Source: a virus. Taken from it: a DNA stretch of 64,000 nucleotides. Shown piece by piece: positions 1 to 64,000 of this stretch. Below the pieces are notes generated by a model. That model was not told the origin of the DNA. It saw only the letters and a list, made by a program, of their open reading frames with translations, and searched no databases. Location of the stretch: positions 85,191 to 149,190 of IMG/VR virus record IMGVR_UViG_3300005613_002762, one strand, 5' to 3'. Position 1 is the first letter of the stretch. Each line of letters opens with the position of its first letter. The translations under genes were made by a program, and so were the position numbers.

Positions 1-2
1 AG

Positions 3-614
3 TTTGATCAATTATATGAGAAACATTTAATTGAAAAAAATGAAGATCAATTTTTAGGTCAAACTTATGAACTTGATATGTCAGGTAATACCGAAATTAT
101 TGAAACCTCAGAAGATAACTTTAAGTATGAAAAATTATCTGATGTTACCACTCTTAATTTAAACGATCATTATACATTTAAGAGTTCAGAAGAACTTTTT
201 AATTTTATGTTTGAAGAATATGCTATGGAATTATTTGGTCACGCTCCGTCCACCGAAATGACAACATTTAATATGTTAAATGACTTGTATTTTGATTTAA
301 GAGATGATAACGAACTTTTAGTAGTGTCTCGAGAGATTGGTAAATCAAAACCATCATCACTATTTTTTCTATCTAAATTCGGATGTCTTTTAGAAAAAGT
401 TGTATTTTTTAGTGATATCACAACTAATGATATGTGGAATCAAGTAGATATTTTACTTACCGCAGATCCTATGTTATTATTAGATAAACCAACAAACAAA
501 ATTGTTGTAAAATTTAACACATCCTACAATAAACAAATTTCGTCTGAATATGAGGTATCATCTTTATCTGAGTTTGGCGAAATACTAAAAAAATTAAAAG
601 AAAATGTTATTTAA
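3..614 (+). CDS. Hypothetical protein, 5'-truncated by window edge
   Basis: The reading frame is open from the first complete codon to a stop at 614. The methionine at position 78 is therefore probably internal and the true start lies left of the window; 203 residues are visible. I do not recognise the family. The protein is acidic, mixed alpha/beta in appearance, with no signal peptide or clear membrane segment. It overlaps the next gene by 11 bases, which suggests translational coupling at the front of the plus-strand virion/late block. Confidence is high that it is coding and low on function. Confidence 0.8.
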   Translation, partial: FDQLYEKHLIEKNEDQFLGQTYELDMSGNTEIIETSEDNFKYEKLSDVTTLNLNDHYTFKSSEELFNFMFEEYAMELFGHAPSTEMTTFNMLNDLYFDLRDDNELLVVSREIGKSKPSSLFFLSKFGCLLEKVVFFSDITTNDMWNQVDILLTADPMLLLDKPTNKIVVKFNTSYNKQISSEYEVSSLSEFGEILKKLKENVI

Positions 615-861
615 TATATTTGGTGAAAATTATTACATAGATATCGACAAAGTAGAAAAAGAAGTCGAGATGGCAAATTTAAGTGGAGAATCACAAATTC
701 ATTTAGTCAAATACGAATTAATTAAAACTATGATTGAGGTTTTGATAACAGAATCAGAACCAGTTGATGAAAAAATGGGACCAACTAATAGTGAATTAAC
801 TATTCCCTTTAAAATATCATTTAATAGTTTAGTAATGAAAAACATAATAAATAAAATATAA
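604..861 (+). CDS. Hypothetical protein, 85 aa
   Basis: A small acidic protein whose ATG lies inside the end of the preceding gene. It is followed after six bases by the glycosyltransferase start, so it sits in a tight cluster. The N-terminus (MLFNIFGENYYIDIDKVEKE) looks like a short beta strand followed by a helix. No family was recognised. Confidence 0.7.
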   Translation: MLFNIFGENYYIDIDKVEKEVEMANLSGESQIHLVKYELIKTMIEVLITESEPVDEKMGPTNSELTIPFKISFNSLVMKNIINKI

Positions 862-867
862 TACAAT

Positions 868-1926
868 ATGAGCAACGACAATTTTGAAAAGTTAGAAAAC
901 TCCATAAATAGAATGAAAGAAAAACTTTCACGAATCTATTTTATGGTTCAAGACACTAAAGGGAATGCGAAAGCATCGGTTCGTTATATCTACCAAATGG
1001 CTTTGACATTAAAAAGAAATGGATATAACTCAATAATTCTACACGAAAAACCTGAATACTTTGGTGTATCATCTTGGTTAGGTGAAGAGTATATGACAGA
1101 ACTTGATCACAGAGCAATCGAAGGAACGAGTTTGGAAATTTCTCCTGATGATTTAATTATCATTCCTGAAATCTACGGATTTATCATGGATCAAATTACA
1201 AAACTTCCTTGTGGAAAAATTGTTTTAAGTCAGGCATTTGATCACATATTTGAAACTTTACAACCAGGACAATCTTGGTCACAATTAGGTTTTTATAAGT
1301 GTATTACAACATCTGAAAAACAAAAAGAATTAATTGAATCTGTTATGAGAAATATTAGTGTTGATGTTGTTGAACCTTACATTTCTGAAAACTTTCAAAA
1401 AAATGAGTTCCCACCAAAAACAATCATTAATATTCACACAAGAGATCAAAGAGACACAGCAAACTTAATTAAAAGTTTCTATGTTAAATTTCCACAATAT
1501 AGATGGATTACTTTTAGAGATTTAAGAGGTCTTAGTGAATCTGAGTTTTCTGAAGCAATGAAAGACAGTTTTATTTCTGTTTGGATTGATCAAACAAGTT
1601 CATATGGAACTTTTCCTTTAGAATCAATGAAGATGGGTATTCCAGTGTTAGGTTTAGTTCCTGACATTGTTCCTTCTTGGATGAATGAAAATAACGGTTT
1701 ATGGGTTAATAATAAAACGATTATTGTAGATGTATTAGCAGACTTCATTCAAAATTGGTTGGAGGATAATTTAAATCCTGAACTTTTTGATCAAATGGAA
1801 AATACACTTGGTAATATTAGCACAAAAGAAAGTTTCGAGAATAACACATTATCACTATTCTCAAACATTTTTGAAAAACGAATCACTTCTTTTGAAGATC
1901 AACTTTCTAAATTTGAAACAATATAA
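868..1926 (+). CDS. GT-B type glycosyltransferase (GT4-like)
   Basis: A 352-residue protein with a Rossmann-like N-terminal half (IYFMVQDTKGNAKASVRYIY near residue 23). The C-terminal half carries the donor-site signature SSYGTFPLESMKMGIPVLG at about residues 245-262, matching the E-x7-E type region of GT4 retaining enzymes. It probably transfers a sugar from a nucleotide donor; the acceptor is unknown. The next gene is a second glycosyltransferase two bases downstream, so the two probably act in sequence, perhaps on virion proteins or host surface glycans. Family assignment is from motif recognition only. Confidence 0.75.
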   Translation: MSNDNFEKLENSINRMKEKLSRIYFMVQDTKGNAKASVRYIYQMALTLKRNGYNSIILHEKPEYFGVSSWLGEEYMTELDHRAIEGTSLEISPDDLIIIPEIYGFIMDQITKLPCGKIVLSQAFDHIFETLQPGQSWSQLGFYKCITTSEKQKELIESVMRNISVDVVEPYISENFQKNEFPPKTIINIHTRDQRDTANLIKSFYVKFPQYRWITFRDLRGLSESEFSEAMKDSFISVWIDQTSSYGTFPLESMKMGIPVLGLVPDIVPSWMNENNGLWVNNKTIIVDVLADFIQNWLEDNLNPELFDQMENTLGNISTKESFENNTLSLFSNIFEKRITSFEDQLSKFETI

Positions 1927-1928
1927 TT

Positions 1929-2735
1929 ATGAATACAGAACAAAAAATTTCAGTAATTTTACCGATTAAATCGGCAAAAGCAATCGGATTTGAAGACTTT
2001 TTTGATAAGTCAATTCAGTCCGTAAAAAATCAAAAAGATCACTTGAACGAATTAATAATTGTTCACGGCAATGAAGAACTATTAATCAATCACTTAACAT
2101 CATATGATTTTGGTGATTTAAATGTGGTTTTAGAAAATTGGACTCAGGAACCTAACTTCGCAAAACAAGTCAATCACGGAGTATCAATTTCAAATTCTAA
2201 TTGGTGTTCAATTTTAGAGTTTGATGATGAGTATTCAAATATTTGGTTCAAAAACGCAACAAAATATATGGGAATCTATAAAAATGTTGAGGTATTTTTA
2301 CCGATCGTTGTTGATATTGATGATAAAATGGTATTTGCTGGTTTCACAAATGAAGCAACATTTGCACAAAATATTTCTTCTGAAATGGGTATTTTAACAA
2401 ATGAAACCTTACAAAATTTTCAAAACTTTCAAATTTCAGGAATGGTTTTCCAAAAAGAAAAATTCTTAGAAGTTGGTGGTATTAAATCAAATCTTAAATT
2501 AACTTTTGGTTATGAATTATTTTTAAGATTGACACATAACTCGGCAAGAATTATGACAATTCCAAGAATCGGATACAAACATATGAATCTTAGAGAAGGA
2601 TCTATTTTTTGGAATTACAAAAATGGTGAAAATAGATTAACTCAAGACGAAGCGAGATTTTGGATCGAAACTGCAAAAAAAGAATATTTTTTCAACTCTG
2701 AAAGAGATATACAGTATGAATCACAAGAAGTTTAA
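1929..2735 (+). CDS. GT-A type glycosyltransferase (GT2-like)
   Basis: A 268-residue protein beginning with a typical GT2 nucleotide-binding strand (ISVILPIKSAKAIGFEDFF). A DxD-like region lies near residues 96-105 (ILEFDDEYSN), preceded by NHGVSISNSNW, which resembles the aR-N-G segment of GT2 enzymes. It probably makes a glycosidic bond using a nucleotide sugar. Its stop overlaps the ATG of the sigma factor, and it follows the GT-B gene by two bases, so the three are likely co-transcribed. Confidence 0.75.
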   Translation: MNTEQKISVILPIKSAKAIGFEDFFDKSIQSVKNQKDHLNELIIVHGNEELLINHLTSYDFGDLNVVLENWTQEPNFAKQVNHGVSISNSNWCSILEFDDEYSNIWFKNATKYMGIYKNVEVFLPIVVDIDDKMVFAGFTNEATFAQNISSEMGILTNETLQNFQNFQISGMVFQKEKFLEVGGIKSNLKLTFGYELFLRLTHNSARIMTIPRIGYKHMNLREGSIFWNYKNGENRLTQDEARFWIETAKKEYFFNSERDIQYESQEV

Positions 2736-3478
2736 TGTCAGAAATCCAAACGGAAATATCGAACGAAAAGAAAAAGAAAGGAAGAAAACCGAGCACATTA
2801 AATTACTTCGCAGAAAGAGAAGAAAAAGCTGTTAGAGATTTTTTAACAGCGGAGACTTTTGAAGAACGAAATAAGATTTATAATGAATTCTTAAAAGATC
2901 CTTTAGATAAAATGATATCATCTATAATTAGAAGATATAAATTATATAGAAAAGACATGAACTACGAAGAAATTCATGTTGATACACATTCATTTCTTAT
3001 GACCAAAATAGAAAAGTTTAAGCCTTCAAAAGAGAAGAAGGCTTATTCTTATCTTGGGACAATTTGTAAAAATTATCTGATGGGACAAATTATGAAGGAC
3101 CAAAAAGAAATGAATAGAAAAATTCCTTACGAAGATATATCTTCAGATTTAACCAACAGACCTGAAATGTCATATGTTATTGATAATGATGATCTTAGTT
3201 CGGAATATGTTATTAAAAAATTTCTTGATAAATTAAAAAATGAACTAAATAATGATGATTGTAGCGATCAAGAATTTAAATTAGGATCGGCAATCTACGA
3301 CTTATTTGAAAATTATGGAACTATATTTCCAGACACAAATAACAATAAATTTAACAAAAATATTATTTTATTTGAGTTAAGAGAAATGACAAATTTGTCC
3401 ACCAAAGAAATCAGAAATTCTATAAAAAAGTATAAAAAACTATATTTTGATTTAGTTCAAGATTTACTCAAAAGTTAA
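2735..3478 (+). CDS. T4 gp55-like late-transcription sigma factor
   Basis: A 247-residue basic and acidic protein. The central region (EIHVDTHSFLMTKIEKFKPS, then KKAYSYLGTICKNYLMGQIM at about residues 105-130) matches the sigma-70 region-2-like core of T4 gp55 and its marine-phage relatives, where YSYL-x5-N is typical. gp55 proteins direct host RNA polymerase to short late promoters with the sliding clamp. It overlaps the upstream gene by one base. The C-terminal LREMTNLSTKEIRNSIKKY could be a helix-turn-helix. It is the best candidate reader of the TATTTAT(A/T)A motif found upstream of many genes here. Confidence 0.75.
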   Translation: MSEIQTEISNEKKKKGRKPSTLNYFAEREEKAVRDFLTAETFEERNKIYNEFLKDPLDKMISSIIRRYKLYRKDMNYEEIHVDTHSFLMTKIEKFKPSKEKKAYSYLGTICKNYLMGQIMKDQKEMNRKIPYEDISSDLTNRPEMSYVIDNDDLSSEYVIKKFLDKLKNELNNDDCSDQEFKLGSAIYDLFENYGTIFPDTNNNKFNKNIILFELREMTNLSTKEIRNSIKKYKKLYFDLVQDLLKS

Positions 3479-3490
3479 TATTTATTTATT

Positions 3491-3862
3491 ATGCCAAGAC
3501 CACCAAAAAAAGAGATTAATTTAAGCAAAGAGTCAATGTTATCATTGATGCAAGAAATATACAATGAACTTGTAGAACAAAGAAATACCGCAATTAGAAT
3601 TCAAAATAAAATGTTAACTATGATGAAAGAACCTGAAGATATGACTCTGATTGGTCCTGTAATCGAAAAACAACAAAAAATAATTAATGACTGTGTGGAT
3701 AAGAAATTAACTCTTTCTAAACTTCAAGCACAAATGTGGCAAAAAAATACGGAAAAAGAAGAAGATTTCACACTTTCTGATTTAGATATTGATGATGAAA
3801 CTTTTCAAAATTTACTAAAAAAAGATATGAACAAAGATGAGTCATATAAAATGAAAAAATAA
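3491..3862 (+). CDS. Small coiled protein, possible late-transcription or packaging partner
   Basis: A 123-residue, mostly helical, charged protein (MPRPPKKEINLSKESMLSLM at the N-terminus, acidic SDLDIDDETFQNLLKKD near the C-terminus). It directly follows the gp55-like gene and is preceded by AATATTTATTTATT. The size and position would suit a gp33-like co-activator or a small terminase subunit, but no diagnostic motif is visible, so both remain speculation. Confidence 0.7.
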   Translation: MPRPPKKEINLSKESMLSLMQEIYNELVEQRNTAIRIQNKMLTMMKEPEDMTLIGPVIEKQQKIINDCVDKKLTLSKLQAQMWQKNTEKEEDFTLSDLDIDDETFQNLLKKDMNKDESYKMKK

Positions 3863-3868
3863 TAAATT

Positions 3869-5797
3869 ATGGCAGTCGATATTAATAGTGAATTAAAAAA
3901 AGCAGCCAATAAGACTAATGTTTATAAAACCTATAAGGAATATAAACAAGGATATGACGATTTAAAAAAGAAGGCCGGAGACTCGCAAGAACCGGCAAAT
4001 AAGTTTTTGTCAAATCAGTTAGGTAAATTTGTTGAAAATAGAAAAAAACATACCTCAAACGCAAAGACTTTCATTGATGAACTAATAACTCAACTTAAAG
4101 AATTAAAAGGGTCGGGATTAGAAACCGATACATTAATAAAAAGAATTTTTGTTAATTCATTAAAAAAAATTAAACCAGAACTTAAGGATTTAATTATTAG
4201 TGAGGCTCAGAAGGCTTTAGCGTGTAGTAATTTACAAGAATATCAGTTCAACACCACTTATTATATACCAGTTAAATCTGTTGATTTATTTGGTATTTTG
4301 GAGTCATCACCTCAAGAACGAGTTGGTAAGTTATTTTACGAAAAAGACCCAATTTCATTTAATTCTTTTCCTTTTTCCATGAATAAAGAATTATATGACA
4401 GAATACAAAATTTAAATCAACCATATACCGCAGTTGCAGGAACCGATTATTTAGGAACATCACAACAAAATTTATTTGACATCAGTTATGTTGAAAGTTA
4501 CTTTGACATTCCAACTCAACAAACCATACAAGGTAGCTTTTTTAAAGTGGATTTAAAACCAAGACAAACAGCACCTGTTATTGATGAATTTTTAAATGAC
4601 TACTATAGCACAATAGACATATTAGATTATAAAACATTTTTTACAAATTTAACTGATTACGTTACAGGGGCAATATCTTTTAGTAGAGGTGATGGTAAAT
4701 TAAAATTAGCATCAATTCAAAAGTCACTTATGATAATGCAAAGAATTTTGGGATTATGTTCAGATTCAAATAAAGAAATAAATGTTGGTGGGACATCTAA
4801 AGTATCAGAAGTTGACAACATTGACGAATCTTTCTATGAATTTACTGATATCGATTTAAGAATAATAGATCAAATCACATCTGATATTAAGTTAGGTGTC
4901 GTTGAATTTGAGGATTGTGATAATATAAAAGTTCCCATGAATGTTGATGCGGTTTTAACAGCATTAGATGATTTAGTATTTAATGAAGATACTTCGGATG
5001 TTAATGAAATTAATAACGCTTTAGGTGTTATCTATCCTGTAGTTGATGAGGACCCTACTTTCAAACTGGCAATCGATGCTGGGTTCTTTCAACAATTTAT
5101 AAAAGCACTAACTAATACTGTTTTATCACCAAAGGCAGTATTACCGATTATGATTGCAGCTGGTATGGTAAATCAACCAATTTTCAATCAAATAGGTAAT
5201 TTGGAAGATTTTTTAAAAAGATTTAAAAATTTCTTTAATGAATTTTTAACAAAAATCGCATCAGTTTTTACAAAGGCCGTATTTGACGAACTTAAAAAAG
5301 AAATTAAAGTTTTGGTAAGTCTTCTTTTGAAGGATATTGCAGATGAAAAAACTAAAAAGAAATATCGTATGATTTTGTCTATTGTTGCAATTTTACCAGC
5401 ATTAACTCAAGTGGTTAAAGATTTTAGAGAATGTAAAAGTGTCTTAGATGAATTATTACAATTGTTAAATATTGGTGTTAGAAAACGACTTGACGTTTTA
5501 TCTGCTGCGGGTGGTGATTTACCATTACCACTTTTACTATCCGCAAGACTCTTAGATGGTTATTCGCCGACAAGATCTTTTTTGAATACGGTTCAAAATT
5601 TACAAGAGTTAGGAATACCAACAGGGCCAATGCCAGATGGAAGTCCAAATAAGTTTTTAGCATCAATAAAAGCAATGATTGACGGTAATTCACAAGAAAT
5701 TGCGGAAAATGGAAAAGTCGCGATCGGAATAGGTCCATTAACAATTACTCCTGCGGGAGTTACAATACCAAAAGATGCATATGGAAAGTTCATTTAA
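3869..5797 (+). CDS. Virion-associated structural protein (probable baseplate region)
   Basis: A 642-residue protein with a helical N-terminal third, a central beta-rich portion, a hydrophobic stretch near residues 420-440 (PKAVLPIMIAAGMVNQP), a long amphipathic helical region, and a C-terminal beta segment (GPLTITPAGVTIPKDAYGKF). It starts six bases after the preceding stop and its 3' end overlaps the next gene. The neighbouring spike-like protein at 6014 suggests a baseplate or tail role. Family not recognised. Confidence 0.6.
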   Translation: MAVDINSELKKAANKTNVYKTYKEYKQGYDDLKKKAGDSQEPANKFLSNQLGKFVENRKKHTSNAKTFIDELITQLKELKGSGLETDTLIKRIFVNSLKKIKPELKDLIISEAQKALACSNLQEYQFNTTYYIPVKSVDLFGILESSPQERVGKLFYEKDPISFNSFPFSMNKELYDRIQNLNQPYTAVAGTDYLGTSQQNLFDISYVESYFDIPTQQTIQGSFFKVDLKPRQTAPVIDEFLNDYYSTIDILDYKTFFTNLTDYVTGAISFSRGDGKLKLASIQKSLMIMQRILGLCSDSNKEINVGGTSKVSEVDNIDESFYEFTDIDLRIIDQITSDIKLGVVEFEDCDNIKVPMNVDAVLTALDDLVFNEDTSDVNEINNALGVIYPVVDEDPTFKLAIDAGFFQQFIKALTNTVLSPKAVLPIMIAAGMVNQPIFNQIGNLEDFLKRFKNFFNEFLTKIASVFTKAVFDELKKEIKVLVSLLLKDIADEKTKKKYRMILSIVAILPALTQVVKDFRECKSVLDELLQLLNIGVRKRLDVLSAAGGDLPLPLLLSARLLDGYSPTRSFLNTVQNLQELGIPTGPMPDGSPNKFLASIKAMIDGNSQEIAENGKVAIGIGPLTITPAGVTIPKDAYGKFI

Positions 5798-6017
5798 TAT
5801 TAACGAAAAGAAAATAAGGGCTGGTGAAGTTTTAGAAATTATTAAAGACTACAAAGAAAAGTCTAATAAAGATTTAAAAATTGCCATGGACTTTATTCAA
5901 GAAGATTTCACTTTAACAAAAGAGTCAATATTAAAATTGACACATCATTTAGATAAGTTAGAAAATACATATAATTTACTATATAAAGAATATACTGAGA
6001 GGACTAAAATAAAATGA
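5775..6017 (+). CDS. Small helical protein, 80 aa
   Basis: A charged, entirely helical small protein whose start lies inside the end of the preceding structural gene. The ATG at 5781 (MESSFNINEKKIRAGE) is an alternative start two codons in. Its stop overlaps the ATG of the next gene by four bases, so translation is probably coupled. It may be an assembly chaperone for the large flanking virion proteins, an inference from size and position only. Confidence 0.6.
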   Translation: MHMESSFNINEKKIRAGEVLEIIKDYKEKSNKDLKIAMDFIQEDFTLTKESILKLTHHLDKLENTYNLLYKEYTERTKIK

Positions 6018-7564
6018 ATGACGATAAATTAATATCACAAGGATTTGTAATTAACAATCAAGACCCTTTAATGTTAGGAAGAATTAGAGCGGTTCCTGTT
6101 GAGGAGCTAGAATCTGCTTTATTACCTGAAGATTGGAATGAGGAGACTGATATATGGACAGAAAAAGATCCTCTAATTTATTTACCCCTTTTACCGTATT
6201 ACATTAGTCAAGTCCCAAAAGTTGATGAATATATACACATATTCTATTACAACAAAAGACAAGTAATTGACAATTCAAAGTTTTATATTCAAGGTCCAAT
6301 CACAAGACCGCAAAATAATAGTTTTGAATACTATAAAAATTCAGAATCAATGCTTGCAAGTGGGACATTTTTAAAACAAGCGAATAACATAAAAGATCCT
6401 TTAACTTTTGAATTAAAAGGTCAATCACAAGGGATTTACCCTGAACCTGGTGACAATTCTATTTTAGGAAGGGGAACGTCTGATGTAATTGTTAAAGAAA
6501 ATGACGTTTTAATTAGAGCAGGAAAAAATATAAAAAGTCAAACCGCAGGGTTTAATCTACCGACACCAAGACAAAATAGAAGTTTTTTACAAATATCACT
6601 ATACGATCAAGAAAAAAAAGAATTAGAACCAATAAATCGAAGAGTCTTTTCAAACAAACCCCAATTAGTTAAAAAATTAATAGAATGGGATATTACCGAT
6701 GAGTTTATTTTGACAGGTTTTACAAGTGGAGGTGGGGTTACAGGAACAACAACATATAATGGTAATATTAAGTTATATTCTTTATTACCAAAAGATCAAA
6801 CAAAAACTACCGAAATTGATATGACCACACCTTTAGATTCTTTTAAAAGTGGTCCTGAATATACTTTAGACTTTACAGGTAAGACTTTAGATGAGGGTGT
6901 TAAAATAATTAATCAATTTATAAATGGTGTTAATCAAGGTAAAATAAATGTTGATGGATATACCCAATTTCCATTAGAGAATGATACCAAATTAGAAAAA
7001 CAATTTCCATTCTATTTTAGACCTTCAAAAGATAGTATTGACAAGTTGTCATCAACAGGGTCAACCGATTTTAACATGATTAACAATTTCTTTAGACGAA
7101 TTAAATTATTACCATCAGATCGTCAATTTGGAAGTGTTTTAGTTTGGTCAAAAAACGTTGTAGGGGAACAACTTACATTACAAAAGGAAACTTTAAGACA
7201 AAGTGTTTATACACCAAATCCGGTGTCGTATGGAACAATCGCCTCTGATTTTGTTTATTTATTATCACATAAATCAGATATACCATCAAAACAAAAAATT
7301 AATCTCGAACCGAAAGAAACTCTATATGGGATTTCACAAGAATATTTTACGGAGCAAATTTTACCAAATACCGACCCAATGGTTAGAGGAAACGAACTTA
7401 TGAAACTTCTAACATTGATTGTCAATTTTTTAGCATCACATGTTCACAATATTAATGAGGCTCCGATTCCAATTGGAACTGATGGGACTCAATTAGAAGA
7501 TATAAGAAAAATCTTACAAGACGCAGATAATTCAATTTTAAATCAAAATATTCGAATCAATTGA
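6014..7564 (+). CDS. Baseplate central-spike / gp5-like OB-fold protein
   Basis: A 516-residue protein. The N-terminal region (NNQDPLMLGRIRAVP at about residues 14-28, then DPLIYLPLLPYYISQVPKVD) has the layout of the OB fold in gp5/VgrG-like spike proteins, in which D-P-x-x-LGR-x-R-V is typical. The C-terminal end contains FLASHVHNINEAPIPIG. It probably forms part of the baseplate hub or spike that pierces the outer membrane. No lysozyme domain is evident. It lies between two other virion-type genes. Confidence 0.6.
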   Translation: MNDDKLISQGFVINNQDPLMLGRIRAVPVEELESALLPEDWNEETDIWTEKDPLIYLPLLPYYISQVPKVDEYIHIFYYNKRQVIDNSKFYIQGPITRPQNNSFEYYKNSESMLASGTFLKQANNIKDPLTFELKGQSQGIYPEPGDNSILGRGTSDVIVKENDVLIRAGKNIKSQTAGFNLPTPRQNRSFLQISLYDQEKKELEPINRRVFSNKPQLVKKLIEWDITDEFILTGFTSGGGVTGTTTYNGNIKLYSLLPKDQTKTTEIDMTTPLDSFKSGPEYTLDFTGKTLDEGVKIINQFINGVNQGKINVDGYTQFPLENDTKLEKQFPFYFRPSKDSIDKLSSTGSTDFNMINNFFRRIKLLPSDRQFGSVLVWSKNVVGEQLTLQKETLRQSVYTPNPVSYGTIASDFVYLLSHKSDIPSKQKINLEPKETLYGISQEYFTEQILPNTDPMVRGNELMKLLTLIVNFLASHVHNINEAPIPIGTDGTQLEDIRKILQDADNSILNQNIRIN

Positions 7565-7584
7565 TATTTATAAAGAAAAAGTAA

Positions 7585-9054
7585 ATGTCGATTCACAATT
7601 CCTACTTTAGTAGAAATAATACAATAGTATACAACAGTTATGTAAATACGGGAAGAAACCCTGTAATGCAACTGTATTACGGTGAAGGTGGTTTAGTTAG
7701 TCCTATTGGATATTCTAGATTCATTTTTGATTTAGATCTAACATCTTTACGTGAAAAAATTGCTGACGGAACAATTTCTACAAATTGCCAAAATTCAAGT
7801 TTGACTCACATATTGAAAATGACGAATACATCGTCGTTTAATAACGAATTATTAAACACATCGATGCCCGATGGTAGTTTAAGATCAACGTCATTCGATT
7901 TAATTTTATTTAGAATACCACCAATTAATTTTGATCCTGCATTTCCACAAATATGGGATGAGGGAGTTGGGTATGACTTTTATGATGTTCCTGATCAATT
8001 AGGACCAAATAGAGATTATTCAGTAAGACCTTCAAATTGGTTTCAAAGAACAACAATTAATAATTGGCAACAAGCAGGAATTTATGACAATACAAACGGA
8101 GGTTTAGTTCCTTTTTCATCAATAACAATCGTTGACATCCAACATTTTGAATTTGGGAATGAAAACATCGAATTTGATATGTCCACAGAAATAAATGATG
8201 TTTTAAGTGGAGCAATACAAAACCCAACAGGGTGGGGAATTGCATATCTACCACAGGTTGAAAATTTATCAGGAACTACAGGGACATATTCAGTTGGGTT
8301 TTTCACACGACACACACAAACATTTTATGAACCATATCTTCAAACAACATATAACGATTTAATTGATGATAGTAGAAATAATTTTTCTATGGGTAGATCT
8401 AATAAGTTATATTTATACGCATATGAAGATGGTGATTTTGTTAATTTAGATCAAAATCCTTTGGTATCACTTTCAGATTCTTCAGGAACCCCAATTGTTG
8501 GTCTTCAAAATCTAACAACATGCAGAAGAACAAAAGGAGTTTATGAGGTGACGATTCCACCATTAATTGGTTATCAAACACCTTGCACATTCACAGATAC
8601 TTGGTCTAACATTGAATTGAATGGATTTAATTTACCAAATCAAGTTAATGAATTTGTTTTATATCCATTTAAAAAAACAATACAAATCGGAACAAATACA
8701 AATGATCCAGCTCAATACGGATTTTCATATTATGGAATCAAACAAGATGAAAGAATATTAAATACCGATATTAGAAAAGTTGGGGTTGTTATTAAACAAG
8801 CATATACAACAAACAAACAACTTCCAAACATAGATGGTCAATATAGGGTTTATGTAAAGGAGGGAACAACTGAAGTTATTGTTCAAGATTGGACAACTTT
8901 AAATAAAACACCAAATGAATATTATTTCATATTTGACACAAGAGACAAAATTGCAAATGAATATTTCATTGACATTAAGGTTACAACTTCAGGACAAGTT
9001 AATGTTTATAAACAACAAATTAATTTCTTTATTGTTAATGTTAAACCAGAATAA
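7585..9054 (+). CDS. Virion structural protein, beta-rich
   Basis: A 489-residue, Asn/Thr/Tyr-rich, low-charge beta protein typical of tail or fibre components. The first residues (SIHNSYFSRNNTIVYNSYVN) resemble DNRLRE-type surface beta domains. The segment from about 330 onward looks like an Ig-like or receptor-binding domain. A late-type motif GATATTTATAA lies just upstream. Exact role unknown. Confidence 0.6.
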   Translation: MSIHNSYFSRNNTIVYNSYVNTGRNPVMQLYYGEGGLVSPIGYSRFIFDLDLTSLREKIADGTISTNCQNSSLTHILKMTNTSSFNNELLNTSMPDGSLRSTSFDLILFRIPPINFDPAFPQIWDEGVGYDFYDVPDQLGPNRDYSVRPSNWFQRTTINNWQQAGIYDNTNGGLVPFSSITIVDIQHFEFGNENIEFDMSTEINDVLSGAIQNPTGWGIAYLPQVENLSGTTGTYSVGFFTRHTQTFYEPYLQTTYNDLIDDSRNNFSMGRSNKLYLYAYEDGDFVNLDQNPLVSLSDSSGTPIVGLQNLTTCRRTKGVYEVTIPPLIGYQTPCTFTDTWSNIELNGFNLPNQVNEFVLYPFKKTIQIGTNTNDPAQYGFSYYGIKQDERILNTDIRKVGVVIKQAYTTNKQLPNIDGQYRVYVKEGTTEVIVQDWTTLNKTPNEYYFIFDTRDKIANEYFIDIKVTTSGQVNVYKQQINFFIVNVKPE

Positions 9055-9079
9055 AGAGATATTTATAAAATAAAATATT

Positions 9080-9685
9080 ATGGCAGATTATTATTATTCA
9101 GGTCAAAGTTGCGTTGACAATTCGGTTATTGCGGTATTGAGCGCTATGACACCATACAATATTGGTGATGTTGTTGGTGCAATTGGTCCATTTGATTGTT
9201 TTACTATTACATCTTTAGCAAATTCTGGAGACACAGGAACTTTAAGTATTGTTGATAGTTATGACGATTGTATTTCTTGTATTAAAGATGGAGGTGGTGT
9301 TTTTATTTTCTCAGAATGTTCAGATCCTACGTCATTATTTAGCATTGATGTTAATGAATTTAACACGGTTCCATCATTTCTTCAATCATATTATTTAGAA
9401 TTAACAGGATCGACAGGTTGTTTTGTATTTCAAGAATGGAACCCGTCAGATATTCCAGATGAATCTATATCGTTAATATTAGGACCATACGAAGAATGTA
9501 ATGTATGTGAAGGATATAACATCCCAACTTCAGCAAATACCGAATACACACTGTGCACAACCGACTGTGATGGAAATCCTGTAGAGTTAGAATTTCCTCA
9601 TCCTGTGTATACAAATAATTATGGAAATGCAGTTACTCAATTAAACGCAGTTCAATTAGGAGGACCAAACGGATTAAATAATTAA
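9080..9685 (+). CDS. Cys-containing virion-type protein, 201 aa
   Basis: A secreted-looking but signal-less, acidic beta-rich protein with many paired cysteines (CISCIKDGGGVFIFSEC, ECNVCEGY, CTTDCDGNP). Such small Cys-rich beta domains occur in fibres or decoration proteins of marine phages. It has its own late-type motif (GATATTTATAA) 12 bases before the ATG. It is followed by a packaged-type protein. Function not recognised. Confidence 0.6.
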   Translation: MADYYYSGQSCVDNSVIAVLSAMTPYNIGDVVGAIGPFDCFTITSLANSGDTGTLSIVDSYDDCISCIKDGGGVFIFSECSDPTSLFSIDVNEFNTVPSFLQSYYLELTGSTGCFVFQEWNPSDIPDESISLILGPYEECNVCEGYNIPTSANTEYTLCTTDCDGNPVELEFPHPVYTNNYGNAVTQLNAVQLGGPNGLNN

Positions 9686-9689
9686 TAAT

Positions 9690-10142
9690 ATGAGAAATTT
9701 AGATTCAATTATTAGAAGAGTTATTAAAGAAACTCACGAAGAAAAATCTTCACGATATATGTTCTTTTCAAATTTAGAACAAATGAGAAGACAATGTGAC
9801 TTACTTTTAGATTTAGATAGAGATATGGTTGAGGAAATACTAGAACATGGACACGATTGGGCTCAAGACCATATTAGTGAAGCAAAAAATAATATGGATC
9901 AAGTTTTTGATTTTTTAATGAATGAAACCAATTCCGATTCTGATATGGAAATGGAAGACAATATCATGATGGAAGGTAGAAAAAAAACAGGAACAAAACT
10001 TTGTGCGAGAGGAAAAGCCGCCGCTAAAGCCAAATATGACGTATACCCCTCGGCATATGCTAATGGTTACGCTGTTCAAGTCTGTAAAGGAAAAAAACCT
10101 GGTTTAGACGGAAAAAGAAGGTGTTCAGGGGTTTATTGCTAA
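9690..10142 (+). CDS. Packaged-type protein with capsid-targeting-like leader and LCARGKAAAKAK domain
   Basis: A 150-residue protein. It begins MRNLDSIIRRVIKE, a leader ending in hydrophobic-x-E that matches the putative prohead-protease cleavage sites of this genome. The C-terminal 45 residues (LCARGKAAAKAKYDVYPSAY and onward to CSGVYC) are a small basic Cys-containing domain that I have seen in many marine phage proteins, function unknown. I infer packaging into the head and cleavage after residue 14. Confidence 0.65.
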   Translation: MRNLDSIIRRVIKETHEEKSSRYMFFSNLEQMRRQCDLLLDLDRDMVEEILEHGHDWAQDHISEAKNNMDQVFDFLMNETNSDSDMEMEDNIMMEGRKKTGTKLCARGKAAAKAKYDVYPSAYANGYAVQVCKGKKPGLDGKRRCSGVYC

Positions 10143-10181
10143 ATTTTTTTTTAAAAAATTTTTTTTATTCACTTTATATCA

Positions 10182-10189
10182 TATATTTG
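10182..10189 (+). promoter_or_regulatory. Bacteroidota-type -7 element TATATTTG
   Basis: TATATTTG followed by TAGAAC, 27 bases before the ATG of the gene at 10216. The -33 element is weak (T-run only). The same TATATTTGTAGAA sequence recurs at 29424, 39526 (-), 43086 (-) and 47619. Confidence 0.5.
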
Positions 10190-10215
10190 TAGAACAAAAT
10201 AAAAACTACAAATAC

Positions 10216-10644
10216 ATGAAAAAATTTTTCAAACGAATTTATAAGAGATTTAAAGTTAAAATGGCTCGAAGAATGCGAAATAACATGGTCACACATGAAG
10301 AAGTTGAGTTACATGAAAAAACCGCATTTAAAATTTGTGTTAAAGTTATATCACACCCTTCTTCAGATTTTATGATTGCGCCACTATCGGATAAAAGATA
10401 TGTGATTAACGAAGATCTTAATCTTTTTATTATTATAAATTGGAATAAAGTTGAGATTACAAATCACATATTTCATTATGATGTTGTTTTATCAAAAAGG
10501 GATCACGAAAGAGTTATATATTTATACGATACGGAAACAGAAAAAAGAAGAACAAATACTGAGGCCAATGTAAAAGCAAATATTAAAAATTCTTTAGATA
10601 CTCTATTATCCAAGATAAATCAGAATATGGAAAATAATAAATAA
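10216..10644 (+). CDS. Hypothetical basic protein, 142 aa
   Basis: A small protein with a strongly basic N-terminus (KKFFKRIYKRFKVKMARRMR) that could bind nucleic acid or membrane, followed by an alpha/beta body. It has a host-type -7 element upstream rather than the late motif, so it is probably expressed earlier than its virion neighbours. Its stop abuts the stop of the convergent gene at 10645. Family not recognised. Confidence 0.65.
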   Translation: MKKFFKRIYKRFKVKMARRMRNNMVTHEEVELHEKTAFKICVKVISHPSSDFMIAPLSDKRYVINEDLNLFIIINWNKVEITNHIFHYDVVLSKRDHERVIYLYDTETEKRRTNTEANVKANIKNSLDTLLSKINQNMENNK

Positions 10645-11322
10645 TTATTTTTTTCTTGGTTTATAACTTGTCATTACAGGTTTTTGACCTTTACCCCTTT
10701 GTGGATCTTTCTTTTCGGCAGTCCTTTTTTGTTGACAAGCCGATCTTTTTTGAGAATCCGACATTTTACTAGCAACGCCAGCAGCCCTACATTTTGGATA
10801 AGCACCTTTAGAAGTGTCGGATCTTCCACATGGGGGGTGTTTTCCGTCGACTTTTCTACAAATGTTAACCCAAGGACCTTTTGGTTGAGAAGATCCCTTA
10901 GGTTTCTTCTTTTTACCAAACCAAACTGCCAAGTCTTCATTTAGAATACCTTTATCACTTACCTCAACCCACTCATTAAATGGAACTTTTTGTAAAAATG
11001 GCGGAGTTTTTTTATACTTTATAGATCGATTAATATTTTTACCATCATTTTGGTGATGTTTGATGTAATCTTGTGCTTTGGCTGCTGTTCTTTCTAATTT
11101 AACAATTTGATTGTGTCTTAAACTTAAGTCATTATCGTAACTGTCATATTGAACTAAGGGACTTTTATAATCTGATACAGGTTGGTTAAAAGGTTCTAAA
11201 GAAGATTTTTCAAAGGGACGAAGACCAGGTTGTATTGGTGGTATATAACCCCCCCTACTACCACTAGCATCACTAGTTGCTTCTTTAATAACTCTTTTAA
11301 TTATCTTATTAAGTCTATCCAT
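10645..11322 (-). CDS. Packaged-type protein with Cys/Lys-rich C-terminal domain
   Basis: A 225-residue protein starting MDRLNKIIKRVIKE followed by ATSDASGSR. The residues after the E (ATSDxS) match those after the proposed cleavage site of the major capsid protein (SYLINE then ATSDGS), strong internal support for a shared protease site. The C-terminal part (WVNICRKVDGKHPPCGRSDT and YPKCRAAGVASKMSDSQK) is a basic Cys domain recurrent in marine phage proteins. Probably packed in the head; function unknown. Confidence 0.7.
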   Translation of the reverse strand: MDRLNKIIKRVIKEATSDASGSRGGYIPPIQPGLRPFEKSSLEPFNQPVSDYKSPLVQYDSYDNDLSLRHNQIVKLERTAAKAQDYIKHHQNDGKNINRSIKYKKTPPFLQKVPFNEWVEVSDKGILNEDLAVWFGKKKKPKGSSQPKGPWVNICRKVDGKHPPCGRSDTSKGAYPKCRAAGVASKMSDSQKRSACQQKRTAEKKDPQRGKGQKPVMTSYKPRKK

Positions 11323-11333
11323 TTGATTATATA

Positions 11334-11344
11334 TAATAAATATC
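11334..11344 (-). promoter_or_regulatory. Late-type motif GATATTTATTA
   Basis: Reads GATATTTATTA on the minus strand, 11 bases upstream of the ATG of the packaged-type gene ending at 10645. Matches the genome-wide TATTTAT(A/T)A motif. Confidence 0.5.
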
Positions 11345-11357
11345 TTATATTTTAAAT

Positions 11358-11567
11358 ATGGAACAAGAAAATGAAAAATATGGTAATCTATTTGGATCTA
11401 TAGATTTATTAAGTGAGGATCACCTTGAGATTATACTATCGACAATGGATTCTGAAACTGCATTATATTACATAATTGAATCGGTAAAATCTGCACATAG
11501 AAAAGGTGCTTATTCGATTGGTGAAACTGAAGTCATATCAAAGGCGATTAGGGTTTTAATTAAATAA
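11358..11567 (+). CDS. Hypothetical protein, 69 aa
   Basis: A lone small plus-strand gene between two minus-strand virion genes. It is acidic and helical (LSEDHLEIILSTMDSETALY). It ends immediately before a bidirectional terminator, which supports it being a real transcription unit. Family not recognised. Confidence 0.6.
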   Translation: MEQENEKYGNLFGSIDLLSEDHLEIILSTMDSETALYYIIESVKSAHRKGAYSIGETEVISKAIRVLIK

Positions 11568-11569
11568 AA

Positions 11570-11593
11570 AAAGGGACAATTTCTTGTCCCTTT
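11570..11593. terminator. Bidirectional intrinsic terminator
   Basis: A 10-bp perfect stem AAAGGGACAA / TTGTCCCTTT with a four-base loop. It separates the plus-strand 69-aa gene from the minus-strand capsid gene and can serve both. Confidence 0.8.
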
Positions 11594-11616
11594 AATGTTA
11601 TTCTTTAAGATTTTGA

Positions 11617-13533
11617 TTATCTCAATTCTCTTAAATCGAATGTTCTAACACCATCCACGGTAATTCTACCATAGAAGCGATTATTTACCATCTTTTTCGC
11701 GTATCTGGTCATAATACCTTTGATTGGCGTAAAGTTGAATGGGTTATACATTGTAGGTGTTAATTGTAGAGGAACATACGGTGCGTAAATGTAACCTGTG
11801 TCTAACAATGAAGTTCCTTTGTGTCCGATCAAAACTTGGTTTGGTGGGAAGTAAGGATCACGATAAACTTGGTAACGACCTGATAATGTTCCAACTCTTT
11901 CAATACCCATGTTGTATTGGTCTTGATCTGGAGCTGCGTTAGATACGTGGAAGTATTCTAAATCATCAAAGATAGCAGAAACCTCAGAAGATACAACGAT
12001 CCAGTTAGCACCACCTCTCAAAGTAGATTTGTGGATTTGTGCTGACAATTGGTTGATAGCTGTAATCAAAGTTTGGTTCCAGTCTTTTTGAGTGTAAGAT
12101 GTAGTAGCGTTAATTCTTCTCCATCCGTTGTAGTCCCAACGTAAGTTCCAAGCCGCACCTTTACGTAAGTCACGTAAAATTTCACGGTCGATCTCAGCTG
12201 CAACTTGCTCTGACAACAATGCTGTCAATTCAGCTTCAGCGTCGATGTTATGGAATGCAGCAACGTCTTGAGCTAATTCAGGAGACCATTGTGCTCTTAG
12301 TTTTCTTTCTGTAACAGATACAGTAACTGACTCAAGGTCAAAAGAAACTTCACCGATCTCATCTTCGAACTCAAGGTTAGCATATCTTCTATAATAAGCC
12401 GTAAAAGAAGTTCCTGATGCACCTGAAACAATAGTTGTTCCTGTGTAACCATCTAATGATGTTGAGTTACAATCTGCACATACTGGACAAGATAAATCAA
12501 CTTCTAAATAGATACAACCTTGTTGATCACAAATATCATTGTAACTTCCACCGTTACCCGTAGTAGTTCCATTGGCACTACCTGAGTTACCGAATACAGT
12601 TGCTGTATTTGTAGAGGTTGGTTGAACAATTCCTTTTCCGTAGATTTGAGTTACAACTCTAAATAACAATGGTAAGTATTGTCCTGCGGCATTTTGAATA
12701 ACGTCACATGGTGTTGTAGATACATCTAATCCAGCTCCACCATATATTCTAAGATCCGAAAGGAAAGATTCTGTATCCATTTCATTACCATCAGGTCCGA
12801 TTAGTTTTCCAACACCTGCGTTTGCAAAACCACAAAGTTTAACAATTACTTTTCTTGTATTTCCTGAAGGAATTAATGCCCCGCCAGCCGGTGTTCCAGC
12901 TGCAATACTTGCATCAACAAGAGCTGAACCTGCCCATGCTTGTATAAGTGTGTTTGCTGTAACTGCGGTAAACTTACCTTTAGAATAGTCAAACAATCCT
13001 GGAGGATCTAGACTAGCCTCATTTCCTTCATAAAATAAATCATAAAGATTTTTTTGGTAAGGGTATCCGGTGTTATAACCTTGGTTAGGATCATCTTGAC
13101 CTGAATTTACAGCTTCAGGAGAACCAATTGGTGGATAATGTTCACCACCTGTTGGGTTGTTAGGGAAGTTAGCAACTGACCCTGCGTTTTGATAACCTTG
13201 AATTTTAGGTACGAAGTAGAACAATTTACCGATTGGTAAGTTCATAGCTTGTACTGATACGATATCGTTAGCCAACAATTTAGAGAATACACGTCTTACG
13301 ATTGGGAAAACAACAGTTTCGAATGCTCCGTTAGAAGATCCGTCAGAAGTTGCTTCGTTAATTAAGTAAGATGCTTGGTTTTCGTACAATTGTGCTACGT
13401 TTTCTTTTAAGTGACCTCTTAGACCATCTAAAAAGCCTAATTTGTCCCATTTGTTGATTGTGTCTTCTTTGATAACTTTAAGGTGCTTAAGACCGATGTT
13501 ACCAACTAGACCTGATTCTAATAATGCTCCCAT
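11617..13533 (-). CDS. Major capsid protein, T4 gp23-like
   Basis: A 638-residue protein. The first 60 residues end SYLINE and are followed by ATSDGSSNG, the expected position and chemistry of gp23 propeptide cleavage (T4 cuts at residue 65). Next comes FPIVRRVFSKLLANDIVSVQ then NLPIGKLFYFVP, which corresponds to the gp23 segment MVRRAIPNLIAFDICGVQPM and PTG. The C-terminal half is well conserved (VTERKLRAQWSPELAQDVAA). It is about 115 residues longer than T4 gp23; the extra sequence lies in the middle and includes a cysteine cluster (CDQQGC and CPVCADC). Located after the scaffold gene as in T4. Confidence 0.93.
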   Translation of the reverse strand: MGALLESGLVGNIGLKHLKVIKEDTINKWDKLGFLDGLRGHLKENVAQLYENQASYLINEATSDGSSNGAFETVVFPIVRRVFSKLLANDIVSVQAMNLPIGKLFYFVPKIQGYQNAGSVANFPNNPTGGEHYPPIGSPEAVNSGQDDPNQGYNTGYPYQKNLYDLFYEGNEASLDPPGLFDYSKGKFTAVTANTLIQAWAGSALVDASIAAGTPAGGALIPSGNTRKVIVKLCGFANAGVGKLIGPDGNEMDTESFLSDLRIYGGAGLDVSTTPCDVIQNAAGQYLPLLFRVVTQIYGKGIVQPTSTNTATVFGNSGSANGTTTGNGGSYNDICDQQGCIYLEVDLSCPVCADCNSTSLDGYTGTTIVSGASGTSFTAYYRRYANLEFEDEIGEVSFDLESVTVSVTERKLRAQWSPELAQDVAAFHNIDAEAELTALLSEQVAAEIDREILRDLRKGAAWNLRWDYNGWRRINATTSYTQKDWNQTLITAINQLSAQIHKSTLRGGANWIVVSSEVSAIFDDLEYFHVSNAAPDQDQYNMGIERVGTLSGRYQVYRDPYFPPNQVLIGHKGTSLLDTGYIYAPYVPLQLTPTMYNPFNFTPIKGIMTRYAKKMVNNRFYGRITVDGVRTFDLRELR

Positions 13534-13566
13534 TTTTTTTGAGTTTTTATTAATTTATGTTTATGT

Positions 13567-15072
13567 TTATTTTAACTTTGTCATCAAATCCTTCATTCTC
13601 ATGAATTGAGGATTCTCATAAGTTTTTGATTCAATCAAATTCACTGCCGATCCTGTTGATACGGTTTTAACTGTTCTTTCAATTGATTCGTTAATTTTGT
13701 TTTCCACATTTGAACCTGAATTCAATTCATTTTTGATGGCTCTATATAGATTTTTTGATTCTTTCAAAGATTCAACATTATCAAATCTTTTAAGAATATT
13801 TATTTTTTCTTGTTTTGTTGTTGAGTGTTCTGTAAAAAGTCTAGTAGCGTAAGCTAAGTTTGAATTAAACACGGCAACCTCATTCAACTTAGTTCTAAAA
13901 ACGTCGAGTGCTTGTTTGTATTCTTCGTTTTTCTCTCTTAACAAATTAACTTCGTTAATTGATGATTCAGAAAGTTTGAATGGATTGAATTCCATATTTC
14001 TGTTATTCAATCTTGCTTTTCTTAAACCTCTACTACCATTTTTTGATCCATTACCGTAAGTTCTTGAAGCTTCTTTCGTCTCAACTTTTTTCATAGATTC
14101 TTTTTTCATATTCACACCCTCTTTATATTCAAATTTGGCTTTACCTGTACCCATCGCTTTGATACCTTTTTTGAACGCTGGTGGTTGTTTTTTTACAGGT
14201 AAGTTTTGGTTAGGTTTTTTGTCGTAATTGAATTTTGGACCTCTTCTTGACTCAAGACCTTTAGATTTCATAGATTTTTTTGACTCGTAAAGATCTTCTT
14301 CTAGTTCATCGGCGTATGGATCACTTTCTTCGTCAAATTCAGAATACATACCTTCTTCTAAATCTTCCTCATAAACTTCCATACCATGAATTGACATGTC
14401 GTCTTCTTCTTCCATTTCAATTTCGTAAACAACTTTATCTTCCATGTCATCCTCTTCACTAAGACCAAGACCTCCTTCGACAGCACCCATTGCGGCACCA
14501 CCCCAAGACCATTCTTCATCTATTTCACCCATGTCTTCCATGTCGTCGCCTTCTTCTTCTTCCATTTCAATTTCATACATTGTTTCGGTCACATCTTCTT
14601 GAGATTCTCCCAACTGAATCATGTATTCGTTATCATCGTCAGTTAAGTGAATATATTCACCTTCTTTTTTAACGATAATACCGTCTTCATCACCCATTGC
14701 TTTGAATACTCGAAGAACTTCTTCGTCTGATGCTCCTGTCATGTCGATAGTTTCCTCATCGTCCATTGACATTTCATCGTCATCCATAGCCATTTCCTCA
14801 TCGTCCATTTCCATGTCTTCATCATCCATTGTCATGTCTTCATCATCCATTGTCATGTCTTCATCATCCATTGTCATGTCCTCGTCGTCCATTGCCATGT
14901 CTTCATCACTAACCTCTTCGTCTTCTTGTTCTTTAAGAGATTCTTTTACTAATTGTCTGATTTCTTCACTCATTGTAGACTGAAGTATTCCTTTTGCATT
15001 CTCTTGTAGAGTCTCTTCCAAATTTCTGATTTGGAATAGAGCTTCTTCTACTACGTTTTTGTTATTTGTCAT
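13567..15072 (-). CDS. Prohead scaffold / core protein, gp22-like
   Basis: About 501 residues from the ATG at 15072 (MTNNKNVVEEALFQIR); the frame is open further upstream, but the late motif GATATTTATTAG at 15092-15103 supports this start. It is very acidic, with a repeated MDDEDM block at about residues 55-105, followed by a basic helical C-terminal half. Position between protease and capsid genes and the composition match T4-like core scaffolds, which are degraded by the prohead protease during maturation. Confidence 0.8.
   Translation of the reverse strand: MTNNKNVVEEALFQIRNLEETLQENAKGILQSTMSEEIRQLVKESLKEQEDEEVSDEDMAMDDEDMTMDDEDMTMDDEDMTMDDEDMEMDDEEMAMDDDEMSMDDEETIDMTGASDEEVLRVFKAMGDEDGIIVKKEGEYIHLTDDDNEYMIQLGESQEDVTETMYEIEMEEEEGDDMEDMGEIDEEWSWGGAAMGAVEGGLGLSEEDDMEDKVVYEIEMEEEDDMSIHGMEVYEEDLEEGMYSEFDEESDPYADELEEDLYESKKSMKSKGLESRRGPKFNYDKKPNQNLPVKKQPPAFKKGIKAMGTGKAKFEYKEGVNMKKESMKKVETKEASRTYGNGSKNGSRGLRKARLNNRNMEFNPFKLSESSINEVNLLREKNEEYKQALDVFRTKLNEVAVFNSNLAYATRLFTEHSTTKQEKINILKRFDNVESLKESKNLYRAIKNELNSGSNVENKINESIERTVKTVSTGSAVNLIESKTYENPQFMRMKDLMTKLK
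14760..14905. repeat. Tandem repeats encoding MDDEDM units in the scaffold
   Basis: Imperfect 15-21 base units (core CATCATCCATTGTCATGTCTT split as cat-cat-cca-ttg-tca-tgt-ctt) repeated several times, three of them near identical at 14818-14880. They encode the acidic repeat of the scaffold and are likely prone to slippage. Confidence 0.8.
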
Positions 15073-15092
15073 ACTTTTTATAAAATATTTTC

Positions 15093-15103
15093 TAATAAAT
15101 ATC
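15093..15103 (-). promoter_or_regulatory. Late-type motif GATATTTATTA
   Basis: Minus-strand GATATTTATTA located 20 bases upstream of the scaffold ATG; it also decides the start at 15072 rather than the longer frame. Confidence 0.5.
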
Positions 15104-15148
15104 ATAGAAAACGAAAAAAGTTCTATTTTTGAATATAAAAGCACAAAA

Positions 15149-15180
15149 AAAAGGGAAAAGACCTAAATCATTTCCCTTTT
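15149..15180. terminator. Intrinsic terminator
   Basis: Stem AAAAGGGAAA / TTTCCCTTTT with a 12-base loop, between the 70-aa gene and the scaffold gene. On the minus strand it would end the transcript from the protease and 70-aa genes before the scaffold promoter. Confidence 0.7.
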
Positions 15181-15201
15181 ATTAGAGTTATTGTGTTTGG
15201 T

Positions 15202-15414
15202 TTACCCTTCGATTACCTCATCAATTTTCGATTCAACAATTGCAGTGATTCTCCAATCCATAGAATAGTTCTCATAAACCTTTGTTACTTTTGCTTCAAC
15301 ATCGGTAGGTGAATACCCTCTAACCAATTTTTCTTCTCTCATTTTTTTTATCTTTCCTGTGTTCTCATCAACCATATCAGTTGTGATTCTTGCTATAAAA
15401 TACTTTTCGTCCAT
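15202..15414 (-). CDS. Small DUF4494-like protein, 70 aa
   Basis: MDEKYFIARITTDMVDENTG with later RGYSPTDVEAKVTKVYENY resembles the short DUF4494-type proteins common in Bacteroidota genomes and their phages, function unknown. It starts 10 bases after the stop of the prohead protease and is followed by a terminator, so it is probably co-transcribed with the protease. Confidence 0.65.
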   Translation of the reverse strand: MDEKYFIARITTDMVDENTGKIKKMREEKLVRGYSPTDVEAKVTKVYENYSMDWRITAIVESKIDEVIEG

Positions 15415-15424
15415 AATTATTTTT

Positions 15425-16153
15425 TTATTTATTCAAATAATCGGATAATCTATTCATTAAGTCAAGCGATTTTGAACCAGTTTCGCCAACATGTCTTTCG
15501 GCATTCATTTTTTTCTCTTCATCTAAGTTTTCTTCAAATTGTGATCTATCTTCTTTATTTGAAAATAAATAAGCCCCTGGCGTAGATGGCGATGATACTA
15601 AGTCAAAACAAATTAATTCAAAATCATCCTGAACTTCATTTTGTTCACCAACCTTTTTAAGTGACCCAACACCACGAGAAGAAATACCCAATGTAACTCC
15701 TTGACGAAGGTAGTTTGCAGCTAAATCACCTTTTGTTGAAACGATCCCTCTTTCATGAAAACCAGGTGATGTAAGTAATTTTAATTTACCTAACAATACA
15801 GGACCCTCCCACCATATATCAGTGATTGCGTGTGATACTCTATCTAAATCAATTAAAGAAGACTCAGGGTGGTTTAACTCAGATAGAGCGGTTCCTTTTT
15901 GAATCATTTTTTTATAGTTTTCTGATTCGCGCTTTAATATCTTTTCGGGATATATTCTACCATTTCTATTTGGTGTGTTATATTTTTGAAGAACCGCATA
16001 AAACTCAAATGGTTTAGAATGGTCTAACATATCACGATTTTCTCTAATCATTGATAAGTTTCTTCTTTCATTTGGGTCAATATATCCAGCATCATACTCA
16101 ACAAGTATTCCCTTACCAATCTCTCTTGGTCCTAATATTTTTAAATTTTCCAT
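15425..16153 (-). CDS. Prohead core protease, gp21-like
   Basis: A 242-residue protein with features of phage and herpesvirus assembly serine proteases: GRIYPEKILKRE at about 65-76, SELNHPESSL with His95, and GISSRGVGSL with Ser158/Ser159. These fit the His/Ser active site of the T4 gp21 family. The enzyme matures the prohead by cutting the scaffold, the capsid protein after a hydrophobic-x-E site, and internal proteins. Gene order (portal, protease, scaffold, capsid) is as in T4. It is the expected processor of the many leader-bearing proteins in this window. Confidence 0.88.
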   Translation of the reverse strand: MENLKILGPREIGKGILVEYDAGYIDPNERRNLSMIRENRDMLDHSKPFEFYAVLQKYNTPNRNGRIYPEKILKRESENYKKMIQKGTALSELNHPESSLIDLDRVSHAITDIWWEGPVLLGKLKLLTSPGFHERGIVSTKGDLAANYLRQGVTLGISSRGVGSLKKVGEQNEVQDDFELICFDLVSSPSTPGAYLFSNKEDRSQFEENLDEEKKMNAERHVGETGSKSLDLMNRLSDYLNK

Positions 16154-16174
16154 TTAGTATTTTCTATATAAATA

Positions 16175-16642
16175 TTAAATAGTTTCGGTTTCTTTTTTTA
16201 TTGGTTTTTGATTTCCGTTTTTTGTTAGATAAAATTTGAAATATTTGTTCTTATTCATTACATCACCATAAACTGACTTGATTAAATTTTTTACATATTT
16301 TTTTAATTTTGGTGATTTAAAATCCATAGGTTCTAAAACGAACAAATTTATTTCTAAATTCATAAAGGATTTTTTATTGAGTTGAAGTCCGCTTGTTCTA
16401 AGGTCTAAATCAACAATAAACTTTGTATCGAAGACTTCTTTATTTATGTTTTCTAAAACTGTGTGTTTAACTGATCGTGTCATGTTTAAAACAACTCGAT
16501 TCCAATTTTCTATATCATCTTTGGGTTCAACCCAACTTTGAATATTTATAAAAATTGATTTTAAATTTGTGGAATCGATTGTTCCATAATGAGATTTGAA
16601 TGTTCTATAACCACTCAATTTAATTGTTTTTCCTTTTTTCAT
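16175..16642 (-). CDS. Hypothetical protein in head module, 155 aa
   Basis: A basic protein beginning MKKGKTIKLSGYRTFKSHYG, with SWVEPKDDIENWNRVVLNMT in the middle; alpha/beta appearance, no signal. It lies between portal-side genes and the protease, 21 bases upstream of the protease ATG. The location suggests a head role but no family was recognised. Confidence 0.65.
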   Translation of the reverse strand: MKKGKTIKLSGYRTFKSHYGTIDSTNLKSIFINIQSWVEPKDDIENWNRVVLNMTRSVKHTVLENINKEVFDTKFIVDLDLRTSGLQLNKKSFMNLEINLFVLEPMDFKSPKLKKYVKNLIKSVYGDVMNKNKYFKFYLTKNGNQKPIKKETETI

Positions 16643-16671
16643 AGATTTTTTTCATACCTGAACTGTTTATT

Positions 16672-16702
16672 TTGGTATAATTGTAGACAAATATTATATT
16701 TA
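16672..16702 (+). promoter_or_regulatory. Host-type promoter for bS21
   Basis: TTG at 16672-16674 and TATATTTA at 16695-16702, separated by 20 bases, match the Bacteroidota TTG/TAnnTTTG promoter with one mismatch. The bS21 ATG follows 20 bases later. Confidence 0.6.
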
Positions 16703-16722
16703 TATCAACAAACGAAAAAAAT

Positions 16723-16911
16723 ATGTTAAAAGTAGAAGTTAAAAAAGGTAATATCGAAAAAGCTTTAAAAGAACTTAAGGGTAAGGTTATTAAAACAAAA
16801 CAAAATGCGATTCTTTTTGATCGAAAAGAATTCACTAAACCGTCAATCACTAAACGTGAGGAAAATAAAAAGGCGGTCTATATTCAAAAAGTTAGATCTA
16901 AAAAAGATTAA
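16723..16911 (+). CDS. rpsU: Ribosomal protein bS21 homologue
   Basis: A 62-residue basic protein. The sequence (MLKVEVKKGNIEKALKELKG, then FDRKEFTKPSITKREENKKA) matches bS21: N-terminal strand, IEKALK-x2-KG helix, R-x-EF-x-KPS motif, and a basic C-terminal helix. bS21 binds the 30S platform near the anti-Shine-Dalgarno; in Flavobacteriia it helps hide that sequence. Phage bS21 copies are known. There is no Shine-Dalgarno here (AACGAAAAAAAT before ATG). It is a single plus-strand gene inside the minus-strand head module, with its own host-type promoter, and its end overlaps the convergent neighbour by four bases. Confidence 0.9.
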   Translation: MLKVEVKKGNIEKALKELKGKVIKTKQNAILFDRKEFTKPSITKREENKKAVYIQKVRSKKD

Positions 16912-17621
16912 AGACCCTCGTTAAGTTGTTTTAATTTGTAGTAATTCAGTTCTGAAAATGATTCCGTCTGCAATTTATTTAAAACTTGGTCTATTGTTGA
17001 TATTGTGTCAGAATCAGACTCGTTATTTTTTTGTTTTGTCAATTTAGAAATAACATTTTCTTTTTCTATGTTATAACTTTCAATCAAGGTTTCCTTTGGT
17101 TTTGACAAAATAGTTTTCAATTCTTTTCGTTCTGATTCCGTTAAAGAGGCTATGTATTTATCTATTGTTTTGTTTGCAACATTAACCATAGATTTTAAAG
17201 GAACTTTGATAATTTCTTTTTGATCTTCTTTTTTGGTTTTTAGATTTTCTAAAATAACTTTTTTACTTTTAATCTTATTTTCTAACGTTAAAACATTTGT
17301 GGAGAATAAGTTGTCAATTTCTTGATATTTGTTTTCACAAACAACATGACCAACCCAAGCGTTAAGTTCTTGAATGTGAACAGGTTTTACCTTATTAATT
17401 AAATTTTCGTAAGCTGTAATTGATTCATGAATGAATTCATTTGCAACAGATTCATTTAATCCTTTTTGATCTTTAAGTTCATCATATAAGAAAAATATTT
17501 TTGATATATTCTTATTTTTCAATACCAATTCTTCAAAAACAAATAAACTTGATTTGAATCTATTTTCTTTATACGACTCAGATAAATAAGTCTCTATTTT
17601 TGATTTTATTTCTCCAAACAT
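16908..17621 (-). CDS. Helical head-module protein with leader-like N-terminus, 237 aa
   Basis: Begins MFGEIKSKIETYLSE followed by SYKEN, a possible hydrophobic-x-E cleavage site. The rest is a long, lysine/glutamate-rich helical protein, probably coiled coil. It lies directly after the portal gene, where T4 has core proteins gp67/gp68, so a prohead core role is plausible. No direct homology is claimed. A late motif lies 16 bases upstream. Confidence 0.65.
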   Translation of the reverse strand: MFGEIKSKIETYLSESYKENRFKSSLFVFEELVLKNKNISKIFFLYDELKDQKGLNESVANEFIHESITAYENLINKVKPVHIQELNAWVGHVVCENKYQEIDNLFSTNVLTLENKIKSKKVILENLKTKKEDQKEIIKVPLKSMVNVANKTIDKYIASLTESERKELKTILSKPKETLIESYNIEKENVISKLTKQKNNESDSDTISTIDQVLNKLQTESFSELNYYKLKQLNEGL

Positions 17622-17636
17622 TTTTTTCTAATTTAA

Positions 17637-17647
17637 TAATAAATATC
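17637..17647 (-). promoter_or_regulatory. Late-type motif GATATTTATTA
   Basis: Minus-strand TTGATATTTATTATTAAATT, 16 bases before the ATG of the 237-aa core-like gene. Confidence 0.5.
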
Positions 17648-17671
17648 AACTAATTTTGTTTAAGAAAATAA

Positions 17672-19465
17672 TTAATCATTTATCAATTTATTTAATCGAT
17701 CTTCAAGATCACCCAGAGAACCATTTATCTTTTGAAAATCTAAAAATTCATCTTCATCAAAATCATCATTCATTGATTCCAATATTAATTTACTTTTATC
17801 TTTTTTATATGATTCAGGAATTGGTGGTTCTCCTCCTGCCGGTGGCGGTGGTGCTCCTCCTTCTGCAGGTGCTCCTCCTTCTGCAGGTGCTCCTGCACTT
17901 AATGTTCCACCTGTTACAGGTTTGTATAACTTATCAACAGTATCAAAAATACCTGTTTTAGTGATTATAGTTGCAGTATTATCAAGTTCGGCTGAAACTG
18001 CTCGTTCCATTCTAATTTGTTGAAGTTCAAGTTTAATTTCATCATCAGAAAACCCAAATATATGTTTTTTCGCCCATGTGGCTGATGTTGGTTGAATTGA
18101 TTTTGCAATCTCTGTAACCATATCTTTATATAACGTAACTTTTTCTTTCCATACATCGATCATCAATAAATCAGCTTGTTTCGATGGGTTTGTAAGTTGT
18201 AAAGTAAAGTTAGACAACTCATCCTCGAATCCCATTAAAAATAAGTGAATGATTGCAATTTTATTCATTTCAGATAATGCCGATTTTTGAATTCTATTGA
18301 TAGTTCTTGCAAATCTAATATCTAACAACGACAAGTTTTTACCATCACCAACAGGTTCCTCAAATCCTAAATAAGCTTTAGGTATTCTAAGTGCTGTAAC
18401 CAATTTCTTTTGGATATATTCAATATCGGCAATTTCAGATAAATTAGTTCCACCTGGTAAAGTATCAATTGGACTTCCTTGAGCGGCATCACGAACAGGA
18501 ATAAAGTAATCTTGATCTACCGCCATTTGATTAAATCTCAAATCCACATTTCCTGTGTTTTTATCAACAACTTGATCTCTTTTGAATTTGTTGGCGACCC
18601 TTTGAACGTAAGCTTCAACATCTTTATCATCCATATTACCAACAAACACTTTAAACACCCTTCTTTCAGGAGCTCTTGATGTTCGATAAATTAACATCGC
18701 ATCTTCTGCCAAAACTAATTGTTTCCAAATACGACGAGCTTTTTCTAACATTGACGTTCCATAAGGAAGTTTTCTATCATCACCCAATAATCTAAAGTGG
18801 GCAACTTCCCATGTGTTAAATTCTGCGTCTCTTGCTTTCCATACAAATTTTAACGCCTTTCTATTTAGATTTATCGTTGACTGAAATGTTCTTGAGTCAA
18901 TACCTCTTTCTAATCGTTCGATTTCTATATTCGGTAATTGTAAACAACCAGTAACACCTTTTTCAGGATCCAATTTTAAATAAACAAAATTATCACCATA
19001 CTTACACATGTTTCTAATCCACATTGGTAAATTGGTGTTAATATCTAATATGTTCACAAATAAATCTACAAGAATACTTTTAATTCTTTTTGATTCTGAA
19101 TATACTTGTAATACATATCCGTCTTGATTTGGTGTTGTTGATTCTTCTGCATATATGTCTAATGCCGTTGAGATCTCAGGGGTATATTCCATAGATTCGT
19201 AGTCATAAAATGCCGCCAACCTTGTTGGTTCATAATATATTGCCTGAGTATAAAGATTATTTTCAACTTTAGCCCAATTTGTGCTTAAATAAAGGGATTG
19301 TTGATTTTGTAATTTAGCCCTTTCATATTCGGCCTTATCTTGTGTTTTTAAAAGTTCTGATTTATCTAACTTATAATCTGGTTGACCTTGACCTAATGTT
19401 GAATTAGGACCAAAGGTCTTTGATAACTTCTGCCAAACTGTTAGATTTTGATTATTATTTTCCAT
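17672..19465 (-). CDS. Portal vertex protein, gp20-like
   Basis: A 597-residue protein with the gp20 signature YTPEISTALDIYAEEST near residue 95, LPMWIRNMCKYGDNFVYLKL near 140-160, and APERRVFKVFVGNMDDKDVE near 265, the last typical of gp20 in marine T4-like phages. The C-terminal part has an Ala/Pro/Gly-rich linker (three 18-base repeats) and an acidic tail. It forms the dodecameric DNA channel at the capsid vertex and docks the terminase. Preceded by AATATTTATATC as a late-type motif. Confidence 0.93.
   Translation of the reverse strand: MENNNQNLTVWQKLSKTFGPNSTLGQGQPDYKLDKSELLKTQDKAEYERAKLQNQQSLYLSTNWAKVENNLYTQAIYYEPTRLAAFYDYESMEYTPEISTALDIYAEESTTPNQDGYVLQVYSESKRIKSILVDLFVNILDINTNLPMWIRNMCKYGDNFVYLKLDPEKGVTGCLQLPNIEIERLERGIDSRTFQSTINLNRKALKFVWKARDAEFNTWEVAHFRLLGDDRKLPYGTSMLEKARRIWKQLVLAEDAMLIYRTSRAPERRVFKVFVGNMDDKDVEAYVQRVANKFKRDQVVDKNTGNVDLRFNQMAVDQDYFIPVRDAAQGSPIDTLPGGTNLSEIADIEYIQKKLVTALRIPKAYLGFEEPVGDGKNLSLLDIRFARTINRIQKSALSEMNKIAIIHLFLMGFEDELSNFTLQLTNPSKQADLLMIDVWKEKVTLYKDMVTEIAKSIQPTSATWAKKHIFGFSDDEIKLELQQIRMERAVSAELDNTATIITKTGIFDTVDKLYKPVTGGTLSAGAPAEGGAPAEGGAPPPPAGGEPPIPESYKKDKSKLILESMNDDFDEDEFLDFQKINGSLGDLEDRLNKLIND
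17835..17895. repeat. 18-base tandem repeats in the portal gene
   Basis: Three consecutive units of GGTGCTCCTCCTTCTGCA (last one variant) encode the APAEGG linker near the portal C-terminus. Confidence 0.8.
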
Positions 19466-19513
19466 ATTAATAATTTAACTATAGATATAAATATTTCAAT
19501 AGTTATTTAATGA

Positions 19514-20293
19514 TTATGGTGCAGGTGCGGTATTTAATGGACTATTAACTCTCATTTTTAAACTAAATGTTATAGGACCACCACCATAACCATATGCTGT
19601 TGTAAAATATGGGGTGGCTGGTGGAGACACACAAGGATCTACCCCATTGGCCAATGATGATGTTTCAAAAACTAATGTGTCATCACCACTTCTAACTTGA
19701 ATATACACCGATTGACCAGTTAGTAAACCAATTTGACCAAATGATGTATATGAATTACATTGAGCAGGTATTTGAGAACTACCTAATTTAGTCCACGTTA
19801 ATCCTGGTGGATATGGTTGAGTTGGGTTAAATGGACCCACAATATAAGAATACCACACCGAACAATTTGTATTTGTCAATGGAGACTGAAGAGCTAACTC
19901 AATAGGTAAATAAGCATCATAATTTGGACTTGGTGTTGGGGTTGGTGTGCTCGTAGGTGTGTTGGTTGGAGTGTTCGTAGGTGTTACTGTAGGTGTGTTG
20001 GTCGGTGTGTTAGTTGGTGTGTTGGTTGGTGTATTAGTTGGTGTTTGTGATGGTTGAAATGTTGGTGTAGGGGTTGGTGTATTCGTTGGTGTAGGGGTTG
20101 GTGTTGAAGTTGGAGTTGGGGTCGGAGTTAAAAACGGTAAAATTTGTTCCAATATATCATTATCTCTTGGTGCAGACACCTTGAATCTAAAAGTGGGTGA
20201 AAACACTTTTTGACCTGTTGTTGGTTGTCCATCAACAATAAGTCTTGATCCATTTGCAATTCTTCCCGTTCTTTTTCTAAAATCTAATCCCAT
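19514..20293 (-). CDS. Thr-Pro repeat virion protein
   Basis: A 259-residue protein. Residues about 55-130 are almost entirely [13 protein letters not shown] repeats, an extended linker likely to be rigid and possibly O-glycosylated. The C-terminal 120 residues form a beta-rich domain with cysteines. TP-rich proteins occur in phages of Bacteroidota and may be capsid decoration proteins or fibres. It lies between terminase and portal, six bases after the terminase stop. The two glycosyltransferases at 868-2735 could modify it (speculative). Confidence 0.7.
19925..20135. repeat. Low-complexity Thr-Pro codon repeats
   Basis: About 210 bases of degenerate GGTGTTGGT/GGTGTGTTGGTT units (plus-strand reading) coding for the TP/NTP tract of the virion protein. 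Confidence 0.85.
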
Positions 20294-20298
20294 ATTAT

Positions 20299-22074
20299 TT
20301 ATCTTTTTGAATTACCAAATAACCAACCATAAGTCATATAATCATTTCTTGTTGGTCCTGTTTGTAAACCAGCTCTTTCTCTTAAAACATTTTCATTAGG
20401 TATAACTGGATTAAAATGTGCTTCTTTTGTGACCGCCTCATTATTAACAACCGCCCATGAATCAATCATTGATTTTGCTTGTTCGGTCGCCTTCTCCAAT
20501 TTTGAAAATGATGATTCTGCAACATAAATCGCCATCGATATACCCATGATTAAATCATCATGTTGACCTTTTTGGTGATCTGGTCTTCCGTTTATATATA
20601 CAAAAGTATTCATCTCGTTATATAAACGAACACTCTTAATTTTAAATTTGTGTCTAACTCCTTCTTCAAATGCTGCAATGATCTGAACTCGTTTATTGTT
20701 AAAATTTAAACCAGGAATTTTTTCAACAGAACTTTTATTTGAAGCCCAAATATTCATAGAATCAACTCCGTCAACATATAAATTTTTGTAACCAAGTTCT
20801 TGCATTTTTCTAACTGTTGTTATACCCATTCCTCCTGTAATATCCACAACAACAAACGCACTATACATCATTCCCCACTTATACGCAATTTCCGCTAAAG
20901 TATCAGGTGGTATTTTTCCAACATATTCTAATACTTGTTCTCTTTCATCAAAATCGATAATTTGAATTGATGAAAAGTCTTCACTATCCCCACGAGATAC
21001 GTCAACACCCATGATATATTTATGACCCTCAACAGGTTCTTTCCATATCCATAAAGAATTACCCATTAATTTAGAAGGAGGATCTTGTAATGAATTATTT
21101 TTAATATCTTCAAGTTGTTTGTTATCAAATACGTTATCACCCGATCCTAAGAATTCACAATTTAACTCTTGGTTGATTTTTCTCTTATCATATTTGAGTT
21201 TTTTAACCATCTTCTCATACCAAGTAGAACATGGTCTATATCCTTGATTAAAGAAAAGTTGTAATTCTTCGTAATCTCTATCATATGGATCGATATGAGC
21301 AAAAGAAATATTTTTTGATTCGTCATATTCTTCTTTATTTAAAAGATAGTGAATCAAATCATCGGTTTTAACTAAATAAAGATCTTTAGCGTATCTTGGA
21401 TCTCGATACCAATACATCTCAGAGATCTTAAAGTTATTCATCCCTTTTAATGACTGATCGTATATTTCATAATAAATTGGGTCATATCCGTTAGGAGTTG
21501 AGACCACGATTACCTTACCACCCGTAGATAAGGATGCCATACAAGCCGCCCAAAAATCACTATCGGCTTCGATAAACGCAGCCTCATCAAATACAAGTAT
21601 TGTAGGTGTAAATCCACGAAGGGCATCTTTTGATGTTGCAACTGCTTTAACTTCAGAACCATTATTTAATTTATAATGTCGTTGTGAGTTTTTTTCAGCT
21701 GCAAATCCAGCACCAACCCAAGAAGGCCATTGATCGACAAATGCTCTAATTTTATTTGCCATTTCCATCGATGTATCAAGTTTGTTGGCAATAATCAATA
21801 TTTTTTCAGGTTGAGTTTTTTTAGCAAATACCAATCTTTTTGATACCCAAGCTGCAGTTACGGTAGATACACCAGCCTGACGATATTTTAACGCAATATT
21901 TTCTTCATAATCTTCATAATCTTGAAGTAATGAAATTTGATCGGGAAATAATTCTAATGGAACGTATTTTGATACTGTGTTGTCGTAAGTTTGTAAATAG
22001 GTTCTTAATGCGTATGTTGTATCAGACATACACTTAGCATATTCAATTAAAACTTGTTCTCTAGTTAAACCCAT
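20299..22074 (-). CDS. Large terminase subunit, gp17-like
   Basis: A 591-residue packaging motor. The ATPase domain has a deviant Walker [12 protein letters not shown] at about 63-73 (no G-K-S/T, as in several phage terminases), Walker [11 protein letters not shown] at about 158-167, and a coupling motif VIVVSTPNG. The nuclease domain begins at about 360 with [20 protein letters not shown], the first catalytic Asp of the RNase H fold, and ends with [13 protein letters not shown]. It cuts concatemeric DNA and pumps it into the prohead. A late-type motif lies 4 bases before ATG. Confidence 0.94.
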
Positions 22075-22077
22075 ATT

Positions 22078-22088
22078 AAATAAATATC
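22078..22088 (-). promoter_or_regulatory. Late-type motif upstream of terminase
   Basis: Minus-strand TTGATATTTATTTAATATG places the motif only a few bases before the start codon. Confidence 0.45.
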
Positions 22089-22112
22089 AATTCGGGTTTT
22101 TTATTCTTAGAC

Positions 22113-22943
22113 TTATTTTTTTCCAATCGAAAACATTTGACCAATTGGTAAATTCATTGGTGCTTCGTCAGAAAACATTGTTAGTTTTTTTGGATTTCTT
22201 AAAATCATTGAGTCATTATTTTTGACTTTTTTTTTGATTGTTTTAACTAAATCCTTTTTTTTCATTTTTGGCTCAATTTTTTCATCGACCATTTTAGCAA
22301 TTTTTTCTTCTAAAAATTTTTGAAAATTTTCGTTAGCCTTTTCTTTTTTGGTTTTTACGGTTTTTTCAGGGTGTTTTTTTTCTGGCATTTTTTTGTATTG
22401 TTTTTTTGACGTAGAATCAGAAAATTCTTTTGCCATTTTACACCATTTACAATTTTTAGAAGAACATTTATTACAACGAGCCCAAAATAAACCTTGTTGT
22501 GCTTTAGATTCGAATTTTTCACTAATTTCTGATTCTGCCATACCCATCATAGATCGATCTTCACCTGAGTCATCACCCATACCATCATCCGCCATGTCAT
22601 TTGCATCATGTGGAGCTTCTTGTCCCGTATATGCCTGTTCAGCGTCTTTACCGAGAGCATTTGATGTTGTTAGATCATCGGTTTCATCTTCAGTCATTTC
22701 AGTTTCTTTGACTTGAATGTTTTGACCTTGTAATTTTGATGGTTCTTTTAACGCCTGATTTAAGTTTTTCACATCTTCAGGATTTTTTGTGTCATAAACC
22801 TGAGTTACAACTTGAGTTTGTTCTTTATTTTCTCTTTTAAACTTCTCAACCAAAATTTTAACTTGACGATCCGAAAAAGATGAAATGGTTGACAAAGACA
22901 ACCCATTTTCAGTTAAAAATAAAATATCCTTTTTAGTTTTCAT
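22113..22943 (-). CDS. Packaged/structural-type protein with CxxC cluster, 276 aa
   Basis: Start taken at ATG 22943 (MKTKKDILFLTENG), which overlaps the upstream stop; the frame also extends to a TTG at 22961. The leader ends FLTE, a possible processing site. The middle is acidic; residues about 160-200 contain SKAQQGLFWARCNKC, SKNCKWCKMAKEF and KKQYKKMPEKK, resembling the DUF3008-like phage domain with two CxxC pairs that may bind zinc. The C-terminus (PMNLPIGQMFSIGKK) echoes the capsid protein segment NLPIGKLFYFV. Confidence 0.65.
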   Translation of the reverse strand: MKTKKDILFLTENGLSLSTISSFSDRQVKILVEKFKRENKEQTQVVTQVYDTKNPEDVKNLNQALKEPSKLQGQNIQVKETEMTEDETDDLTTSNALGKDAEQAYTGQEAPHDANDMADDGMGDDSGEDRSMMGMAESEISEKFESKAQQGLFWARCNKCSSKNCKWCKMAKEFSDSTSKKQYKKMPEKKHPEKTVKTKKEKANENFQKFLEEKIAKMVDEKIEPKMKKKDLVKTIKKKVKNNDSMILRNPKKLTMFSDEAPMNLPIGQMFSIGKK

Positions 22944-23340
22944 AAACCACTTTTTTTTCAAATTGTAATACTATATCTCTTTCATATAGTTTGTTTTTAA
23001 CTTCTTCTTCAGTTTCACCAAAATGAAATACCAATCTTTTAACTAAAGAAAAATCAACATTGTCAGTTTCTTTTTCCCAACCTAATGATATTACACCATC
23101 CATAGAATCAATTAAAGAAAATACGTCCGAATCTTGAACGAGTTCGAACGCAACTTCCTCATTAATCATTGTCCCAACTTTTTTTATATATTCCAAGTCA
23201 GGAGGTGATGGATAACCATTTGCTGGTTTAGATTCCCAATTTTCACCAAAAACATCTATGGTGTCCGAAAAAATAAATTCATAAATATTATCACCTTTAT
23301 AGTTCGGACCTAAACCATTGACATAAATCAATCGATTCAT
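22933..23340 (-). CDS. Hypothetical virion-region protein, 135 aa
   Basis: An acidic alpha/beta protein (MNRLIYVNGLGPNYKGDNIY). It overlaps both neighbours by a few bases, so the three genes from 22113 to 24809 form a translationally coupled unit upstream of the terminase. Role unknown; possible neck or tail-completion protein on position alone. Confidence 0.7.
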   Translation of the reverse strand: MNRLIYVNGLGPNYKGDNIYEFIFSDTIDVFGENWESKPANGYPSPPDLEYIKKVGTMINEEVAFELVQDSDVFSLIDSMDGVISLGWEKETDNVDFSLVKRLVFHFGETEEEVKNKLYERDIVLQFEKKVVYEN

Positions 23341-24809
23341 AAAATTCTTCCACTTTTTGTGATTTTAGTTTCAGTTAAACCTTCTTTAAAAACAAGATTT
23401 CCTTTTGTAGATAACCCGATCAATTTTGTTCTTGGGTTTTCTCTAATAAAATCTAACGCCACATCAAGTTGTTCTGTTGATTCAGATAACCGAACAATAT
23501 TTTCTTTATTTTGTTTGAATAGATCGCTTGTTCTTCTTTCTTTTCTTTTTTGGTTTTCTAAATCTTCTGTTTCATTAGAAACAAAATATCTTGACAATAC
23601 TCTATCCACGGCAGATTCACTAAAAGTTCCATGTTCGAATCGATCTACATTTGGGTAGTGTTTTCTACCTTTTCTTCTTTCTCTATGGTATTCATCATCC
23701 TCTTCTTCACTAGTTAACTTATTTGCTGACCCAGCGGTATAAGATCCCATAAATTTATTTACAAAAGCATCACCCAAACTATCATAACCTTCGGCCATTT
23801 CAGGTTCTTGTGGTGGTTCAGGAGCAACTTCAGTTTCTTCAACGTCTATTTCCTCTTCACTTCCACCTTCTTCATCTTCAACACCTTCTAGTTTATTAAT
23901 AATTTGTTCAATATCGTCTTCATCTAAAACATCAACATCAATTGCTGATAAAATAGAATTAATAATATATTTGATATCTTTTGGATCCAAATCTTTTTCT
24001 TCTTCGTATGATCTAATTTTTTGTGCCAGTTTACCTGTTAAAATTTGAATTCTTTTAAGATCCGATACCTTCTTTTCTTTTGGTTTTTTCTCAACATCAA
24101 TTTCTTCCTCTTCTTCAAATCCCATATCAGGCATTTCACCACCCATATTAGGATCGGGAGCACCTGCATCTGCCGGTGGCATACCCATATCACCACCCAT
24201 ATTAGGATCTGGTGCAACTGCATCTGCCGGTGGCATACCCATATCACCACCCATATTCGGATCAGGAGCGCCGGCGTCTGCCGGTGGCATACCCATATCA
24301 GGCATCGGTGGTTCCATACCAGGTTCAGCACCCATATCAGGCATCGGTGGAGTTGGTGGGGTTTCAGGAGCAGGTGCTACTTCAGGAGCAGGTGCTTCAG
24401 CAGCCGGAGATTCAACTTCTTTAGGTTTTTTAGTCTTTAGTATGAACTTTTTTTTTTGCTCCCCTAAAAGCGGAGTTCCTTCTTCGTTCTCAAATAACGT
24501 ATTGATTTCTTTAGTCATAAGATTCAAACGCTTCAAAGCTTGTGAATATGAAGAATAGTATTTTCTACTTTTCATAGGTTCAATATAATCTGAAACAGAT
24601 TCATTGATTGACATTTTTACAATATAACCTTGTCTTTCTTTAACAATCTCATAAGTGTTACCATCGGCCAAAGTGATTTTGTATTCACTTGAGTCGGTTT
24701 CATTTATATTTTGTGGAATATTCTCATTATAACGAGAAATTTCTATCATTCGTCTAATTTTGTCCATCCCTTGAAGTTTTTCGCTTCCAATAGGTTTTAA
24801 TCCTGCCAT
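23337..24809 (-). CDS. Repeat-containing acidic structural protein, 490 aa
   Basis: N-terminal region (MAGLKPIGSEKLQGMDKIRR) followed by a small beta domain (YKITLADGNTYEIVKERQGY). Residues about 130-230 are Pro/Ala/Gly/Met repeats (units of GMPPADAGAPDPNMGGDM), then an acidic region, then a C-terminal helical domain with VDRVLSRYFVSNETEDLENQ. Composition resembles internal head or scaffold-like proteins. Preceded by ATATATTTATTAAG. Confidence 0.7.
   Translation of the reverse strand: MAGLKPIGSEKLQGMDKIRRMIEISRYNENIPQNINETDSSEYKITLADGNTYEIVKERQGYIVKMSINESVSDYIEPMKSRKYYSSYSQALKRLNLMTKEINTLFENEEGTPLLGEQKKKFILKTKKPKEVESPAAEAPAPEVAPAPETPPTPPMPDMGAEPGMEPPMPDMGMPPADAGAPDPNMGGDMGMPPADAVAPDPNMGGDMGMPPADAGAPDPNMGGEMPDMGFEEEEEIDVEKKPKEKKVSDLKRIQILTGKLAQKIRSYEEEKDLDPKDIKYIINSILSAIDVDVLDEDDIEQIINKLEGVEDEEGGSEEEIDVEETEVAPEPPQEPEMAEGYDSLGDAFVNKFMGSYTAGSANKLTSEEEDDEYHRERRKGRKHYPNVDRFEHGTFSESAVDRVLSRYFVSNETEDLENQKRKERRTSDLFKQNKENIVRLSESTEQLDVALDFIRENPRTKLIGLSTKGNLVFKEGLTETKITKSGRIL
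24130..24300. repeat. Three 54-base direct repeats
   Basis: Three nearly identical units, each spanning ATACCCATATCACCACCCAT and a GATC/GGAGC-containing segment, encode GMPPADAGAPDPNMGGDM copies in the gene above. The middle copy differs (DAVAPDP). Confidence 0.85.
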
Positions 24810-24886
24810 AATATTATTGTTTTGTAATAAATTATTTTTTCTTAATAAATATATCGATTTATAAGAATATTTTATTTTTTAAGGTA

Positions 24887-25621
24887 TTATTGTTTCATTG
24901 ATAAACCTTTTTCTAAAACTTTGGTTCCTGCACTCATCAATTTTTCTAAATAACCGTTTCTTCTTAGTATTTTAAAGACCAAATTCTCTGATGAATATTC
25001 ACCATTTTTTTCAAGACCACAAGTTCTAAACTTTTTAAGTTTATCTTTATATTTGGATAATAATTCTTTAGCATCTTCAATAGATTCATCTTCAATATTT
25101 TCTAATACACCATCGATAATTTCCATCCATTGTTTTGCCTTTCTTTCAATAGTGTTTTTATCAATCTTGACTTGTTCTTTTTCAGGTTCATGTTGCCATT
25201 CATCATATAACAAAGAATAAACTCCACTTGAAAAATGAGCTTCGTCTTCTGATTCAACATATAACTCAGTTTCATAACCAAAAAGTTTTATATCATGGTT
25301 TTTGTTAAATAAGGCTTTTTTTAACATAAAAAACTCTTTATATAGATCAACATGTGATTGAGGAAATTGATTGAAATTGGTAATGATATGAATATCAAAA
25401 TCTGAATACTTTGACCAGTTGTAATTTGCCAAAGATCCTGTTAAAACTACATCGGTGATGATAATTTCAATTTTTAAATAATCAATAAATTCGTTTGCAA
25501 TTTCTAAAAGTCTTTCTCTAACTTCAGGTTTCATCACATATGATTTACCTTTCTTTTCCCAAATTTTAGGATTTAATTCATTTTGAGGTTCGAAACTTTT
25601 TAGAATTTCTTTAGTATTCAT
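24887..25621 (-). CDS. Nucleotidyltransferase-fold protein (pol beta superfamily)
   Basis: A 244-residue protein with the signature LTGSLANYNWSKYSDFDIHI at about residues 61-80: hG-S followed by D-x-D metal-binding residues. This defines the minimal nucleotidyltransferase fold. A third acidic residue may lie near YVESEDEAHF. Such enzymes transfer a nucleotide to RNA, a small molecule or a protein; which applies here cannot be told. A late-type motif is directly attached to the ATG (AAGTATTTATTAATATG). Confidence 0.75.
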   Translation of the reverse strand: MNTKEILKSFEPQNELNPKIWEKKGKSYVMKPEVRERLLEIANEFIDYLKIEIIITDVVLTGSLANYNWSKYSDFDIHIITNFNQFPQSHVDLYKEFFMLKKALFNKNHDIKLFGYETELYVESEDEAHFSSGVYSLLYDEWQHEPEKEQVKIDKNTIERKAKQWMEIIDGVLENIEDESIEDAKELLSKYKDKLKKFRTCGLEKNGEYSSENLVFKILRRNGYLEKLMSAGTKVLEKGLSMKQ

Positions 25622-25640
25622 ATTAATAAATACTTAGAAA

Positions 25641-25883
25641 TTAGAGTTTTCTATAAGTGTGATTTTTAGAAATGTTTTTGTTAAAGAAATTTCCTTGAGA
25701 TTCTGCAGATCTAAATGAGGTATATAGTTGATGAGGAACATCATCATATTCGTATCTTATTCCATTTTTAAATTCTGCTATCATTTTTTTTGTGATGGTA
25801 TCGTATTCCGTTTTAACCAAATTTGAGGACTCAATTTCATTTATAATTTTAGTCCCAACGTATTCTTCTTTTGTAATTGCCAT
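25641..25883 (-). CDS. KTSC-domain protein, 80 aa
   Basis: The C-terminal half (GIRYEYDDVPHQLYTSFRSA then SQGNFFNKNISKNHTYRKL) is the KTSC domain: a predicted nucleic-acid-binding beta domain with Y-x-VP, S-x-G-x-FFN-x-I and a final tyrosine. It is short and stand-alone. It sits between the nucleotidyltransferase and a 97-aa gene, with two bases between its start and the upstream stop, suggesting one operon. Confidence 0.8.
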   Translation of the reverse strand: MAITKEEYVGTKIINEIESSNLVKTEYDTITKKMIAEFKNGIRYEYDDVPHQLYTSFRSAESQGNFFNKNISKNHTYRKL

Positions 25884-25885
25884 TA

Positions 25886-26179
25886 TTATTGTTTTAATGG
25901 GGTTATGTCATCTATATGACGAAGTTTATCTATAATGTAATAACTAACTTCATCTTCGTCAACATCAAAACCATAATCTCTTATTGTTTGGTCTGTTTCT
26001 TGAATCAATTTTTGGACCTTTGAATGTAAAGACATTAAATCCGTTGGATAATATGGAGGTCTTTCAATATCTTTTTGTGTCCAACCTTCTCTTTGAAAGA
26101 TTTCTCTAATTTTGAAATATGTATTTTCTAACTCTCTTGTTAATTCTAAAGTCTCCGCGAATTTTATCCAAGCTTTCAT
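25886..26179 (-). CDS. Hypothetical helical protein, 97 aa
   Basis: Helical, mixed charge (KFAETLELTRELENTYFKIR), with YYIIDKLRHIDDITPLKQ at the C-terminus. First gene of a three-gene unit with the KTSC protein and the nucleotidyltransferase. The late-like motif GTATATTTATAG lies six bases before the ATG. Family not recognised. Confidence 0.65.
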   Translation of the reverse strand: MKAWIKFAETLELTRELENTYFKIREIFQREGWTQKDIERPPYYPTDLMSLHSKVQKLIQETDQTIRDYGFDVDEDEVSYYIIDKLRHIDDITPLKQ

Positions 26180-26200
26180 AACTATAAATATACGAAAAAA

Positions 26201-26223
26201 AAATCCACCGATGAGGTGGATTT
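26201..26223 (-). terminator. Intrinsic terminator (copy 1)
   Basis: Stem AAATCCACC / GGTGGATTT with a five-base loop and a T-run on the minus strand. Ends the transcript of the packaged-type gene at 26245-26754. An identical 23-base copy lies at 26794. Confidence 0.85.
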
Positions 26224-26244
26224 AATAATTTATAATTTTGTTTT

Positions 26245-26754
26245 TTATTTTTGTGTTGGTTGTATCTCTTTATAATATACCTTGGGTGAACCTATAACTG
26301 TGTTAGCTTCAGGACCTTGTGTGGATATCTTCATCCCCAAACTACCAGAACTATCTGTTTGACCTACCCAAGTTTTTAAAACATTTAACAATTTTTGGTC
26401 TGCATAAATACTCCCAACTATATTTCCTTGATCATCTTTTTTACTTGTCTTCAAACAACCAGATGGTTTAGAGCATTCAATATCCCCAAATTTTAAAGAC
26501 AAAAAGTTAGTTTCGTTCATTAAACTAGACATTCCATTTTTTCCTGGTTCATTTTTTGCAAAATAAGATAAGTATGCGGTATCTCTTTTTGGTTCCAGTT
26601 TACCTGTTTTTTGATTTTTAACGGCAGGAATTGCAATTTCTATAGGAATTACTTTTCTGACATCATCTTCCATTAAATATTGTCTTGATGTTGCATTTTG
26701 GTGCATTTCCAAAATACGTTGTTTTTCTGATTCTGAGATTATAAACTTGTTCAT
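26245..26754 (-). CDS. Packaged-type protein with ISESEK leader, 169 aa
   Basis: Start at ATG 26754 (MNKFIISESEKQRILEMHQN), supported by the motif GTGTATTTATTATT just upstream; the frame extends further but without support. The leader type (I-x-ESEK-x-RIL-x-MH) recurs at 46113. A possible cut follows QYLME. The remainder is a beta-rich basic protein with one CxxxxxC pair. Function unknown. Confidence 0.65.
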   Translation of the reverse strand: MNKFIISESEKQRILEMHQNATSRQYLMEDDVRKVIPIEIAIPAVKNQKTGKLEPKRDTAYLSYFAKNEPGKNGMSSLMNETNFLSLKFGDIECSKPSGCLKTSKKDDQGNIVGSIYADQKLLNVLKTWVGQTDSSGSLGMKISTQGPEANTVIGSPKVYYKEIQPTQK

Positions 26755-26793
26755 AATTTTTTTATTTAATAATAAATACACACATATAAAAAA

Positions 26794-26816
26794 AAATCCA
26801 CCGATGAGGTGGATTT
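26794..26816 (-). terminator. Intrinsic terminator (copy 2)
   Basis: Same stem-loop as at 26201, identical over 23 bases, following the UVR-motif gene on the minus strand. Confidence 0.85.
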
Positions 26817-26823
26817 AATCGTT

Positions 26824-27186
26824 TTATTTAAGAGACCTAATTTTATCACGATATTCAATCGCACTTTCAAAGTCTTGGTTTTTTACACAATCATTTAGTT
26901 TAGATTGCAACTTTGATATTTCTTCTCTGTTTTTCTCTAACTTTTTTATTTGGTCTCTTAACGTAACAGCATCCTCAAATTTTTCTTCTTTAATTGATAG
27001 ATTTAATTTTTCTTTTAACACATCAACCTCATCGACTTGGTTAGATTTATTAAAATTTTTTGTCATATAAGACATACTAAAAGATCCGTCAGGTGATGTA
27101 TATGATCTTTTATTCCAATTTTTATCATCAAATGATGATGAAAGTAATTCATTAAATAATTTGTCAAATTCGTTCCAATTAAACAT
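26824..27186 (-). CDS. UVR-motif protein, McsA/UvrB-type adaptor
   Basis: A 120-residue protein with two UVR motifs: VLKEKLNLSIKEEKFEDAVT to about residue 85 and LQSKLNDCVKNQDFESAIEY to the C-terminus, each with the typical E-x-F-E-x-A-x-x-x-R-D pattern. UVR motifs mediate binding among ClpC, McsA and UvrB. The gene is divergent from the ClpC-like unfoldase at 27359, which itself carries a UVR-like segment, so this is probably its adaptor or regulator. A 13-bp palindrome in the shared intergenic region may control both. Confidence 0.8.
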   Translation of the reverse strand: MFNWNEFDKLFNELLSSSFDDKNWNKRSYTSPDGSFSMSYMTKNFNKSNQVDEVDVLKEKLNLSIKEEKFEDAVTLRDQIKKLEKNREEISKLQSKLNDCVKNQDFESAIEYRDKIRSLK

Positions 27187-27251
27187 TTTTTATTTTTTTA
27201 TCGTTTATTTTAACTCAAAAAACAACCAATAAAATACCAATACATAAAATA

Positions 27252-27264
27252 TGACAATATGTCA
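27252..27264. promoter_or_regulatory. Palindrome between divergent UVR and Clp genes
   Basis: Perfect inverted repeat TGACA-ATA-TGTCA, with a further half-site CTGACA about 30 bases to the right. Candidate operator for the divergent pair; no regulator is identified. Confidence 0.4.
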
Positions 27265-27336
27265 GTATATTTACAAAAATTTTAATATCAAACTGACAAA
27301 AAGACAATGTTGGACTTTTTAAATCATTAATCTTAT

Positions 27337-27345
27337 TATTTATAA
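27337..27345 (+). promoter_or_regulatory. Late-type motif TATTTATAA
   Basis: TTATTATTTATAAAAAACG ends 14 bases before the ATG of the ClpC-like gene. Confidence 0.45.
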
Positions 27346-27358
27346 AAAACGAAAAAAT

Positions 27359-29398
27359 ATGTTAGAATTTATGGACGATAGCAACGAAAAATCCAAGAAA
27401 AAAACAGATAGTGGAACACCTGTTTTAGATAACTTTAGTAAAGATTTAAATAAATTAGCTCAAGACGGAAAATTAGATCCCGTTATTGGTAGACAAAGTG
27501 AGATATTTAGAATTGCTCAAATTTTATCAAGAAGAAAAAAGAATAACCCAATTATTATTGGTGAACCAGGAGCCGGAAAAACCGCAATAGTGGAAGGTTT
27601 AGCAATGATGATCCATAACGGAGAATGTCCCAAAAATTTAATGGATAAAAGGATTGTTTCTTTAGATATGAATTCATTGGTTGCAGGAACCAAATATCGA
27701 GGTCAGTTCGAAGAAAGAATGAAAGCGATAATCGAAGAACTACAAGTTGCCCCAAATATAATTTTATTCATAGATGAAATTCATACTATGGTTGGTGCTG
27801 GAAACAGTTCAGGATCGTTAGATGCTTCAAACATTTTAAAACCAGCGCTTTCTCGAGGAGATATACAATGTGTTGGAGCAACAACTTTAGATGAATATAG
27901 AAAACATTTTGAAAAGGATGGAGCTTTAGATAGACGATTCCAAAAAGTCATTGTCGACCCTTCTTCAAAGGAAGAGACATTTGAAATTCTAAAACAAAGT
28001 AAATCAAAATATGAAGACCATCACAAAGTTTCTTATGATGATAAAACTTTATGGATATTTGTTGAGTTAGCTGATCGATATATTACAGATCGTGAGTTTC
28101 CCGATAAAGCGTTTGATATTTTAGATGAGGTTGGGTCGAGAATGCAAGTTGATATAAAACTACCTGAAGAAATTGAAAAATTAAAGGATGAGGCGGCAGC
28201 AATTAAACAAGAAAAATATACTGTAATTAAACAACAAAAATACGAACTTGCCGCAGAACTAAGAGATCGAGAAAGAAATGTTATTTCGAAACTTGAGGAA
28301 GAAAAAAAGAAATTTGAACTTAGTCTATTAACTAGTAAAAGAAGTATTCCTGAAGAATTGATATATGAAGTTGTTTCAAACATGACAAAAATTCCAATTT
28401 CAAATATTAATTTAGACGAAAGAAACTCTCTAATTAATTTGAATGATAATTTGAATTCAAAGGTGATTGGTCAAGAGGAAGCCGTTAATAAAATTGTCAA
28501 ATCGATTAGAAGAAATAGAATCGGAATTAAAGATCCAAATAAACCAATTGGTTCATTTATTTTCTTAGGTTCTACTGGTGTTGGTAAAACATATTTGGCA
28601 AAACAATTGGCAAAAGAAATTTTTGGAAGTGAAGAGAACATGATCCGTGTGGATATGAGTGAATACCAAGAAAAACACACCATCTCTCGTTTAATTGGTT
28701 CACCTCCAGGATATGTTGGTCACGATGAAGGTGGTCAGTTAACCGAACAAGTTAAAAACAAACCTTATTCTGTTGTATTGTTTGATGAGATTGAAAAGGC
28801 ACATAAAGACATCTTTTCAACATTACTTCAGTTGTTAGACGATGGTCATATCACAGATTCTTTAGGTCGTAAGATCAACTTCAAAAACTGCTTAATCATT
28901 ATGACATCTAACATTGGTGTTAAGAAATTACAAGATTTTGGAACTGGAATGGGATTTCAGACCAGCAAAAGTGAAGTGGTTAAAGAAGAAGAAAAACAAG
29001 AAGTCTTAAAAAAAGAAATGAAAAAGTTTTTCGCTCCTGAATTTTTAAATAGAATTGATGATGTTGTTATCTTTAATTCTTTGGACAAAGAACATATTGA
29101 TGTTATTACAAAATTAGAAATTGACAAACTCTTAAAAAGAGTGTCTGAAAAAAACTACCACTTCACATATGATCAAGACTTAGTCGACTATATTTCAAAA
29201 GTTGGATTTGACGAAACATTTGGAGCAAGACCAATCAAAAGAGCTATTCAAAATAATATTGAAGATCTAATTTCAGAAAAAATCCTAATGATGGAGATTG
29301 AAGAACATAAAGACTATGTTTTAAAAATTGAAAATGATGTGGTGGTGGTATCAAATAAAGAAGAAAAAGTAAAAAGAGGTAGAAAAAAGAAAGAATAA
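27359..29398 (+). CDS. ClpC/ClpA-like AAA+ unfoldase
   Basis: A 679-residue Hsp100 protein with two AAA+ modules and no N-terminal Clp repeat domain. D1 has Walker A GEPGAGKTAIVEG near 67 and Walker B ILFIDEIHTMVGAG near 136. A short middle region contains KYELAAELRDRERN, a UVR-like ClpC feature. D2 has GSTGVGKTYLAK and VVLFDEIEKAHKD. The segment GMGFQTS in D2 is at the place of the ClpP-docking loop ([LIV]-G-[FL]), so it may feed host ClpP. The lost N-domain suggests altered adaptor choice. It probably acts with the divergent UVR protein. Confidence 0.92.
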   Translation: MLEFMDDSNEKSKKKTDSGTPVLDNFSKDLNKLAQDGKLDPVIGRQSEIFRIAQILSRRKKNNPIIIGEPGAGKTAIVEGLAMMIHNGECPKNLMDKRIVSLDMNSLVAGTKYRGQFEERMKAIIEELQVAPNIILFIDEIHTMVGAGNSSGSLDASNILKPALSRGDIQCVGATTLDEYRKHFEKDGALDRRFQKVIVDPSSKEETFEILKQSKSKYEDHHKVSYDDKTLWIFVELADRYITDREFPDKAFDILDEVGSRMQVDIKLPEEIEKLKDEAAAIKQEKYTVIKQQKYELAAELRDRERNVISKLEEEKKKFELSLLTSKRSIPEELIYEVVSNMTKIPISNINLDERNSLINLNDNLNSKVIGQEEAVNKIVKSIRRNRIGIKDPNKPIGSFIFLGSTGVGKTYLAKQLAKEIFGSEENMIRVDMSEYQEKHTISRLIGSPPGYVGHDEGGQLTEQVKNKPYSVVLFDEIEKAHKDIFSTLLQLLDDGHITDSLGRKINFKNCLIIMTSNIGVKKLQDFGTGMGFQTSKSEVVKEEEKQEVLKKEMKKFFAPEFLNRIDDVVIFNSLDKEHIDVITKLEIDKLLKRVSEKNYHFTYDQDLVDYISKVGFDETFGARPIKRAIQNNIEDLISEKILMMEIEEHKDYVLKIENDVVVVSNKEEKVKRGRKKKE

Positions 29399-29400
29399 AT

Positions 29401-29431
29401 TTGGTAAATTAAATTTTGTCGTGTATATTTG
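29401..29431 (+). promoter_or_regulatory. Host-type promoter
   Basis: TTG at 29401-29403, 20-base spacer, TATATTTG at 29424-29431, followed by TAGAA. Drives the secreted protein starting at 29455. Confidence 0.75.
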
Positions 29432-29454
29432 TAGAAATAATAAAACAATATACG

Positions 29455-29877
29455 ATGAAAACAATTTTGGCAACCTTAACTTTTTTACTCAGTTTTTTAA
29501 CCTTTAGTCAAAAACTAATTATTCACGTCTTTGAAAGACAAGAAATGGTGTCTTTTTCAAAAACGACAATCGATTCGGTATTATTGAGTCCTGATATTGT
29601 GATGGATAAAAACACCGATTACACCAAATATGTGATTGATCTTAATCAAGAGACTTCAACGTATTTTCTAAATAATGAAGAACTTAGCACTTTACCAATC
29701 AAATGTCAAAATCTTGGTAATGGAATTTTAAAAATTAACATTATGGAAGAAGGTTTTGATTATGGACTATTAGTTCAGACGGATTACCAAAATGAATCAG
29801 TCACTTGGTTTTGGTTTACTGAATATTCAACAACAGTGAAAAACATCACTAAGTTTAAATTTGAGAAACCTTCATGA
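29455..29877 (+). CDS. Secreted protein with signal peptide, 140 aa
   Basis: The start is set at ATG 29455 because the promoter -7 element overlaps the upstream part of the open frame. The N-terminus KTILATLTFLLSFLTFSQ is a clear Sec signal with cleavage near FSQ, as usual in flavobacteria. The mature part is a small beta-rich protein of unknown function. It is a host-type moron: own promoter, own terminator. It may act in the periplasm or at the surface, for example in superinfection control (inference). Confidence 0.75.
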   Translation: MKTILATLTFLLSFLTFSQKLIIHVFERQEMVSFSKTTIDSVLLSPDIVMDKNTDYTKYVIDLNQETSTYFLNNEELSTLPIKCQNLGNGILKINIMEEGFDYGLLVQTDYQNESVTWFWFTEYSTTVKNITKFKFEKPS

Positions 29878-29880
29878 AAC

Positions 29881-29912
29881 AAAAAACCCCATCTTTTCAG
29901 GTGGGGTTTTTT
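29881..29912. terminator. Bidirectional intrinsic terminator
   Basis: Stem AAAACCCCA / TGGGGTTTT with flanking A and T runs, between the secreted-protein gene and the convergent packaged-type gene. Confidence 0.85.
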
Positions 29913-29926
29913 ATTAGTTATTTTTT

Positions 29927-30421
29927 TTATTTTTGTGTTGGGGATAATTGTTTTTTAACCGCATCAACTCCACTTCTTACTGCAGTAGCTAGTTGGTTTT
30001 TTACAGTTGCATCGGCAGTATTTAAAACATTTATTAAACTATTTTTGAATTGTATAAGTTTACCATCAACTAATTGTGTGGTATAATTATCTAACGGATC
30101 TTTTTCTTGTTGGACACCTGGTGATAAATTTGCTGTAACTGCAATACCAAAATCTTGTGGTGATTTAACTAATTCTTTACCATCTTTGTAAATAACAATA
30201 TTTCCGTGATAATCATCAGCTCCTTTTACAAATTTTGCGGTGTATGCGGGTAATTTATATGCCGTCATAACTCTATTAAATTCATTAACAAATGCAGGTG
30301 CTTGAGTGGTAGCAATAGATTGCTCCATCAACAAATGTTTTGATTTTTCTTCCAATCTTCTATTTTCTAACACCAAGTTTGCTTCTTGAATGTGTCTAAT
30401 TTTACTAAAACTTTTATTCAT
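29927..30421 (-). CDS. Packaged-type protein, KIRHIQ leader family, 164 aa
   Basis: Starts MNKSFSKIRHIQEANLVLEN and has a possible processing site after KHLLME. The KIRHIQ-x-x-N-LxLE leader is shared with the protein at 61694 (SYSKIRHIQNSNLILEQ), so the two leaders are paralogous while the bodies differ. The mature part is alpha/beta with a helical C-terminus. Late-type motif AGTATTTATTAAG lies upstream. Confidence 0.7.
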   Translation of the reverse strand: MNKSFSKIRHIQEANLVLENRRLEEKSKHLLMEQSIATTQAPAFVNEFNRVMTAYKLPAYTAKFVKGADDYHGNIVIYKDGKELVKSPQDFGIAVTANLSPGVQQEKDPLDNYTTQLVDGKLIQFKNSLINVLNTADATVKNQLATAVRSGVDAVKKQLSPTQK

Positions 30422-30448
30422 GTCTTTATATTTTACTTAATAAATACT

Positions 30449-30478
30449 TTGTATATTGAAAAAATAAAGTTATCTTTG
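30449..30478 (+). promoter_or_regulatory. Host-type promoter
   Basis: TTG at 30449-30451, 19-base spacer, TATCTTTG at 30471-30478, then TAGAA, 20 bases before the CAP-domain gene. Confidence 0.7.
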
Positions 30479-30497
30479 TAGAAATTAAACAAACACT

Positions 30498-31010
30498 ATG
30501 AAATCATTAGTAATTTTATTTTTATTCTTTTTCTCTTTTGGTTTAACCCAAACTCTTAATGAGTTGGTTATTAAAAAAATAAACAACTATAGAAAAGAAT
30601 ATGGATTACCTTCATTATTATATGCACCTGAAGCTAAATTGGCGAATGATCAAATGTTGAATTATATGACTCAAACTTGCACCGTTCCGTTAGATCATTC
30701 TCAAAGAATACCAACCAGTTTTCCTGTCACATTTGAAACATTCCAAGAAAGATATGAATACCTTTATAAAAACACATCATGTATTGCTCTTGGTGAAAAT
30801 TTATGTTCATTCGTTGATTTAAAGACAGATGAGGAAAGAGCAAATATGATACTTAATTTATGGAAAAATTCTCAATCCCATAATGCACTATTATTAAGTT
30901 TAAGATTTACCGGTATTTGTGTTGGTAATAAAACTACTAATAAGATTATTATAGATGGTATAACATTTAATGATAAGATTCGTTATTGTGTCTTAACAGT
31001 GTATAAATAA
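30498..31010 (+). CDS. Secreted CAP (SCP/PR-1) domain protein
   Basis: A 170-residue protein. Residues 1-18 (KSLVILFLFFFSFGLTQ) are a signal peptide. The rest follows the CAP pattern: INNYRKEYGLPSLLYAPEAK, a His in DHSQ, GENLCSF, and WKNSQSHNALLL. CAP proteins are secreted or surface proteins of unclear activity, sometimes membrane- or ligand-binding. In a phage this is an unusual cargo, probably exported by the infected cell. It has a host-type promoter. Confidence 0.8.
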   Translation: MKSLVILFLFFFSFGLTQTLNELVIKKINNYRKEYGLPSLLYAPEAKLANDQMLNYMTQTCTVPLDHSQRIPTSFPVTFETFQERYEYLYKNTSCIALGENLCSFVDLKTDEERANMILNLWKNSQSHNALLLSLRFTGICVGNKTTNKIIIDGITFNDKIRYCVLTVYK

Positions 31011-31035
31011 AAAACACGATTTAACAACAAATACT

Positions 31036-31065
31036 TTGTATGTTGGAAAAATAAACCTATCTTTA
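31036..31065 (+). promoter_or_regulatory. Host-type promoter
   Basis: TTG at 31036-31038, 19-base spacer, TATCTTTA at 31058-31065; the M20 peptidase gene starts 16 bases later. Sequence is near identical to the promoter at 30449. Confidence 0.7.
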
Positions 31066-31081
31066 CAATAAAATACATATA

Positions 31082-32113
31082 ATGGATCTAAATAAATTTA
31101 AAGAACTTCTTTCAGTCCCGTCTAAAACTTATCAAGAAGATAGAATGGTTAATTATCTTATTGATGAACTTTCACAAATTAACGGGATTGAGGTGGTCTG
31201 TGATGAACATAACAATATCTATGTCACCAAAGGAACATTAGATGAAGGTGAATTTTACCCAATGTTTATCTCACACACCGACACGGTTCATAATATCGTT
31301 GATGAAATTATAGTTAAAGAAGAACACCTTCTTCGTCCTTATACATTCGGAAAAGACTTTGGGTCTGAACAAGTATTATGTTTAAAGGCTTACGATAAAG
31401 ATGACAAACCAACTGGTATTGGTGGTGACGACAAATGTGGAATCTTTATTTGTTTAGAATTACTTAAACAATTAGACAAAGTTAAGATCGCATTTTTTGT
31501 TTCAGAAGAAACAGGATGTCATGGGTCAAAAATGGTTGATTTAAACTTTTTAAAAGATGTTGGTTATTGCTCCCAATACGATGCACCTGGTGATCACTTG
31601 ATTTCATATAGTTGTATGGGAACCGTGTTATTTGATGAAAACTCTGAGTTTTTTGATGTCGCATATAGATCCATTTCAGAAGGTTTTAAAAACGAAATGA
31701 TGGTTCAAGCTCACCCATATACAGATATTATGATGATTAAACAAAAATCAAATCTATCTTGTATTAATATGTCTTGTGGTTATTACAACATGCACACATC
31801 AAATGAGTTTGTTTGTATTTCTGATGTTGAGAGAGCAATTGTTGCAGGAAAAAACATGGTTGATAATTTGGGTTTAAAAAAATATGAATTTAGATCTGAA
31901 CCAAAATCAACAACAACCACAACAACTTTATTTGATTTTGAGGATCAGGATCCATTTTACGATGAGGTTCATCAACTTACATCTATTGATGTTATTGAGG
32001 ATAAGGATGGTATTGTAATTGTTGATTTCTACGACGACAATAAATTCTATATTGACGATGAAGATGGTTATAAATTATACGAGATTTTAAAGAACCGTTA
32101 TTCTTTAGATTAA
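31082..32113 (+). CDS. M20-family metallopeptidase
   Basis: A 343-residue protein with di-zinc peptidase ligands in order: SHTDTV (His and Asp) near 63-68, GIGGDDKCG (bridging Asp) near 110, SEETGCHGS (catalytic Glu and metal Glu) near 139-147, DAPGD near 165, and NMHTSNEF (His) near 240. This fits the peptidase T/M20 group that trims di- or tripeptides or amidated substrates. It has no signal and is probably cytoplasmic. It may recycle peptides made by phage-directed proteolysis (inference). The C-terminus has an unusual acidic extension. Confidence 0.8.
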   Translation: MDLNKFKELLSVPSKTYQEDRMVNYLIDELSQINGIEVVCDEHNNIYVTKGTLDEGEFYPMFISHTDTVHNIVDEIIVKEEHLLRPYTFGKDFGSEQVLCLKAYDKDDKPTGIGGDDKCGIFICLELLKQLDKVKIAFFVSEETGCHGSKMVDLNFLKDVGYCSQYDAPGDHLISYSCMGTVLFDENSEFFDVAYRSISEGFKNEMMVQAHPYTDIMMIKQKSNLSCINMSCGYYNMHTSNEFVCISDVERAIVAGKNMVDNLGLKKYEFRSEPKSTTTTTTLFDFEDQDPFYDEVHQLTSIDVIEDKDGIVIVDFYDDNKFYIDDEDGYKLYEILKNRYSLD

Positions 32114-32115
32114 TG

Positions 32116-33249
32116 TTAATTAATTCTATACTCAGTCGGGTCAAATAAACCTGGCTGAGTTGCCATTGCAATCACACTATCAACATCAGAAACACCTATT
32201 TTAGAGTTCCAATTTTGTCGTGAGGTTCCAACTCTAAATGTTACTTTGAGTGTTTCAGGATCCACCTTTTCAACTTTAAGGTAATGTTTTTTATCGGGTA
32301 ATTGTTTAAATTGAAATAAATCCAACTTTCCAAGTTTTTGCATTACTTCAATATAATCTGAATCAATTTCTTCATGAGCTTTTTCAATATACTCATCCAT
32401 CAGATCTTCAAGTTTTTCACAAGTTTCAGATTCAAAAATTTCATTATCCCAAACATTATATTCAATTTCGTAATACTCAGGTGGGTGATTATTAAAACCT
32501 CTTTCTATCGCACTGAATAATAGATCTAAAACATTCTCATCAAAGTCCCCTTTATCTATATATAACTGAACAAGATTTCCCCAAGTTATAAAGTAGGTTC
32601 TAAAACAATTTGTAAAATTACTCTTTCCCCAATTTTCAATACCAAATTGTTTTAGACCATCACAATAGGTTTTCTCCATTAGTTCTTGAGCTCCACTTGA
32701 AACCGCACGATCTTTTCCCATACAAACGATTTCATCAATTGCATCACCAAGTCTAGGAAAAAACTTATCTAATATTGTTGGTAGATCACCTCCGCCATCA
32801 TATCTTATACGACCGTTATTTGTTCGTATAAAATCTTTACTTGTAGATGGGTCTAAAAACTCGGCAAGTTGTTTTAGTTTTAACATCGCAGAATCACAAA
32901 AATAACCTAAGGTATATCCCTCACTCCAATCATCGTATGCTCTATCTTGACACTCACTATAAAAGTCCCACTGACCGTAATACATTCTATCGTAATTTAC
33001 GGCCTCCCACTCACCATCACTACCTTCTTCATATGTCTCTTGAAAGAAAAACTTTAAAAACTGTTCTAAATCATCAAAATGAAACAATAGACCATGTTTG
33101 GTTACTTCAATAGTATCTCTGAAGTTATTTCCATCTTTATCATAGAAATCAACGTCATTATAATCCAACTTATTTTTATTTAAAAGTAGAATTTTTCTAA
33201 AATCTTCTAGTTCATCTATGTCGTTTTCTATAAGAAGTCTTTTTTTCAT
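32116..33249 (-). CDS. Hypothetical acidic protein, 377 aa, possible leader
   Basis: Starts MKKRLLIEND, where LLIE could be a short processing site like others here. The body is very acidic and aromatic (YDRMYYGQWDFYSECQDRAY, YYEIEYNVWDNEIFESETCE), soluble, and of unrecognised family. It converges with the M20 gene with a two-base gap and is divergent from the tmRNA. Late-type motif ATATTTATAAATAT immediately precedes the ATG. Confidence 0.7.
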   Translation of the reverse strand: MKKRLLIENDIDELEDFRKILLLNKNKLDYNDVDFYDKDGNNFRDTIEVTKHGLLFHFDDLEQFLKFFFQETYEEGSDGEWEAVNYDRMYYGQWDFYSECQDRAYDDWSEGYTLGYFCDSAMLKLKQLAEFLDPSTSKDFIRTNNGRIRYDGGGDLPTILDKFFPRLGDAIDEIVCMGKDRAVSSGAQELMEKTYCDGLKQFGIENWGKSNFTNCFRTYFITWGNLVQLYIDKGDFDENVLDLLFSAIERGFNNHPPEYYEIEYNVWDNEIFESETCEKLEDLMDEYIEKAHEEIDSDYIEVMQKLGKLDLFQFKQLPDKKHYLKVEKVDPETLKVTFRVGTSRQNWNSKIGVSDVDSVIAMATQPGLFDPTEYRIN

Positions 33250-33264
33250 ATATTTATAAATATA

Positions 33265-33295
33265 TTGAATAATACAAATCTTTGTATTATATTTG
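33265..33295 (+). promoter_or_regulatory. Host-type promoter for tmRNA
   Basis: TTG at 33265-33267, 20-base spacer, TATATTTG at 33288-33295, about 38 bases before the mature tmRNA 5' end. Confidence 0.7.
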
Positions 33296-33332
33296 TATTA
33301 TAGTTCTTTGAAAATAGTCATTTAAGATATAT

Positions 33333-33751
33333 GGGCCTATATCGGATTTGACGGGCGTTGGTTGGATAAAAGAAGCATGTAGGGACTAAGTTAATCTCTT
33401 TAAAAACTGACTTAGAAAACAACTGGCAATGTGCTAAACAAAATGGAAACTCTTGGTTTACTAAGAGGTTCTGAAGTTACTGTAGCTTAATAAGATACGG
33501 AAACGGGGGGTCGGTCAGACAGATAACCTAGCAACAGAAGTCGTAGATGAGTTGGTTTTCACTCTAAAAGAAAACAACGGTCTCGTTCAGAGGGCTACCG
33601 TAACAAAAGTGAACTCGACACAGTTTTTGGTAACAATGTCAAAATAGGAACCAAATATTTTGGAAGGTATGAAAAACCTTAACCTAAACATGTAGTTGTC
33701 TTTTTGACAAAACGAGCCGGACGAGGGAGTCGGAGCCCTCTAGGTCCACCA
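33333..33751 (+). ncRNA. ssrA: Phage-encoded tmRNA
   Basis: The 5' end GGGCCTATATCGGATTTGAC is a typical tmRNA start, with acceptor GGGCCTA pairing to TAGGTCC near the 3' end, followed by A-CCA at 33748-33751. The T-arm stem is GAGGG/CCCTC but the loop (AGTCGGAG) is unusual. The tag frame ends in tandem stops TAA TAA at 33488-33493 after codons for SEVTVA. The likely resume codon is GGC at 33425, preceded by AAAACAACT as in flavobacterial tmRNAs, giving a 21-codon tag (GNVLNK to SEVTVA). tmRNA with SmpB frees stalled ribosomes and tags proteins for proteolysis. About 419 nt, followed by a terminator. Confidence 0.9.
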
Positions 33752-33756
33752 ATTGA

Positions 33757-33787
33757 TCCCATCATTTAATTATGATGGGATTTTTTT
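33757..33787 (+). terminator. Intrinsic terminator of tmRNA
   Basis: Stem TCCCATCAT / ATGATGGGA with a six-base loop and a run of seven T. Confidence 0.9.
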
Positions 33788-33832
33788 ATGCATTAAAATT
33801 ATTGTGTATTTGATTGTGATTTTTTTGAGCAC

Positions 33833-33856
33833 AAAAAAAGGGACAACTAAGTCCCT
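33833..33856 (-). terminator. Intrinsic terminator of the large ncRNA
   Basis: On the minus strand AGGGACTTAGTTGTCCC followed by seven T: stem GGGAC/GTCCC. Lies at the end of the structured RNA and converges with the tmRNA terminator. Confidence 0.85.
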
Positions 33857-34818
33857 AAATGTTTTTGCCGGTCGCTCCATCTTTTTAAAAAAGAAACGCT
33901 GAGATTACACGTTTGTTGCGAGAACCTTTAGAGTCATTATTGTTTCTACTCTTATCCACTTTCTTTTGGAAAGTATTTCTCAGTGTTGGTTATTTAGGTG
34001 AACCACTCCTTGAGATCTTATCTACACTCTTACTACTTGACTCTCTTCGAGGATGCCTCCCCAACTCGTCCTTGCGGGATTAGAGATCTTTGGTAAAAAT
34101 ACACTTGGTCTTGGGAACCTCATGTGCCACGGACAGCCCGTGACTAAGTAAACACCTTTCGACAAGATCTGACAGACACTTTTCCTTATTTTATTAATTA
34201 ATTTGACTTAATACAATAGTCATAAGTTTGTGTCGTGGATTATCGAAGTAGTGGTCTGCCAACCGAGCCAACCCATTTTTTGAACGAGTCGATACTCAAC
34301 TACTCCGTGAAATGTCCCCATTTCCATATTTCAAGACTACTTCGAAACTAACCCCTTGGTAGAAGTTGGTTAAGGTTAGTAACGACACCACTCGTACACT
34401 AACATACCTTTCGGCTTTAAGTATCCTTTTATATTGGGAAACGCAATAATGAAATCGGATAATCTCATGTTTTGCAATATCCCTACGAGTTATTCCTATT
34501 GTTGTTCCCAACTCAACTGAACGACCCACATCGCCCAATCATCTAACCACTTTCCCTACAGCGTTGCCCTCGGTACTAAAGGTTAAACGGTATCCCGCTT
34601 GTGTACTCAAGCTCCTAAAAGAAGCCGCAAATCATCTAACACAAATGACTCACTTTATCCTACTTTCGTAGTTTATTTTATGGACCATACACAGCCCAAT
34701 ATCTTTATCATTCAAAGATGGAAATTTTATTCCAATTACTTGTCAAAGAATCTGACAAAACTTTTCCTGAACGGATAATCTATTTCTTCAAAGAACGTTT
34801 CGGACTTTTCCGATTTGT
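33833..34818 (-). ncRNA. Giant structured ncRNA, GOLLD/ROOL-class candidate
   Basis: About 985 nt with a host-type promoter at its 5' end and an intrinsic terminator at its 3' end, and no convincing gene inside. Many helices are visible on the minus strand: CTAC-GAAA-GTAG GNRA hairpin (34660-34671); GTGTCGT/ACGACAC (34382-34388 with 34230-34236) enclosing hairpin ACTAACC/GGTTAGT (34347-34380) and a 9-bp helix TCGAAGTAG/CTACTTCGA (34337-34345 with 34243-34251); hairpin CACGG/CCGTG (34128-34142); hairpin ACTTTC/GAAAGT (33958-33974). It is more G+C-rich than nearby genes. GOLLD and ROOL are large phage RNAs often near tRNA genes; size and context fit, family membership is inference. Confidence 0.8.
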
Positions 34819-34822
34819 TTTA

Positions 34823-34853
34823 CAAAGTTAAGACATTTATTTTGATCTGTCAA
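34823..34853 (-). promoter_or_regulatory. Host-type promoter P1 of the large ncRNA
   Basis: Minus-strand TTGACA at about 34848-34853, 20 bases between TTG and TAACTTTG (34823-34830). Initial transcribed region reads TAAAACAAATCGGAAAAGTCCG. Confidence 0.8.
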
Positions 34854-34906
34854 GTACTTTGTGAACTTTTTTTTTAATTTTTTTTCGGTTGTTTCCGATT
34901 GTTTTA

Positions 34907-34937
34907 CAAATGTAAAAAACTTTTTTTAATTATTCAA
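34907..34937 (-). promoter_or_regulatory. Second host-type promoter P2 of the large ncRNA
   Basis: Minus-strand TTG (34935-34937), 20-base spacer, TACATTTG (34907-34914), followed by TAAAACAATCGGAAACAACCG, nearly the same initial sequence as P1. The -33 part lies inside the end of the small upstream gene. Confidence 0.65.
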
Positions 34938-35102
34938 GTCCTTTACAATATTTTTTTCTACATACACATCATATGTTCCGTAGAATCGTGCTCTTAATTG
35001 TGCAAACTCCAAATTTGATGTCCACAATGTTTTTCCGTTTGAAATATATGAATACATCTCAACGTCTTTAACTTCTTTTTCTTGTTTTATTTCTTCACTC
35101 AT
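34926..35102 (-). CDS. Small protein, 58 aa
   Basis: ATG at 35102 (MSEEIKQEKEVKDVEMYSYI) to TAA at 34926. The sequence continues SNGKTLWTSNLEFAQLRARF and ends VEKNIVKDLNN; it looks like a small alpha/beta domain. The late-type motif ATATTTATAC lies about 35 bases upstream. It is immediately upstream of the large RNA, and promoter P2 overlaps its 3' end. Unknown family. Confidence 0.65.
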   Translation of the reverse strand: MSEEIKQEKEVKDVEMYSYISNGKTLWTSNLEFAQLRARFYGTYDVYVEKNIVKDLNN

Positions 35103-35158
35103 GTTATTATTGTATTACAAGTGAAATGATAGTATAAATATAAAAATGAGTCAAATAT

Positions 35159-35827
35159 TTAAAGAACTTTTTTCATGATTTCTTTAATTCTTACCACATC
35201 TTCATTTACAGATTCTTTTTTCAAACTCGCAATCCCTTTGAAAAAATCGGTCATTGGTCCTAAATCGAACAATTGAAAATCATCGTCACCCCCAAAATCT
35301 ATCTTTTTATCGGTGTCATCTTTTTTTTCATCGTCAGAAAAATCGTCCGTTTCAATTTCATTACTTTTACCACTGAAAATTGACTTAGAATTTTTTAATA
35401 AATCTCTTAAGTGTTTACCAAAAGGAAGACCAATATGGACATGAGTCATTTTATCGTGACCAACCCATTCAGAAACTACACCTATTCTATCACCAACTTT
35501 GACTTTATCACCAGCACTTAATTTAACATCTTTAAGGTGTGTATAAAAAATTTCAGGAAATCCATCCGTTCCTGAAACTGTGACTTGAGTTCCATATATT
35601 TTACCTGAATTTTTTCCTGTATCTCTAACTTTTTTGACCGTTCCATTTGTGTATGAATTAACAACCGAACCTGCAGGCGCAAATACGTCCCAAGCATTAT
35701 CTGATTGCCAATTCCCTAAAGCTCTTGATCCGTGATTTTTTGGACCATTTTCTAAATCGGTACGAAATGGACCACCTATATTGGTTGAACCTTCAGATAT
35801 TATTTTTTTTGAAGTATTTCTATTCAT
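35159..35827 (-). CDS. M23 (LytM-type) endopeptidase with packaging-type leader
   Basis: A 222-residue protein. Residues 1-13 (NRNTSKKIISE then GSTN) fit the hydrophobic-x-E leader. The M23 domain has the zinc ligands His in GPKNHG, Asp in NAWDVFAPAG, and the H-x-H in MTHVHIGLP. M23 enzymes cut peptide cross-links of peptidoglycan. The acidic linker and C-terminal helix (EDVVRIKEIMKKVL) are extra. If packaged, it may act during DNA entry; alternatively it is the lysis endopeptidase working with the holin at 37046. Confidence 0.82.
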   Translation of the reverse strand: MNRNTSKKIISEGSTNIGGPFRTDLENGPKNHGSRALGNWQSDNAWDVFAPAGSVVNSYTNGTVKKVRDTGKNSGKIYGTQVTVSGTDGFPEIFYTHLKDVKLSAGDKVKVGDRIGVVSEWVGHDKMTHVHIGLPFGKHLRDLLKNSKSIFSGKSNEIETDDFSDDEKKDDTDKKIDFGGDDDFQLFDLGPMTDFFKGIASLKKESVNEDVVRIKEIMKKVL

Positions 35828-35871
35828 AAGTTTGGATCTTATAGACTTATTTTAATATAAATACTTCTATA

Positions 35872-36342
35872 TTATAAAAACCATTCAGGGATATCTCTAT
35901 TTTTCCATTTACAAAAATCTTTTTTTGCTCCTACGTAATAATTTCTGTATGATTGTATTACATCACCAACTTTATATTCGTCAGGCATTGCCTTTGGTGG
36001 TGTGGTGAAGTCTTTATCAACAATATCAGGTTTATTCATTAAACACCATTCAATCACATCTTGAGATTTATGACGTTTTCCATAACGATATGTATATTCC
36101 TTACACAACTCTAATCCAAGATCACAAAGGTATAAGTAATTAGATAAACTCTCACGAGTCCATATAGCACATGGGTGATTTTTGTGAGATAACTTGTAGG
36201 GTACTTGGGGAGTAACTTGGGGGGTCATATGATGAACACCACACAGAAGTTGTGCTGTTTCCAATATCATTTTAACCACATGTTTATCACAATGGTATTT
36301 AGCACATTTTTTGGTGTCAAAATCTAAAAAGAAAATATTCAT
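35872..36342 (-). CDS. Pyrimidine-dimer-glycosylase-like phage protein
   Basis: A 156-residue protein (MNIFFLDFDTKKCAKYHCDK, then HVVKMILETAQLLCGVHHM, HKNHPCAIWTRES, EYTYRYGKRHKS and YRNYYVGAKKDF). I recognise this as a family conserved in many large myophages and often annotated as Pyr_excise-like; the exact chemistry in these longer proteins is not established. It has a host-type promoter, so is probably expressed early. Confidence 0.65.
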   Translation of the reverse strand: MNIFFLDFDTKKCAKYHCDKHVVKMILETAQLLCGVHHMTPQVTPQVPYKLSHKNHPCAIWTRESLSNYLYLCDLGLELCKEYTYRYGKRHKSQDVIEWCLMNKPDIVDKDFTTPPKAMPDEYKVGDVIQSYRNYYVGAKKDFCKWKNRDIPEWFL

Positions 36343-36346
36343 ATCA

Positions 36347-36377
36347 CAAAGATATGAAAAAATCTTTACTGATTCAA
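36347..36377 (-). promoter_or_regulatory. Host-type promoter
   Basis: Minus-strand TTG (36375-36377), 20-base spacer, TATCTTTG (36347-36354), then TGATATG: the ATG is only five bases after the -7 element, so the transcript would be nearly leaderless. Confidence 0.65.
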
Positions 36378-36980
36378 ATAACTCATTAAAACACCGCCGA
36401 TTGATGATGCGTGAACTTGAAGATGGGTAATTTCTTCAACGTTTAGATCTTTTTTGTCTTTAACGTAATCAACAGATAAAACCCCAATAAATTTATCTTC
36501 AATTGTTTTAATTGCAAATAAATAAGACGACTTACATCCTGTTTCTTCTGCAACATACTTTAATCCAAAAGTTGGTATTTCTTCATTAGTATAATCAGAG
36601 ATTTCGATTGCATCGTTATTTAATAATTCATTAATAGACTTAGAAAATAAATTAACAGGAATGTTTTTAAAATTAGTTTGAACAGATTGTGCGTGTTGAC
36701 CAACGGTTTCATACATTATTGAAAATTTCGCCATTGATTTTCCTGTTGGGTAAAAATTTCCTCCATTATGAAATTGAGAAACCCAAACTCTGTCAGCATC
36801 AAATTCTTCTTTAATGTGTTCGATTTTTGAGTTTATTAACTCACTAACCCTTAATGTGTCCATAACCATGTCTGGTTTTGGTTTCTTTTTAGATTCTAAA
36901 TAGTGTTTTATAAACATTATTAAAATAGGCCCCAAAACACCTGTTAAAAAGGCCACCATTACTGTTGAGAAATTATCCAT
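36366..36980 (-). CDS. Membrane-anchored GAF-like sensor protein, 204 aa
   Basis: Start at ATG 36980 (MDNFSTVMVAFLTGVLGPIL); a TTG further up is less likely. One transmembrane helix at residues 5-25, then a basic linker, then a GAF-like domain (DADRVWVSQFHNGGNFYPTG, GCKSSYLFAIK, FIGVLSVDYV). GAF domains bind small ligands; this one may be a membrane-tethered sensor. Role in infection unknown. It follows the holin and small membrane genes. Confidence 0.65.
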   Translation of the reverse strand: MDNFSTVMVAFLTGVLGPILIMFIKHYLESKKKPKPDMVMDTLRVSELINSKIEHIKEEFDADRVWVSQFHNGGNFYPTGKSMAKFSIMYETVGQHAQSVQTNFKNIPVNLFSKSINELLNNDAIEISDYTNEEIPTFGLKYVAEETGCKSSYLFAIKTIEDKFIGVLSVDYVKDKKDLNVEEITHLQVHASSIGGVLMSYLNQ

Positions 36981-37005
36981 ATTCAATTAATAAATATTAT
37001 AAATT

Positions 37006-37034
37006 AAAAAAGCCCACATAAAATGTGAGCTTTT
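37006..37034 (-). terminator. Intrinsic terminator after holin candidate
   Basis: Minus-strand AAAAGCTCACATTTTATGTG then GGCTTTTT: stem with one mismatch and a T-run. Confidence 0.7.
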
Positions 37035-37045
37035 AGTGAAAATAA

Positions 37046-37219
37046 TTAAGCGTTGTTTTTAACGATTATCGACCAGATTGCACCTGCCAATGTAGTAACA
37101 CCACCGATGATTTCGGTAAGGATCGTCTCGTCAATTAATCCTTTTGTTATTAGAATACCACCAACAAAAGTTAATGTGTGTCTAAGAATACCTAATAATT
37201 GTTCTTTAGATAATTTCAT
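37046..37219 (-). CDS. Holin candidate, 57 aa (Pam3_gp28-like)
   Basis: ATG at 37219 (MKLSKEQLLGILRHTLTFVG), continuing GILITKGLIDETILTEIIGG and VTTLAGAIWSIIVKNNA, stop at 37046. Two short hydrophobic helices around the pattern RH-x-L-T-x-x-GG-x-L-x-x-KG-x-I matches the Pam3_gp28-type putative holins. Holins form membrane lesions that start lysis. The gene lies near the M23 endopeptidase, forming a possible lysis module, and ends at a terminator. Confidence 0.75.
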   Translation of the reverse strand: MKLSKEQLLGILRHTLTFVGGILITKGLIDETILTEIIGGVTTLAGAIWSIIVKNNA

Positions 37220-37270
37220 GTCAAAATATTTATTGTTTATTTAAACATAAATATCTTAAAGTTTGTAAAA

Positions 37271-37363
37271 CTACTTCTCTTTTTTAAATTGTAAAGACTT
37301 AAGTAAAACAAATCCAAGTAGTATAATTGGAAATAAAATAGCGATTAAGACAGATGTATTCAT
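37271..37363 (-). CDS. Single-pass membrane peptide, 30 aa
   Basis: ATG at 37363 (MNTSVLIAILFPIILLGFVL) to TAG at 37271, with a basic tail LKSLQFKKEK. One transmembrane helix. It sits between two other small membrane proteins. It may be an antiholin or small regulator; support is limited to the clean frame and its location. Confidence 0.5.
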   Translation of the reverse strand: MNTSVLIAILFPIILLGFVLLKSLQFKKEK

Positions 37364-37409
37364 GTTTTTTTGATTTTTATATTGACGAAAAAAAAGTTAA
37401 AATTTTATA

Positions 37410-37607
37410 TTATTTTTTAATAAACCCCTTGAAATAGTTTTCCCATTTATCAGTTGCAGGTGAAATAATAAAGTATCCAATTAAACCAAGAATAATACTT
37501 GTGAATGAGACTTGATTAGTCACGTAGAATGATAGAAAATAAATCCCAATCATTACAAATATGATTGACATAAAGGACATTAAAAAATTTAAAATAGTGT
37601 TTTTCAT
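37410..37607 (-). CDS. Small two-helix membrane protein, 65 aa
   Basis: Two hydrophobic segments (ILNFLMSFMSIIFVMIGIYF and SFTSIILGLIGYFIIS) with a charged C-terminus. It lies close to the holin candidate and 30-aa peptide. Function unknown; an accessory lysis role is possible. Confidence 0.6.
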   Translation of the reverse strand: MKNTILNFLMSFMSIIFVMIGIYFLSFYVTNQVSFTSIILGLIGYFIISPATDKWENYFKGFIKK

Positions 37608-37641
37608 AAAAAAGTTAGTTTATAAGTTATTTGTTTGTTTG

Positions 37642-37715
37642 TGGTCCCTGTTGGGATCGAACCAACCACCTACTGATTATGAGTCAGTTGCTCTAACCGA
37701 ATGAGCTAAGAGACC
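37642..37715 (-). tRNA. tRNA with CAT anticodon (Met or Ile2)
   Basis: Acceptor GGTCTCT/AGGGACC, D-arm AGCTCATTCGGTTAGAGC, anticodon arm CTGA-CTCATAA-TCAG with CAT, T-arm TTGG-TTCGATC-CCAA. Whether it is elongator Met or lysidine-modified Ile cannot be told from sequence alone. CCA is not encoded. Confidence 0.92.
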
Positions 37716-37724
37716 AAAAGGAAA

Positions 37725-37955
37725 TTAGGCCTTTGCCAAATGTTTTTCCATCATTTCATTTGCTTTAGTTATTGCCAAATCTTTCGTTTTAAATCCTTTC
37801 TCCTTTAAAGATTTTGCATGATAGATATCATAATCGGTTGATGCAACCTGAGGTTTTGAACCTCGTCCTTTACTTGTTCTCATGGTGTCTTTAGCGTAGA
37901 TATCATAAAAACCTACTTTACAAATGTAACGTCCTCTTGTTTGTCCTTTACTCAT
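37725..37955 (-). CDS. Small basic protein, 76 aa
   Basis: A basic, single-domain protein (YICKVGFYDIYAKDTMRTSK, then DYDIYHAKSLKEKGFKTKDL). It has a host-type promoter and lies just upstream of a tRNA. It resembles small nucleic-acid-binding phage proteins in composition only. Confidence 0.65.
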   Translation of the reverse strand: MSKGQTRGRYICKVGFYDIYAKDTMRTSKGRGSKPQVASTDYDIYHAKSLKEKGFKTKDLAITKANEMMEKHLAKA

Positions 37956-37988
37956 TTTTCTTTTTTTTTATTTAGTGATACAATTATA

Positions 37989-38019
37989 CAAATATACGAT
38001 TAAAAAATCAAATAACCAA
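37989..38019 (-). promoter_or_regulatory. Host-type promoter
   Basis: Minus-strand TTG (38017-38019), 20-base spacer, TATATTTG (37989-37996); serves the 76-aa gene and probably the tRNA at 37642. Confidence 0.7.
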
Positions 38020-38026
38020 TTTTTTT

Positions 38027-38308
38027 TTAAAAAGTTTCATCCCATTCTGAGATCACAAATGATAAAGAAATGAAATCATCTTTTTTATTATAATGAACTC
38101 TAAAACCCCCTGTTCCAATACTAACTTTTTGATTAATAGAATCTTCCATTAATCTTCTTGCCATTTCCCTTATTTCAGGTTCAGTTGGGATTCCATCTTC
38201 TGCAGATGCCCATTTCCATTCTAACGCAACCATGGTTCGGTGAACTTTGGAAAAGTCAAACCAATCCATAATTTTATCAATAGCTTTTTTGTGTTTATTT
38301 TTCATCAT
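38027..38308 (-). CDS. Hypothetical protein, 93 aa
   Basis: Begins MMKNKHKKAIDKIMDWFDFS and has VHRTMVALEWKWASAEDGIP then EIREMARRLMEDSINQKVSI, a pattern I recall in small phage proteins of unknown function. Overlaps the 3' end of the upstream gene by four bases, so the pair is coupled. Confidence 0.65.
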   Translation of the reverse strand: MMKNKHKKAIDKIMDWFDFSKVHRTMVALEWKWASAEDGIPTEPEIREMARRLMEDSINQKVSIGTGGFRVHYNKKDDFISLSFVISEWDETF

Positions 38309-38577
38309 TTTAATTCTTGAACTTGTTTCATAATATTAGTTACATCTTCTTCAGTTAAGTATCCGATCACATCGTTAGTCACAGGAGTCTCGTAAGTAAG
38401 ATTACCATCAGAGTCCAATACTGCAACTTCATAAAGACCATTACGACCTCCGTATGAATGAGTGTGTGAAATAACAGATACACCATATCCATTGTCAAAT
38501 TGCATACGAGACTTTTTACCAACCATATATGGAGGATCATTTAATTGTTCAAATTCTAGATCTTCAAAAGTTTTCAT
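38305..38577 (-). CDS. Hypothetical protein, 90 aa
   Basis: Acidic, small beta-rich domain (MQFDNGYGVSVISHTHSYGG, YEVAVLDSDGNLTYETPVTN) ending in a helix (EEDVTNIMKQVQELK). It resembles short proteins found in large phages and their hosts, of unknown role. Transcribed with the following 93-aa gene. Confidence 0.65.
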   Translation of the reverse strand: MKTFEDLEFEQLNDPPYMVGKKSRMQFDNGYGVSVISHTHSYGGRNGLYEVAVLDSDGNLTYETPVTNDVIGYLTEEDVTNIMKQVQELK

Positions 38578-38608
38578 AGTTTTTAATTTAATATATCATT
38601 TTTTTTTG

Positions 38609-38691
38609 AAGTCAGGGTAGGATTCGAACCTACAATGAGCAACCATCTATAACAGATGGATTCAACACCATGTCTCTTTACACTCCTGACC
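38609..38691 (-). tRNA. Unusual tRNA-like gene, anticodon uncertain
   Basis: Acceptor GGTCAGG/CCTGACT (one G-U) and T-arm GTAGG-TTCGAAT-CCTAC are clear. The middle is not standard: the segment before the best anticodon-like hairpin is too long, and that hairpin CCATC-TGTTATA-GATGG would have G at position 33 and TTA at 34-36. An alternative arm ATGG-TGTTGAAT-CCAT with a variable arm ATCT/AGAT would suggest a Ser-like class II tRNA. About 83 nt. It may be a decayed or specialised tRNA. Confidence 0.6.
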
Positions 38692-38716
38692 TTCCTGTGT
38701 TACCTTAACAGGTTTG

Positions 38717-38788
38717 TAGCCCCACCGGGAGTCGAACCCGACTTTCCAGGATGAAAACCTGGCGTCCTAACCGATAGACGATGGGGCC
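38717..38788 (-). tRNA. tRNA-Glu (TTC)
   Basis: Acceptor GGCCCCA/TGGGGCT, anticodon arm CCAGG-TTTTCAT-CCTGG with anticodon TTC, T-arm TCGGG-TTCGACT-CCCGG. Standard in all parts; no encoded CCA. Confidence 0.93.
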
Positions 38789-38818
38789 ATTTAACAAATC
38801 TTTCTTTAACTTTTTTTG

Positions 38819-38892
38819 CGGTCTGGACGGGACTCGAACCCGCGACCCCCTGCGTGACAGGCAGGTATTCTAACCAACTGAACTACCAGACC
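38819..38892 (-). tRNA. tRNA-Asp (GTC)
   Basis: Acceptor GGTCTGG/CCAGACC with discriminator G, anticodon arm CCTGC-CTGTCAC-GCAGG giving GTC, T-arm GCGGG-TTCGAGT-CCCGT. Standard. Confidence 0.93.
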
Positions 38893-38898
38893 GAGTTG

Positions 38899-38973
38899 TG
38901 GTATGGGAATGGAATCGAACCATCGGCACAAGGGGTTTCCGTCCCTTTGCTCTACCTTCTGAGCTACCACACC
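38899..38973 (-). tRNA. Atypical tRNA, Phe-like, anticodon uncertain
   Basis: Acceptor GGTGTGG/CCATACC, D-arm GCTCAGAAGGTAGAGC and T-arm GATGG-TTCGATT-CCATT are clear. The anticodon arm AAGGG-ACGGAAAC-CCCTT has an eight-base loop and lacks U33; it looks like a Phe (GAA) arm with changes. One extra base also lies between T-stem and acceptor. Could be inactive or specialised. Confidence 0.7.
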
Positions 38974-39145
38974 ATTTATTTGTAGTTAAGTAGTTGACAC
39001 ACACTCTCGTTTCACCATCTTATGTCAACAGGTTAATGCACTTAACGAGTTTCCCTTTTCTTACCACCACAATATTTTAAATCAAAGAACTTTTTCCCTC
39101 TCGTGTGGGGGTGAGTCCACCATCACATTTTCTCACCCCCGTTTG
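38974..39145 (-). ncRNA. Structured leader of the tRNA operon
   Basis: About 170 nt between a host-type promoter (39151-39181) and the first tRNA, with no open frame of note. Visible stems on the minus strand: GGGGGTGAG / CTCACCCCC (39112-39140), GTTAA-GTGCA-TTAAC near 39030, and GTTGACA/TGTCAAC (about 38993-39030). It may be only a processed 5' leader, or a small RNA in its own right. Confidence 0.5.
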
Positions 39146-39150
39146 TTTTA

Positions 39151-39181
39151 CAAATATAAGAACTTTATTTTAATTTACCAA
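39151..39181 (-). promoter_or_regulatory. Host-type promoter of the tRNA operon
   Basis: Minus-strand TTG (39179-39181), 20-base spacer, TATATTTG (39151-39158). Lies just after the stop of the 112-aa gene and drives the leader and four tRNA genes. Confidence 0.8.
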
Positions 39182-39508
39182 ACACTTTATAAAATATTTT
39201 TTACCAATTTTTTCTAACTTTCCAACATAGTCGTTTTTGTGATCAATTCCTGTCCAAAAACCGCTACCATCACTCCAAAGACCACGTTTATTATTTTTAT
39301 AAACTTCTTCACCAAATGTAATGTAATCAGGCTGATCGTGCTCAAGTAAAAATGTTGCTCTTGTCATTTCACGTTTTTCTTGTGGTGTGTAATTTCCTGA
39401 CCAATCTTGTTTACATAAAAAAGTAGCTTCACCAACCTTAACTTCTTGTCCATTAAGAATTGCTTTTTTATCTAATTTTTTCTTGTAAGTGTAAATGTAA
39501 GTTCCCAT
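39170..39508 (-). CDS. Hypothetical protein, 112 aa
   Basis: A soluble, basic alpha/beta protein (MGTYIYTYKKKLDKKAILNG, WSGNYTPQEKREMTRATFLL). It has a strong host-type promoter and is followed by the tRNA promoter, which overlaps its stop region. Family not recognised; probably an early gene. Confidence 0.65.
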   Translation of the reverse strand: MGTYIYTYKKKLDKKAILNGQEVKVGEATFLCKQDWSGNYTPQEKREMTRATFLLEHDQPDYITFGEEVYKNNKRGLWSDGSGFWTGIDHKNDYVGKLEKIGKKYFIKCLVN

Positions 39509-39525
39509 ATGTTTTATTGTTTCTA

Positions 39526-39556
39526 CAAATATATGGACTTCATTTCAATTGGCCAA
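39526..39556 (-). promoter_or_regulatory. Host-type promoter
   Basis: Minus-strand TTG (39554-39556), 20-base spacer, TATATTTG (39526-39533), then TAGAA. Confidence 0.75.
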
Positions 39557-39584
39557 ATATTTTGTAAAATATTTTAAAACAAAA

Positions 39585-39610
39585 AACCCCTCTTTTTTGA
39601 AGAAGGGGTT
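39585..39610 (-). terminator. Intrinsic terminator
   Basis: Minus-strand AACCCCTTCTTC loop and GAGGGGTTTTTTG, following the packaged-type gene at 39654. Confidence 0.8.
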
Positions 39611-39653
39611 ATTTGACAATACGGGATGATAATGATTGTGTAAGTCTTTTTTT

Positions 39654-40172
39654 TTAATCTTGGGATTTCTTTGGATACATTATATGTTCTAAATAACTTG
39701 TGTATTCAAAATTTAAAACACTAAGAACGTCCTTAATCCCTGATTCTATTTCTGAATTTTCACCAACTAAGTCATATTTTCTTTCATAATGATCAATTAA
39801 TTCTTCGAAAAGTTTCCCAATTTTTTTAATGTTTGTATTTTTCAAATCAATCAACTCTTCTTGTTCGTTTTTTGAAAGTTCGTCATATTCGATTTCATCA
39901 TCAAATCTTTTTGATGGTCTTCGTGTATATTTAGACATGTTCTTTTTTCTCCAAAGATTATAACTGTGTTGGATATCGTTATAACGTAAATAATTTTCTG
40001 GATTCATTTTTCCTAAAATATGTCCATTGAGTAATTTTAACAAATCCATTTTAAAATTTTCAATTTCTTCATCTGTAATTACTTTGTAAATTTCAGAGAT
40101 GGATCCTTCCATAATCACACGTCTAATAATACGAGCAAGATCTGATTCTGTAAGTCTTATAATTTTTTTCAT
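39654..40172 (-). CDS. Packaged-type protein, LTESDL leader, 172 aa
   Basis: The leader LTESDLARIIRRVIME followed by GS is the clearest example of the family; cleavage would fall after residue 22. The mature part is helical and strongly charged (RRPSKRFDDEIEYDELSKNE). Late-type motif ATATTTATAAT lies upstream. Function unknown. Confidence 0.7.
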   Translation of the reverse strand: MKKIIRLTESDLARIIRRVIMEGSISEIYKVITDEEIENFKMDLLKLLNGHILGKMNPENYLRYNDIQHSYNLWRKKNMSKYTRRPSKRFDDEIEYDELSKNEQEELIDLKNTNIKKIGKLFEELIDHYERKYDLVGENSEIESGIKDVLSVLNFEYTSYLEHIMYPKKSQD

Positions 40173-40198
40173 GAATTATTTTTATTATAAATATATTG

Positions 40199-40345
40199 TT
40201 AATTTATTAAAATTATACTATAAGGACATTTTACGTTTCTTGGTAAACGCAAGAGAGGCATCCAATCGTTCGGTTCAATTTTAATGTACGCATCAATTTT
40301 CGCTTGAAAATTCACCTCTAATTTTTCTAGTGTTTTAGTTTCCAT
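40199..40345 (-). CDS. Small protein, 48 aa
   Basis: ATG at 40345 (METKTLEKLEVNFQAKIDAY), continuing IKIEPNDWMPLLRLPRNVKC and ending SIILIN with TAA at 40199. The motif GGTATTTATTAATATG runs straight into the start codon, as in several larger genes here. Unknown function. Confidence 0.6.
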   Translation of the reverse strand: METKTLEKLEVNFQAKIDAYIKIEPNDWMPLLRLPRNVKCPYSIILIN

Positions 40346-40389
40346 ATTAATAAATACCAACTTAAAATATTAGAAATTACACCTACATA

Positions 40390-40845
40390 TTAACGACAAT
40401 GAAAATCAGCCGCCTTTGTTGCAATTTGGTTATCAGGTTTAATATTCGCCTTATAACCCAAAGAATTGACCCACCCAACTGCAGGTCCAACCAATTTTGA
40501 ACTAAAGTATTGTTCTTGAGCGTTATAATCAAGATCAATCTCAAGTTTAACATTTACCTTACTTGTTAAAAAGTTTGCAACCTCAATTGAATAATCCACT
40601 TCATTCCATAACCTCGTCCACTTATCACGAATTTTTTTAACCTTATGTTTGTGATATATGTAGTGGACTCCTCGGTTTCCATACCGATATGCAATTGCGG
40701 TCACATATACGGTTGATCTTCTGTGGTTTTGAGAATCAGTTCCGACATGAATTTCAACATAAGGACATTCATTTAAAATATCCAAAGTATGTTTTGATAT
40801 GTCAGAAACCGGATCCCCATCAACCTTTCTAAATACTCGGTTCAT
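40390..40845 (-). CDS. RNase H-fold nuclease-like protein (DUF458/YkuK-like)
   Basis: A 151-residue protein with VEIHVGTDSQNHRRSTVYVT at about 31-50, the signature of the DUF458/YkuK group predicted to have an RNase H fold; later LEIDLDYNAQEQYFSSKLV supplies further acidic residues. The substrate is unknown. Unlike nearly all other genes, a strong purine stretch AAAAGGGGGAATTTA precedes the ATG and could act as a Shine-Dalgarno. It has a long upstream region with stem-loops (40846-41122). Confidence 0.75.
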   Translation of the reverse strand: MNRVFRKVDGDPVSDISKHTLDILNECPYVEIHVGTDSQNHRRSTVYVTAIAYRYGNRGVHYIYHKHKVKKIRDKWTRLWNEVDYSIEVANFLTSKVNVKLEIDLDYNAQEQYFSSKLVGPAVGWVNSLGYKANIKPDNQIATKAADFHCR

Positions 40846-41122
40846 TAAATTCCCCCTTTTATTATAATTAGATCACCCGAAAGGTTTTATTCTATTAAAG
40901 TCTAAAAGTGTTAAAAAATAGTTCTGGTCAACCACTCGCATCCCACCGATCTGTTGTATCAAATTTTCTGTAGTGCAAACGATTATATCTCCTACTACTC
41001 ATTATCAACTCACTCGCCCAAGCCTTGTCCGTTGTGAACTATTTATTACTCACCACATGAGTGGTTGTTTTAGTTTTTCAGAGCAAAAGTAATCATTTTT
41101 TGGTAATAATTGCTCAGTTTTT
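40846..41122 (-). other. Structured intergenic region / long 5' leader
   Basis: About 275 bases without a gene. On the minus strand it contains hairpin ACCAC-TCAT-GTGGT (near 41057-41070), a second GAGTG/CACTC possibility, and conserved-looking purine-rich segments (GACAAGGCTTGGGCGAGTGA), ending in the GGGGG start signal of the RNase H-like gene. A possible -7 element TACTTTTG lies near 41090. It may be a cis-acting RNA or an independent small RNA. Confidence 0.5.
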
Positions 41123-41503
41123 CTAAAATTTTATTATAACCCCTGTCGTATGAAAAATCTGACTATTACTTAATCCTGTGATAAATGCTCGTTGAAATAC
41201 TTTCACATTAGGTGATATGTAAAATCTGGCTCTTATATCATAGGATCCTGCAAATATAATGTCATCTACGGTAAGATCAGAAAATCTGTCTTGAAATGGA
41301 ACCCTTCTAATTTTGGAGCTAATAGATAATTGAAAATTATCATACCCAAGTCTATAAACATAATCACTTTTTGGTTTAAATGTTATTTTACTAAAATTTG
41401 TTCTTGCAATTGATTGGTAGTCAATTGTTGAATATTGGTTCATCAAAGGTTGAGAAAAACCAATAGACGATAAAAGTAAAAAAATTATAAGTATTTGTTT
41501 CAT
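41123..41503 (-). CDS. Secreted or outer-membrane protein, 126 aa
   Basis: Signal peptide KQILIIFLLLSSIGFSQ with cleavage near FSQ, then a beta-rich body with alternating residues (YVYRLGYDNFQLSISSKIRR, IIFAGSYDIRARFYISPNVK). The pattern and C-terminal Phe (GVIIKF) resemble a small outer-membrane beta protein. Probably inserted into the host envelope; possible superinfection or receptor masking role (inference). Confidence 0.7.
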   Translation of the reverse strand: MKQILIIFLLLSSIGFSQPLMNQYSTIDYQSIARTNFSKITFKPKSDYVYRLGYDNFQLSISSKIRRVPFQDRFSDLTVDDIIFAGSYDIRARFYISPNVKVFQRAFITGLSNSQIFHTTGVIIKF

Positions 41504-41507
41504 AGTA

Positions 41508-42005
41508 TTATTTTATTTCAAATGCACATCTCATAGGTCGTTTTGTTTTAGTTGCATCTTCAGGGTTTCCAATTACAACACCATCTTTAATTGTAAAAGC
41601 GTGACCTTTAACTAATACAAAAAAAGTTCCCTTTGGGTTTTGTTTAACAAATGTCCCAACGGTCATGTTTCTTTTTTTAATCTCACCTTTTACTTTAACA
41701 TCATACATTAATGATCTTAACATGTAATCATTGTGTCTTACTCCAAGAGGACAGATTTTTTTACCGTTCACTTTGAGTGAGTTATCTGACATTTTAACAA
41801 GTTTAGATACGGTTCCGTAAGTTCCTTTTCTTGGTTTTCTTCCAAACTCCTCAGCAACATATTTGTGAGCAAAATCATAAGACACGTCGAATGAAGAAGC
41901 AAATGCTCTTACAACACAATCATTTGTTTCACCTTTGGCAATTGCGGATTCAGTATATCCTTTAATAGCCTTTCCTGTTTTTTCGTATGGTAGTTCGTTT
42001 TTCAT
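41508..42005 (-). CDS. Cysteine-peptidase-like protein (papain fold), 165 aa
   Basis: Start set at ATG 42005 (MKNELPYEKTGKAIKGYTES) because the -7 element TATCTTTG lies inside the longer frame. The motif GETNDCVVRAFASSF carries a likely catalytic Cys, GHAFTIKDG a His, and VIGNPED an Asn, in the order of papain-like peptidases. Similar NDC-x-x-RA proteins occur in phages. Substrate unknown. Confidence 0.65.
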   Translation of the reverse strand: MKNELPYEKTGKAIKGYTESAIAKGETNDCVVRAFASSFDVSYDFAHKYVAEEFGRKPRKGTYGTVSKLVKMSDNSLKVNGKKICPLGVRHNDYMLRSLMYDVKVKGEIKKRNMTVGTFVKQNPKGTFFVLVKGHAFTIKDGVVIGNPEDATKTKRPMRCAFEIK

Positions 42006-42009
42006 ACTA

Positions 42010-42017
42010 CAAAGATA
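42010..42017 (-). promoter_or_regulatory. Host-type -7 element TATCTTTG
   Basis: Minus-strand TATCTTTG followed by TAGT-ATG, so the start codon is four bases downstream. The upstream TTTG is at a short 16-base distance. Near-leaderless transcript expected. Confidence 0.5.
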
Positions 42018-42027
42018 CAAAAATTTT

Positions 42028-42123
42028 TTAAATCAAACCATATTGATTTAATTCGTATAAAAATTTTTCATACTCTTCTGAGGTAATAAACTCGTCGTGG
42101 ATTTGTTGGTGTATATCTTCCAT
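42028..42123 (-). CDS. Possible 31-aa peptide
   Basis: ATG at 42123 (MEDIHQQIHDEFITSEEYEK), ending FLYELNQYGLI with TAA at 42028. Clean acidic helical peptide between a tRNA and the peptidase-like gene. Small size limits certainty. Confidence 0.4.
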   Translation of the reverse strand: MEDIHQQIHDEFITSEEYEKFLYELNQYGLI

Positions 42124-42136
42124 AATTTTAAAGTAG

Positions 42137-42210
42137 TGATCCCGTTTGGATTCGAACCAAAGACCTACTGCTTAGAAGGCAGTTGCTCTATCCAGCTGAG
42201 CTACGGGACC
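42137..42210 (-). tRNA. tRNA-Arg (TCT)
   Basis: Acceptor GGTCCCG/CGGGATC, D-arm GCTCAGCTGGATAGAGC, anticodon arm ACTGC-CTTCTAA-GCAGT with TCT, T-arm TTTGG-TTCGAAT-CCAAA. Standard. It reads AGA, the dominant Arg codon in this AT-rich genome. Confidence 0.93.
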
Positions 42211-42225
42211 ATATTTCACATTTTG

Positions 42226-42310
42226 CAGAGGAGGAGGGATTCGAACCCCCGGATCCGTAAAGATCAACGGTTTTCAAGACCGCCTCATTCGACCGCTCTG
42301 ACACTCCTCT
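42226..42310 (-). tRNA. tRNA-Ser (TGA)
   Basis: Class II tRNA: acceptor AGAGGAG/CTCCTCT with discriminator G, anticodon arm GCGGT-CTTGAAA-ACCGT with TGA, variable arm GATC-TTTAC-GGATC region, T-arm GGGGG-TTCGAAT-CCCTC. 85 nt. Confidence 0.92.
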
Positions 42311-42337
42311 AACATTCAAAGAACTAGTATAAATATA

Positions 42338-43060
42338 CTAACTATTATATAATTTGTCAATCAACTCAACATCTATTGGTGAAAATTCTGTAGTTGTTGT
42401 CCAACCTTGATAAAAGATACTTTCAGGATATCTGTATGAATCATTACATAACCCCAAAGATTGAGTTAATTCTTCACGAAGTAAGTGTTTTTGGGCATCG
42501 ATTTTAGTTGTTCTGAAAATATCAACATAAATTAATGAGTAATCTCTATAAATTTCAAAATAACCCCAATTATGAACCAATAACTCCTCACTAACCTGTG
42601 GGTATAACTTATCAAATGTTTTGTAATCACCCAAATAAATAAAAGTGTTGGCTTCCGATTTATTTGAAACTATCTCAATATTAATTGTTTCGATAATATC
42701 GTTAAGTTCCCCAACAATACGATCCAATTCAGTCATTAGGTAATCTTTTTTGTGACCGTGAACGTAAATCTTAACATCTTCAGTTCGTTTAAAAACATTA
42801 TGAGATTTACCGTCAAATTCACTACCTAATGCGATTTCATTAAAATAAGTATTAACCTCTTTTGAATAATGTTTTTCTTTTTTGATCGGTTGAGATTCAT
42901 CATTATTTACTAATGAGTTATTTGGTGAATTATTTTCTATAGAATTGAAAATAACCCCTAACTTACCAACAATTTTATCTTGATCGGATTTATCTAAAAG
43001 ACAAAATAAGATGAATAATACTATTGAAATACCAAAAACTCGATTTAAAAACTTTCCCAT
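42338..43060 (-). CDS. Membrane-anchored DUF2927-like protein
   Basis: A 240-residue protein with one N-terminal transmembrane segment (LNRVFGISIVLFILFCLL) and an extracytoplasmic body. LREELTQSLGLCNDSYRYPE near residue 198 is the hallmark of DUF2927 proteins. The preceding His/Glu could be part of a metallopeptidase-like site, but activity is not established. Host-type promoter; possible periplasmic role in the host. Confidence 0.7.
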   Translation of the reverse strand: MGKFLNRVFGISIVLFILFCLLDKSDQDKIVGKLGVIFNSIENNSPNNSLVNNDESQPIKKEKHYSKEVNTYFNEIALGSEFDGKSHNVFKRTEDVKIYVHGHKKDYLMTELDRIVGELNDIIETINIEIVSNKSEANTFIYLGDYKTFDKLYPQVSEELLVHNWGYFEIYRDYSLIYVDIFRTTKIDAQKHLLREELTQSLGLCNDSYRYPESIFYQGWTTTTEFSPIDVELIDKLYNS

Positions 43061-43085
43061 TTGTTTATTTATTTAATTATTTCTA

Positions 43086-43115
43086 CAAATATAGGATTTT
43101 TTTTTAAATCAACAA
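43086..43115 (-). promoter_or_regulatory. Host-type promoter
   Basis: Minus-strand TTG (43113-43115), 19-base spacer, TATATTTG (43086-43093), then TAGAA. Confidence 0.7.
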
Positions 43116-43125
43116 ACTTTAATAA

Positions 43126-44835
43126 TTATTTTTTTATCCCAAGCTTAGAAAGAACCATATCAGACAAACCTTCTAATATTGGACAAATCATTTGGGCTAC
43201 CTTATCTTGTAAAGCTTTAAATGCCGATGATTCTGCAGCACTTTCAGTAACCATATTTTTAATTGCGGAATAAACAAAACTATCAATCCCGTGATCAACC
43301 GCCATTTTATCCAAATAAGCCTCTAATAAAGATTTTGTTATTATTGGTGATGAAAAATCACAATCATTAAATAGTCTTTTCATATCTTTGATATCTGTGT
43401 TTGCAAAGACATTTACAATTGCCAAACCAACATAAGAGTTTTCAATATTTGGATATCCAATAAATGAACCTAGTTTACCAACAATAAATTTACCTATTCT
43501 TTCTTTAAATGCTTGTGTAAGTTTCTCAGCAGGATTTGAAAATAATGAAGACCCAACATTTTTGATTCCACCAAGTGCGGTAGATAAAAAATTATCATCT
43601 TCTTTAATTGTTTTTTTATATTTTGATAAGTCATTTGTCACATTTTCAAAAATGGAATTAACAATATTATCAATATCTAAAGTTGATTTTTTAGAAAAAG
43701 AGAACTTTTTAAATTCTTCATTTAATAATTTGTTGATTTTTAAATCAATATTTTCGGTCACTTTTGGATACCGAGCTTTACCTAATTTTGATTTTAAATT
43801 ACCTAACCCGAAAGGAGAAGTTCGGTCATTTAATAATCTTTCAAACTCATCTTTATTACCAAAAGCTCCACCTATAAATTTCCTACTTTGACATCTAAGT
43901 GACATAAATTTATTTTTGAATAAATCTGTCGAACAACTAGAACCAAATTTTCTTTTAACTTTGTCATCTCCTTGAAAACCTACGGTTCTACACATGTCTA
44001 ATTTTTTTATAACGTCTCTACATTGCTCTCTACTCGGGTTCATAGCCTCTGAAGTCTCTTCAGGGAAATAAATCAAAGTGTCTCTTAAATCTTGACTTAA
44101 AGAAAATGCGGGTAAGTCTTTTTGTATATCTTTAAAATAAAAACTGAAATTGGCGGCTTCAGAACCCATTGGTGGTTTATTTTGGGTAAATCCTTGATTT
44201 TCCATATAGGTTTTAAGTTCTTCAGGGATATTTCCCATAGACACTTCACCGGAAGCCACCTGATACCAAATTGATCCATCACCAGGATTCGAAAGTAAGG
44301 GTTTACCGTCTTCATCTTTTAATGTACTTAATTTAACTTCCTTATAATTTAAAATATTTTCATCAGGCTTATTCATTTCAAATTCAACAACACCTTTTCT
44401 TTTTGCCCATTGTTTAACTTTATTATAATCCATTGCAGATAACGTAACTTGACCAACATCTTCCATTTTTTTAAAATAGTTACATTGTGATCCTGCACCT
44501 CCCTCGATTCTTTGTGGTGTTCCTGATTTTATATTATAAGCTAAAAGAGAGTTATTTTCAGAAAATGGATTTTTTAAACCAAAAACAACAATATTTCCGT
44601 TACCAACAAAAGCAACATTGTCTTTACCACTTTTAACCAAAGCCGGAAATTTATTGAATGTTTTTATATTTTGTCCAAGTTCGGAAGTCTTAGATAAAAA
44701 TTTTATTTTTTTTCCTGCAAAACTTTTATTTGTATCACAAAATTGCATGTAGTTGTTAACTAAATTGTATGTGTCGTCCCAATTTATTGTTTTTTGTTCC
44801 AATAAAACTTTTCTAACTATTTTTGAAATTTCCAT
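43126..44835 (-). CDS. Large packaged-type protein, 569 aa
   Basis: Leader MEISKIVRKVLLE then QKTINW. The body is long, with a Cys-bearing central region (REQCRDVIKKLDMCRTVGFQ), a short hydrophobic/amphipathic zone (FIVGKLGSFIGYPNIENSYV), and a helical C-terminus. Not recognised. It is the last of three consecutive large leader-bearing genes (46113, 44842, 43126) that probably form one operon. Possible internal head or ejection protein. Confidence 0.7.
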   Translation of the reverse strand: MEISKIVRKVLLEQKTINWDDTYNLVNNYMQFCDTNKSFAGKKIKFLSKTSELGQNIKTFNKFPALVKSGKDNVAFVGNGNIVVFGLKNPFSENNSLLAYNIKSGTPQRIEGGAGSQCNYFKKMEDVGQVTLSAMDYNKVKQWAKRKGVVEFEMNKPDENILNYKEVKLSTLKDEDGKPLLSNPGDGSIWYQVASGEVSMGNIPEELKTYMENQGFTQNKPPMGSEAANFSFYFKDIQKDLPAFSLSQDLRDTLIYFPEETSEAMNPSREQCRDVIKKLDMCRTVGFQGDDKVKRKFGSSCSTDLFKNKFMSLRCQSRKFIGGAFGNKDEFERLLNDRTSPFGLGNLKSKLGKARYPKVTENIDLKINKLLNEEFKKFSFSKKSTLDIDNIVNSIFENVTNDLSKYKKTIKEDDNFLSTALGGIKNVGSSLFSNPAEKLTQAFKERIGKFIVGKLGSFIGYPNIENSYVGLAIVNVFANTDIKDMKRLFNDCDFSSPIITKSLLEAYLDKMAVDHGIDSFVYSAIKNMVTESAAESSAFKALQDKVAQMICPILEGLSDMVLSKLGIKK

Positions 44836-44841
44836 ATCTTT

Positions 44842-46110
44842 TTATATTAAATATTCTGGTGCATCAAAACCTTTTGAACAAATAGTGGTTAAATCGTCCT
44901 TTGTAAAGGTTCTTTTATTTATTTTTTTAAATAGAGCGTCTTCGGTTGCTTGATCAAATAAACCAGTGACGTTTACTTTTAAACACTCCTGAGCCTTTAT
45001 AATGTCAGTGTTCCCTTTTTTGTTTTTACATCCTTTTTTATATAAAGTGTCACACTCAACATATTTATCTTCCTCATCTTCCTCATCTTCATCATCTTCA
45101 TCTTCCTCATCACCTCCTCCTCGTTTGATACAACCAACACCTTTTTTATAGTAATAACCCGGTTCGCAATCATCAACATCCCAACCAATTTTTTTAAATT
45201 GATCATATAACCACCAAACGCCAAATCCTAACAGTCCCATACCAATCAAGAATTTAGATAATGCTATTAAACCTGAGAATAATACTGTTCTTTTACCCCA
45301 GTTAAAAACCTTATTCCAAATTCCACCTCTAGATTTAAGATCACGGGTTAATCTTTCAAAGTTCGAGCTATCTTGTATCCAAACTTCAAAATTCTTAATT
45401 TTATTTGTTTTTATCCAATTTTTTAACCACCTTCTTTCGCTTCTATTAAGACTACTTAAAGTTGATTCCACTTCTTCAGTCGAGACTTTTGCTTTTCTAG
45501 CTGCGTCTTCAGTTTCTTTTAAAGCGGCTTCAGCCTTTCTAGCAGCTTCTTCTGCTCTTCTAGCGGCCTCTTCGGCCTGTTTAGCTGTTTTAAATGCCGA
45601 TTCACCTTCTTTTGTTGAGCTAGATATTCTTCGACTATTGGCCTTCCAAAGTTCTTCGGCTTGTTTACTGTTAAGTTTATATTTATCTTTTACTCTATTA
45701 ATAAACGTCTGTTTATCCAACGATCCGTATTTTTGAATAAAAGTTTTACTTTGGACGGCGTCCTCAGCAACGGCTTTCATTATAACAGGATTATCAGTTT
45801 TTCTAAAAATATTCCATGAAAGTCTACCCTGTTCTGCAGGTGCTAATTTTCCCAATCTTAATGCTTCTATAATTTCATCTGCCGTTTTTAATTGTTTTAA
45901 ATCTTTAGTTACAAACGCACCACCTTTTATTTCAGAACTTAAAACTTTTTCTATATCTGACATTAAACCTCGTAATTGAGATGTGTCACGTATTATCGAT
46001 CTGAAACCTTGCTCAATAAGAGTTTGTTTATTTTCTTCTGAAGTAAATTCTGAATTATAATTCGATATGAATTTTATTCTTCGTATTTCTTCTAATAATT
46101 CTTTTTTCAT
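44842..46110 (-). CDS. Packaged-type protein with membrane segment and PG-binding domain
   Basis: A 422-residue protein. Leader region MKKELLEEIRRIKFISNY with possible cut after TLIE. A long Ala/Glu/Lys coiled coil occupies about 175-220 (AARRAEEAARKAEAALKETE), a transmembrane helix about 282-302 (LIALSKFLIGMGLLGFGVWW), then an acidic stretch, and the C-terminal 60 residues (IIKAQECLKVNVTGLFDQAT) look like a PG_binding_1 peptidoglycan-binding domain. The architecture suits a protein that spans the envelope during DNA entry. Confidence 0.72.
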   Translation of the reverse strand: MKKELLEEIRRIKFISNYNSEFTSEENKQTLIEQGFRSIIRDTSQLRGLMSDIEKVLSSEIKGGAFVTKDLKQLKTADEIIEALRLGKLAPAEQGRLSWNIFRKTDNPVIMKAVAEDAVQSKTFIQKYGSLDKQTFINRVKDKYKLNSKQAEELWKANSRRISSSTKEGESAFKTAKQAEEAARRAEEAARKAEAALKETEDAARKAKVSTEEVESTLSSLNRSERRWLKNWIKTNKIKNFEVWIQDSSNFERLTRDLKSRGGIWNKVFNWGKRTVLFSGLIALSKFLIGMGLLGFGVWWLYDQFKKIGWDVDDCEPGYYYKKGVGCIKRGGGDEEDEDDEDEEDEEDKYVECDTLYKKGCKNKKGNTDIIKAQECLKVNVTGLFDQATEDALFKKINKRTFTKDDLTTICSKGFDAPEYLI

Positions 46111-46112
46111 AA

Positions 46113-47312
46113 TTAAGTAAATATTTGGTCATAATCACCTTTTTGTTTATCTAAAAGTTTTATTAACTCATCCTCTTGTTTTTTTGAGTCTTTTTTCTTT
46201 ATATCAGAATATATCTCAACACCAGTACCCAATCCTGTTATTAAACCTAACTGAACTAAAACAGGTCTTAATGCTTTTGATTTAAACATACCTTTTATAC
46301 TATCTAATATTTTCTGAACAAATTTTCCGACACCTGTTAACGCCTGAGAAATAAACCCACCCCAAGTTTTATTTTTGGATAAAGATTTTGCAACCGAAGA
46401 TAATTTAGATGGTAATTCTTTTAACGCAGAAACTATGGTTTTTAAAAGTTCAATCATTTTAGGACTTTTTGCAATATTTTTACCAATTTCCTCTGCTGTT
46501 TTAGCTCCACCCAAAGATGTTTTGATAAGAACTCTACCTGATTTAGCAGCCGCTCCGGCAAATACAAGACCTAAGACATCAACACCCATAAAAAGTATTC
46601 TTAACCACATTGGTTCATCGGGATGTTCGTAATCACCACTAATTAATTCATATATGTCTAATACAACAACAATTGCCCAAACAACAACTTGAGCAACTTT
46701 ACCAACACCTGTTGCAATTAAAATAGCATCTATAATCATCCCAACAGGACTATATACTGCTTGTCTAATTTTTCTGGCAATCCATTTCGGGCCTGCCGCC
46801 AATAATTTTACAACTTCGTTCCATTCTCCTTTAGAAATAGCAATACCAAACTTTTTTAAACCCTCATATCCTTGTGATATAAAATCAGACACACCTTTAA
46901 CAGTTTCTTGTCCTGTTTTTTTTAAAAATTCACCAACATATGTGTTATCCCAAAAATTCCATTCAGTTAAAAATAATTTTTTAAAATATGGTTTCATTGG
47001 GGTTAAATCTATTGAGCTCTCATTAATTAATCTATTAGAAAAAACCGATTTTGCATGTTCTTTGATTTGTTTTGAGATATTTGAAACGGAATAACTATGT
47101 TCAAAAAATAAAAATAGATTGTCTGAATTTTTCCATATGTCTCCAAGATTTTTTTTGGTTTCGATCTCAATTAAGTTATCCATAAAGATAACATATTTTT
47201 CATCGGGGCTCATCATATCTAATATAACGGCATCTTCAAAAATTAATGAATCAACACCATGTTTTTGTAATATTGATTTTTTTTCTGATTCTGTAATTAC
47301 TAATTTTCTCAT
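46113..47312 (-). CDS. Packaged-type protein with several hydrophobic segments, 399 aa
   Basis: N-terminus MRKLVITESEKKSILQKHGV is the ITESEK leader type; a cut site may follow INE near residue 100 (RLINESSID). Hydrophobic helices lie at about 190-225 (IIDAILIATGVGKVAQVVVW then AIVVVLDIYELI) and 235-255 (WLRILFMGVDVLGLVFAGAA). Likely membrane-active after delivery. Two bases separate it from the next leader-bearing gene. Late-type motif TTAATATTTATAAC upstream. Confidence 0.7.
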   Translation of the reverse strand: MRKLVITESEKKSILQKHGVDSLIFEDAVILDMMSPDEKYVIFMDNLIEIETKKNLGDIWKNSDNLFLFFEHSYSVSNISKQIKEHAKSVFSNRLINESSIDLTPMKPYFKKLFLTEWNFWDNTYVGEFLKKTGQETVKGVSDFISQGYEGLKKFGIAISKGEWNEVVKLLAAGPKWIARKIRQAVYSPVGMIIDAILIATGVGKVAQVVVWAIVVVLDIYELISGDYEHPDEPMWLRILFMGVDVLGLVFAGAAAKSGRVLIKTSLGGAKTAEEIGKNIAKSPKMIELLKTIVSALKELPSKLSSVAKSLSKNKTWGGFISQALTGVGKFVQKILDSIKGMFKSKALRPVLVQLGLITGLGTGVEIYSDIKKKDSKKQEDELIKLLDKQKGDYDQIFT

Positions 47313-47344
47313 CTTATGTTATAAATATTAAAAAAACCAAAAGA

Positions 47345-47578
47345 TTATAATAAAGTATTACTTTTTCCTCTTGTTATTTTATATAAATCTTTCCACTTGG
47401 CTTTATAATCTATTTGATTTGCAACACTTCGAGTCAATCCTGTTTCCCATTTTGTTACAGTAGGATACGCGGCTCCCCCACCTCCGCCCGCACCAGCGTC
47501 ATCTTGTTCTGTCATTTCACTACCATTATCGAAAGTAGTATATCTTTTTAACAAATAAATTATTTCGTCTAATTCCAT
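47345..47578 (-). CDS. Small Gly-rich packaged-type protein, 77 aa
   Basis: MELDEIIYLLKRYTTFDNGS, then MTEQDDAGAGGGGGAAYPTV. The E-Q-D-x-A-x-GGGG stretch is similar to EQGDASEPIAAGGGG in the proteins at 62555 and 63464, so the MTE could be the cut site. First gene of the operon that continues with the three large leader-bearing proteins. Function unknown. Confidence 0.6.
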   Translation of the reverse strand: MELDEIIYLLKRYTTFDNGSEMTEQDDAGAGGGGGAAYPTVTKWETGLTRSVANQIDYKAKWKDLYKITRGKSNTLL

Positions 47579-47596
47579 CTTTTTTTATAAATACTT

Positions 47597-47626
47597 TTGT
47601 AAATCAAAAAAAAAGATATATATTTG
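47597..47626 (+). promoter_or_regulatory. Host-type promoter
   Basis: TTG (47597-47599), 19-base spacer, TATATTTG (47619-47626), then TAGAA; 14 bases later the lipoprotein gene starts. Confidence 0.75.
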
Positions 47627-47640
47627 TAGAAACAAACAAT

Positions 47641-48144
47641 ATGAGACACTTTTTTTATTTACTAGTATCAATTTTTATTTTATCCTCTTGTGTTAAATAC
47701 GGAGAACCTGTTTCACTTAGTTTAAGTGGCGAATATCGAATCGATAAGATTACTTATGAAAATAGAGATAACTCCAATTTGAACCAAGTGTTTTATCCTG
47801 GTGATTTATATGTAAATCAAAGTGAGACAAAACCTTTGGATTCGATCGCAGTTGGTTTTACAAGATTAGCTCTTGATTATGCGGTTATTTACTTTGATCC
47901 AGTTGACGATCCATCTACAGGATCGACTACATGGACCAAACAATACACTTATATGGTTCAAGGACATAATAATGTTTACGATTTGGGCTATATCTCATTT
48001 AACTACGAAGGAACAAAACGAGTTTGGAAAATCATTGATGATGGTATGGAAAGTCTTGTTATCAGAACTTCAGGTAGTTATGACTATGGAAATAACACAA
48101 GTGGTGAAACAACGACAATGTTTTTAACTCGAGTTGGTCCTTAA
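47641..48144 (+). CDS. Lipoprotein, 167 aa
   Basis: Signal MRHFFYLLVSIFILSSC with lipobox L-S-S-C, lipidated Cys at 17, then a beta-rich domain like small lipocalin-type Bacteroidota lipoproteins (SLSGEYRIDKITYENRDNSN). It has a host promoter and no packaging leader, so it is made in the infected cell and anchored in the envelope. Phage lipoproteins often block superinfection; this is inference here. Confidence 0.78.
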   Translation: MRHFFYLLVSIFILSSCVKYGEPVSLSLSGEYRIDKITYENRDNSNLNQVFYPGDLYVNQSETKPLDSIAVGFTRLALDYAVIYFDPVDDPSTGSTTWTKQYTYMVQGHNNVYDLGYISFNYEGTKRVWKIIDDGMESLVIRTSGSYDYGNNTSGETTTMFLTRVGP

Positions 48145-48443
48145 ATCAACTCGGGTTTTGGTAATTTATCAGGTTTTACAATATAGTATTCGTTTAAGAA
48201 TTCGATTAAATTATCCTCATCAATACTAGCGGAATCACTCCAAAAAAAGTCTTCCTCTAGATCATCTTCTTCATCAAAGTCAAAACTTTCTAATACTAAA
48301 TTATAACCAAATTCATCGGCTTCCATTAAGTCAATATGGTCAATTCTAACTTCTTCTTCTGAATCAATTGTTAATCTAAATTGAATTTCTAATATGTTTG
48401 TATCTTCGTGTAGATAATAGAAGATAACTTCTTGAACTTCCAT
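48141..48443 (-). CDS. Acidic hypothetical protein, 100 aa
   Basis: Start at ATG 48443 (MEVQEVIFYYLHEDTNILEI), four bases beyond the upstream stop; a longer frame overlapping the neighbour is less likely. Strongly acidic beta/alpha protein (ESFDFDEEDDLEEDFFWSDS). Could mimic DNA or be a small virion partner; family not recognised. Confidence 0.65.
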   Translation of the reverse strand: MEVQEVIFYYLHEDTNILEIQFRLTIDSEEEVRIDHIDLMEADEFGYNLVLESFDFDEEDDLEEDFFWSDSASIDEDNLIEFLNEYYIVKPDKLPKPELI

Positions 48444-48447
48444 TTTG

Positions 48448-49041
48448 TCAGTATTTTTTAAATCTTTCGAACATGTCCAAAGATTCATTCAACTTGGAAA
48501 TAAAATCAGGCAATATATCCTCATCGATTTTGTCTAAAATATCATCCTCTTCTTCGTTGACCTCATCCTCTTCTTCGTTGAAAGTTTCGTTAATCTCCTC
48601 TGAGGAGTAATCTTCCAATTCATCGATATCGTATTCATACTGATTATAATTTTCCTCCATATCATCTTCATAGTTACCAAAAGATTCATAATCAAATTCC
48701 TCTTCATTTGGTGAAGGGTAAAGATCATGTAAAAATTCTGTATTTTTTGTTTCTGTATCCATATAAGAATCAACATCAACCGTCCCATTTTTTAAGTCCA
48801 TAGGTCCATCTCCAATGGTGTCAAGTAATGATTCATTAATATTCATATTAGTATAAGTCTTCACATTACCTTTATTGGTTACTGTGATTCCATTTTTATC
48901 ATTTGCTAAATCCTGAACATATAAAGGATATTGATTACTTTCTTGATTATATCTTGTAACATAACCATCATATAACGATTTATGTTGGTCTAATATATTA
49001 GATCTTTCTTCTTTTGTCATTTTGAAAAAATATGCATTCAT
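48448..49041 (-). CDS. Very acidic packaged-type protein, 197 aa
   Basis: N-terminus MNAYFFKMTKEERSNILDQH resembles the ESEK-x-x-IL-x-x-H leader type. Later NINESLLD might be a cut site. The C-terminal half is Asp/Glu/Asn/Tyr-rich (EEEDEVNEEEDDILDKIDED), like a scaffold or DNA-mimic. Late-type motif AAATATTTATTAAA upstream. Confidence 0.62.
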   Translation of the reverse strand: MNAYFFKMTKEERSNILDQHKSLYDGYVTRYNQESNQYPLYVQDLANDKNGITVTNKGNVKTYTNMNINESLLDTIGDGPMDLKNGTVDVDSYMDTETKNTEFLHDLYPSPNEEEFDYESFGNYEDDMEENYNQYEYDIDELEDYSSEEINETFNEEEDEVNEEEDDILDKIDEDILPDFISKLNESLDMFERFKKY

Positions 49042-49116
49042 AGTTCTTTGTTTTTTAATAAATATTTGTTCTTTGTCAAATATTTTAACTTATCGTTAAT
49101 TGTTTTTGTTAGTGTA

Positions 49117-49125
49117 TATTTATTA
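49117..49125 (+). promoter_or_regulatory. Late-type motif TATTTATTA
   Basis: GTGTATATTTATTATATAG, 20 bases before the ATG at 49146. Confidence 0.5.
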
Positions 49126-49145
49126 TATAGATATTAACACACAAT

Positions 49146-49760
49146 ATGGACTTAATTTTAACCGAATCCCAATTTATTAAATTATTAAAGGAAGAAAAAC
49201 AAGAAGAATTACACCAAGTTTTTAATGAATCAAGAAAATTCACAAAAAATTTAATTAAAGATGTTAAAAATCAATATGGTATTGATTTTAAATTTGCATT
49301 AACATGGGGATCTGTTATTGGTGGGTTTGTAGGTCCGATTAGTAGATATATGGAAGGTAAATACACAAATTTATCTCAGTCGGAAATTAATTTAATTTGT
49401 TTTGGTATCATTTTAACATTTTTCTTTGATAACAAAGAAAAATTAAAAGAAGTTTTAGAAATCATTAAAGAAAAAAAATTAGTCACCTTTTTTGATCGAG
49501 CGATTATGAAATCATTTGACTTGAAAGATGCATTTTTAAATTTCTTATCAAGTCTTAATTTAACATTTTCAAAAGTGTCAAATATGATGGCGTATACCTT
49601 TTTGGTTCCAGTTGTTCCATTACTTCTCGAATTACCCGATTTAAACGAAGAACAAATCTCACTAATAGCAACAGGAGTCGGACATTATATGGGTTCTTTA
49701 TTTTCTTCTAAAATAGTGTCAGAAGTTATTCAAAAAATGATCGAAAGGTTTAAATCTTAG
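49146..49760 (+). CDS. Packaged-type membrane protein, 204 aa
   Basis: Leader MDLILTESQFIKLLKE then EKQEE. The body has four or so hydrophobic stretches: FALTWGSVIGGFVGPISRYM, EINLICFGIILTFFFD, MMAYTFLVPVVPLLLEL and GVGHYMGSLFSSKIV. It is likely a membrane protein; a packaged leader plus membrane helices suggests action at the host inner membrane on entry. It converges with, and overlaps by 11 bases, the metallopeptidase gene. Confidence 0.68.
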   Translation: MDLILTESQFIKLLKEEKQEELHQVFNESRKFTKNLIKDVKNQYGIDFKFALTWGSVIGGFVGPISRYMEGKYTNLSQSEINLICFGIILTFFFDNKEKLKEVLEIIKEKKLVTFFDRAIMKSFDLKDAFLNFLSSLNLTFSKVSNMMAYTFLVPVVPLLLELPDLNEEQISLIATGVGHYMGSLFSSKIVSEVIQKMIERFKS

Positions 49761-50367
49761 AATTGTAATCTAAAATCATTTCAATAATCTTTTCTTGTTC
49801 TTTTTCGTTTAACTGGTGTATTTCCTTGTGTGTTCTAAACCAATTTCTAACAAGTTCCTCAAAAGGTCTTCGAGTTACTTTTTTCATTCTTCTAAACCCA
49901 TAAACTTGAGCATCAATTTCTTCAGGTTGGGAATAATATTCAAATGGTGGTAATTCTTCTTCCTCATCATCTTCATCACTAAAATCGAAAAGGTCAGTAT
50001 CTCTCTGATATAGGTGTCTTAATTCGTGAGCAATTATTTCATTTAACTCACCAATTAAATCATAAGTAATTTTTCTTTTATTTTTAGGGTTATATACAAT
50101 TTTAATTTCAATAACATTTTCATCTCTAACAAAAAAGGCGGTTGACATATAATCGTCCACATCATCAGACATTTCTAAAGTAAGTTCGACAGACACTGAA
50201 TTTTTTGGTGACCGATATTCCATTTCTTCACCATCTAAATCTTCAGGTAAATAAAATTCACCATCACCATTACTCTTATATATTTGTATAATATCCCTTA
50301 CTATTTGTCTAATAAGTTGTGTTTGTTCGGATTTTTCTAATATTAAGGATTTTTTAATTTCAATCAT
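49750..50367 (-). CDS. Zinc metallopeptidase (HExxH) with packaging-type leader
   Basis: A 205-residue protein. Leader IEIKKSLILE then KSEQ. The zincin motif is AHELRHLYQ (residues 113-121), and a downstream Glu in SQPEEIDAQVYG (149-150) is a good third zinc ligand, as in gluzincins. Between them lies an acidic insert. If injected, it could cleave host proteins early; if not, it is a late protease. The ATG follows AAATATTTATCAAT directly. Confidence 0.78.
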   Translation of the reverse strand: MIEIKKSLILEKSEQTQLIRQIVRDIIQIYKSNGDGEFYLPEDLDGEEMEYRSPKNSVSVELTLEMSDDVDDYMSTAFFVRDENVIEIKIVYNPKNKRKITYDLIGELNEIIAHELRHLYQRDTDLFDFSDEDDEEEELPPFEYYSQPEEIDAQVYGFRRMKKVTRRPFEELVRNWFRTHKEIHQLNEKEQEKIIEMILDYNSKI

Positions 50368-50426
50368 ATTGATAAATATTTCTTAAAAGTGTATTATTAA
50401 CTTAAATAACAAACTAAAAAAAATAC

Positions 50427-51395
50427 ATGAAAAAGAAATTTGATTTTGAAGATATTACCTTAATACCTCAATTTAGTTACGTAGGATCAAGATCCGAATG
50501 TGATACTAGTTGTGACTTCGGTGGACATAAATTCAAATTACCAATTACCCCATCCAATATGGAAAGTATAATTGATGAAAAATTAGCAATTAAACTATCC
50601 GAAAATGGATACTTTTACATAATGCATCGATTTGATATTGATCCAGTAAAATTCACACGTAAGATGCATAAAAAAGATTTAATTTCTTCAATATCCTTAG
50701 GTGTAAATGAAGAGTCATATAATTTTGTAGATCTTTTAATGAAAGAAAATTTGACACCCGATTTTATTACAATAGACATCGCTCATGGTCATTGTGTGAA
50801 AATGAAAAAAATGGTAAAATATATTAAAGAAAAGTTACCAAAAACATTTTTAATCGGGGGGAACGTGTCAACACCTGATGCGGTGATTGATTTACAAGAG
50901 TGGGGTTGTGATGCAATTAAATGTGGTATTGGTGGAGGATCCGCCTGCACAACATATCACTCAACCGGATTTGGTAATCGAGGGTGGCAAGCAAATATGA
51001 TTTTAGATTGTTGTAGGGTTTCAAAAGTTCCAATTATTGCCGATGGATCTATTAGACAACATAGTGATATTGTTAAAAGTTTAGTATTAGGTGCGACTAT
51101 GGTTATGGTTGGTGGAATGTTGGCAGGATATGAAGAATCTCCCGGTAAAAAAGTAAAAAATATGATCGATAATCGTTGGTATAAAGAATTTTGGGGTAGT
51201 GCATCATCATCACAAAAAGGAAAAACTAACAGAATTGAGGGGATAAAAAAATTGGTTGACTATAAAGACACTTCGATTTTTAATAAACTCACAGAAATTG
51301 AGGAATCTTTACAAAGTGCAATTTCATATGGTGGGGCGAATCCGGCTAATTTAGATTGTTTGAACACTGTTGAGTTTGCGATTAAAAAAAGTTAG
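50427..51395 (+). CDS. guaC: GMP reductase-like enzyme (IMPDH/GMPR family)
   Basis: A 322-residue TIM-barrel enzyme. Key parts: DFEDITLIPQ at the start, FITIDIAHGH near 111, IGGNVSTPDA near 143, GIGGGSACTTYHSTGFG (catalytic Cys) near 168, and ADGSIRQHSDIVKSLVLGAT then GGMLAGYEESPGK, which matches GuaC GGMFAGHEES better than IMPDH. No CBS domains. GMPR turns GMP into IMP with NADPH, adjusting purine pools. No packaging leader, so it acts in the infected cell. Confidence 0.87.
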   Translation: MKKKFDFEDITLIPQFSYVGSRSECDTSCDFGGHKFKLPITPSNMESIIDEKLAIKLSENGYFYIMHRFDIDPVKFTRKMHKKDLISSISLGVNEESYNFVDLLMKENLTPDFITIDIAHGHCVKMKKMVKYIKEKLPKTFLIGGNVSTPDAVIDLQEWGCDAIKCGIGGGSACTTYHSTGFGNRGWQANMILDCCRVSKVPIIADGSIRQHSDIVKSLVLGATMVMVGGMLAGYEESPGKKVKNMIDNRWYKEFWGSASSSQKGKTNRIEGIKKLVDYKDTSIFNKLTEIEESLQSAISYGGANPANLDCLNTVEFAIKKS

Positions 51396-51414
51396 AACTT
51401 TATTAAATAATAGA

Positions 51415-52002
51415 TTACCAAGTTCTACAGGCCCAATATCTTGGTTTCCATCTTGGCCCTGGATTATCACAATTATGTCTAGCCCTGAAAGATCTTCGTC
51501 TTTCGGGGTTATTTTTTTTAATAACCATACGTTTTCCTTTGGCAGATTTACCACCAAAACCAAAGTTTACTTTCACAACCTTACCCTTGTCATTTTTGAC
51601 ATAGACTTTAAATTTTTTAACATCTCCTTGCATTATCTTACCAAGTTTTACTTTTCTACCTTGATATTCGGCTTCAGATAAAAAACTTTGATCCTCAACA
51701 GGAACTTCTAAATAAACAACTTGACCATTTTCAAGTATTACTTTTTTTCCCAAGTCAGATTCAACAATCCAACGGTCTTCCCCGTTTAAATAAATTAAAT
51801 CATTATTATACAAGTTTCTAACTTCATTAATTAAGTTAATAAATGATTTAGAGTATTCCTTAAATACATTTTCACTTAAAGGGATTTTTTTATCTAAATG
51901 GTATCTAAGTTCATCAGAAACTTTAACCCCTTTTTTTAGTTTCATTGGGTGATTGATTGATTCGAGTAAAACTCTTCTAACAACATTTTCTAAAATTCGC
52001 AT
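51415..52002 (-). CDS. Packaged-type protein with RRxSFRARHNC domain
   Basis: A 195-residue protein. Leader MRILENVVRRVLLE then SINHP; a second site-like SFLSEAEYQG lies near 111. The C-terminal 80 residues (GKIMQGDVKKFKVYVKNDKG then ERRRSFRARHNCDNPGPRWK, ending YWACRTW) are a basic Cys/Trp domain that I recognise as very common in marine phage genomes, possibly DNA-binding. It converges with the GMP reductase gene. Confidence 0.72.
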   Translation of the reverse strand: MRILENVVRRVLLESINHPMKLKKGVKVSDELRYHLDKKIPLSENVFKEYSKSFINLINEVRNLYNNDLIYLNGEDRWIVESDLGKKVILENGQVVYLEVPVEDQSFLSEAEYQGRKVKLGKIMQGDVKKFKVYVKNDKGKVVKVNFGFGGKSAKGKRMVIKKNNPERRRSFRARHNCDNPGPRWKPRYWACRTW

Positions 52003-52009
52003 ACTATAT

Positions 52010-52032
52010 GATATTTATTAATATAAATATTA
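52010..52032. promoter_or_regulatory. Divergent late-type motifs
   Basis: Overlapping motifs on both strands: GATATTTATTA on plus (52010-52020) and AATATTTATATTAA on minus (about 52018-52032), between the divergent packaged-type genes at 52002 (-) and 52056 (+). Confidence 0.5.
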
Positions 52033-52055
52033 AATGCCTTGTAAAAAATAATTGT

Positions 52056-52589
52056 ATGAGAACAATAAAAATAACTGAAAGTCAAATTCAAAAAATTGTA
52101 AGATCTGTTTTAACAGAAGAAGAAATGGAATCTTCTAAATCAAAAAAGAAAGATAAAAAGGCTCGTTGTATTCCTGAAAACGTAATACCTTTAGATGAAA
52201 TAGTTGGGAGATCCGATGAATTTTCAAAATATACACCAGGTATAACAAAAAGAGCCGCAGGTGTAAACTCTATGGTTGACACACTTGGTATTTTAAACAA
52301 TTTACGTTTGTTTAAAGATGTAAAAGATGGTGGATCACATTTGGCGTATGAAATGATGAATCACTTAAACAGATTTAGAAATAAAAACTATTATGACGAA
52401 ACTTCAGGTGGTTGTAATAAGGCCATGGACAAAGTAATTGAATTGTATAAAGAAAATGAGCACGGAACCGAACTTGTTAAAGATATTGAGAGGGTTTTAA
52501 AGTTACAAACTAAAGAAGATGAGTATACACCCTCACCAAGAGCTAAAGAGTATCTTAAACAATGTATAAACTTGATTAAAGGACTTTAA
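52056..52589 (+). CDS. Packaged-type protein, ITESQ leader, 177 aa
   Basis: Start at ATG 52056 because the leader MRTIKITESQIQKIVRSVLT then EEE begins there; the frame extends upstream into the promoter region. The mature protein is basic and helical with two cysteines (KARCIPENVIPLDEIVGRSD, SGGCNKAMDKVIELYKENEH). Followed two bases after the stop by the small membrane protein. Function unknown. Confidence 0.7.
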   Translation: MRTIKITESQIQKIVRSVLTEEEMESSKSKKKDKKARCIPENVIPLDEIVGRSDEFSKYTPGITKRAAGVNSMVDTLGILNNLRLFKDVKDGGSHLAYEMMNHLNRFRNKNYYDETSGGCNKAMDKVIELYKENEHGTELVKDIERVLKLQTKEDEYTPSPRAKEYLKQCINLIKGL

Positions 52590-52591
52590 AA

Positions 52592-52840
52592 ATGACAAAA
52601 TTTAAAAAAATAACAGGTAGTTATTGGAAACCTACACCAAAAAAGTGGAGAAGAATCGGAGATTCTTTATTGGCAGTCGCTTCTGTTCTTGCGATTGGGG
52701 GTCTATGGCAATTTGACAACCTTAAAGACATATTCACATCCTTCGAAATTAAAGCTATGATAGTATCTTCAATAGCTTTAGGTGTGGTTGGTAAGTTTTT
52801 AACTAATTTTTTTAAGGAAGATACCTCTGAAGCTGAGTAA
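52592..52840 (+). CDS. Two-helix membrane protein, second holin candidate, 82 aa
   Basis: N-terminal KPTPKKWRRIGDSLLAVASV followed by two membrane helices (SLLAVASVLAIGGLWQF and IKAMIVSSIALGVVGKFLTN) and a charged tail. Proteins with K-x-TP-x-K-W-R-x-x-GD-x-LL-A are common in phages of Bacteroidota and may be holins, though unproven. Ends just before a strong terminator. Confidence 0.65.
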   Translation: MTKFKKITGSYWKPTPKKWRRIGDSLLAVASVLAIGGLWQFDNLKDIFTSFEIKAMIVSSIALGVVGKFLTNFFKEDTSEAE

Positions 52841-52860
52841 AAATACCCCATTTTAAACGT

Positions 52861-52888
52861 AAAAACCCCCTATTTTGGGGGTTTTTTT
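52861..52888. terminator. Strong intrinsic terminator
   Basis: AAAAACCCCC-TATTTT-GGGGGTTTTTTT: perfect stem with T-run after the plus-strand membrane protein gene. Confidence 0.92.
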
Positions 52889-52942
52889 GTATATATAAAG
52901 ACAAAAAATGACCAAAAACAGGTCTTTTTTGGGAGTTTTAAC

Positions 52943-53236
52943 CTATTTTTTATTCATTTTTTTAGCAATTTCACTCATTCTTTGGTTAAATTTGGTCATA
53001 TTTTGATTAATATTACCCATTTGACCACCAAAACTACCAATATTTTGATAAAAATCCTCTAAATTACCCAAATTTCCCATGTTTTCCATAAAATTTGGTG
53101 GATTTTGCATGTTTTTTAGGTCTTTTAGGGTGGAAAATAGTGATTTTCCATACTTTTTCCACCAATATATTAATAAAATGGTTGTAAAAAGGATAATTAT
53201 ACTAAAAACTAATAGAGAAACCGATAATAATGTCAT
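52943..53236 (-). CDS. Membrane protein with Asn/Gly/Met-rich tail, 97 aa
   Basis: One N-terminal transmembrane helix (LLVFSIIILFTTILLIYWW), then KKYGKSLFSTLKDL and a tail rich in Asn, Met and Gly. The layout (short outside, one helix, extended helical tail) could suit a spanin-like or tether protein, but evidence is weak. Confidence 0.58.
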   Translation of the reverse strand: MTLLSVSLLVFSIIILFTTILLIYWWKKYGKSLFSTLKDLKNMQNPPNFMENMGNLGNLEDFYQNIGSFGGQMGNINQNMTKFNQRMSEIAKKMNKK

Positions 53237-53308
53237 AATTTGTATGTTTTTATGAAAAAATCGTCAATATTTGTGATATAATCAAGTGTTTTAGTAAAAA
53301 AAACAGAA

Positions 53309-53968
53309 TTAATAACCCATAAAGTGTTTTACAAGTTCAGTTGAGAGTCTATTTACCCTATTTGTTGCTGATGCACCCGTAATTGTTTTATTATTACGTT
53401 CTAAATCAGTAACGGCAGCTGAAATCATGATATTTCTTACATTTTCAGACATTTCTAAGATTTTTTTTATCTTTTCTTCATCATTATCGTCCAATTCACG
53501 TTGCATTCGGTGTAAATTGAAGTATGCTGTCAGATAATCCTTAGTTTGACCTAAAAATTGACCTGATTGGAACATATTTACAATCCCTGACTGTCTAATC
53601 AATTCCAAATACTCCATAATATACTTCAAATCGGACTTTTTAAAGAGTCTTGACCATTCATGTCGATTAATTAACTCATCTAAGTCAGTAATTACACGAT
53701 TTCTAGCTTCATTTAGGTCATTTTGCGTGAATTCGGGGTCTAATATCCAAGAATCCGCCTCAGGAAGTAAAGAAAGGGTGCTAATTACCTTACCATCGTC
53801 ATCTAACCACTCTATATTATACATATAATTGGATCCACCACCAAAAGATGGGGCTTGACCAATACTTTTAACTCTTCCTTTGGTTCCTGTATCAATATCT
53901 TCACCTGGCATGTAGATTAAAACGATGCGATCACCTTCTTTTAACTCAGGATTTTTCTTTTTACTCAT
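53309..53968 (-). CDS. DUF4314-like domain protein, 219 aa
   Basis: The first 70 residues (LKEGDRIVLIYMPGEDIDTG and TKGRVKSIG) match the SH3-like DUF4314 pattern (GDRI-x-LI-x-M-x-D-x-x-x-GT-x-G-x-V). The C-terminal 150 residues are helical. Its role is unknown. GATATTTATTAATATG joins the late-type motif directly to the start codon. Confidence 0.68.
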   Translation of the reverse strand: MSKKKNPELKEGDRIVLIYMPGEDIDTGTKGRVKSIGQAPSFGGGSNYMYNIEWLDDDGKVISTLSLLPEADSWILDPEFTQNDLNEARNRVITDLDELINRHEWSRLFKKSDLKYIMEYLELIRQSGIVNMFQSGQFLGQTKDYLTAYFNLHRMQRELDDNDEEKIKKILEMSENVRNIMISAAVTDLERNNKTITGASATNRVNRLSTELVKHFMGY

Positions 53969-53972
53969 ATTA

Positions 53973-53983
53973 ATAAATATCTA
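53973..53983 (-). promoter_or_regulatory. Late-type motif adjoining start codon
   Basis: Minus-strand GATATTTATTA then AT-ATG; the motif ends two bases before the start codon of the gene at 53968. Confidence 0.5.
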
Positions 53984-56440
53984 TTACCTAATAAGTGTAA
54001 AACTTCCTAAAAATTCTTTAATTTCATCAGTTTTAGGAACTTTAAACCTCATTTTCCACGTATAAACCCCATCTTGACAAGGAATATTGTTATATGTCCC
54101 ATCCCAACCTGTATTTGGGTTAAAAGATTCCCATATAATCTGTCCCCATCGGTTGTAAATCACAAAAGTATAGTTAAATATGTCAACTCCTGAGGTAATT
54201 ATTGGTTTAAATACGTTATTTCTTTCGTCTCCATTAGGTGTAAAGGCATTTGGGATGTAAAATACTTCATTTGGACACAATTCTAAGGTTATATTGAACG
54301 TTTGAGGGTTAGAAACACACCCATTGTCCCATCTTACACCCTGAAATGTGAATATTCCGTCCATATCCCATGTTACACTTAGAGTATTATTGGTAATTGT
54401 GTCTTCGAATAGATACCATTGGTTAAATCCACCACTCACGGACACTAAATCAAAGACATCACTTACCGTATCACCCTCACATATTTGATGATATACATTA
54501 TTTTCGTCAACAATCCCATTTGTCATTGGTAATATTATTGGTCTTGGGTATACTTGAACATTTATTGACGTATCAAACCAACATCCTGACTGAGTATAGT
54601 TGTAATTTACAAGATCAACACCAATAAAACCATTATTAGGACAATATTGATCGTTCCATACATTCATTCCACTGAAAATACCACCCGAAGGAGTTGCAAT
54701 TAGGTTAATACAATTGTCATATTCACAAAATGGACCCACTTGAGTGATCACAGGAAGAATATTTAACACATAAATGGTAAAAGTTTCAGGTGATGACTGA
54801 CATCCAAGTTGATTTTCACCAATAACAGATAAAGTATTAGTATAAAGACCACCATTTACACCAGTTACATCCAAATTTAGTTGATTTGTCCCTTGTCCTG
54901 TGGTGATATTCCCCATCGTGTTAGTCCATACGTAGTTTAGGTTAGGAAAAACACTTGAGACGTTATATAAATTGGTTGTGGAGTTAAAACAAACCGTGTC
55001 TAACCCTGTAATTGGGTTGATTGTCACCATTGGTGGATCAACTAACGTTGTTGTTTGCGTTGCAGGGCAGTTATTTGCGTCTGTAACGGTTACAGAATAA
55101 GTTCCTGAACATAAATTTGTTGTCGTTTGATTGGTTTGTCCGTTATCCCAAAGATATGTGTATGGTGCAAGACCATCAATAGGATTTACAATCGCAGATC
55201 CATCACAATATCCAAAACAAGTTGGATCTGTTGGTGTAATTGTTGGTAATTGTAACGGTGCCGGGTTTAATAATGTTGATGTTCCATTATAACTACAGCC
55301 AGTAGCGTCCGTTAGTGTAAATGTGTAGGTTCCTGAACAAAGATTATTTAACGTTAGTGTGTTTCCACCATTATCCCAACTTATATTGAATGGTTGAGTT
55401 CCGCCAACAGGACTAACAACGATAGTTCCATCACAACTATTATTACATAATGGATCTGTTGGTATTATATTTGGAACAGGAAGGTTTGGTGTGGGTAAAA
55501 CAAATACGGTATCAGGTCCCAAGTTTCCTCCACCAACATTACACGCCGACCATCCAGCATTACAAGTGGGATATACAGGAACACAAGTGTAATTAGCCCC
55601 TTGAGCCGGTGGAGTTACCGTAATTTGTAAACCAGTTCCAATTGGATTAGGATTACCCACTTGAAACCATGTGTAAATTGGGTTAACGACAGGTCCTGAT
55701 GGTGTATAACGATATGAATTGTTTACGGTTGTCCATTGTGTTGAGTTTCTACCAGGAACCGTAACAGCTTGAGTCCCTCCTGCGTTGTGAATACCCTGAA
55801 CTGCAGTTCCACCTGCCCATTGAGGACAATTTGGTTTATTTGCAATGTGATTTTCTATCACATTAGAAGACTCATATAACACAATATGAAAAGTTCCTTG
55901 TAAATTGGTGCAAGAAAACATTCTAACATTAATCCAACTAACCACGAGTTTACGACAAGGTGCTGTTCCTTGAACTTGATATCTGATTTGACCCCCCGAT
56001 AAACCAGGATTCCAATCTTGCCATGGACCCATAATACAATTTTTTGGAATATTAAACCCAGCACTTGGTATTGCTGCCGATGTGAATGTTGCTGGTTGAG
56101 CTCCAGCTCCCAAAGAAACCCATCCATTAGAACCAACTCTAAATTGTGTATAAGTTTGTCCGTAAAAACAAAACGTAAAACCAATATTATATACACCTGA
56201 TTGTGAGTCATCACTTAAAAAAACTTGAGTTCCATTGTTTACTTGAGCAACATATGGAATGTTTGTAACATTGTAGTTCGTTGTTTGATTAGGTTGAGAT
56301 CCAGGACCACATTGTGATAGATCGGCAGTTAAAGTTGCCTGTGTAACCCCACAAGGTAAAGTTTGGTTAGGTCCCAAATAAGGACAATACTGCGAATAAA
56401 TAAAAAGGGGGAATAAAAATAAAAGTAATAAGTTTTTCAT
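53984..56440 (-). CDS. T9SS-targeted surface protein with type-B (gliding-motility) C-terminal domain
   Basis: An 818-residue protein. Residues 1-16 (KNLLLLFLFPLFIYSQ) are a flavobacterial signal peptide. An N-terminal beta domain follows, then two SprB-like repeats (DPLCNNSCDGTIVVSPVGGT; DPTCFGYCDGSAIVNPIDGL), Ig-like regions, and a C-terminal domain FYIPNAFTPNGDERNNVFKP, then FVIYNRWGQIIWES, WDGTYNN, DGVYTWKMRFK and LGSFTLIR. The last part is the CHU_C/type-B sorting signal recognised by the host type IX system. So the protein should be exported and displayed on the host cell. It is highly unusual as phage cargo. Confidence 0.92.
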   Translation of the reverse strand: MKNLLLLFLFPLFIYSQYCPYLGPNQTLPCGVTQATLTADLSQCGPGSQPNQTTNYNVTNIPYVAQVNNGTQVFLSDDSQSGVYNIGFTFCFYGQTYTQFRVGSNGWVSLGAGAQPATFTSAAIPSAGFNIPKNCIMGPWQDWNPGLSGGQIRYQVQGTAPCRKLVVSWINVRMFSCTNLQGTFHIVLYESSNVIENHIANKPNCPQWAGGTAVQGIHNAGGTQAVTVPGRNSTQWTTVNNSYRYTPSGPVVNPIYTWFQVGNPNPIGTGLQITVTPPAQGANYTCVPVYPTCNAGWSACNVGGGNLGPDTVFVLPTPNLPVPNIIPTDPLCNNSCDGTIVVSPVGGTQPFNISWDNGGNTLTLNNLCSGTYTFTLTDATGCSYNGTSTLLNPAPLQLPTITPTDPTCFGYCDGSAIVNPIDGLAPYTYLWDNGQTNQTTTNLCSGTYSVTVTDANNCPATQTTTLVDPPMVTINPITGLDTVCFNSTTNLYNVSSVFPNLNYVWTNTMGNITTGQGTNQLNLDVTGVNGGLYTNTLSVIGENQLGCQSSPETFTIYVLNILPVITQVGPFCEYDNCINLIATPSGGIFSGMNVWNDQYCPNNGFIGVDLVNYNYTQSGCWFDTSINVQVYPRPIILPMTNGIVDENNVYHQICEGDTVSDVFDLVSVSGGFNQWYLFEDTITNNTLSVTWDMDGIFTFQGVRWDNGCVSNPQTFNITLELCPNEVFYIPNAFTPNGDERNNVFKPIITSGVDIFNYTFVIYNRWGQIIWESFNPNTGWDGTYNNIPCQDGVYTWKMRFKVPKTDEIKEFLGSFTLIR

Positions 56441-56503
56441 GTGTTATATACGAGTTTAATTATTATAGGTTGTTAGTTTTTGAAAAGTAAAAGTGATCAT
56501 ATG

Positions 56504-56701
56504 CTAATTTGAAGATTTTTTTTCTTTCCATTCAAGGTAAATGGTATGAAAAACCATTAAATTAATCAACACACAAAAACAAGTTTCTAAAATCCAATGC
56601 CAATCAACTTGAGTAACACCCATATGAATACCAAACCACATGAATGAACCATACTTATTCATTAACGTAACATACAAATACTTTAAAAATTCTTTCATCA
56701 A
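56504..56701 (-). CDS. Small membrane protein, 65 aa
   Basis: MMKEFLKYLYVTLMNKYGSF, then GIHMGVTQVDWHWILETCFC and VLINLMVFHTIYLEW: one or two hydrophobic helices, Trp/His-rich loop. GATATTTATTG lies just upstream. It follows the T9SS protein on the same strand. Unknown function. Confidence 0.6.
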   Translation of the reverse strand: MMKEFLKYLYVTLMNKYGSFMWFGIHMGVTQVDWHWILETCFCVLINLMVFHTIYLEWKEKKSSN

Positions 56702-56764
56702 TCAATAAATATCATTTTACAATACTATTTTTTATTGTTAAGTTTTAACCAAATTAAAAAAAAT

Positions 56765-57190
56765 ATGAAAAAAGTTGATTTAAACAGCTCCGTGACTGTT
56801 AATTACACGGGAAGATTAGAAGATGGGACTATTTTTGATTCATCATTAACTGATGGTAGAGAACCATTATCAGCAACTTTAGGGCAAGGATCTCTAATTC
56901 AAGGGTTTGAAAAAGGTTTAATTGGGATGTCCGAAGGAGAAACCAAAACAGTTAACATACCTTTTGACGAGGCTTATGGTGGTGTTAATCCTGATTTAAT
57001 TGCTGAGGTTACAAAAGATCGAGCACCTGAAGGAGTTCAAGAAGGTCAAATGTTACAGACCATGACCAATCAAGGTCCTTTAAATGTTACGGTAAAAGAA
57101 ATTAAAGAAGAAACTATTGTGATCGATGGTAATCACCCATTGGCCGGTAAAGATTTAATTTTTGATTTAGAAGTTATTTCGGTTCAATAA
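56765..57190 (+). CDS. FKBP-type peptidyl-prolyl isomerase (SlyD-like)
   Basis: About 141 residues from ATG 56765 (MKKVDLNSSVTVNYTGRLED); the longer frame is not supported. It has GTIFDSS, the core FKBP strand, LIQGFEKGLIGMSEGETKTV, an inserted flap, and NHPLAGKDLIFDLEV at the end, the SlyD-type signature. It catalyses proline isomerisation and may chaperone phage proteins such as the Pro-rich virion components. No metal-binding His tail. A plausible promoter lies upstream (TAAGTTTT). Confidence 0.88.
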   Translation: MKKVDLNSSVTVNYTGRLEDGTIFDSSLTDGREPLSATLGQGSLIQGFEKGLIGMSEGETKTVNIPFDEAYGGVNPDLIAEVTKDRAPEGVQEGQMLQTMTNQGPLNVTVKEIKEETIVIDGNHPLAGKDLIFDLEVISVQ

Positions 57191-57214
57191 TTTTTTTATT
57201 ATCAAATAATTTAT

Positions 57215-57222
57215 TATATTTG
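57215..57222 (+). promoter_or_regulatory. Host-type -7 element TATATTTG
   Basis: TATATTTG with a T-run at the -33 position, 34 bases before ATG 57256. It overlaps a TTG that would otherwise extend the gene, so the ATG is preferred. Confidence 0.55.
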
Positions 57223-57255
57223 TTTTTATATAAAACAATTAAAATATTTATTGAT

Positions 57256-57582
57256 ATGATGAAATTACAAAAGGAAGTTGATTTGTATAAAGACTTACCA
57301 AAGAAAAAATTAAAAAAAATAATCAGACAATACAAATTTTTGTCTTTTTCAAATTCAGAGTTGTATTATTTTTTATACACAATGTTAACTTTTGGTGGGA
57401 CTTTTCTATTCTTTTTTGGGGTTTCGTATAATACCATATTTGTTATGTTTTTATTACATTACATTTTTTATTGGGAAATACTTTACAAAACAACTAATTT
57501 TAAATCTTTAGATAAAAAAGAAAAAGAAGAGATTGATCAGATTATAGAAATTTTACAAAAACATCTTAAAGATAAGGAATAA
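57256..57582 (+). CDS. Membrane protein, 108 aa
   Basis: Start ATG 57256. A basic N-terminal cytoplasmic part (KEVDLYKDLPKKKLKKIIRQ), two helices (LYYFLYTMLTFGGTFLFFFG and VSYNTIFVMFLLHYIFYW), then an acidic helical tail. Ends at a bidirectional terminator. Family not recognised. Confidence 0.65.
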   Translation: MMKLQKEVDLYKDLPKKKLKKIIRQYKFLSFSNSELYYFLYTMLTFGGTFLFFFGVSYNTIFVMFLLHYIFYWEILYKTTNFKSLDKKEKEEIDQIIEILQKHLKDKE

Positions 57583-57612
57583 AAAAACCCCTCGTTATTG
57601 AGGGGATTTTTT
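57581..57612. terminator. Bidirectional intrinsic terminator
   Basis: CCCCTC-GTTATT-GAGGGG flanked by A7 and T6 runs, between convergent genes at 57582 and 57634. Confidence 0.88.
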
Positions 57613-57633
57613 ATTTAATTACATTCTGAATTA

Positions 57634-58227
57634 TTATCTAAGTCTTTCTGATCTATCAGCGGCTCCTTTTAATGCCATAACTAAACCAGCAATCAATACT
57701 GCCGTGCTAACAGGTCCACCACCCATTTTGTCAACATAATCATGAAGTTGAACCATAAGTTCACCAGCGTCAGTATATCCCATTGCTTGACTAATCATTC
57801 CGAGCATTCCTGCTCCCATCATTCCAATACCTCCACGCATCATGGCTTTTTCTTTGAATGATTTCATTCTGTCTGAAATATCTTCTCTTAAAAACATTTC
57901 GGTCAAACCTTCAGTTTTTTGATTGATAACCATATCCTCAAGATTTTCGATTTCATCACTATCTAATCTTCTTAGTTTTCTTTTAAAGAAGTTAGCAACC
58001 GCATGAACAGTGTCTTCTTTTGACATCCCGTCATTTTCTTCATCATCTGACATACTCATGTCGTCTGACATACTCATGTCGTCTGACATACTCATGTCGT
58101 CTGACATACTCATGTCGTCTGACATACTCATGTCGTCTGACATTCTCATTTCTTCTTGAGTTTCTTTAACGAGTCTTCTTACTAAAGAATGAAACTCTGA
58201 TTCTGTAAGTCTAATTTTTCTTTTCAT
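57634..58227 (-). CDS. Packaged-type protein with MSDDMS repeats and membrane segment, 197 aa
   Basis: Leader IRLTESEFHSLVRRLVKE then TQEE. Residues about 27-57 are six MSDDMS units encoded by 18-base tandem repeats. The C-terminal region has two hydrophobic segments (GIGMMGAGMLGMISQAMG and STAVLIAGLVMALKGA). Could be an injected membrane protein. Late-type motif AAGTATTTATAAA upstream. Confidence 0.7.
   Translation of the reverse strand: MKRKIRLTESEFHSLVRRLVKETQEEMRMSDDMSMSDDMSMSDDMSMSDDMSMSDDMSMSDDEENDGMSKEDTVHAVANFFKRKLRRLDSDEIENLEDMVINQKTEGLTEMFLREDISDRMKSFKEKAMMRGGIGMMGAGMLGMISQAMGYTDAGELMVQLHDYVDKMGGGPVSTAVLIAGLVMALKGAADRSERLR
58044..58145. repeat. 18-base tandem repeats
   Basis: Six near-perfect copies of CATACTCATGTCGTCTGA (plus strand) encoding MSDDMS. 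No spacers, inside one gene, so not a CRISPR array. Copy number may vary between isolates. Confidence 0.92.
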
Positions 58228-58272
58228 TTTAAATTATTTTATTTATAAATACTTATGTTTTTAAAAAAAACT

Positions 58273-59025
58273 TTATTTTATTATTTTATCACTCATAGGT
58301 AGTTTTAAACCCTTAGTTTTACCCCAATTATAGATTACCTTTTTAAGCTCACTTACATGTTTTGTTGGAACTTTAGTGCAAACTCTTGATTGCGATGTTT
58401 TTACGGGTATTGGATAGATATCATCTCTTTCAGGAAAATTTTTATCGTAAATTTTAGGTGATGTTCTTGTGTTATCACCAATGTCACCTTTAGGTTCAAC
58501 AAATAACGATCCTGCACCTACAATATCTAAAGTAACATTTTGATTTTCTTCTTTATCTGAATCCCCAACCGTATAGTTACCAGCAACAAATTTCAAGTTT
58601 GATAAACCTAAACCTTTCAAAAAGGAAATCATATTATCTCGTCTTTTTTTCGCCAACTCAGTATTCTTTTCCTTTGCTTGACTTGAGCTTGCAGGATATG
58701 ATCCCCAATCAGTGTTTGACGATTTTCCATTTACAGTTACAGTTCCACCACCACTAGATTGAATTTTTGTTAATAGAGTTACAATATCTTTTATTTTTTG
58801 ATTTGATTTATCAATTTGATCTTTACCTAACTTAAATACGTTTGATCCTGACGCACCAATTGTAATTGGTATATTTCTACCCTTGATTCTTTCCCAAGAT
58901 GCGGTATTAACATTTTTTGAGTTAATATCTGTCTGTAATGATAGTGGGATGATAGCGTCTTCAGAAATTATTTTTCTAACAATATTATTAAGTTGACTTT
59001 CTGTTATTTTAACTGTTCTATTCAT
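58273..59025 (-). CDS. Packaged-type protein with OmpA-like fold candidate, 250 aa
   Basis: Leader MNRTVKITESQLNNIVRKII then SE and DAIIP. The middle contains GGTVTVNGKSSN and later NTELAKKRRDNMISFLKGLG then NLKFVAGN, the spacing seen in OmpA_C peptidoglycan-binding domains (I-x-x-GH-x-D, N-x-x-L-x-x-x-RA-x-x-V). The key His/Asp are not obvious, so this is tentative. C-terminus basic (HVSELKKVIYNWGKTKGLKL). Confidence 0.65.
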   Translation of the reverse strand: MNRTVKITESQLNNIVRKIISEDAIIPLSLQTDINSKNVNTASWERIKGRNIPITIGASGSNVFKLGKDQIDKSNQKIKDIVTLLTKIQSSGGGTVTVNGKSSNTDWGSYPASSSQAKEKNTELAKKRRDNMISFLKGLGLSNLKFVAGNYTVGDSDKEENQNVTLDIVGAGSLFVEPKGDIGDNTRTSPKIYDKNFPERDDIYPIPVKTSQSRVCTKVPTKHVSELKKVIYNWGKTKGLKLPMSDKIIK

Positions 59026-59076
59026 AAAAATATTTTATTAATAAATATCAATAAATAAAAAAAAAAACACATAGTT

Positions 59077-59418
59077 TTATTTTTTTACAAAACAAAATGG
59101 TTTTCCATCTTTTATTAATGTAAGTCCTAATTCACTAGACGGATCATTTGGGTTATAAATAACATCAACATTATTAACTCTTTTTTGAGTCTCGTCTTTT
59201 AAACTGTTTTTATCGAATGAAACCATATTGATATTTGATTTCATAAGTGCGGTAAAACAATCAGGAAGAATATTAGGATCTGGAATTGGTCGTCTATAAT
59301 CCATTTTATCGGGTTGAACTCCAGGTAAATTAGAAAAAACACTTTGTTCTTGTAATAATTGTTTTTTTTTCTCTATCAAAGAATTCTTAAATTCCAATAA
59401 CTCGTCTCTTACACTCAT
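59077..59418 (-). CDS. Packaged-type protein, 113 aa
   Basis: Start ATG 59418 (MSVRDELLEFKNSLIEKKKQ), leader ending QLLQE before QSVFSNLP. The mature part is short with PDCFTALMKSNINMVSFDKN and a C-terminal ELGLTLIKDGKPFCFVKK. GATATTTATTAATATG leads straight into the start codon. Confidence 0.65.
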   Translation of the reverse strand: MSVRDELLEFKNSLIEKKKQLLQEQSVFSNLPGVQPDKMDYRRPIPDPNILPDCFTALMKSNINMVSFDKNSLKDETQKRVNNVDVIYNPNDPSSELGLTLIKDGKPFCFVKK

Positions 59419-59420
59419 AT

Positions 59421-59431
59421 TAATAAATATC
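59421..59431 (-). promoter_or_regulatory. Late-type motif adjoining start codon
   Basis: Minus-strand GATATTTATTA followed by AT-ATG, as at 53973. Confidence 0.5.
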
Positions 59432-59744
59432 ACACAAGTAGTTCTTCTGTAAAGTCCAAATACTCAACTCCTTTGAATAACATTTCGTCTGAATACCTTG
59501 ATCTTATCCATTCTGAAAATTGTTTTATAAACTCATCTCTATGGAGTGGTATGAACTCTGAGAACTCAATTTCAAGAGATCTGAGGGTCTTAACTTCTTT
59601 AGTGGAGGGGTAATATAATATTTTTGATTTGGGATCGTCTTCAACCGTGTAAAAGATAAAACACATTTTACCAAATATCGTTGACTCTACGGGTATAAGT
59701 TCACCATAGACCAAATCAAATAAATTGGAACTTGCCTTTTTCAC
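59430..59744 (-). CDS. Hypothetical protein, 104 aa
   Basis: An alpha/beta protein (VYGELIPVESTIFGKMCFIF, then HRDEFIKQFSEWIRSRYSDE). The upstream sequence has TTG, 19 bases, TATATTTT, a host-like promoter with one mismatch, so it may be expressed early. Family not recognised. Confidence 0.65.
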   Translation of the reverse strand: MKKASSNLFDLVYGELIPVESTIFGKMCFIFYTVEDDPKSKILYYPSTKEVKTLRSLEIEFSEFIPLHRDEFIKQFSEWIRSRYSDEMLFKGVEYLDFTEELLV

Positions 59745-59764
59745 AATAAAAATATAGGAAATTT

Positions 59765-60238
59765 TTAGATTTCTTCAATATCAGATACCCAATCATTTGA
59801 ATAATCTGAATCAACAACTTCGTCATCTATTAAGTTACCATCATATGGGTCATAAGAGTCCATACTTTGTAAATCCATTAACATACTATTTGTAAATGGT
59901 AAAAAACTATCATACTCATTCACATAAGTTTCTTGGATTGTTTGAACCCTTTCATAAATGTGAGTAATTCTATAAGACTTTAATTTAGGTCTTATAATTG
60001 GTTCAGTCATGAAATTATTATTCATCAATAAAACCGCAATAAAAAATGATGTGTCCTCAAATTCAGGAGTTCCAAAATAACTTTCTATTTCATCATCAAC
60101 TATACTAACAACCTCTTCAAAATTTGAGTTGACAAAACTTTTGTTAAAAATATCAATATTGTTTTCTTCACAAGAATTTACAATTTCTTGTAAAATTGGT
60201 CTAAGGGCTTTGTCGTTATATTTTTCGTATTGTCTCAT
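59765..60238 (-). CDS. Acidic hypothetical protein, 157 aa
   Basis: Helical and acidic (YNDKALRPILQEIVNSCEEN; FLPFTNSMLMDLQSMDSYDP). It follows three bases after the stop of the leader-bearing gene at 60242. Function unknown. Confidence 0.65.
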   Translation of the reverse strand: MRQYEKYNDKALRPILQEIVNSCEENNIDIFNKSFVNSNFEEVVSIVDDEIESYFGTPEFEDTSFFIAVLLMNNNFMTEPIIRPKLKSYRITHIYERVQTIQETYVNEYDSFLPFTNSMLMDLQSMDSYDPYDGNLIDDEVVDSDYSNDWVSDIEEI

Positions 60239-60241
60239 AGA

Positions 60242-60601
60242 TTACTTCTTCAAACGGTATATTTTATATAATTCTTTTTGAATGAGTATATCTGCGAAAT
60301 TTAATATTTTAGTTATTTGAGTGATTATGTCTTCTAACTCCTGTTTTTGAAAATCTTCCATATCTGATTCTGAAATTTTTAATTTAACTTCGTCAAATTT
60401 TTTTCTTATTTTTCTATCATTATTTATCTTATATTCTAACTCTTCTAAAACATCTTCCAGTTCGGATAAATATTTGCTGTAATAATAACCTTTACCTTTA
60501 AACCAACCCTTAACACCTTCCCATGTCGATTCTTGTAGATCTTCATTGATTACTCGATTTACAATTCTATTAATATCTGATTCTGTTAAATTATTTTTCA
60601 T
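60242..60601 (-). CDS. Packaged-type protein, LTESDI leader, 119 aa
   Basis: Start ATG 60601 (MKNNLTESDINRIVNRVINE then DLQES), with motif AAGTATTTACTAATATG adjoining. Body is a charged helical protein (YYSKYLSELEDVLEELEYKI). The leader is a textbook member of the family. Function unknown. Confidence 0.7.
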   Translation of the reverse strand: MKNNLTESDINRIVNRVINEDLQESTWEGVKGWFKGKGYYYSKYLSELEDVLEELEYKINNDRKIRKKFDEVKLKISESDMEDFQKQELEDIITQITKILNFADILIQKELYKIYRLKK

Positions 60602-60620
60602 ATTAGTAAATACTTTAATT

Positions 60621-61031
60621 TTATCTTTCAAAGTTAAAGTTATCTATTTTTTCCTTTAGTTCGTCACTTAGTTTTATTGAACTTTTTTCTTTATCTAAGG
60701 TTACTCTAACATAATCTGCACCAAAGAAGTATTGGAGTTCTTCTGATATACTAGTTGATAAATTAATTTTGAATCCATAATCATTAGTAAACGAAGACCC
60801 CATCAATTTAGCAGAAACCAAAAACCTTTTATCTCCATCAATAATTGTAACATCAACCATTAAATAATCATATAGTTCACCAACTGAGATCATTTGTCTA
60901 ACCCCTTTGATTTGAAACTGATAATCAAATTTTGTTTTCAAATCGAGACCTATTATAAGCCGACCTTCGTAAGTAAAGACCATGTCTTTAATTACCTTAT
61001 TAACTCGTTTTAATTTTTCTTTTGTATACAT
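60621..61031 (-). CDS. Hypothetical protein, 136 aa
   Basis: Alpha/beta protein (KVIKDMVFTYEGRLIIGLDL, then MISVGELYDYLMVDVTIIDG). No leader. It lies between two leader-bearing genes in a tight cluster on the minus strand. Not recognised. Confidence 0.65.
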   Translation of the reverse strand: MYTKEKLKRVNKVIKDMVFTYEGRLIIGLDLKTKFDYQFQIKGVRQMISVGELYDYLMVDVTIIDGDKRFLVSAKLMGSSFTNDYGFKINLSTSISEELQYFFGADYVRVTLDKEKSSIKLSDELKEKIDNFNFER

Positions 61032-61041
61032 CAGTCGTTAA

Positions 61042-61620
61042 TTAAGTATATTTAGATATCAACCTTGGCATTACCTCAATTATTTCTAATGGGTAATCTT
61101 TATTCAAAAAATCAATCAACTCTTGTATTGAATTAAATCGTGATGGTGTATTTTCTAAATAAATATCTGAACCATAAAAGTCGTCGTCTTCATAATCACC
61201 AGTTGATTTATCTTTGATACGATCAAAATCCACAGGTATTGAGCAGTCACCATTCCAATATGGAGTTGCCATACCTGATATTTCATAATCTTCATCTTCA
61301 TAAGTGAAATAAATAATTCCACTAAAACCACCCCAAGTAAATTCAAGTGTAGTTTCACCATCATTAAAACTATACTCCTTGTTTATAAGGTTCGTCCCCC
61401 AAAAAAGTAAATTAGTGAGTCTTTCAGCAAATCCACAATCAATTTTTATTTCTTTATCTTTAAGAAGTGATATTATTTGAGATTTATCTAAACCAATCAA
61501 CGATGATATCTCACCCATATTCATACCTTCATCCCACATCTTTCCCACCAATCTTTTGTTCTTTTCAAAGTTGGATTCATGAAGTAAATTATATTGTGAT
61601 TCTGATATAATGATTTTCAT
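61042..61620 (-). CDS. Packaged-type protein, ISESQYNLLHE leader, 192 aa
   Basis: Leader MKIIISESQYNLLHE then SNFEKN. Residues about 35-55 (NMGEISSLIGLDKSQIISLL) look like a helix-turn-helix. The rest is acidic and beta-rich. Motif AAGTATTTATCTTATATG precedes the start. A packaged DNA-binding protein is possible but not shown. Confidence 0.67.
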   Translation of the reverse strand: MKIIISESQYNLLHESNFEKNKRLVGKMWDEGMNMGEISSLIGLDKSQIISLLKDKEIKIDCGFAERLTNLLFWGTNLINKEYSFNDGETTLEFTWGGFSGIIYFTYEDEDYEISGMATPYWNGDCSIPVDFDRIKDKSTGDYEDDDFYGSDIYLENTPSRFNSIQELIDFLNKDYPLEIIEVMPRLISKYT

Positions 61621-61646
61621 ATAAGATAAATACTTTGTAAAATAAA

Positions 61647-61673
61647 AAACCTCACCTTGAATAGATGAGGTTT
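61647..61673. terminator. Intrinsic terminator
   Basis: AAACCTCA / TGAGGTTT stem with a 10-base loop and an A-run (T-run on the minus strand), following the gene at 61694. Confidence 0.8.
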
Positions 61674-61693
61674 AATAATGAATTATTAATATA

Positions 61694-62251
61694 TTATCTA
61701 ACTCTAAATCTTTTAGTTTTTCTACACCCACGACCACTAGTTTTTGGAATCCAACTTGTTAATGCAATAATACCTTTGATTAGAAGAATTAAAACTAAAC
61801 CACCAATTGCAATCCACACCCATAATGGTGCGGTTACACCAAGAACGGTTGTTGCAACAACAAGACCAGCACCAGTTTGTTCTGACATTTCAGAACTCAT
61901 TTCTTCAGTCTCATCACCTTTGTTTGATTTTAATTTTTCTTTAAGATCTTTAAAAGCCTTTTTAAGACTATCTCTGTCTTTAGATAATATCTTCTCTTTA
62001 ATCTTTTCTTTAATTTGTTTAAACACAACTAAAGCCTCAGGTTTTTCATTATTATCCGGTTCGATTTCGTCCATACTACAACTTAGAGCTTCTGTTGCCA
62101 TTTCAGGATCGATGGGACCATCTAACTCTTGTGATAATTTCATAACCGACATAGCGGCGTTTTGAGAACTCTCTTCCTCACTCAAATATCTTTGTTCTAA
62201 AATAAGATTTGAGTTTTGGATGTGTCTAATTTTTGAATAACTTTTTCCCAT
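61694..62251 (-). CDS. Packaged-type membrane protein, KIRHIQ leader, 185 aa
   Basis: N-terminus MGKSYSKIRHIQNSNLILEQ matches the gene at 29927. Possible cuts lie after LILE or LSEEE. A helical charged centre (KEKIKEKILSKDRDSLKKAF) is followed by one long hydrophobic segment (APLWVWIAIGGLVLILLIKG) and a basic C-terminus (GRGCRKTKRFRVR). Motif ATATTTATATAT upstream. Confidence 0.7.
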   Translation of the reverse strand: MGKSYSKIRHIQNSNLILEQRYLSEEESSQNAAMSVMKLSQELDGPIDPEMATEALSCSMDEIEPDNNEKPEALVVFKQIKEKIKEKILSKDRDSLKKAFKDLKEKLKSNKGDETEEMSSEMSEQTGAGLVVATTVLGVTAPLWVWIAIGGLVLILLIKGIIALTSWIPKTSGRGCRKTKRFRVR

Positions 62252-62280
62252 ACAAATTAAATTTATTATATATAAATATA

Positions 62281-62460
62281 TTACAATCTGGAAGCCGCTT
62301 CCATTATCATTCTTAATTTGTTCTCAAGTTGTTTTATTTCATTAAGTTGATTCGAATTTAAATGTAAAGATTCACCTTTAATAGAGGAAATTTTGTTTTG
62401 TGTTTTTGTATATTCAAACATCAATTGATTATACTGCTGTGCCTTTTGTTCGTTTGTCAT
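62281..62460 (-). CDS. Small coiled protein, 59 aa
   Basis: ATG at 62460 (MTNEQKAQQYNQLMFEYTKT), continuing QNKISSIKGESLHLNSNQLN and ending NKLRMIMEAASRL, TAA at 62281. Heptad-like pattern suggests a short coiled coil. Similar short proteins with NKISSIKGES occur in marine phages as I recall. Followed by the leader-bearing gene at 61694. Confidence 0.65.
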   Translation of the reverse strand: MTNEQKAQQYNQLMFEYTKTQNKISSIKGESLHLNSNQLNEIKQLENKLRMIMEAASRL

Positions 62461-62497
62461 AACTAATATATAGTTGATAAATAGATAAAGAAAACAA

Positions 62498-62528
62498 AAA
62501 ACCCCACTCTTATTAGAAATGGGGTTTT
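62498..62528. terminator. Intrinsic terminator
   Basis: AAAACCCC / GGGGTTTT stem around a 15-base loop, with an A-run to the left, after the gene at 62555. Confidence 0.8.
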
Positions 62529-62554
62529 AATAAATTGTTTTTTTATATGAAAAA

Positions 62555-63127
62555 TTAATTGTCGTATAATGGAGTTGTATTTTTATATGGTAACTCATAT
62601 TTAGGAAAATAAGCAATACACCTTCTTTTCAACATCAATTTACTAGCATCATCTAATTTAAAATTATGGTTTGCGGTTTTTAATCCATCAACACTTTTTC
62701 TTTTACCCCAACCTCTTCCACTACCACCACCAGGTAGTTCAGTTAAGCTATCCAATTTTTCGCAGTCAACATAATAACTCCAACCTTTTGGGTCTTTTAT
62801 GCTATTTTCGTAATTATTAAGTTTGGCATCTGAAACATAAATAATGAATTCACCATCGTTCGTTGCGTCTTTAATACTTATTTGTGTAATTGTTTCATTC
62901 CCTAATTTAAAATCTCTATATGCTTGAGATAACATCTTTGGATAAGTTTTATTTTTTTTTGTAGTTTCATCATATGTTGATATATCAACACCATTAATTT
63001 TTACAGTTTTTGTTGCCTCACCACCACCGCCGGCAGCAATAGGTTCTGATGCATCACCTTGTTCCATAATAACTCGTTTAACAATACGGGTTAAATCTCT
63101 TTCGGTTAGTTTTATAATTCTTTTCAT
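62555..63127 (-). CDS. Packaged-type protein, EQGDASEP family, 190 aa
   Basis: Leader IIKLTERDLTRIVKRVIME then QGDASEPIAAGGGG. The same QGDASEPIAAGGGG follows the cut site of the gene at 63464, so the two are paralogues in their front part. Mature region alpha/beta with ITQISIKDATNDGEFIIYVS and two cysteines. Function unknown. Confidence 0.72.
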   Translation of the reverse strand: MKRIIKLTERDLTRIVKRVIMEQGDASEPIAAGGGGEATKTVKINGVDISTYDETTKKNKTYPKMLSQAYRDFKLGNETITQISIKDATNDGEFIIYVSDAKLNNYENSIKDPKGWSYYVDCEKLDSLTELPGGGSGRGWGKRKSVDGLKTANHNFKLDDASKLMLKRRCIAYFPKYELPYKNTTPLYDN

Positions 63128-63176
63128 AAATAATTTTGTTTATAGATAAATATATAATTAAAGTAAAAAAAAAAAC

Positions 63177-63470
63177 TCAACGTTTTGAAATTTTATTTGA
63201 GGTAATCAAACGTTGCATTTTTGATTTGTGTCTTCCTGTTTTAAAACTTCTTAGACCAAGGTGTTTTGTAGATCTATTTGTTACCCTTTCTCTCCACAAA
63301 CGCCAAGATTTATTTTTAAGATTGTTTCTCATAAGAATTATAACTTCTGATTCTGTAATACCGAACTGAAAAAAAATGGCTTCAAATGGTGTTCTGTCTT
63401 CCCAAGCCATTTCTATAATTCTGTCAATATCTTGTGTTGTCAATGAAGAAATATTTTTTTTAATTAACAA
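63177..63470 (-). CDS. TIGR03643-like protein, 97 aa
   Basis: LTTQDIDRIIEMAWEDRTPF, EAIFFQFGITESEVIILMR, then LKNKSWRLWRERVTNRSTKH: I recognise the pattern of TIGR03643 proteins (DRIIEMAWEDRT-x-FEAI-x-x-QFG), which look like small helix-turn-helix proteins of unknown function found in many marine bacteria. It overlaps the 3' end of the upstream gene by seven bases. Confidence 0.8.
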   Translation of the reverse strand: MLIKKNISSLTTQDIDRIIEMAWEDRTPFEAIFFQFGITESEVIILMRNNLKNKSWRLWRERVTNRSTKHLGLRSFKTGRHKSKMQRLITSNKISKR

Positions 63471-64000
63471 GGTGTTGTACTTATAGCACCACTACCATCT
63501 TTACAGGTATAGTATAATTTACCGTCTCTATAATATGGACCATCTGGAAGTGCTAACGCACAAAATGCGGACAACATTTTACCAACTTCATATTGATCAC
63601 CACCTCGACTCAATCGTCCTTTGTTAATCCAAAAGTTTTCATTTCCACTAGAAAAAGGTTTATTACCAACACCCCATGGAACCAAAACGGATTCTGATTT
63701 TGCACAATTATACTTATAATTAAGAGATCCTAAATATCTTCCACCATCATAAAGTTGTTTTGTAAACTGAATATTTTCCTCATCAACTTTTGTTGGTGCT
63801 GACGTTTTATATTTTTTCTGATATATTGGGGCGTTTTTAGCCAGTGTTAAATCGACACCATATCCACCAACTTTTGGTCTTTTTGGTTCTTCAGATCCAC
63901 CACCGCCGGCAGCAATAGGTTCTGATGCATCACCTTGTTCGCAAATCAAAGGTTTTACATTACCAAGCGTCGACTCAAGTAGTTTTTTAAATTTTGAGGT
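63464..64000 (-). CDS. Packaged-type protein, 5'-truncated by window edge
   Basis: The frame is open to the right edge: visible N-terminal residues SKFKKLLESTLGNVKPLICE then QGDASEPIAAGGGG. The LICE site is placed like the VIME site of the neighbour at 62555, and the following 14 residues match it exactly. The mature part has Cys residues (KYNCAKSE, CALALPDG, YTCKDGSG). 178 residues visible; the real start lies outside the window. Confidence 0.72.
   Translation of the reverse strand, partial: TSKFKKLLESTLGNVKPLICEQGDASEPIAAGGGGSEEPKRPKVGGYGVDLTLAKNAPIYQKKYKTSAPTKVDEENIQFTKQLYDGGRYLGSLNYKYNCAKSESVLVPWGVGNKPFSSGNENFWINKGRLSRGGDQYEVGKMLSAFCALALPDGPYYRDGKLYYTCKDGSGAISTTPC

What the first reader, a model, noticed from the sequence alone, without database searches (positions are those of the whole stretch)
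53984..56440. A phage-encoded cargo of the host type IX secretion system
An 818-aa protein with a signal peptide, SprB-like repeats and a type-B C-terminal sorting domain should be exported by the Bacteroidota-specific T9SS and shown on the cell surface during infection. This is not a virion layout. It could alter adhesion or gliding, mask receptors, or bind infected cells together. It also pins the host to T9SS-bearing Bacteroidota.
Basis: partly seen in the sequence, partly recalled or inferred. Interest (0 to 1): 0.83.

Follow-up and report, generated by a model that had tools for sequence, protein, structure and literature searches.

The report
Phage protein for host's surface exporter
Large viruses of Bacteroidota bacteria carry their own version of a bacterial surface protein, tagged for export by the bacterium's type IX secretion machine, so an infected cell probably wears a viral protein on its outside; the idea of such cargo is published, but this widespread, conserved, adhesin-like family appears not to be.

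Summary
The ORF at 53984-56440 (minus strand, 818 aa) has a Sec-type signal peptide, two SprB repeats, a PKD-like domain and a C-terminal type B T9SS signal (CHU_C/TIGR04131), all domain hits above curated cut-offs. It lies on a 149-kb contractile-tailed phage contig. It is not a chimera: 187 IMG/VR stretches encode relatives, and 63 of 63 distinct complete ones fetched keep the C-terminal signal. Phage copies form a single group (not rejected) nested in Bacteroidota surface proteins. The head domain (residues 17-316, weakly nidogen-like) is best conserved; the stalk has 0, 1 or 2 SprB repeats. No PorP/SprF shuttle was found in 13 phage records, whereas six bacterial genomes have 5-20, so a host shuttle must serve. 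'Not a virion layout' needs correction: in about 30 of 76 distinct loci the gene sits next to tail genes, between tail tube and baseplate hub where readable, implying late expression. Phage-encoded T9SS cargo was reported in 2020 (type A, enzyme-like 'Cryophage' proteins), so this is a new variant: a conserved, type B, SprB-like adhesin family of large phages. The function (surface masking or superinfection exclusion, versus adhesion or gliding control) is inferred.

The parts
53984..56440 (-). Whole gene: 818-aa phage-encoded type IX secretion cargo
56393..56440 (-). N-terminal Sec-type signal peptide, residues 1-16 (MKNLLLLFLFPLFIYS|Q)
   Evidence: kept in relatives; judged by rule, no SignalP
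55493..56392 (-). Conserved head domain, residues 17-316, cysteine-rich all-beta fold, weakly nidogen-like
   Evidence: (pLDDT 93.5)
55028..55492 (-). Stalk with two SprB repeats (PF13573), residues 317-471; 0, 1 or 2 repeats in relatives
54791..55027 (-). PKD-like domain (PF19408), residues 472-550
53987..54256 (-). Type B T9SS C-terminal sorting domain (CHU_C / TIGR04131), residues 729-818
53309..53968 (-). Downstream 219-aa neighbour, 15-base gap, usually conserved next to the gene in the window's lineage; no family match
56504..56701 (-). Upstream 65-aa small protein with hydrophobic stretches, matched in 14 syntenic loci, usually directly upstream

Best explanation
The gene makes a phage-owned host-surface protein. 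It is probably made late in infection (shown only as operon position in a sister lineage), crosses the inner membrane by Sec (signal peptide shown), and leaves through the host T9SS using its type B C-terminal signal (signal shown, export inferred). It is then held on the outer membrane by a host PorP/SprF-like shuttle (inferred: the phages examined carry none). A stalk of 0-2 SprB repeats plus a PKD-like domain presents a conserved nidogen-like head. Most likely the head, or its occupation of shuttle and gliding sites used by host adhesins, changes the infected cell's surface so that other phages adsorb less well (superinfection exclusion or receptor masking). My estimate is 0.85 for export and display, and about 0.4 for exclusion or masking as the main purpose.
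For: Domain hits over cut-offs. 63/63 complete relatives keep the CTD at the C-terminus and nearly all start with a signal-peptide-like N-terminus. Stalk length varies in steps of one SprB repeat while the head stays 65-81% identical to the window's. Median dN/dS is about 0.12-0.23 in all parts. PF11751 is absent in 13 phage records but has 5-20 copies in six bacterial genomes. Host-type genomes carry 5-12 type B CTDs, mostly 35-50% identical to the phage CTD. The gene lies next to tail genes in about 30 of 76 loci. Phage copies form one group within Bacteroidota proteins. Literature: type B substrates need and are anchored by PorP/SprF-like proteins (PMC9143113, PMC12618676); SprB/RemA may be phage receptors and T9SS mutations give phage resistance (PMC13288928).
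Against: No expression, proteomic or localisation data exist. [quoted passage not shown] The ligand and function of the head are unknown. Nothing here tests exclusion directly; tail-operon placement would also suit a virion-associated role. Late expression fits superinfection exclusion less well than early expression would.
Confidence: 0.5

Rival explanations
1. Adhesin or gliding hijack: the displayed protein makes infected cells stick to each other, to uninfected cells or to surfaces, or rides the SprB conveyor and alters gliding, aiding spread of progeny.
For: SprB/PKD stalk and nidogen-like head resemble adhesins. [quoted passage not shown] Bacterial relatives with the same head are surface-type proteins with the same layout.
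Against: The head's ligand is unknown; not every type B substrate moves (some are static, PMC12618676); no behavioural data.
Confidence: 0.3
2. Virion-associated protein: a tail or head decoration encoded with the tail genes; the secretion signals are relics, or the protein binds virions outside after lysis.
For: Tail-operon location between tail tube and baseplate hub in one lineage; weak PHROG match to a Hoc-like head decoration family, E=3e-6, over the Ig-like stalk.
Against: Signal peptide and CTD are conserved in essentially all complete relatives and under purifying selection, which relics would not be. In the window's lineage and others the gene is far from the tail genes. Virions assemble in the cytoplasm, while a Sec-exported protein leaves it.
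Confidence: 0.12
3. Passenger gene: a host surface gene picked up without function for the phage, or contaminating host DNA in the assembly.
For: Bacterial relatives at 60-66% head identity exist.
Against: Phage copies form one group; many independent viral contigs; conserved phage synteny on both sides; dN/dS well below 1; none of the bacterial loci share the phage flanks, bar one short 41% match.
Confidence: 0.04

Closest known systems
Cryophage T9SS cargo proteins (Bellas et al. 2020, PMC7468147)
   Same: Phage-encoded proteins with T9SS sorting domains, presumed to use the host system; the authors suggest inter-strain competition or superinfection effects.
   Different: Cryophage cargo has type A sorting domains on an endoglucanase, a GH39 and a PA14 protein, and is highly variable. 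This family has a type B domain, SprB/PKD stalk and a conserved nidogen-like head, and spans many large phages, including tail operons.
Flavobacterium johnsoniae SprB and other type B T9SS substrates
   Same: Sec signal peptide, SprB repeats, type B CTD; needs a PorP/SprF-like shuttle (PMC9143113, PMC12618676).
   Different: 818 aa rather than 669 kDa; phage-encoded; 'orphan' (no adjacent sprF); different N-terminal head.
Bacteroidota chromosomal proteins sharing the head domain (e.g. L060, 817 aa; L063, L066, L067)
   Same: Signal peptide, same head at 60-66% identity, same general layout and type-B-like C-terminus; no porP/sprF-like neighbour recognised by eye in the loci inspected.
   Different: Chromosomal housekeeping context; separate group in the tree.
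Huge-phage surface-localised proteins (Al-Shayeb et al. 2020, PMC7162821)
   Same: That paper notes huge-phage proteins predicted at the cell surface that may affect infection by other phages; LR745206 (634,780 bp) holds a relative and several further T9SS CTDs.
   Different: T9SS and gliding are not mentioned in the main text.

Membership tests
T9SS type B cargo | C-terminal TIGR04131/CHU_C domain above curated cut-off, at the very C-terminus | tested here: met
T9SS type B cargo | Sec-type N-terminal signal peptide | tested here: met
   sequence and simple rule only; no SignalP
T9SS type B cargo | Five conserved CTD motifs needed for secretion (PMC12618676) | tested here: inconclusive
   Five invariant blocks (PNxFTP..N; NRWG; WDG; G.Y; C-terminal G) fit the loop/strand pattern described, but the paper's alignment figure was not available for direct comparison
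T9SS type B cargo | Cognate PorP/SprF-like shuttle gene, often adjacent (common but not required) | tested here: not met
   none in 13 phage records, with positive control; not a defining requirement, since 3 of 12 F. johnsoniae type B substrates are also unlinked (PMC12618676)
T9SS type B cargo | Demonstrated T9SS-dependent export | not testable with these tools
   needs experiment
SprB gliding adhesin | SprB repeats plus type B CTD | tested here: met
SprB gliding adhesin | Moves along the gliding track / needed for gliding | not testable with these tools
   needs experiment; membership of SprB itself is not claimed
Nidogen-like (NIDO) domain | PF06119 match above cut-off | tested here: inconclusive
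   14 of 77 head relatives match weakly (best 5.5e-4); the window's head does not; no PDB match by sequence or fold
Phage virion (Hoc-like decoration) protein | Cytoplasmic protein without export signals, found in virions | tested here: not met
   export signals at both ends conserved; virion content itself not testable

The most novel reading that the evidence does not exclude
Large Bacteroidota phages share a dedicated, phage-owned surface-display module that competes with host SprB-like adhesins for PorP/SprF shuttles and the gliding track, so that an infected cell's adhesion, motility and phage receptors are remodelled by the virus late in infection.
Probability: 0.25. Interest if true: 0.82.

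Novelty: new variant of a known kind. Interest (0 to 1): 0.6.

Why it matters
Phages usually alter the host surface with small lipoproteins or enzymes. Here many large phages keep a long host-style adhesin addressed to a phylum-specific secretion and gliding machine. If it works as inferred, it gives a direct handle on how Bacteroidota phages control receptors, gliding and cell contact, and its presence marks a T9SS-bearing host for uncultured phages.

Tried and rejected
Assembly chimera: rejected by synteny and multiple lineages. Phage-encoded PorP/SprF partner: not found, with positive control. Solved-structure relatives: none by sequence or fold. Viral fold matches are to uncharacterised proteins. 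The full-length model left the head poorly resolved, so a head-only model with bacterial relatives was made. The free tree of 140 rows gave two label changes, but the constrained one-clade tree scored higher. Isolated phages with a relative: none; only three uncultured records matched the CTD. Head dS exceeds 1.5 times stalk dS in 75% of pairs, hinting at module exchange; not pursued.

Full report
What is there. The window is bases 85191-149190 of a 149,190-base IMG/VR viral contig. The ORF at 53984-56440, minus strand, codes for 818 residues: a signal peptide, a cysteine-rich head, two SprB repeats, a PKD-like domain and a type B T9SS sorting domain; the SprB, PKD_6, CHU_C and TIGR04131 matches are above curated cut-offs. 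The same window encodes terminase, portal, maturation protease and major head protein, and the rest of the contig encodes tail sheath, tail tube, baseplate hub, ribonucleotide reductase and a DnaB-like helicase. This is a contractile-tailed phage.

Is it real and viral? Yes. A single-sequence scan gave 53 viral loci and an alignment scan 187 matching stretches. Among 64 complete distinct ORFs recovered, 63 end in the CTD; the exception, L054, is a remote partial match. Flanking genes are syntenic in about 13 other contigs, some 270-290 kb long. Purifying selection acts on head, stalk and CTD. Host contamination or chimera is therefore excluded for practical purposes.

Anatomy and variation. 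The head is 65-81% identical to the window's across phages; the stalk and CTD drop to 45-50% between lineages. Lengths fall into three classes, about 656-660, 729-758 and 812-830 residues, and the alignment shows that they differ by whole SprB repeats. A conserved head on a length-variable stalk with an anchor signal is the layout of a display protein. The head model is confident (pLDDT 93.5), has no convincing PDB match, matches several uncharacterised phage proteins, and its family matches the nidogen-like domain weakly.

Position. In the window's lineage the gene lies among genes of unknown function, with an IMPDH/GMP-reductase-like gene and an FKBP-type isomerase nearby. In about 30 of 76 distinct loci it is next to tail genes; where the order could be read it is sheath, tube, this gene, a 123-aa gene, baseplate hub, on one strand, with gaps of about 75 and 19 bases. 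In the window's own contig the sheath-tube-hub genes lack it and lie about 105 kb away.

Dependence on the host. Type B substrates need PorP/SprF-like shuttles and are anchored by them (PMC9143113, PMC12618676). None was found in 13 phage records; six bacterial genomes have 5-20. Sixteen genomes of the order of the nearest bacterial relative each carry 5-12 type B CTDs, mostly 35-50% identical to the phage CTD. The phage must borrow a host shuttle. Unlinked 'orphan' type B substrates exist in F. johnsoniae and share a shuttle, and cross-talk occurs (PMC12618676).

Origin. Bacterial head relatives come overwhelmingly from Bacteroidota MAGs, in chromosomal settings; a few records labelled Pseudomonadota group among Bacteroidota and are probably misbinned. 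Phage copies form one group (SH-aLRT 98) in a 106-row tree. In a 140-row tree the free search needed two changes, but the tree with all phages together had a higher likelihood (p-AU 0.546). One ancient capture from Bacteroidota followed by long evolution in phages is the simplest reading. It is not proven.

Function. Shown: both export signals and their conservation. Inferred: export, anchoring, timing. Least certain: purpose. I favour surface masking or superinfection exclusion because host T9SS and gliding adhesins are implicated as phage receptors (PMC13288928) and because earlier authors reached a similar idea for other phage T9SS cargo (PMC7468147). Adhesion or gliding control is the main rival.

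Novelty. Phage-encoded T9SS cargo was described in 2020 with type A domains (PMC7468147). I found no report of a type B, SprB-like family in the open-access library searched; subscription papers and most preprints are not covered. I rate it a new variant of a known kind. Related phages often carry further T9SS cargo: LR745206 has 4 type B matches (3 over the cut-off) and 3 type A matches (2 over the cut-off).

Noticed in passing
window 39654-40172, 52008-52589, 57634-58227, 58273-59025, 60242-60631, 62555-63127: Otherwise unrelated proteins share an N-terminal amphipathic motif like 'IKITESELxxIVRKVLxE', resembling a T4-type capsid-targeting sequence; a strict pattern finds 7 in 157 contig ORFs (one of them a doubtful match) against 0.4 in shuffles, and more looser cases exist by eye. 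This may be a large set of capsid-packaged proteins.
   Followed up: partly
window 30498-31010, 29416-29877, 41123-41503, 47641-48144: Further small proteins with signal-peptide-like or lipoprotein-like N-termini (one weak CAP/cysteine-rich secretory match, below the Pfam cut-off), suggesting the phage exports several proteins.
   Followed up: partly
LR745206.1 (634,780 bp), e.g. 15124-15387, 27694-27921, 578820-579077; LR756502.1: Huge phages with several T9SS sorting domains each (type A and type B in LR745206; type-B-like CTD matches in LR756502), a wider cargo repertoire than the finding.
   Followed up: partly
L029, L044 and similar loci, head region versus stalk and tail tube: Among tail-operon relatives, head dS exceeds 1.5 times stalk dS in 75% of pairs, and some pairs have near-identical tube genes but diverged copies of this gene, hinting at recombination.
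   Followed up: partly
window 56735-57190: FKBP-type peptidyl-prolyl isomerase (PF00254) close to the gene in the window's lineage.
   Followed up: no
window 50427-51395: IMP dehydrogenase/GMP reductase-like gene (PF00478) in the neighbourhood.
   Followed up: no
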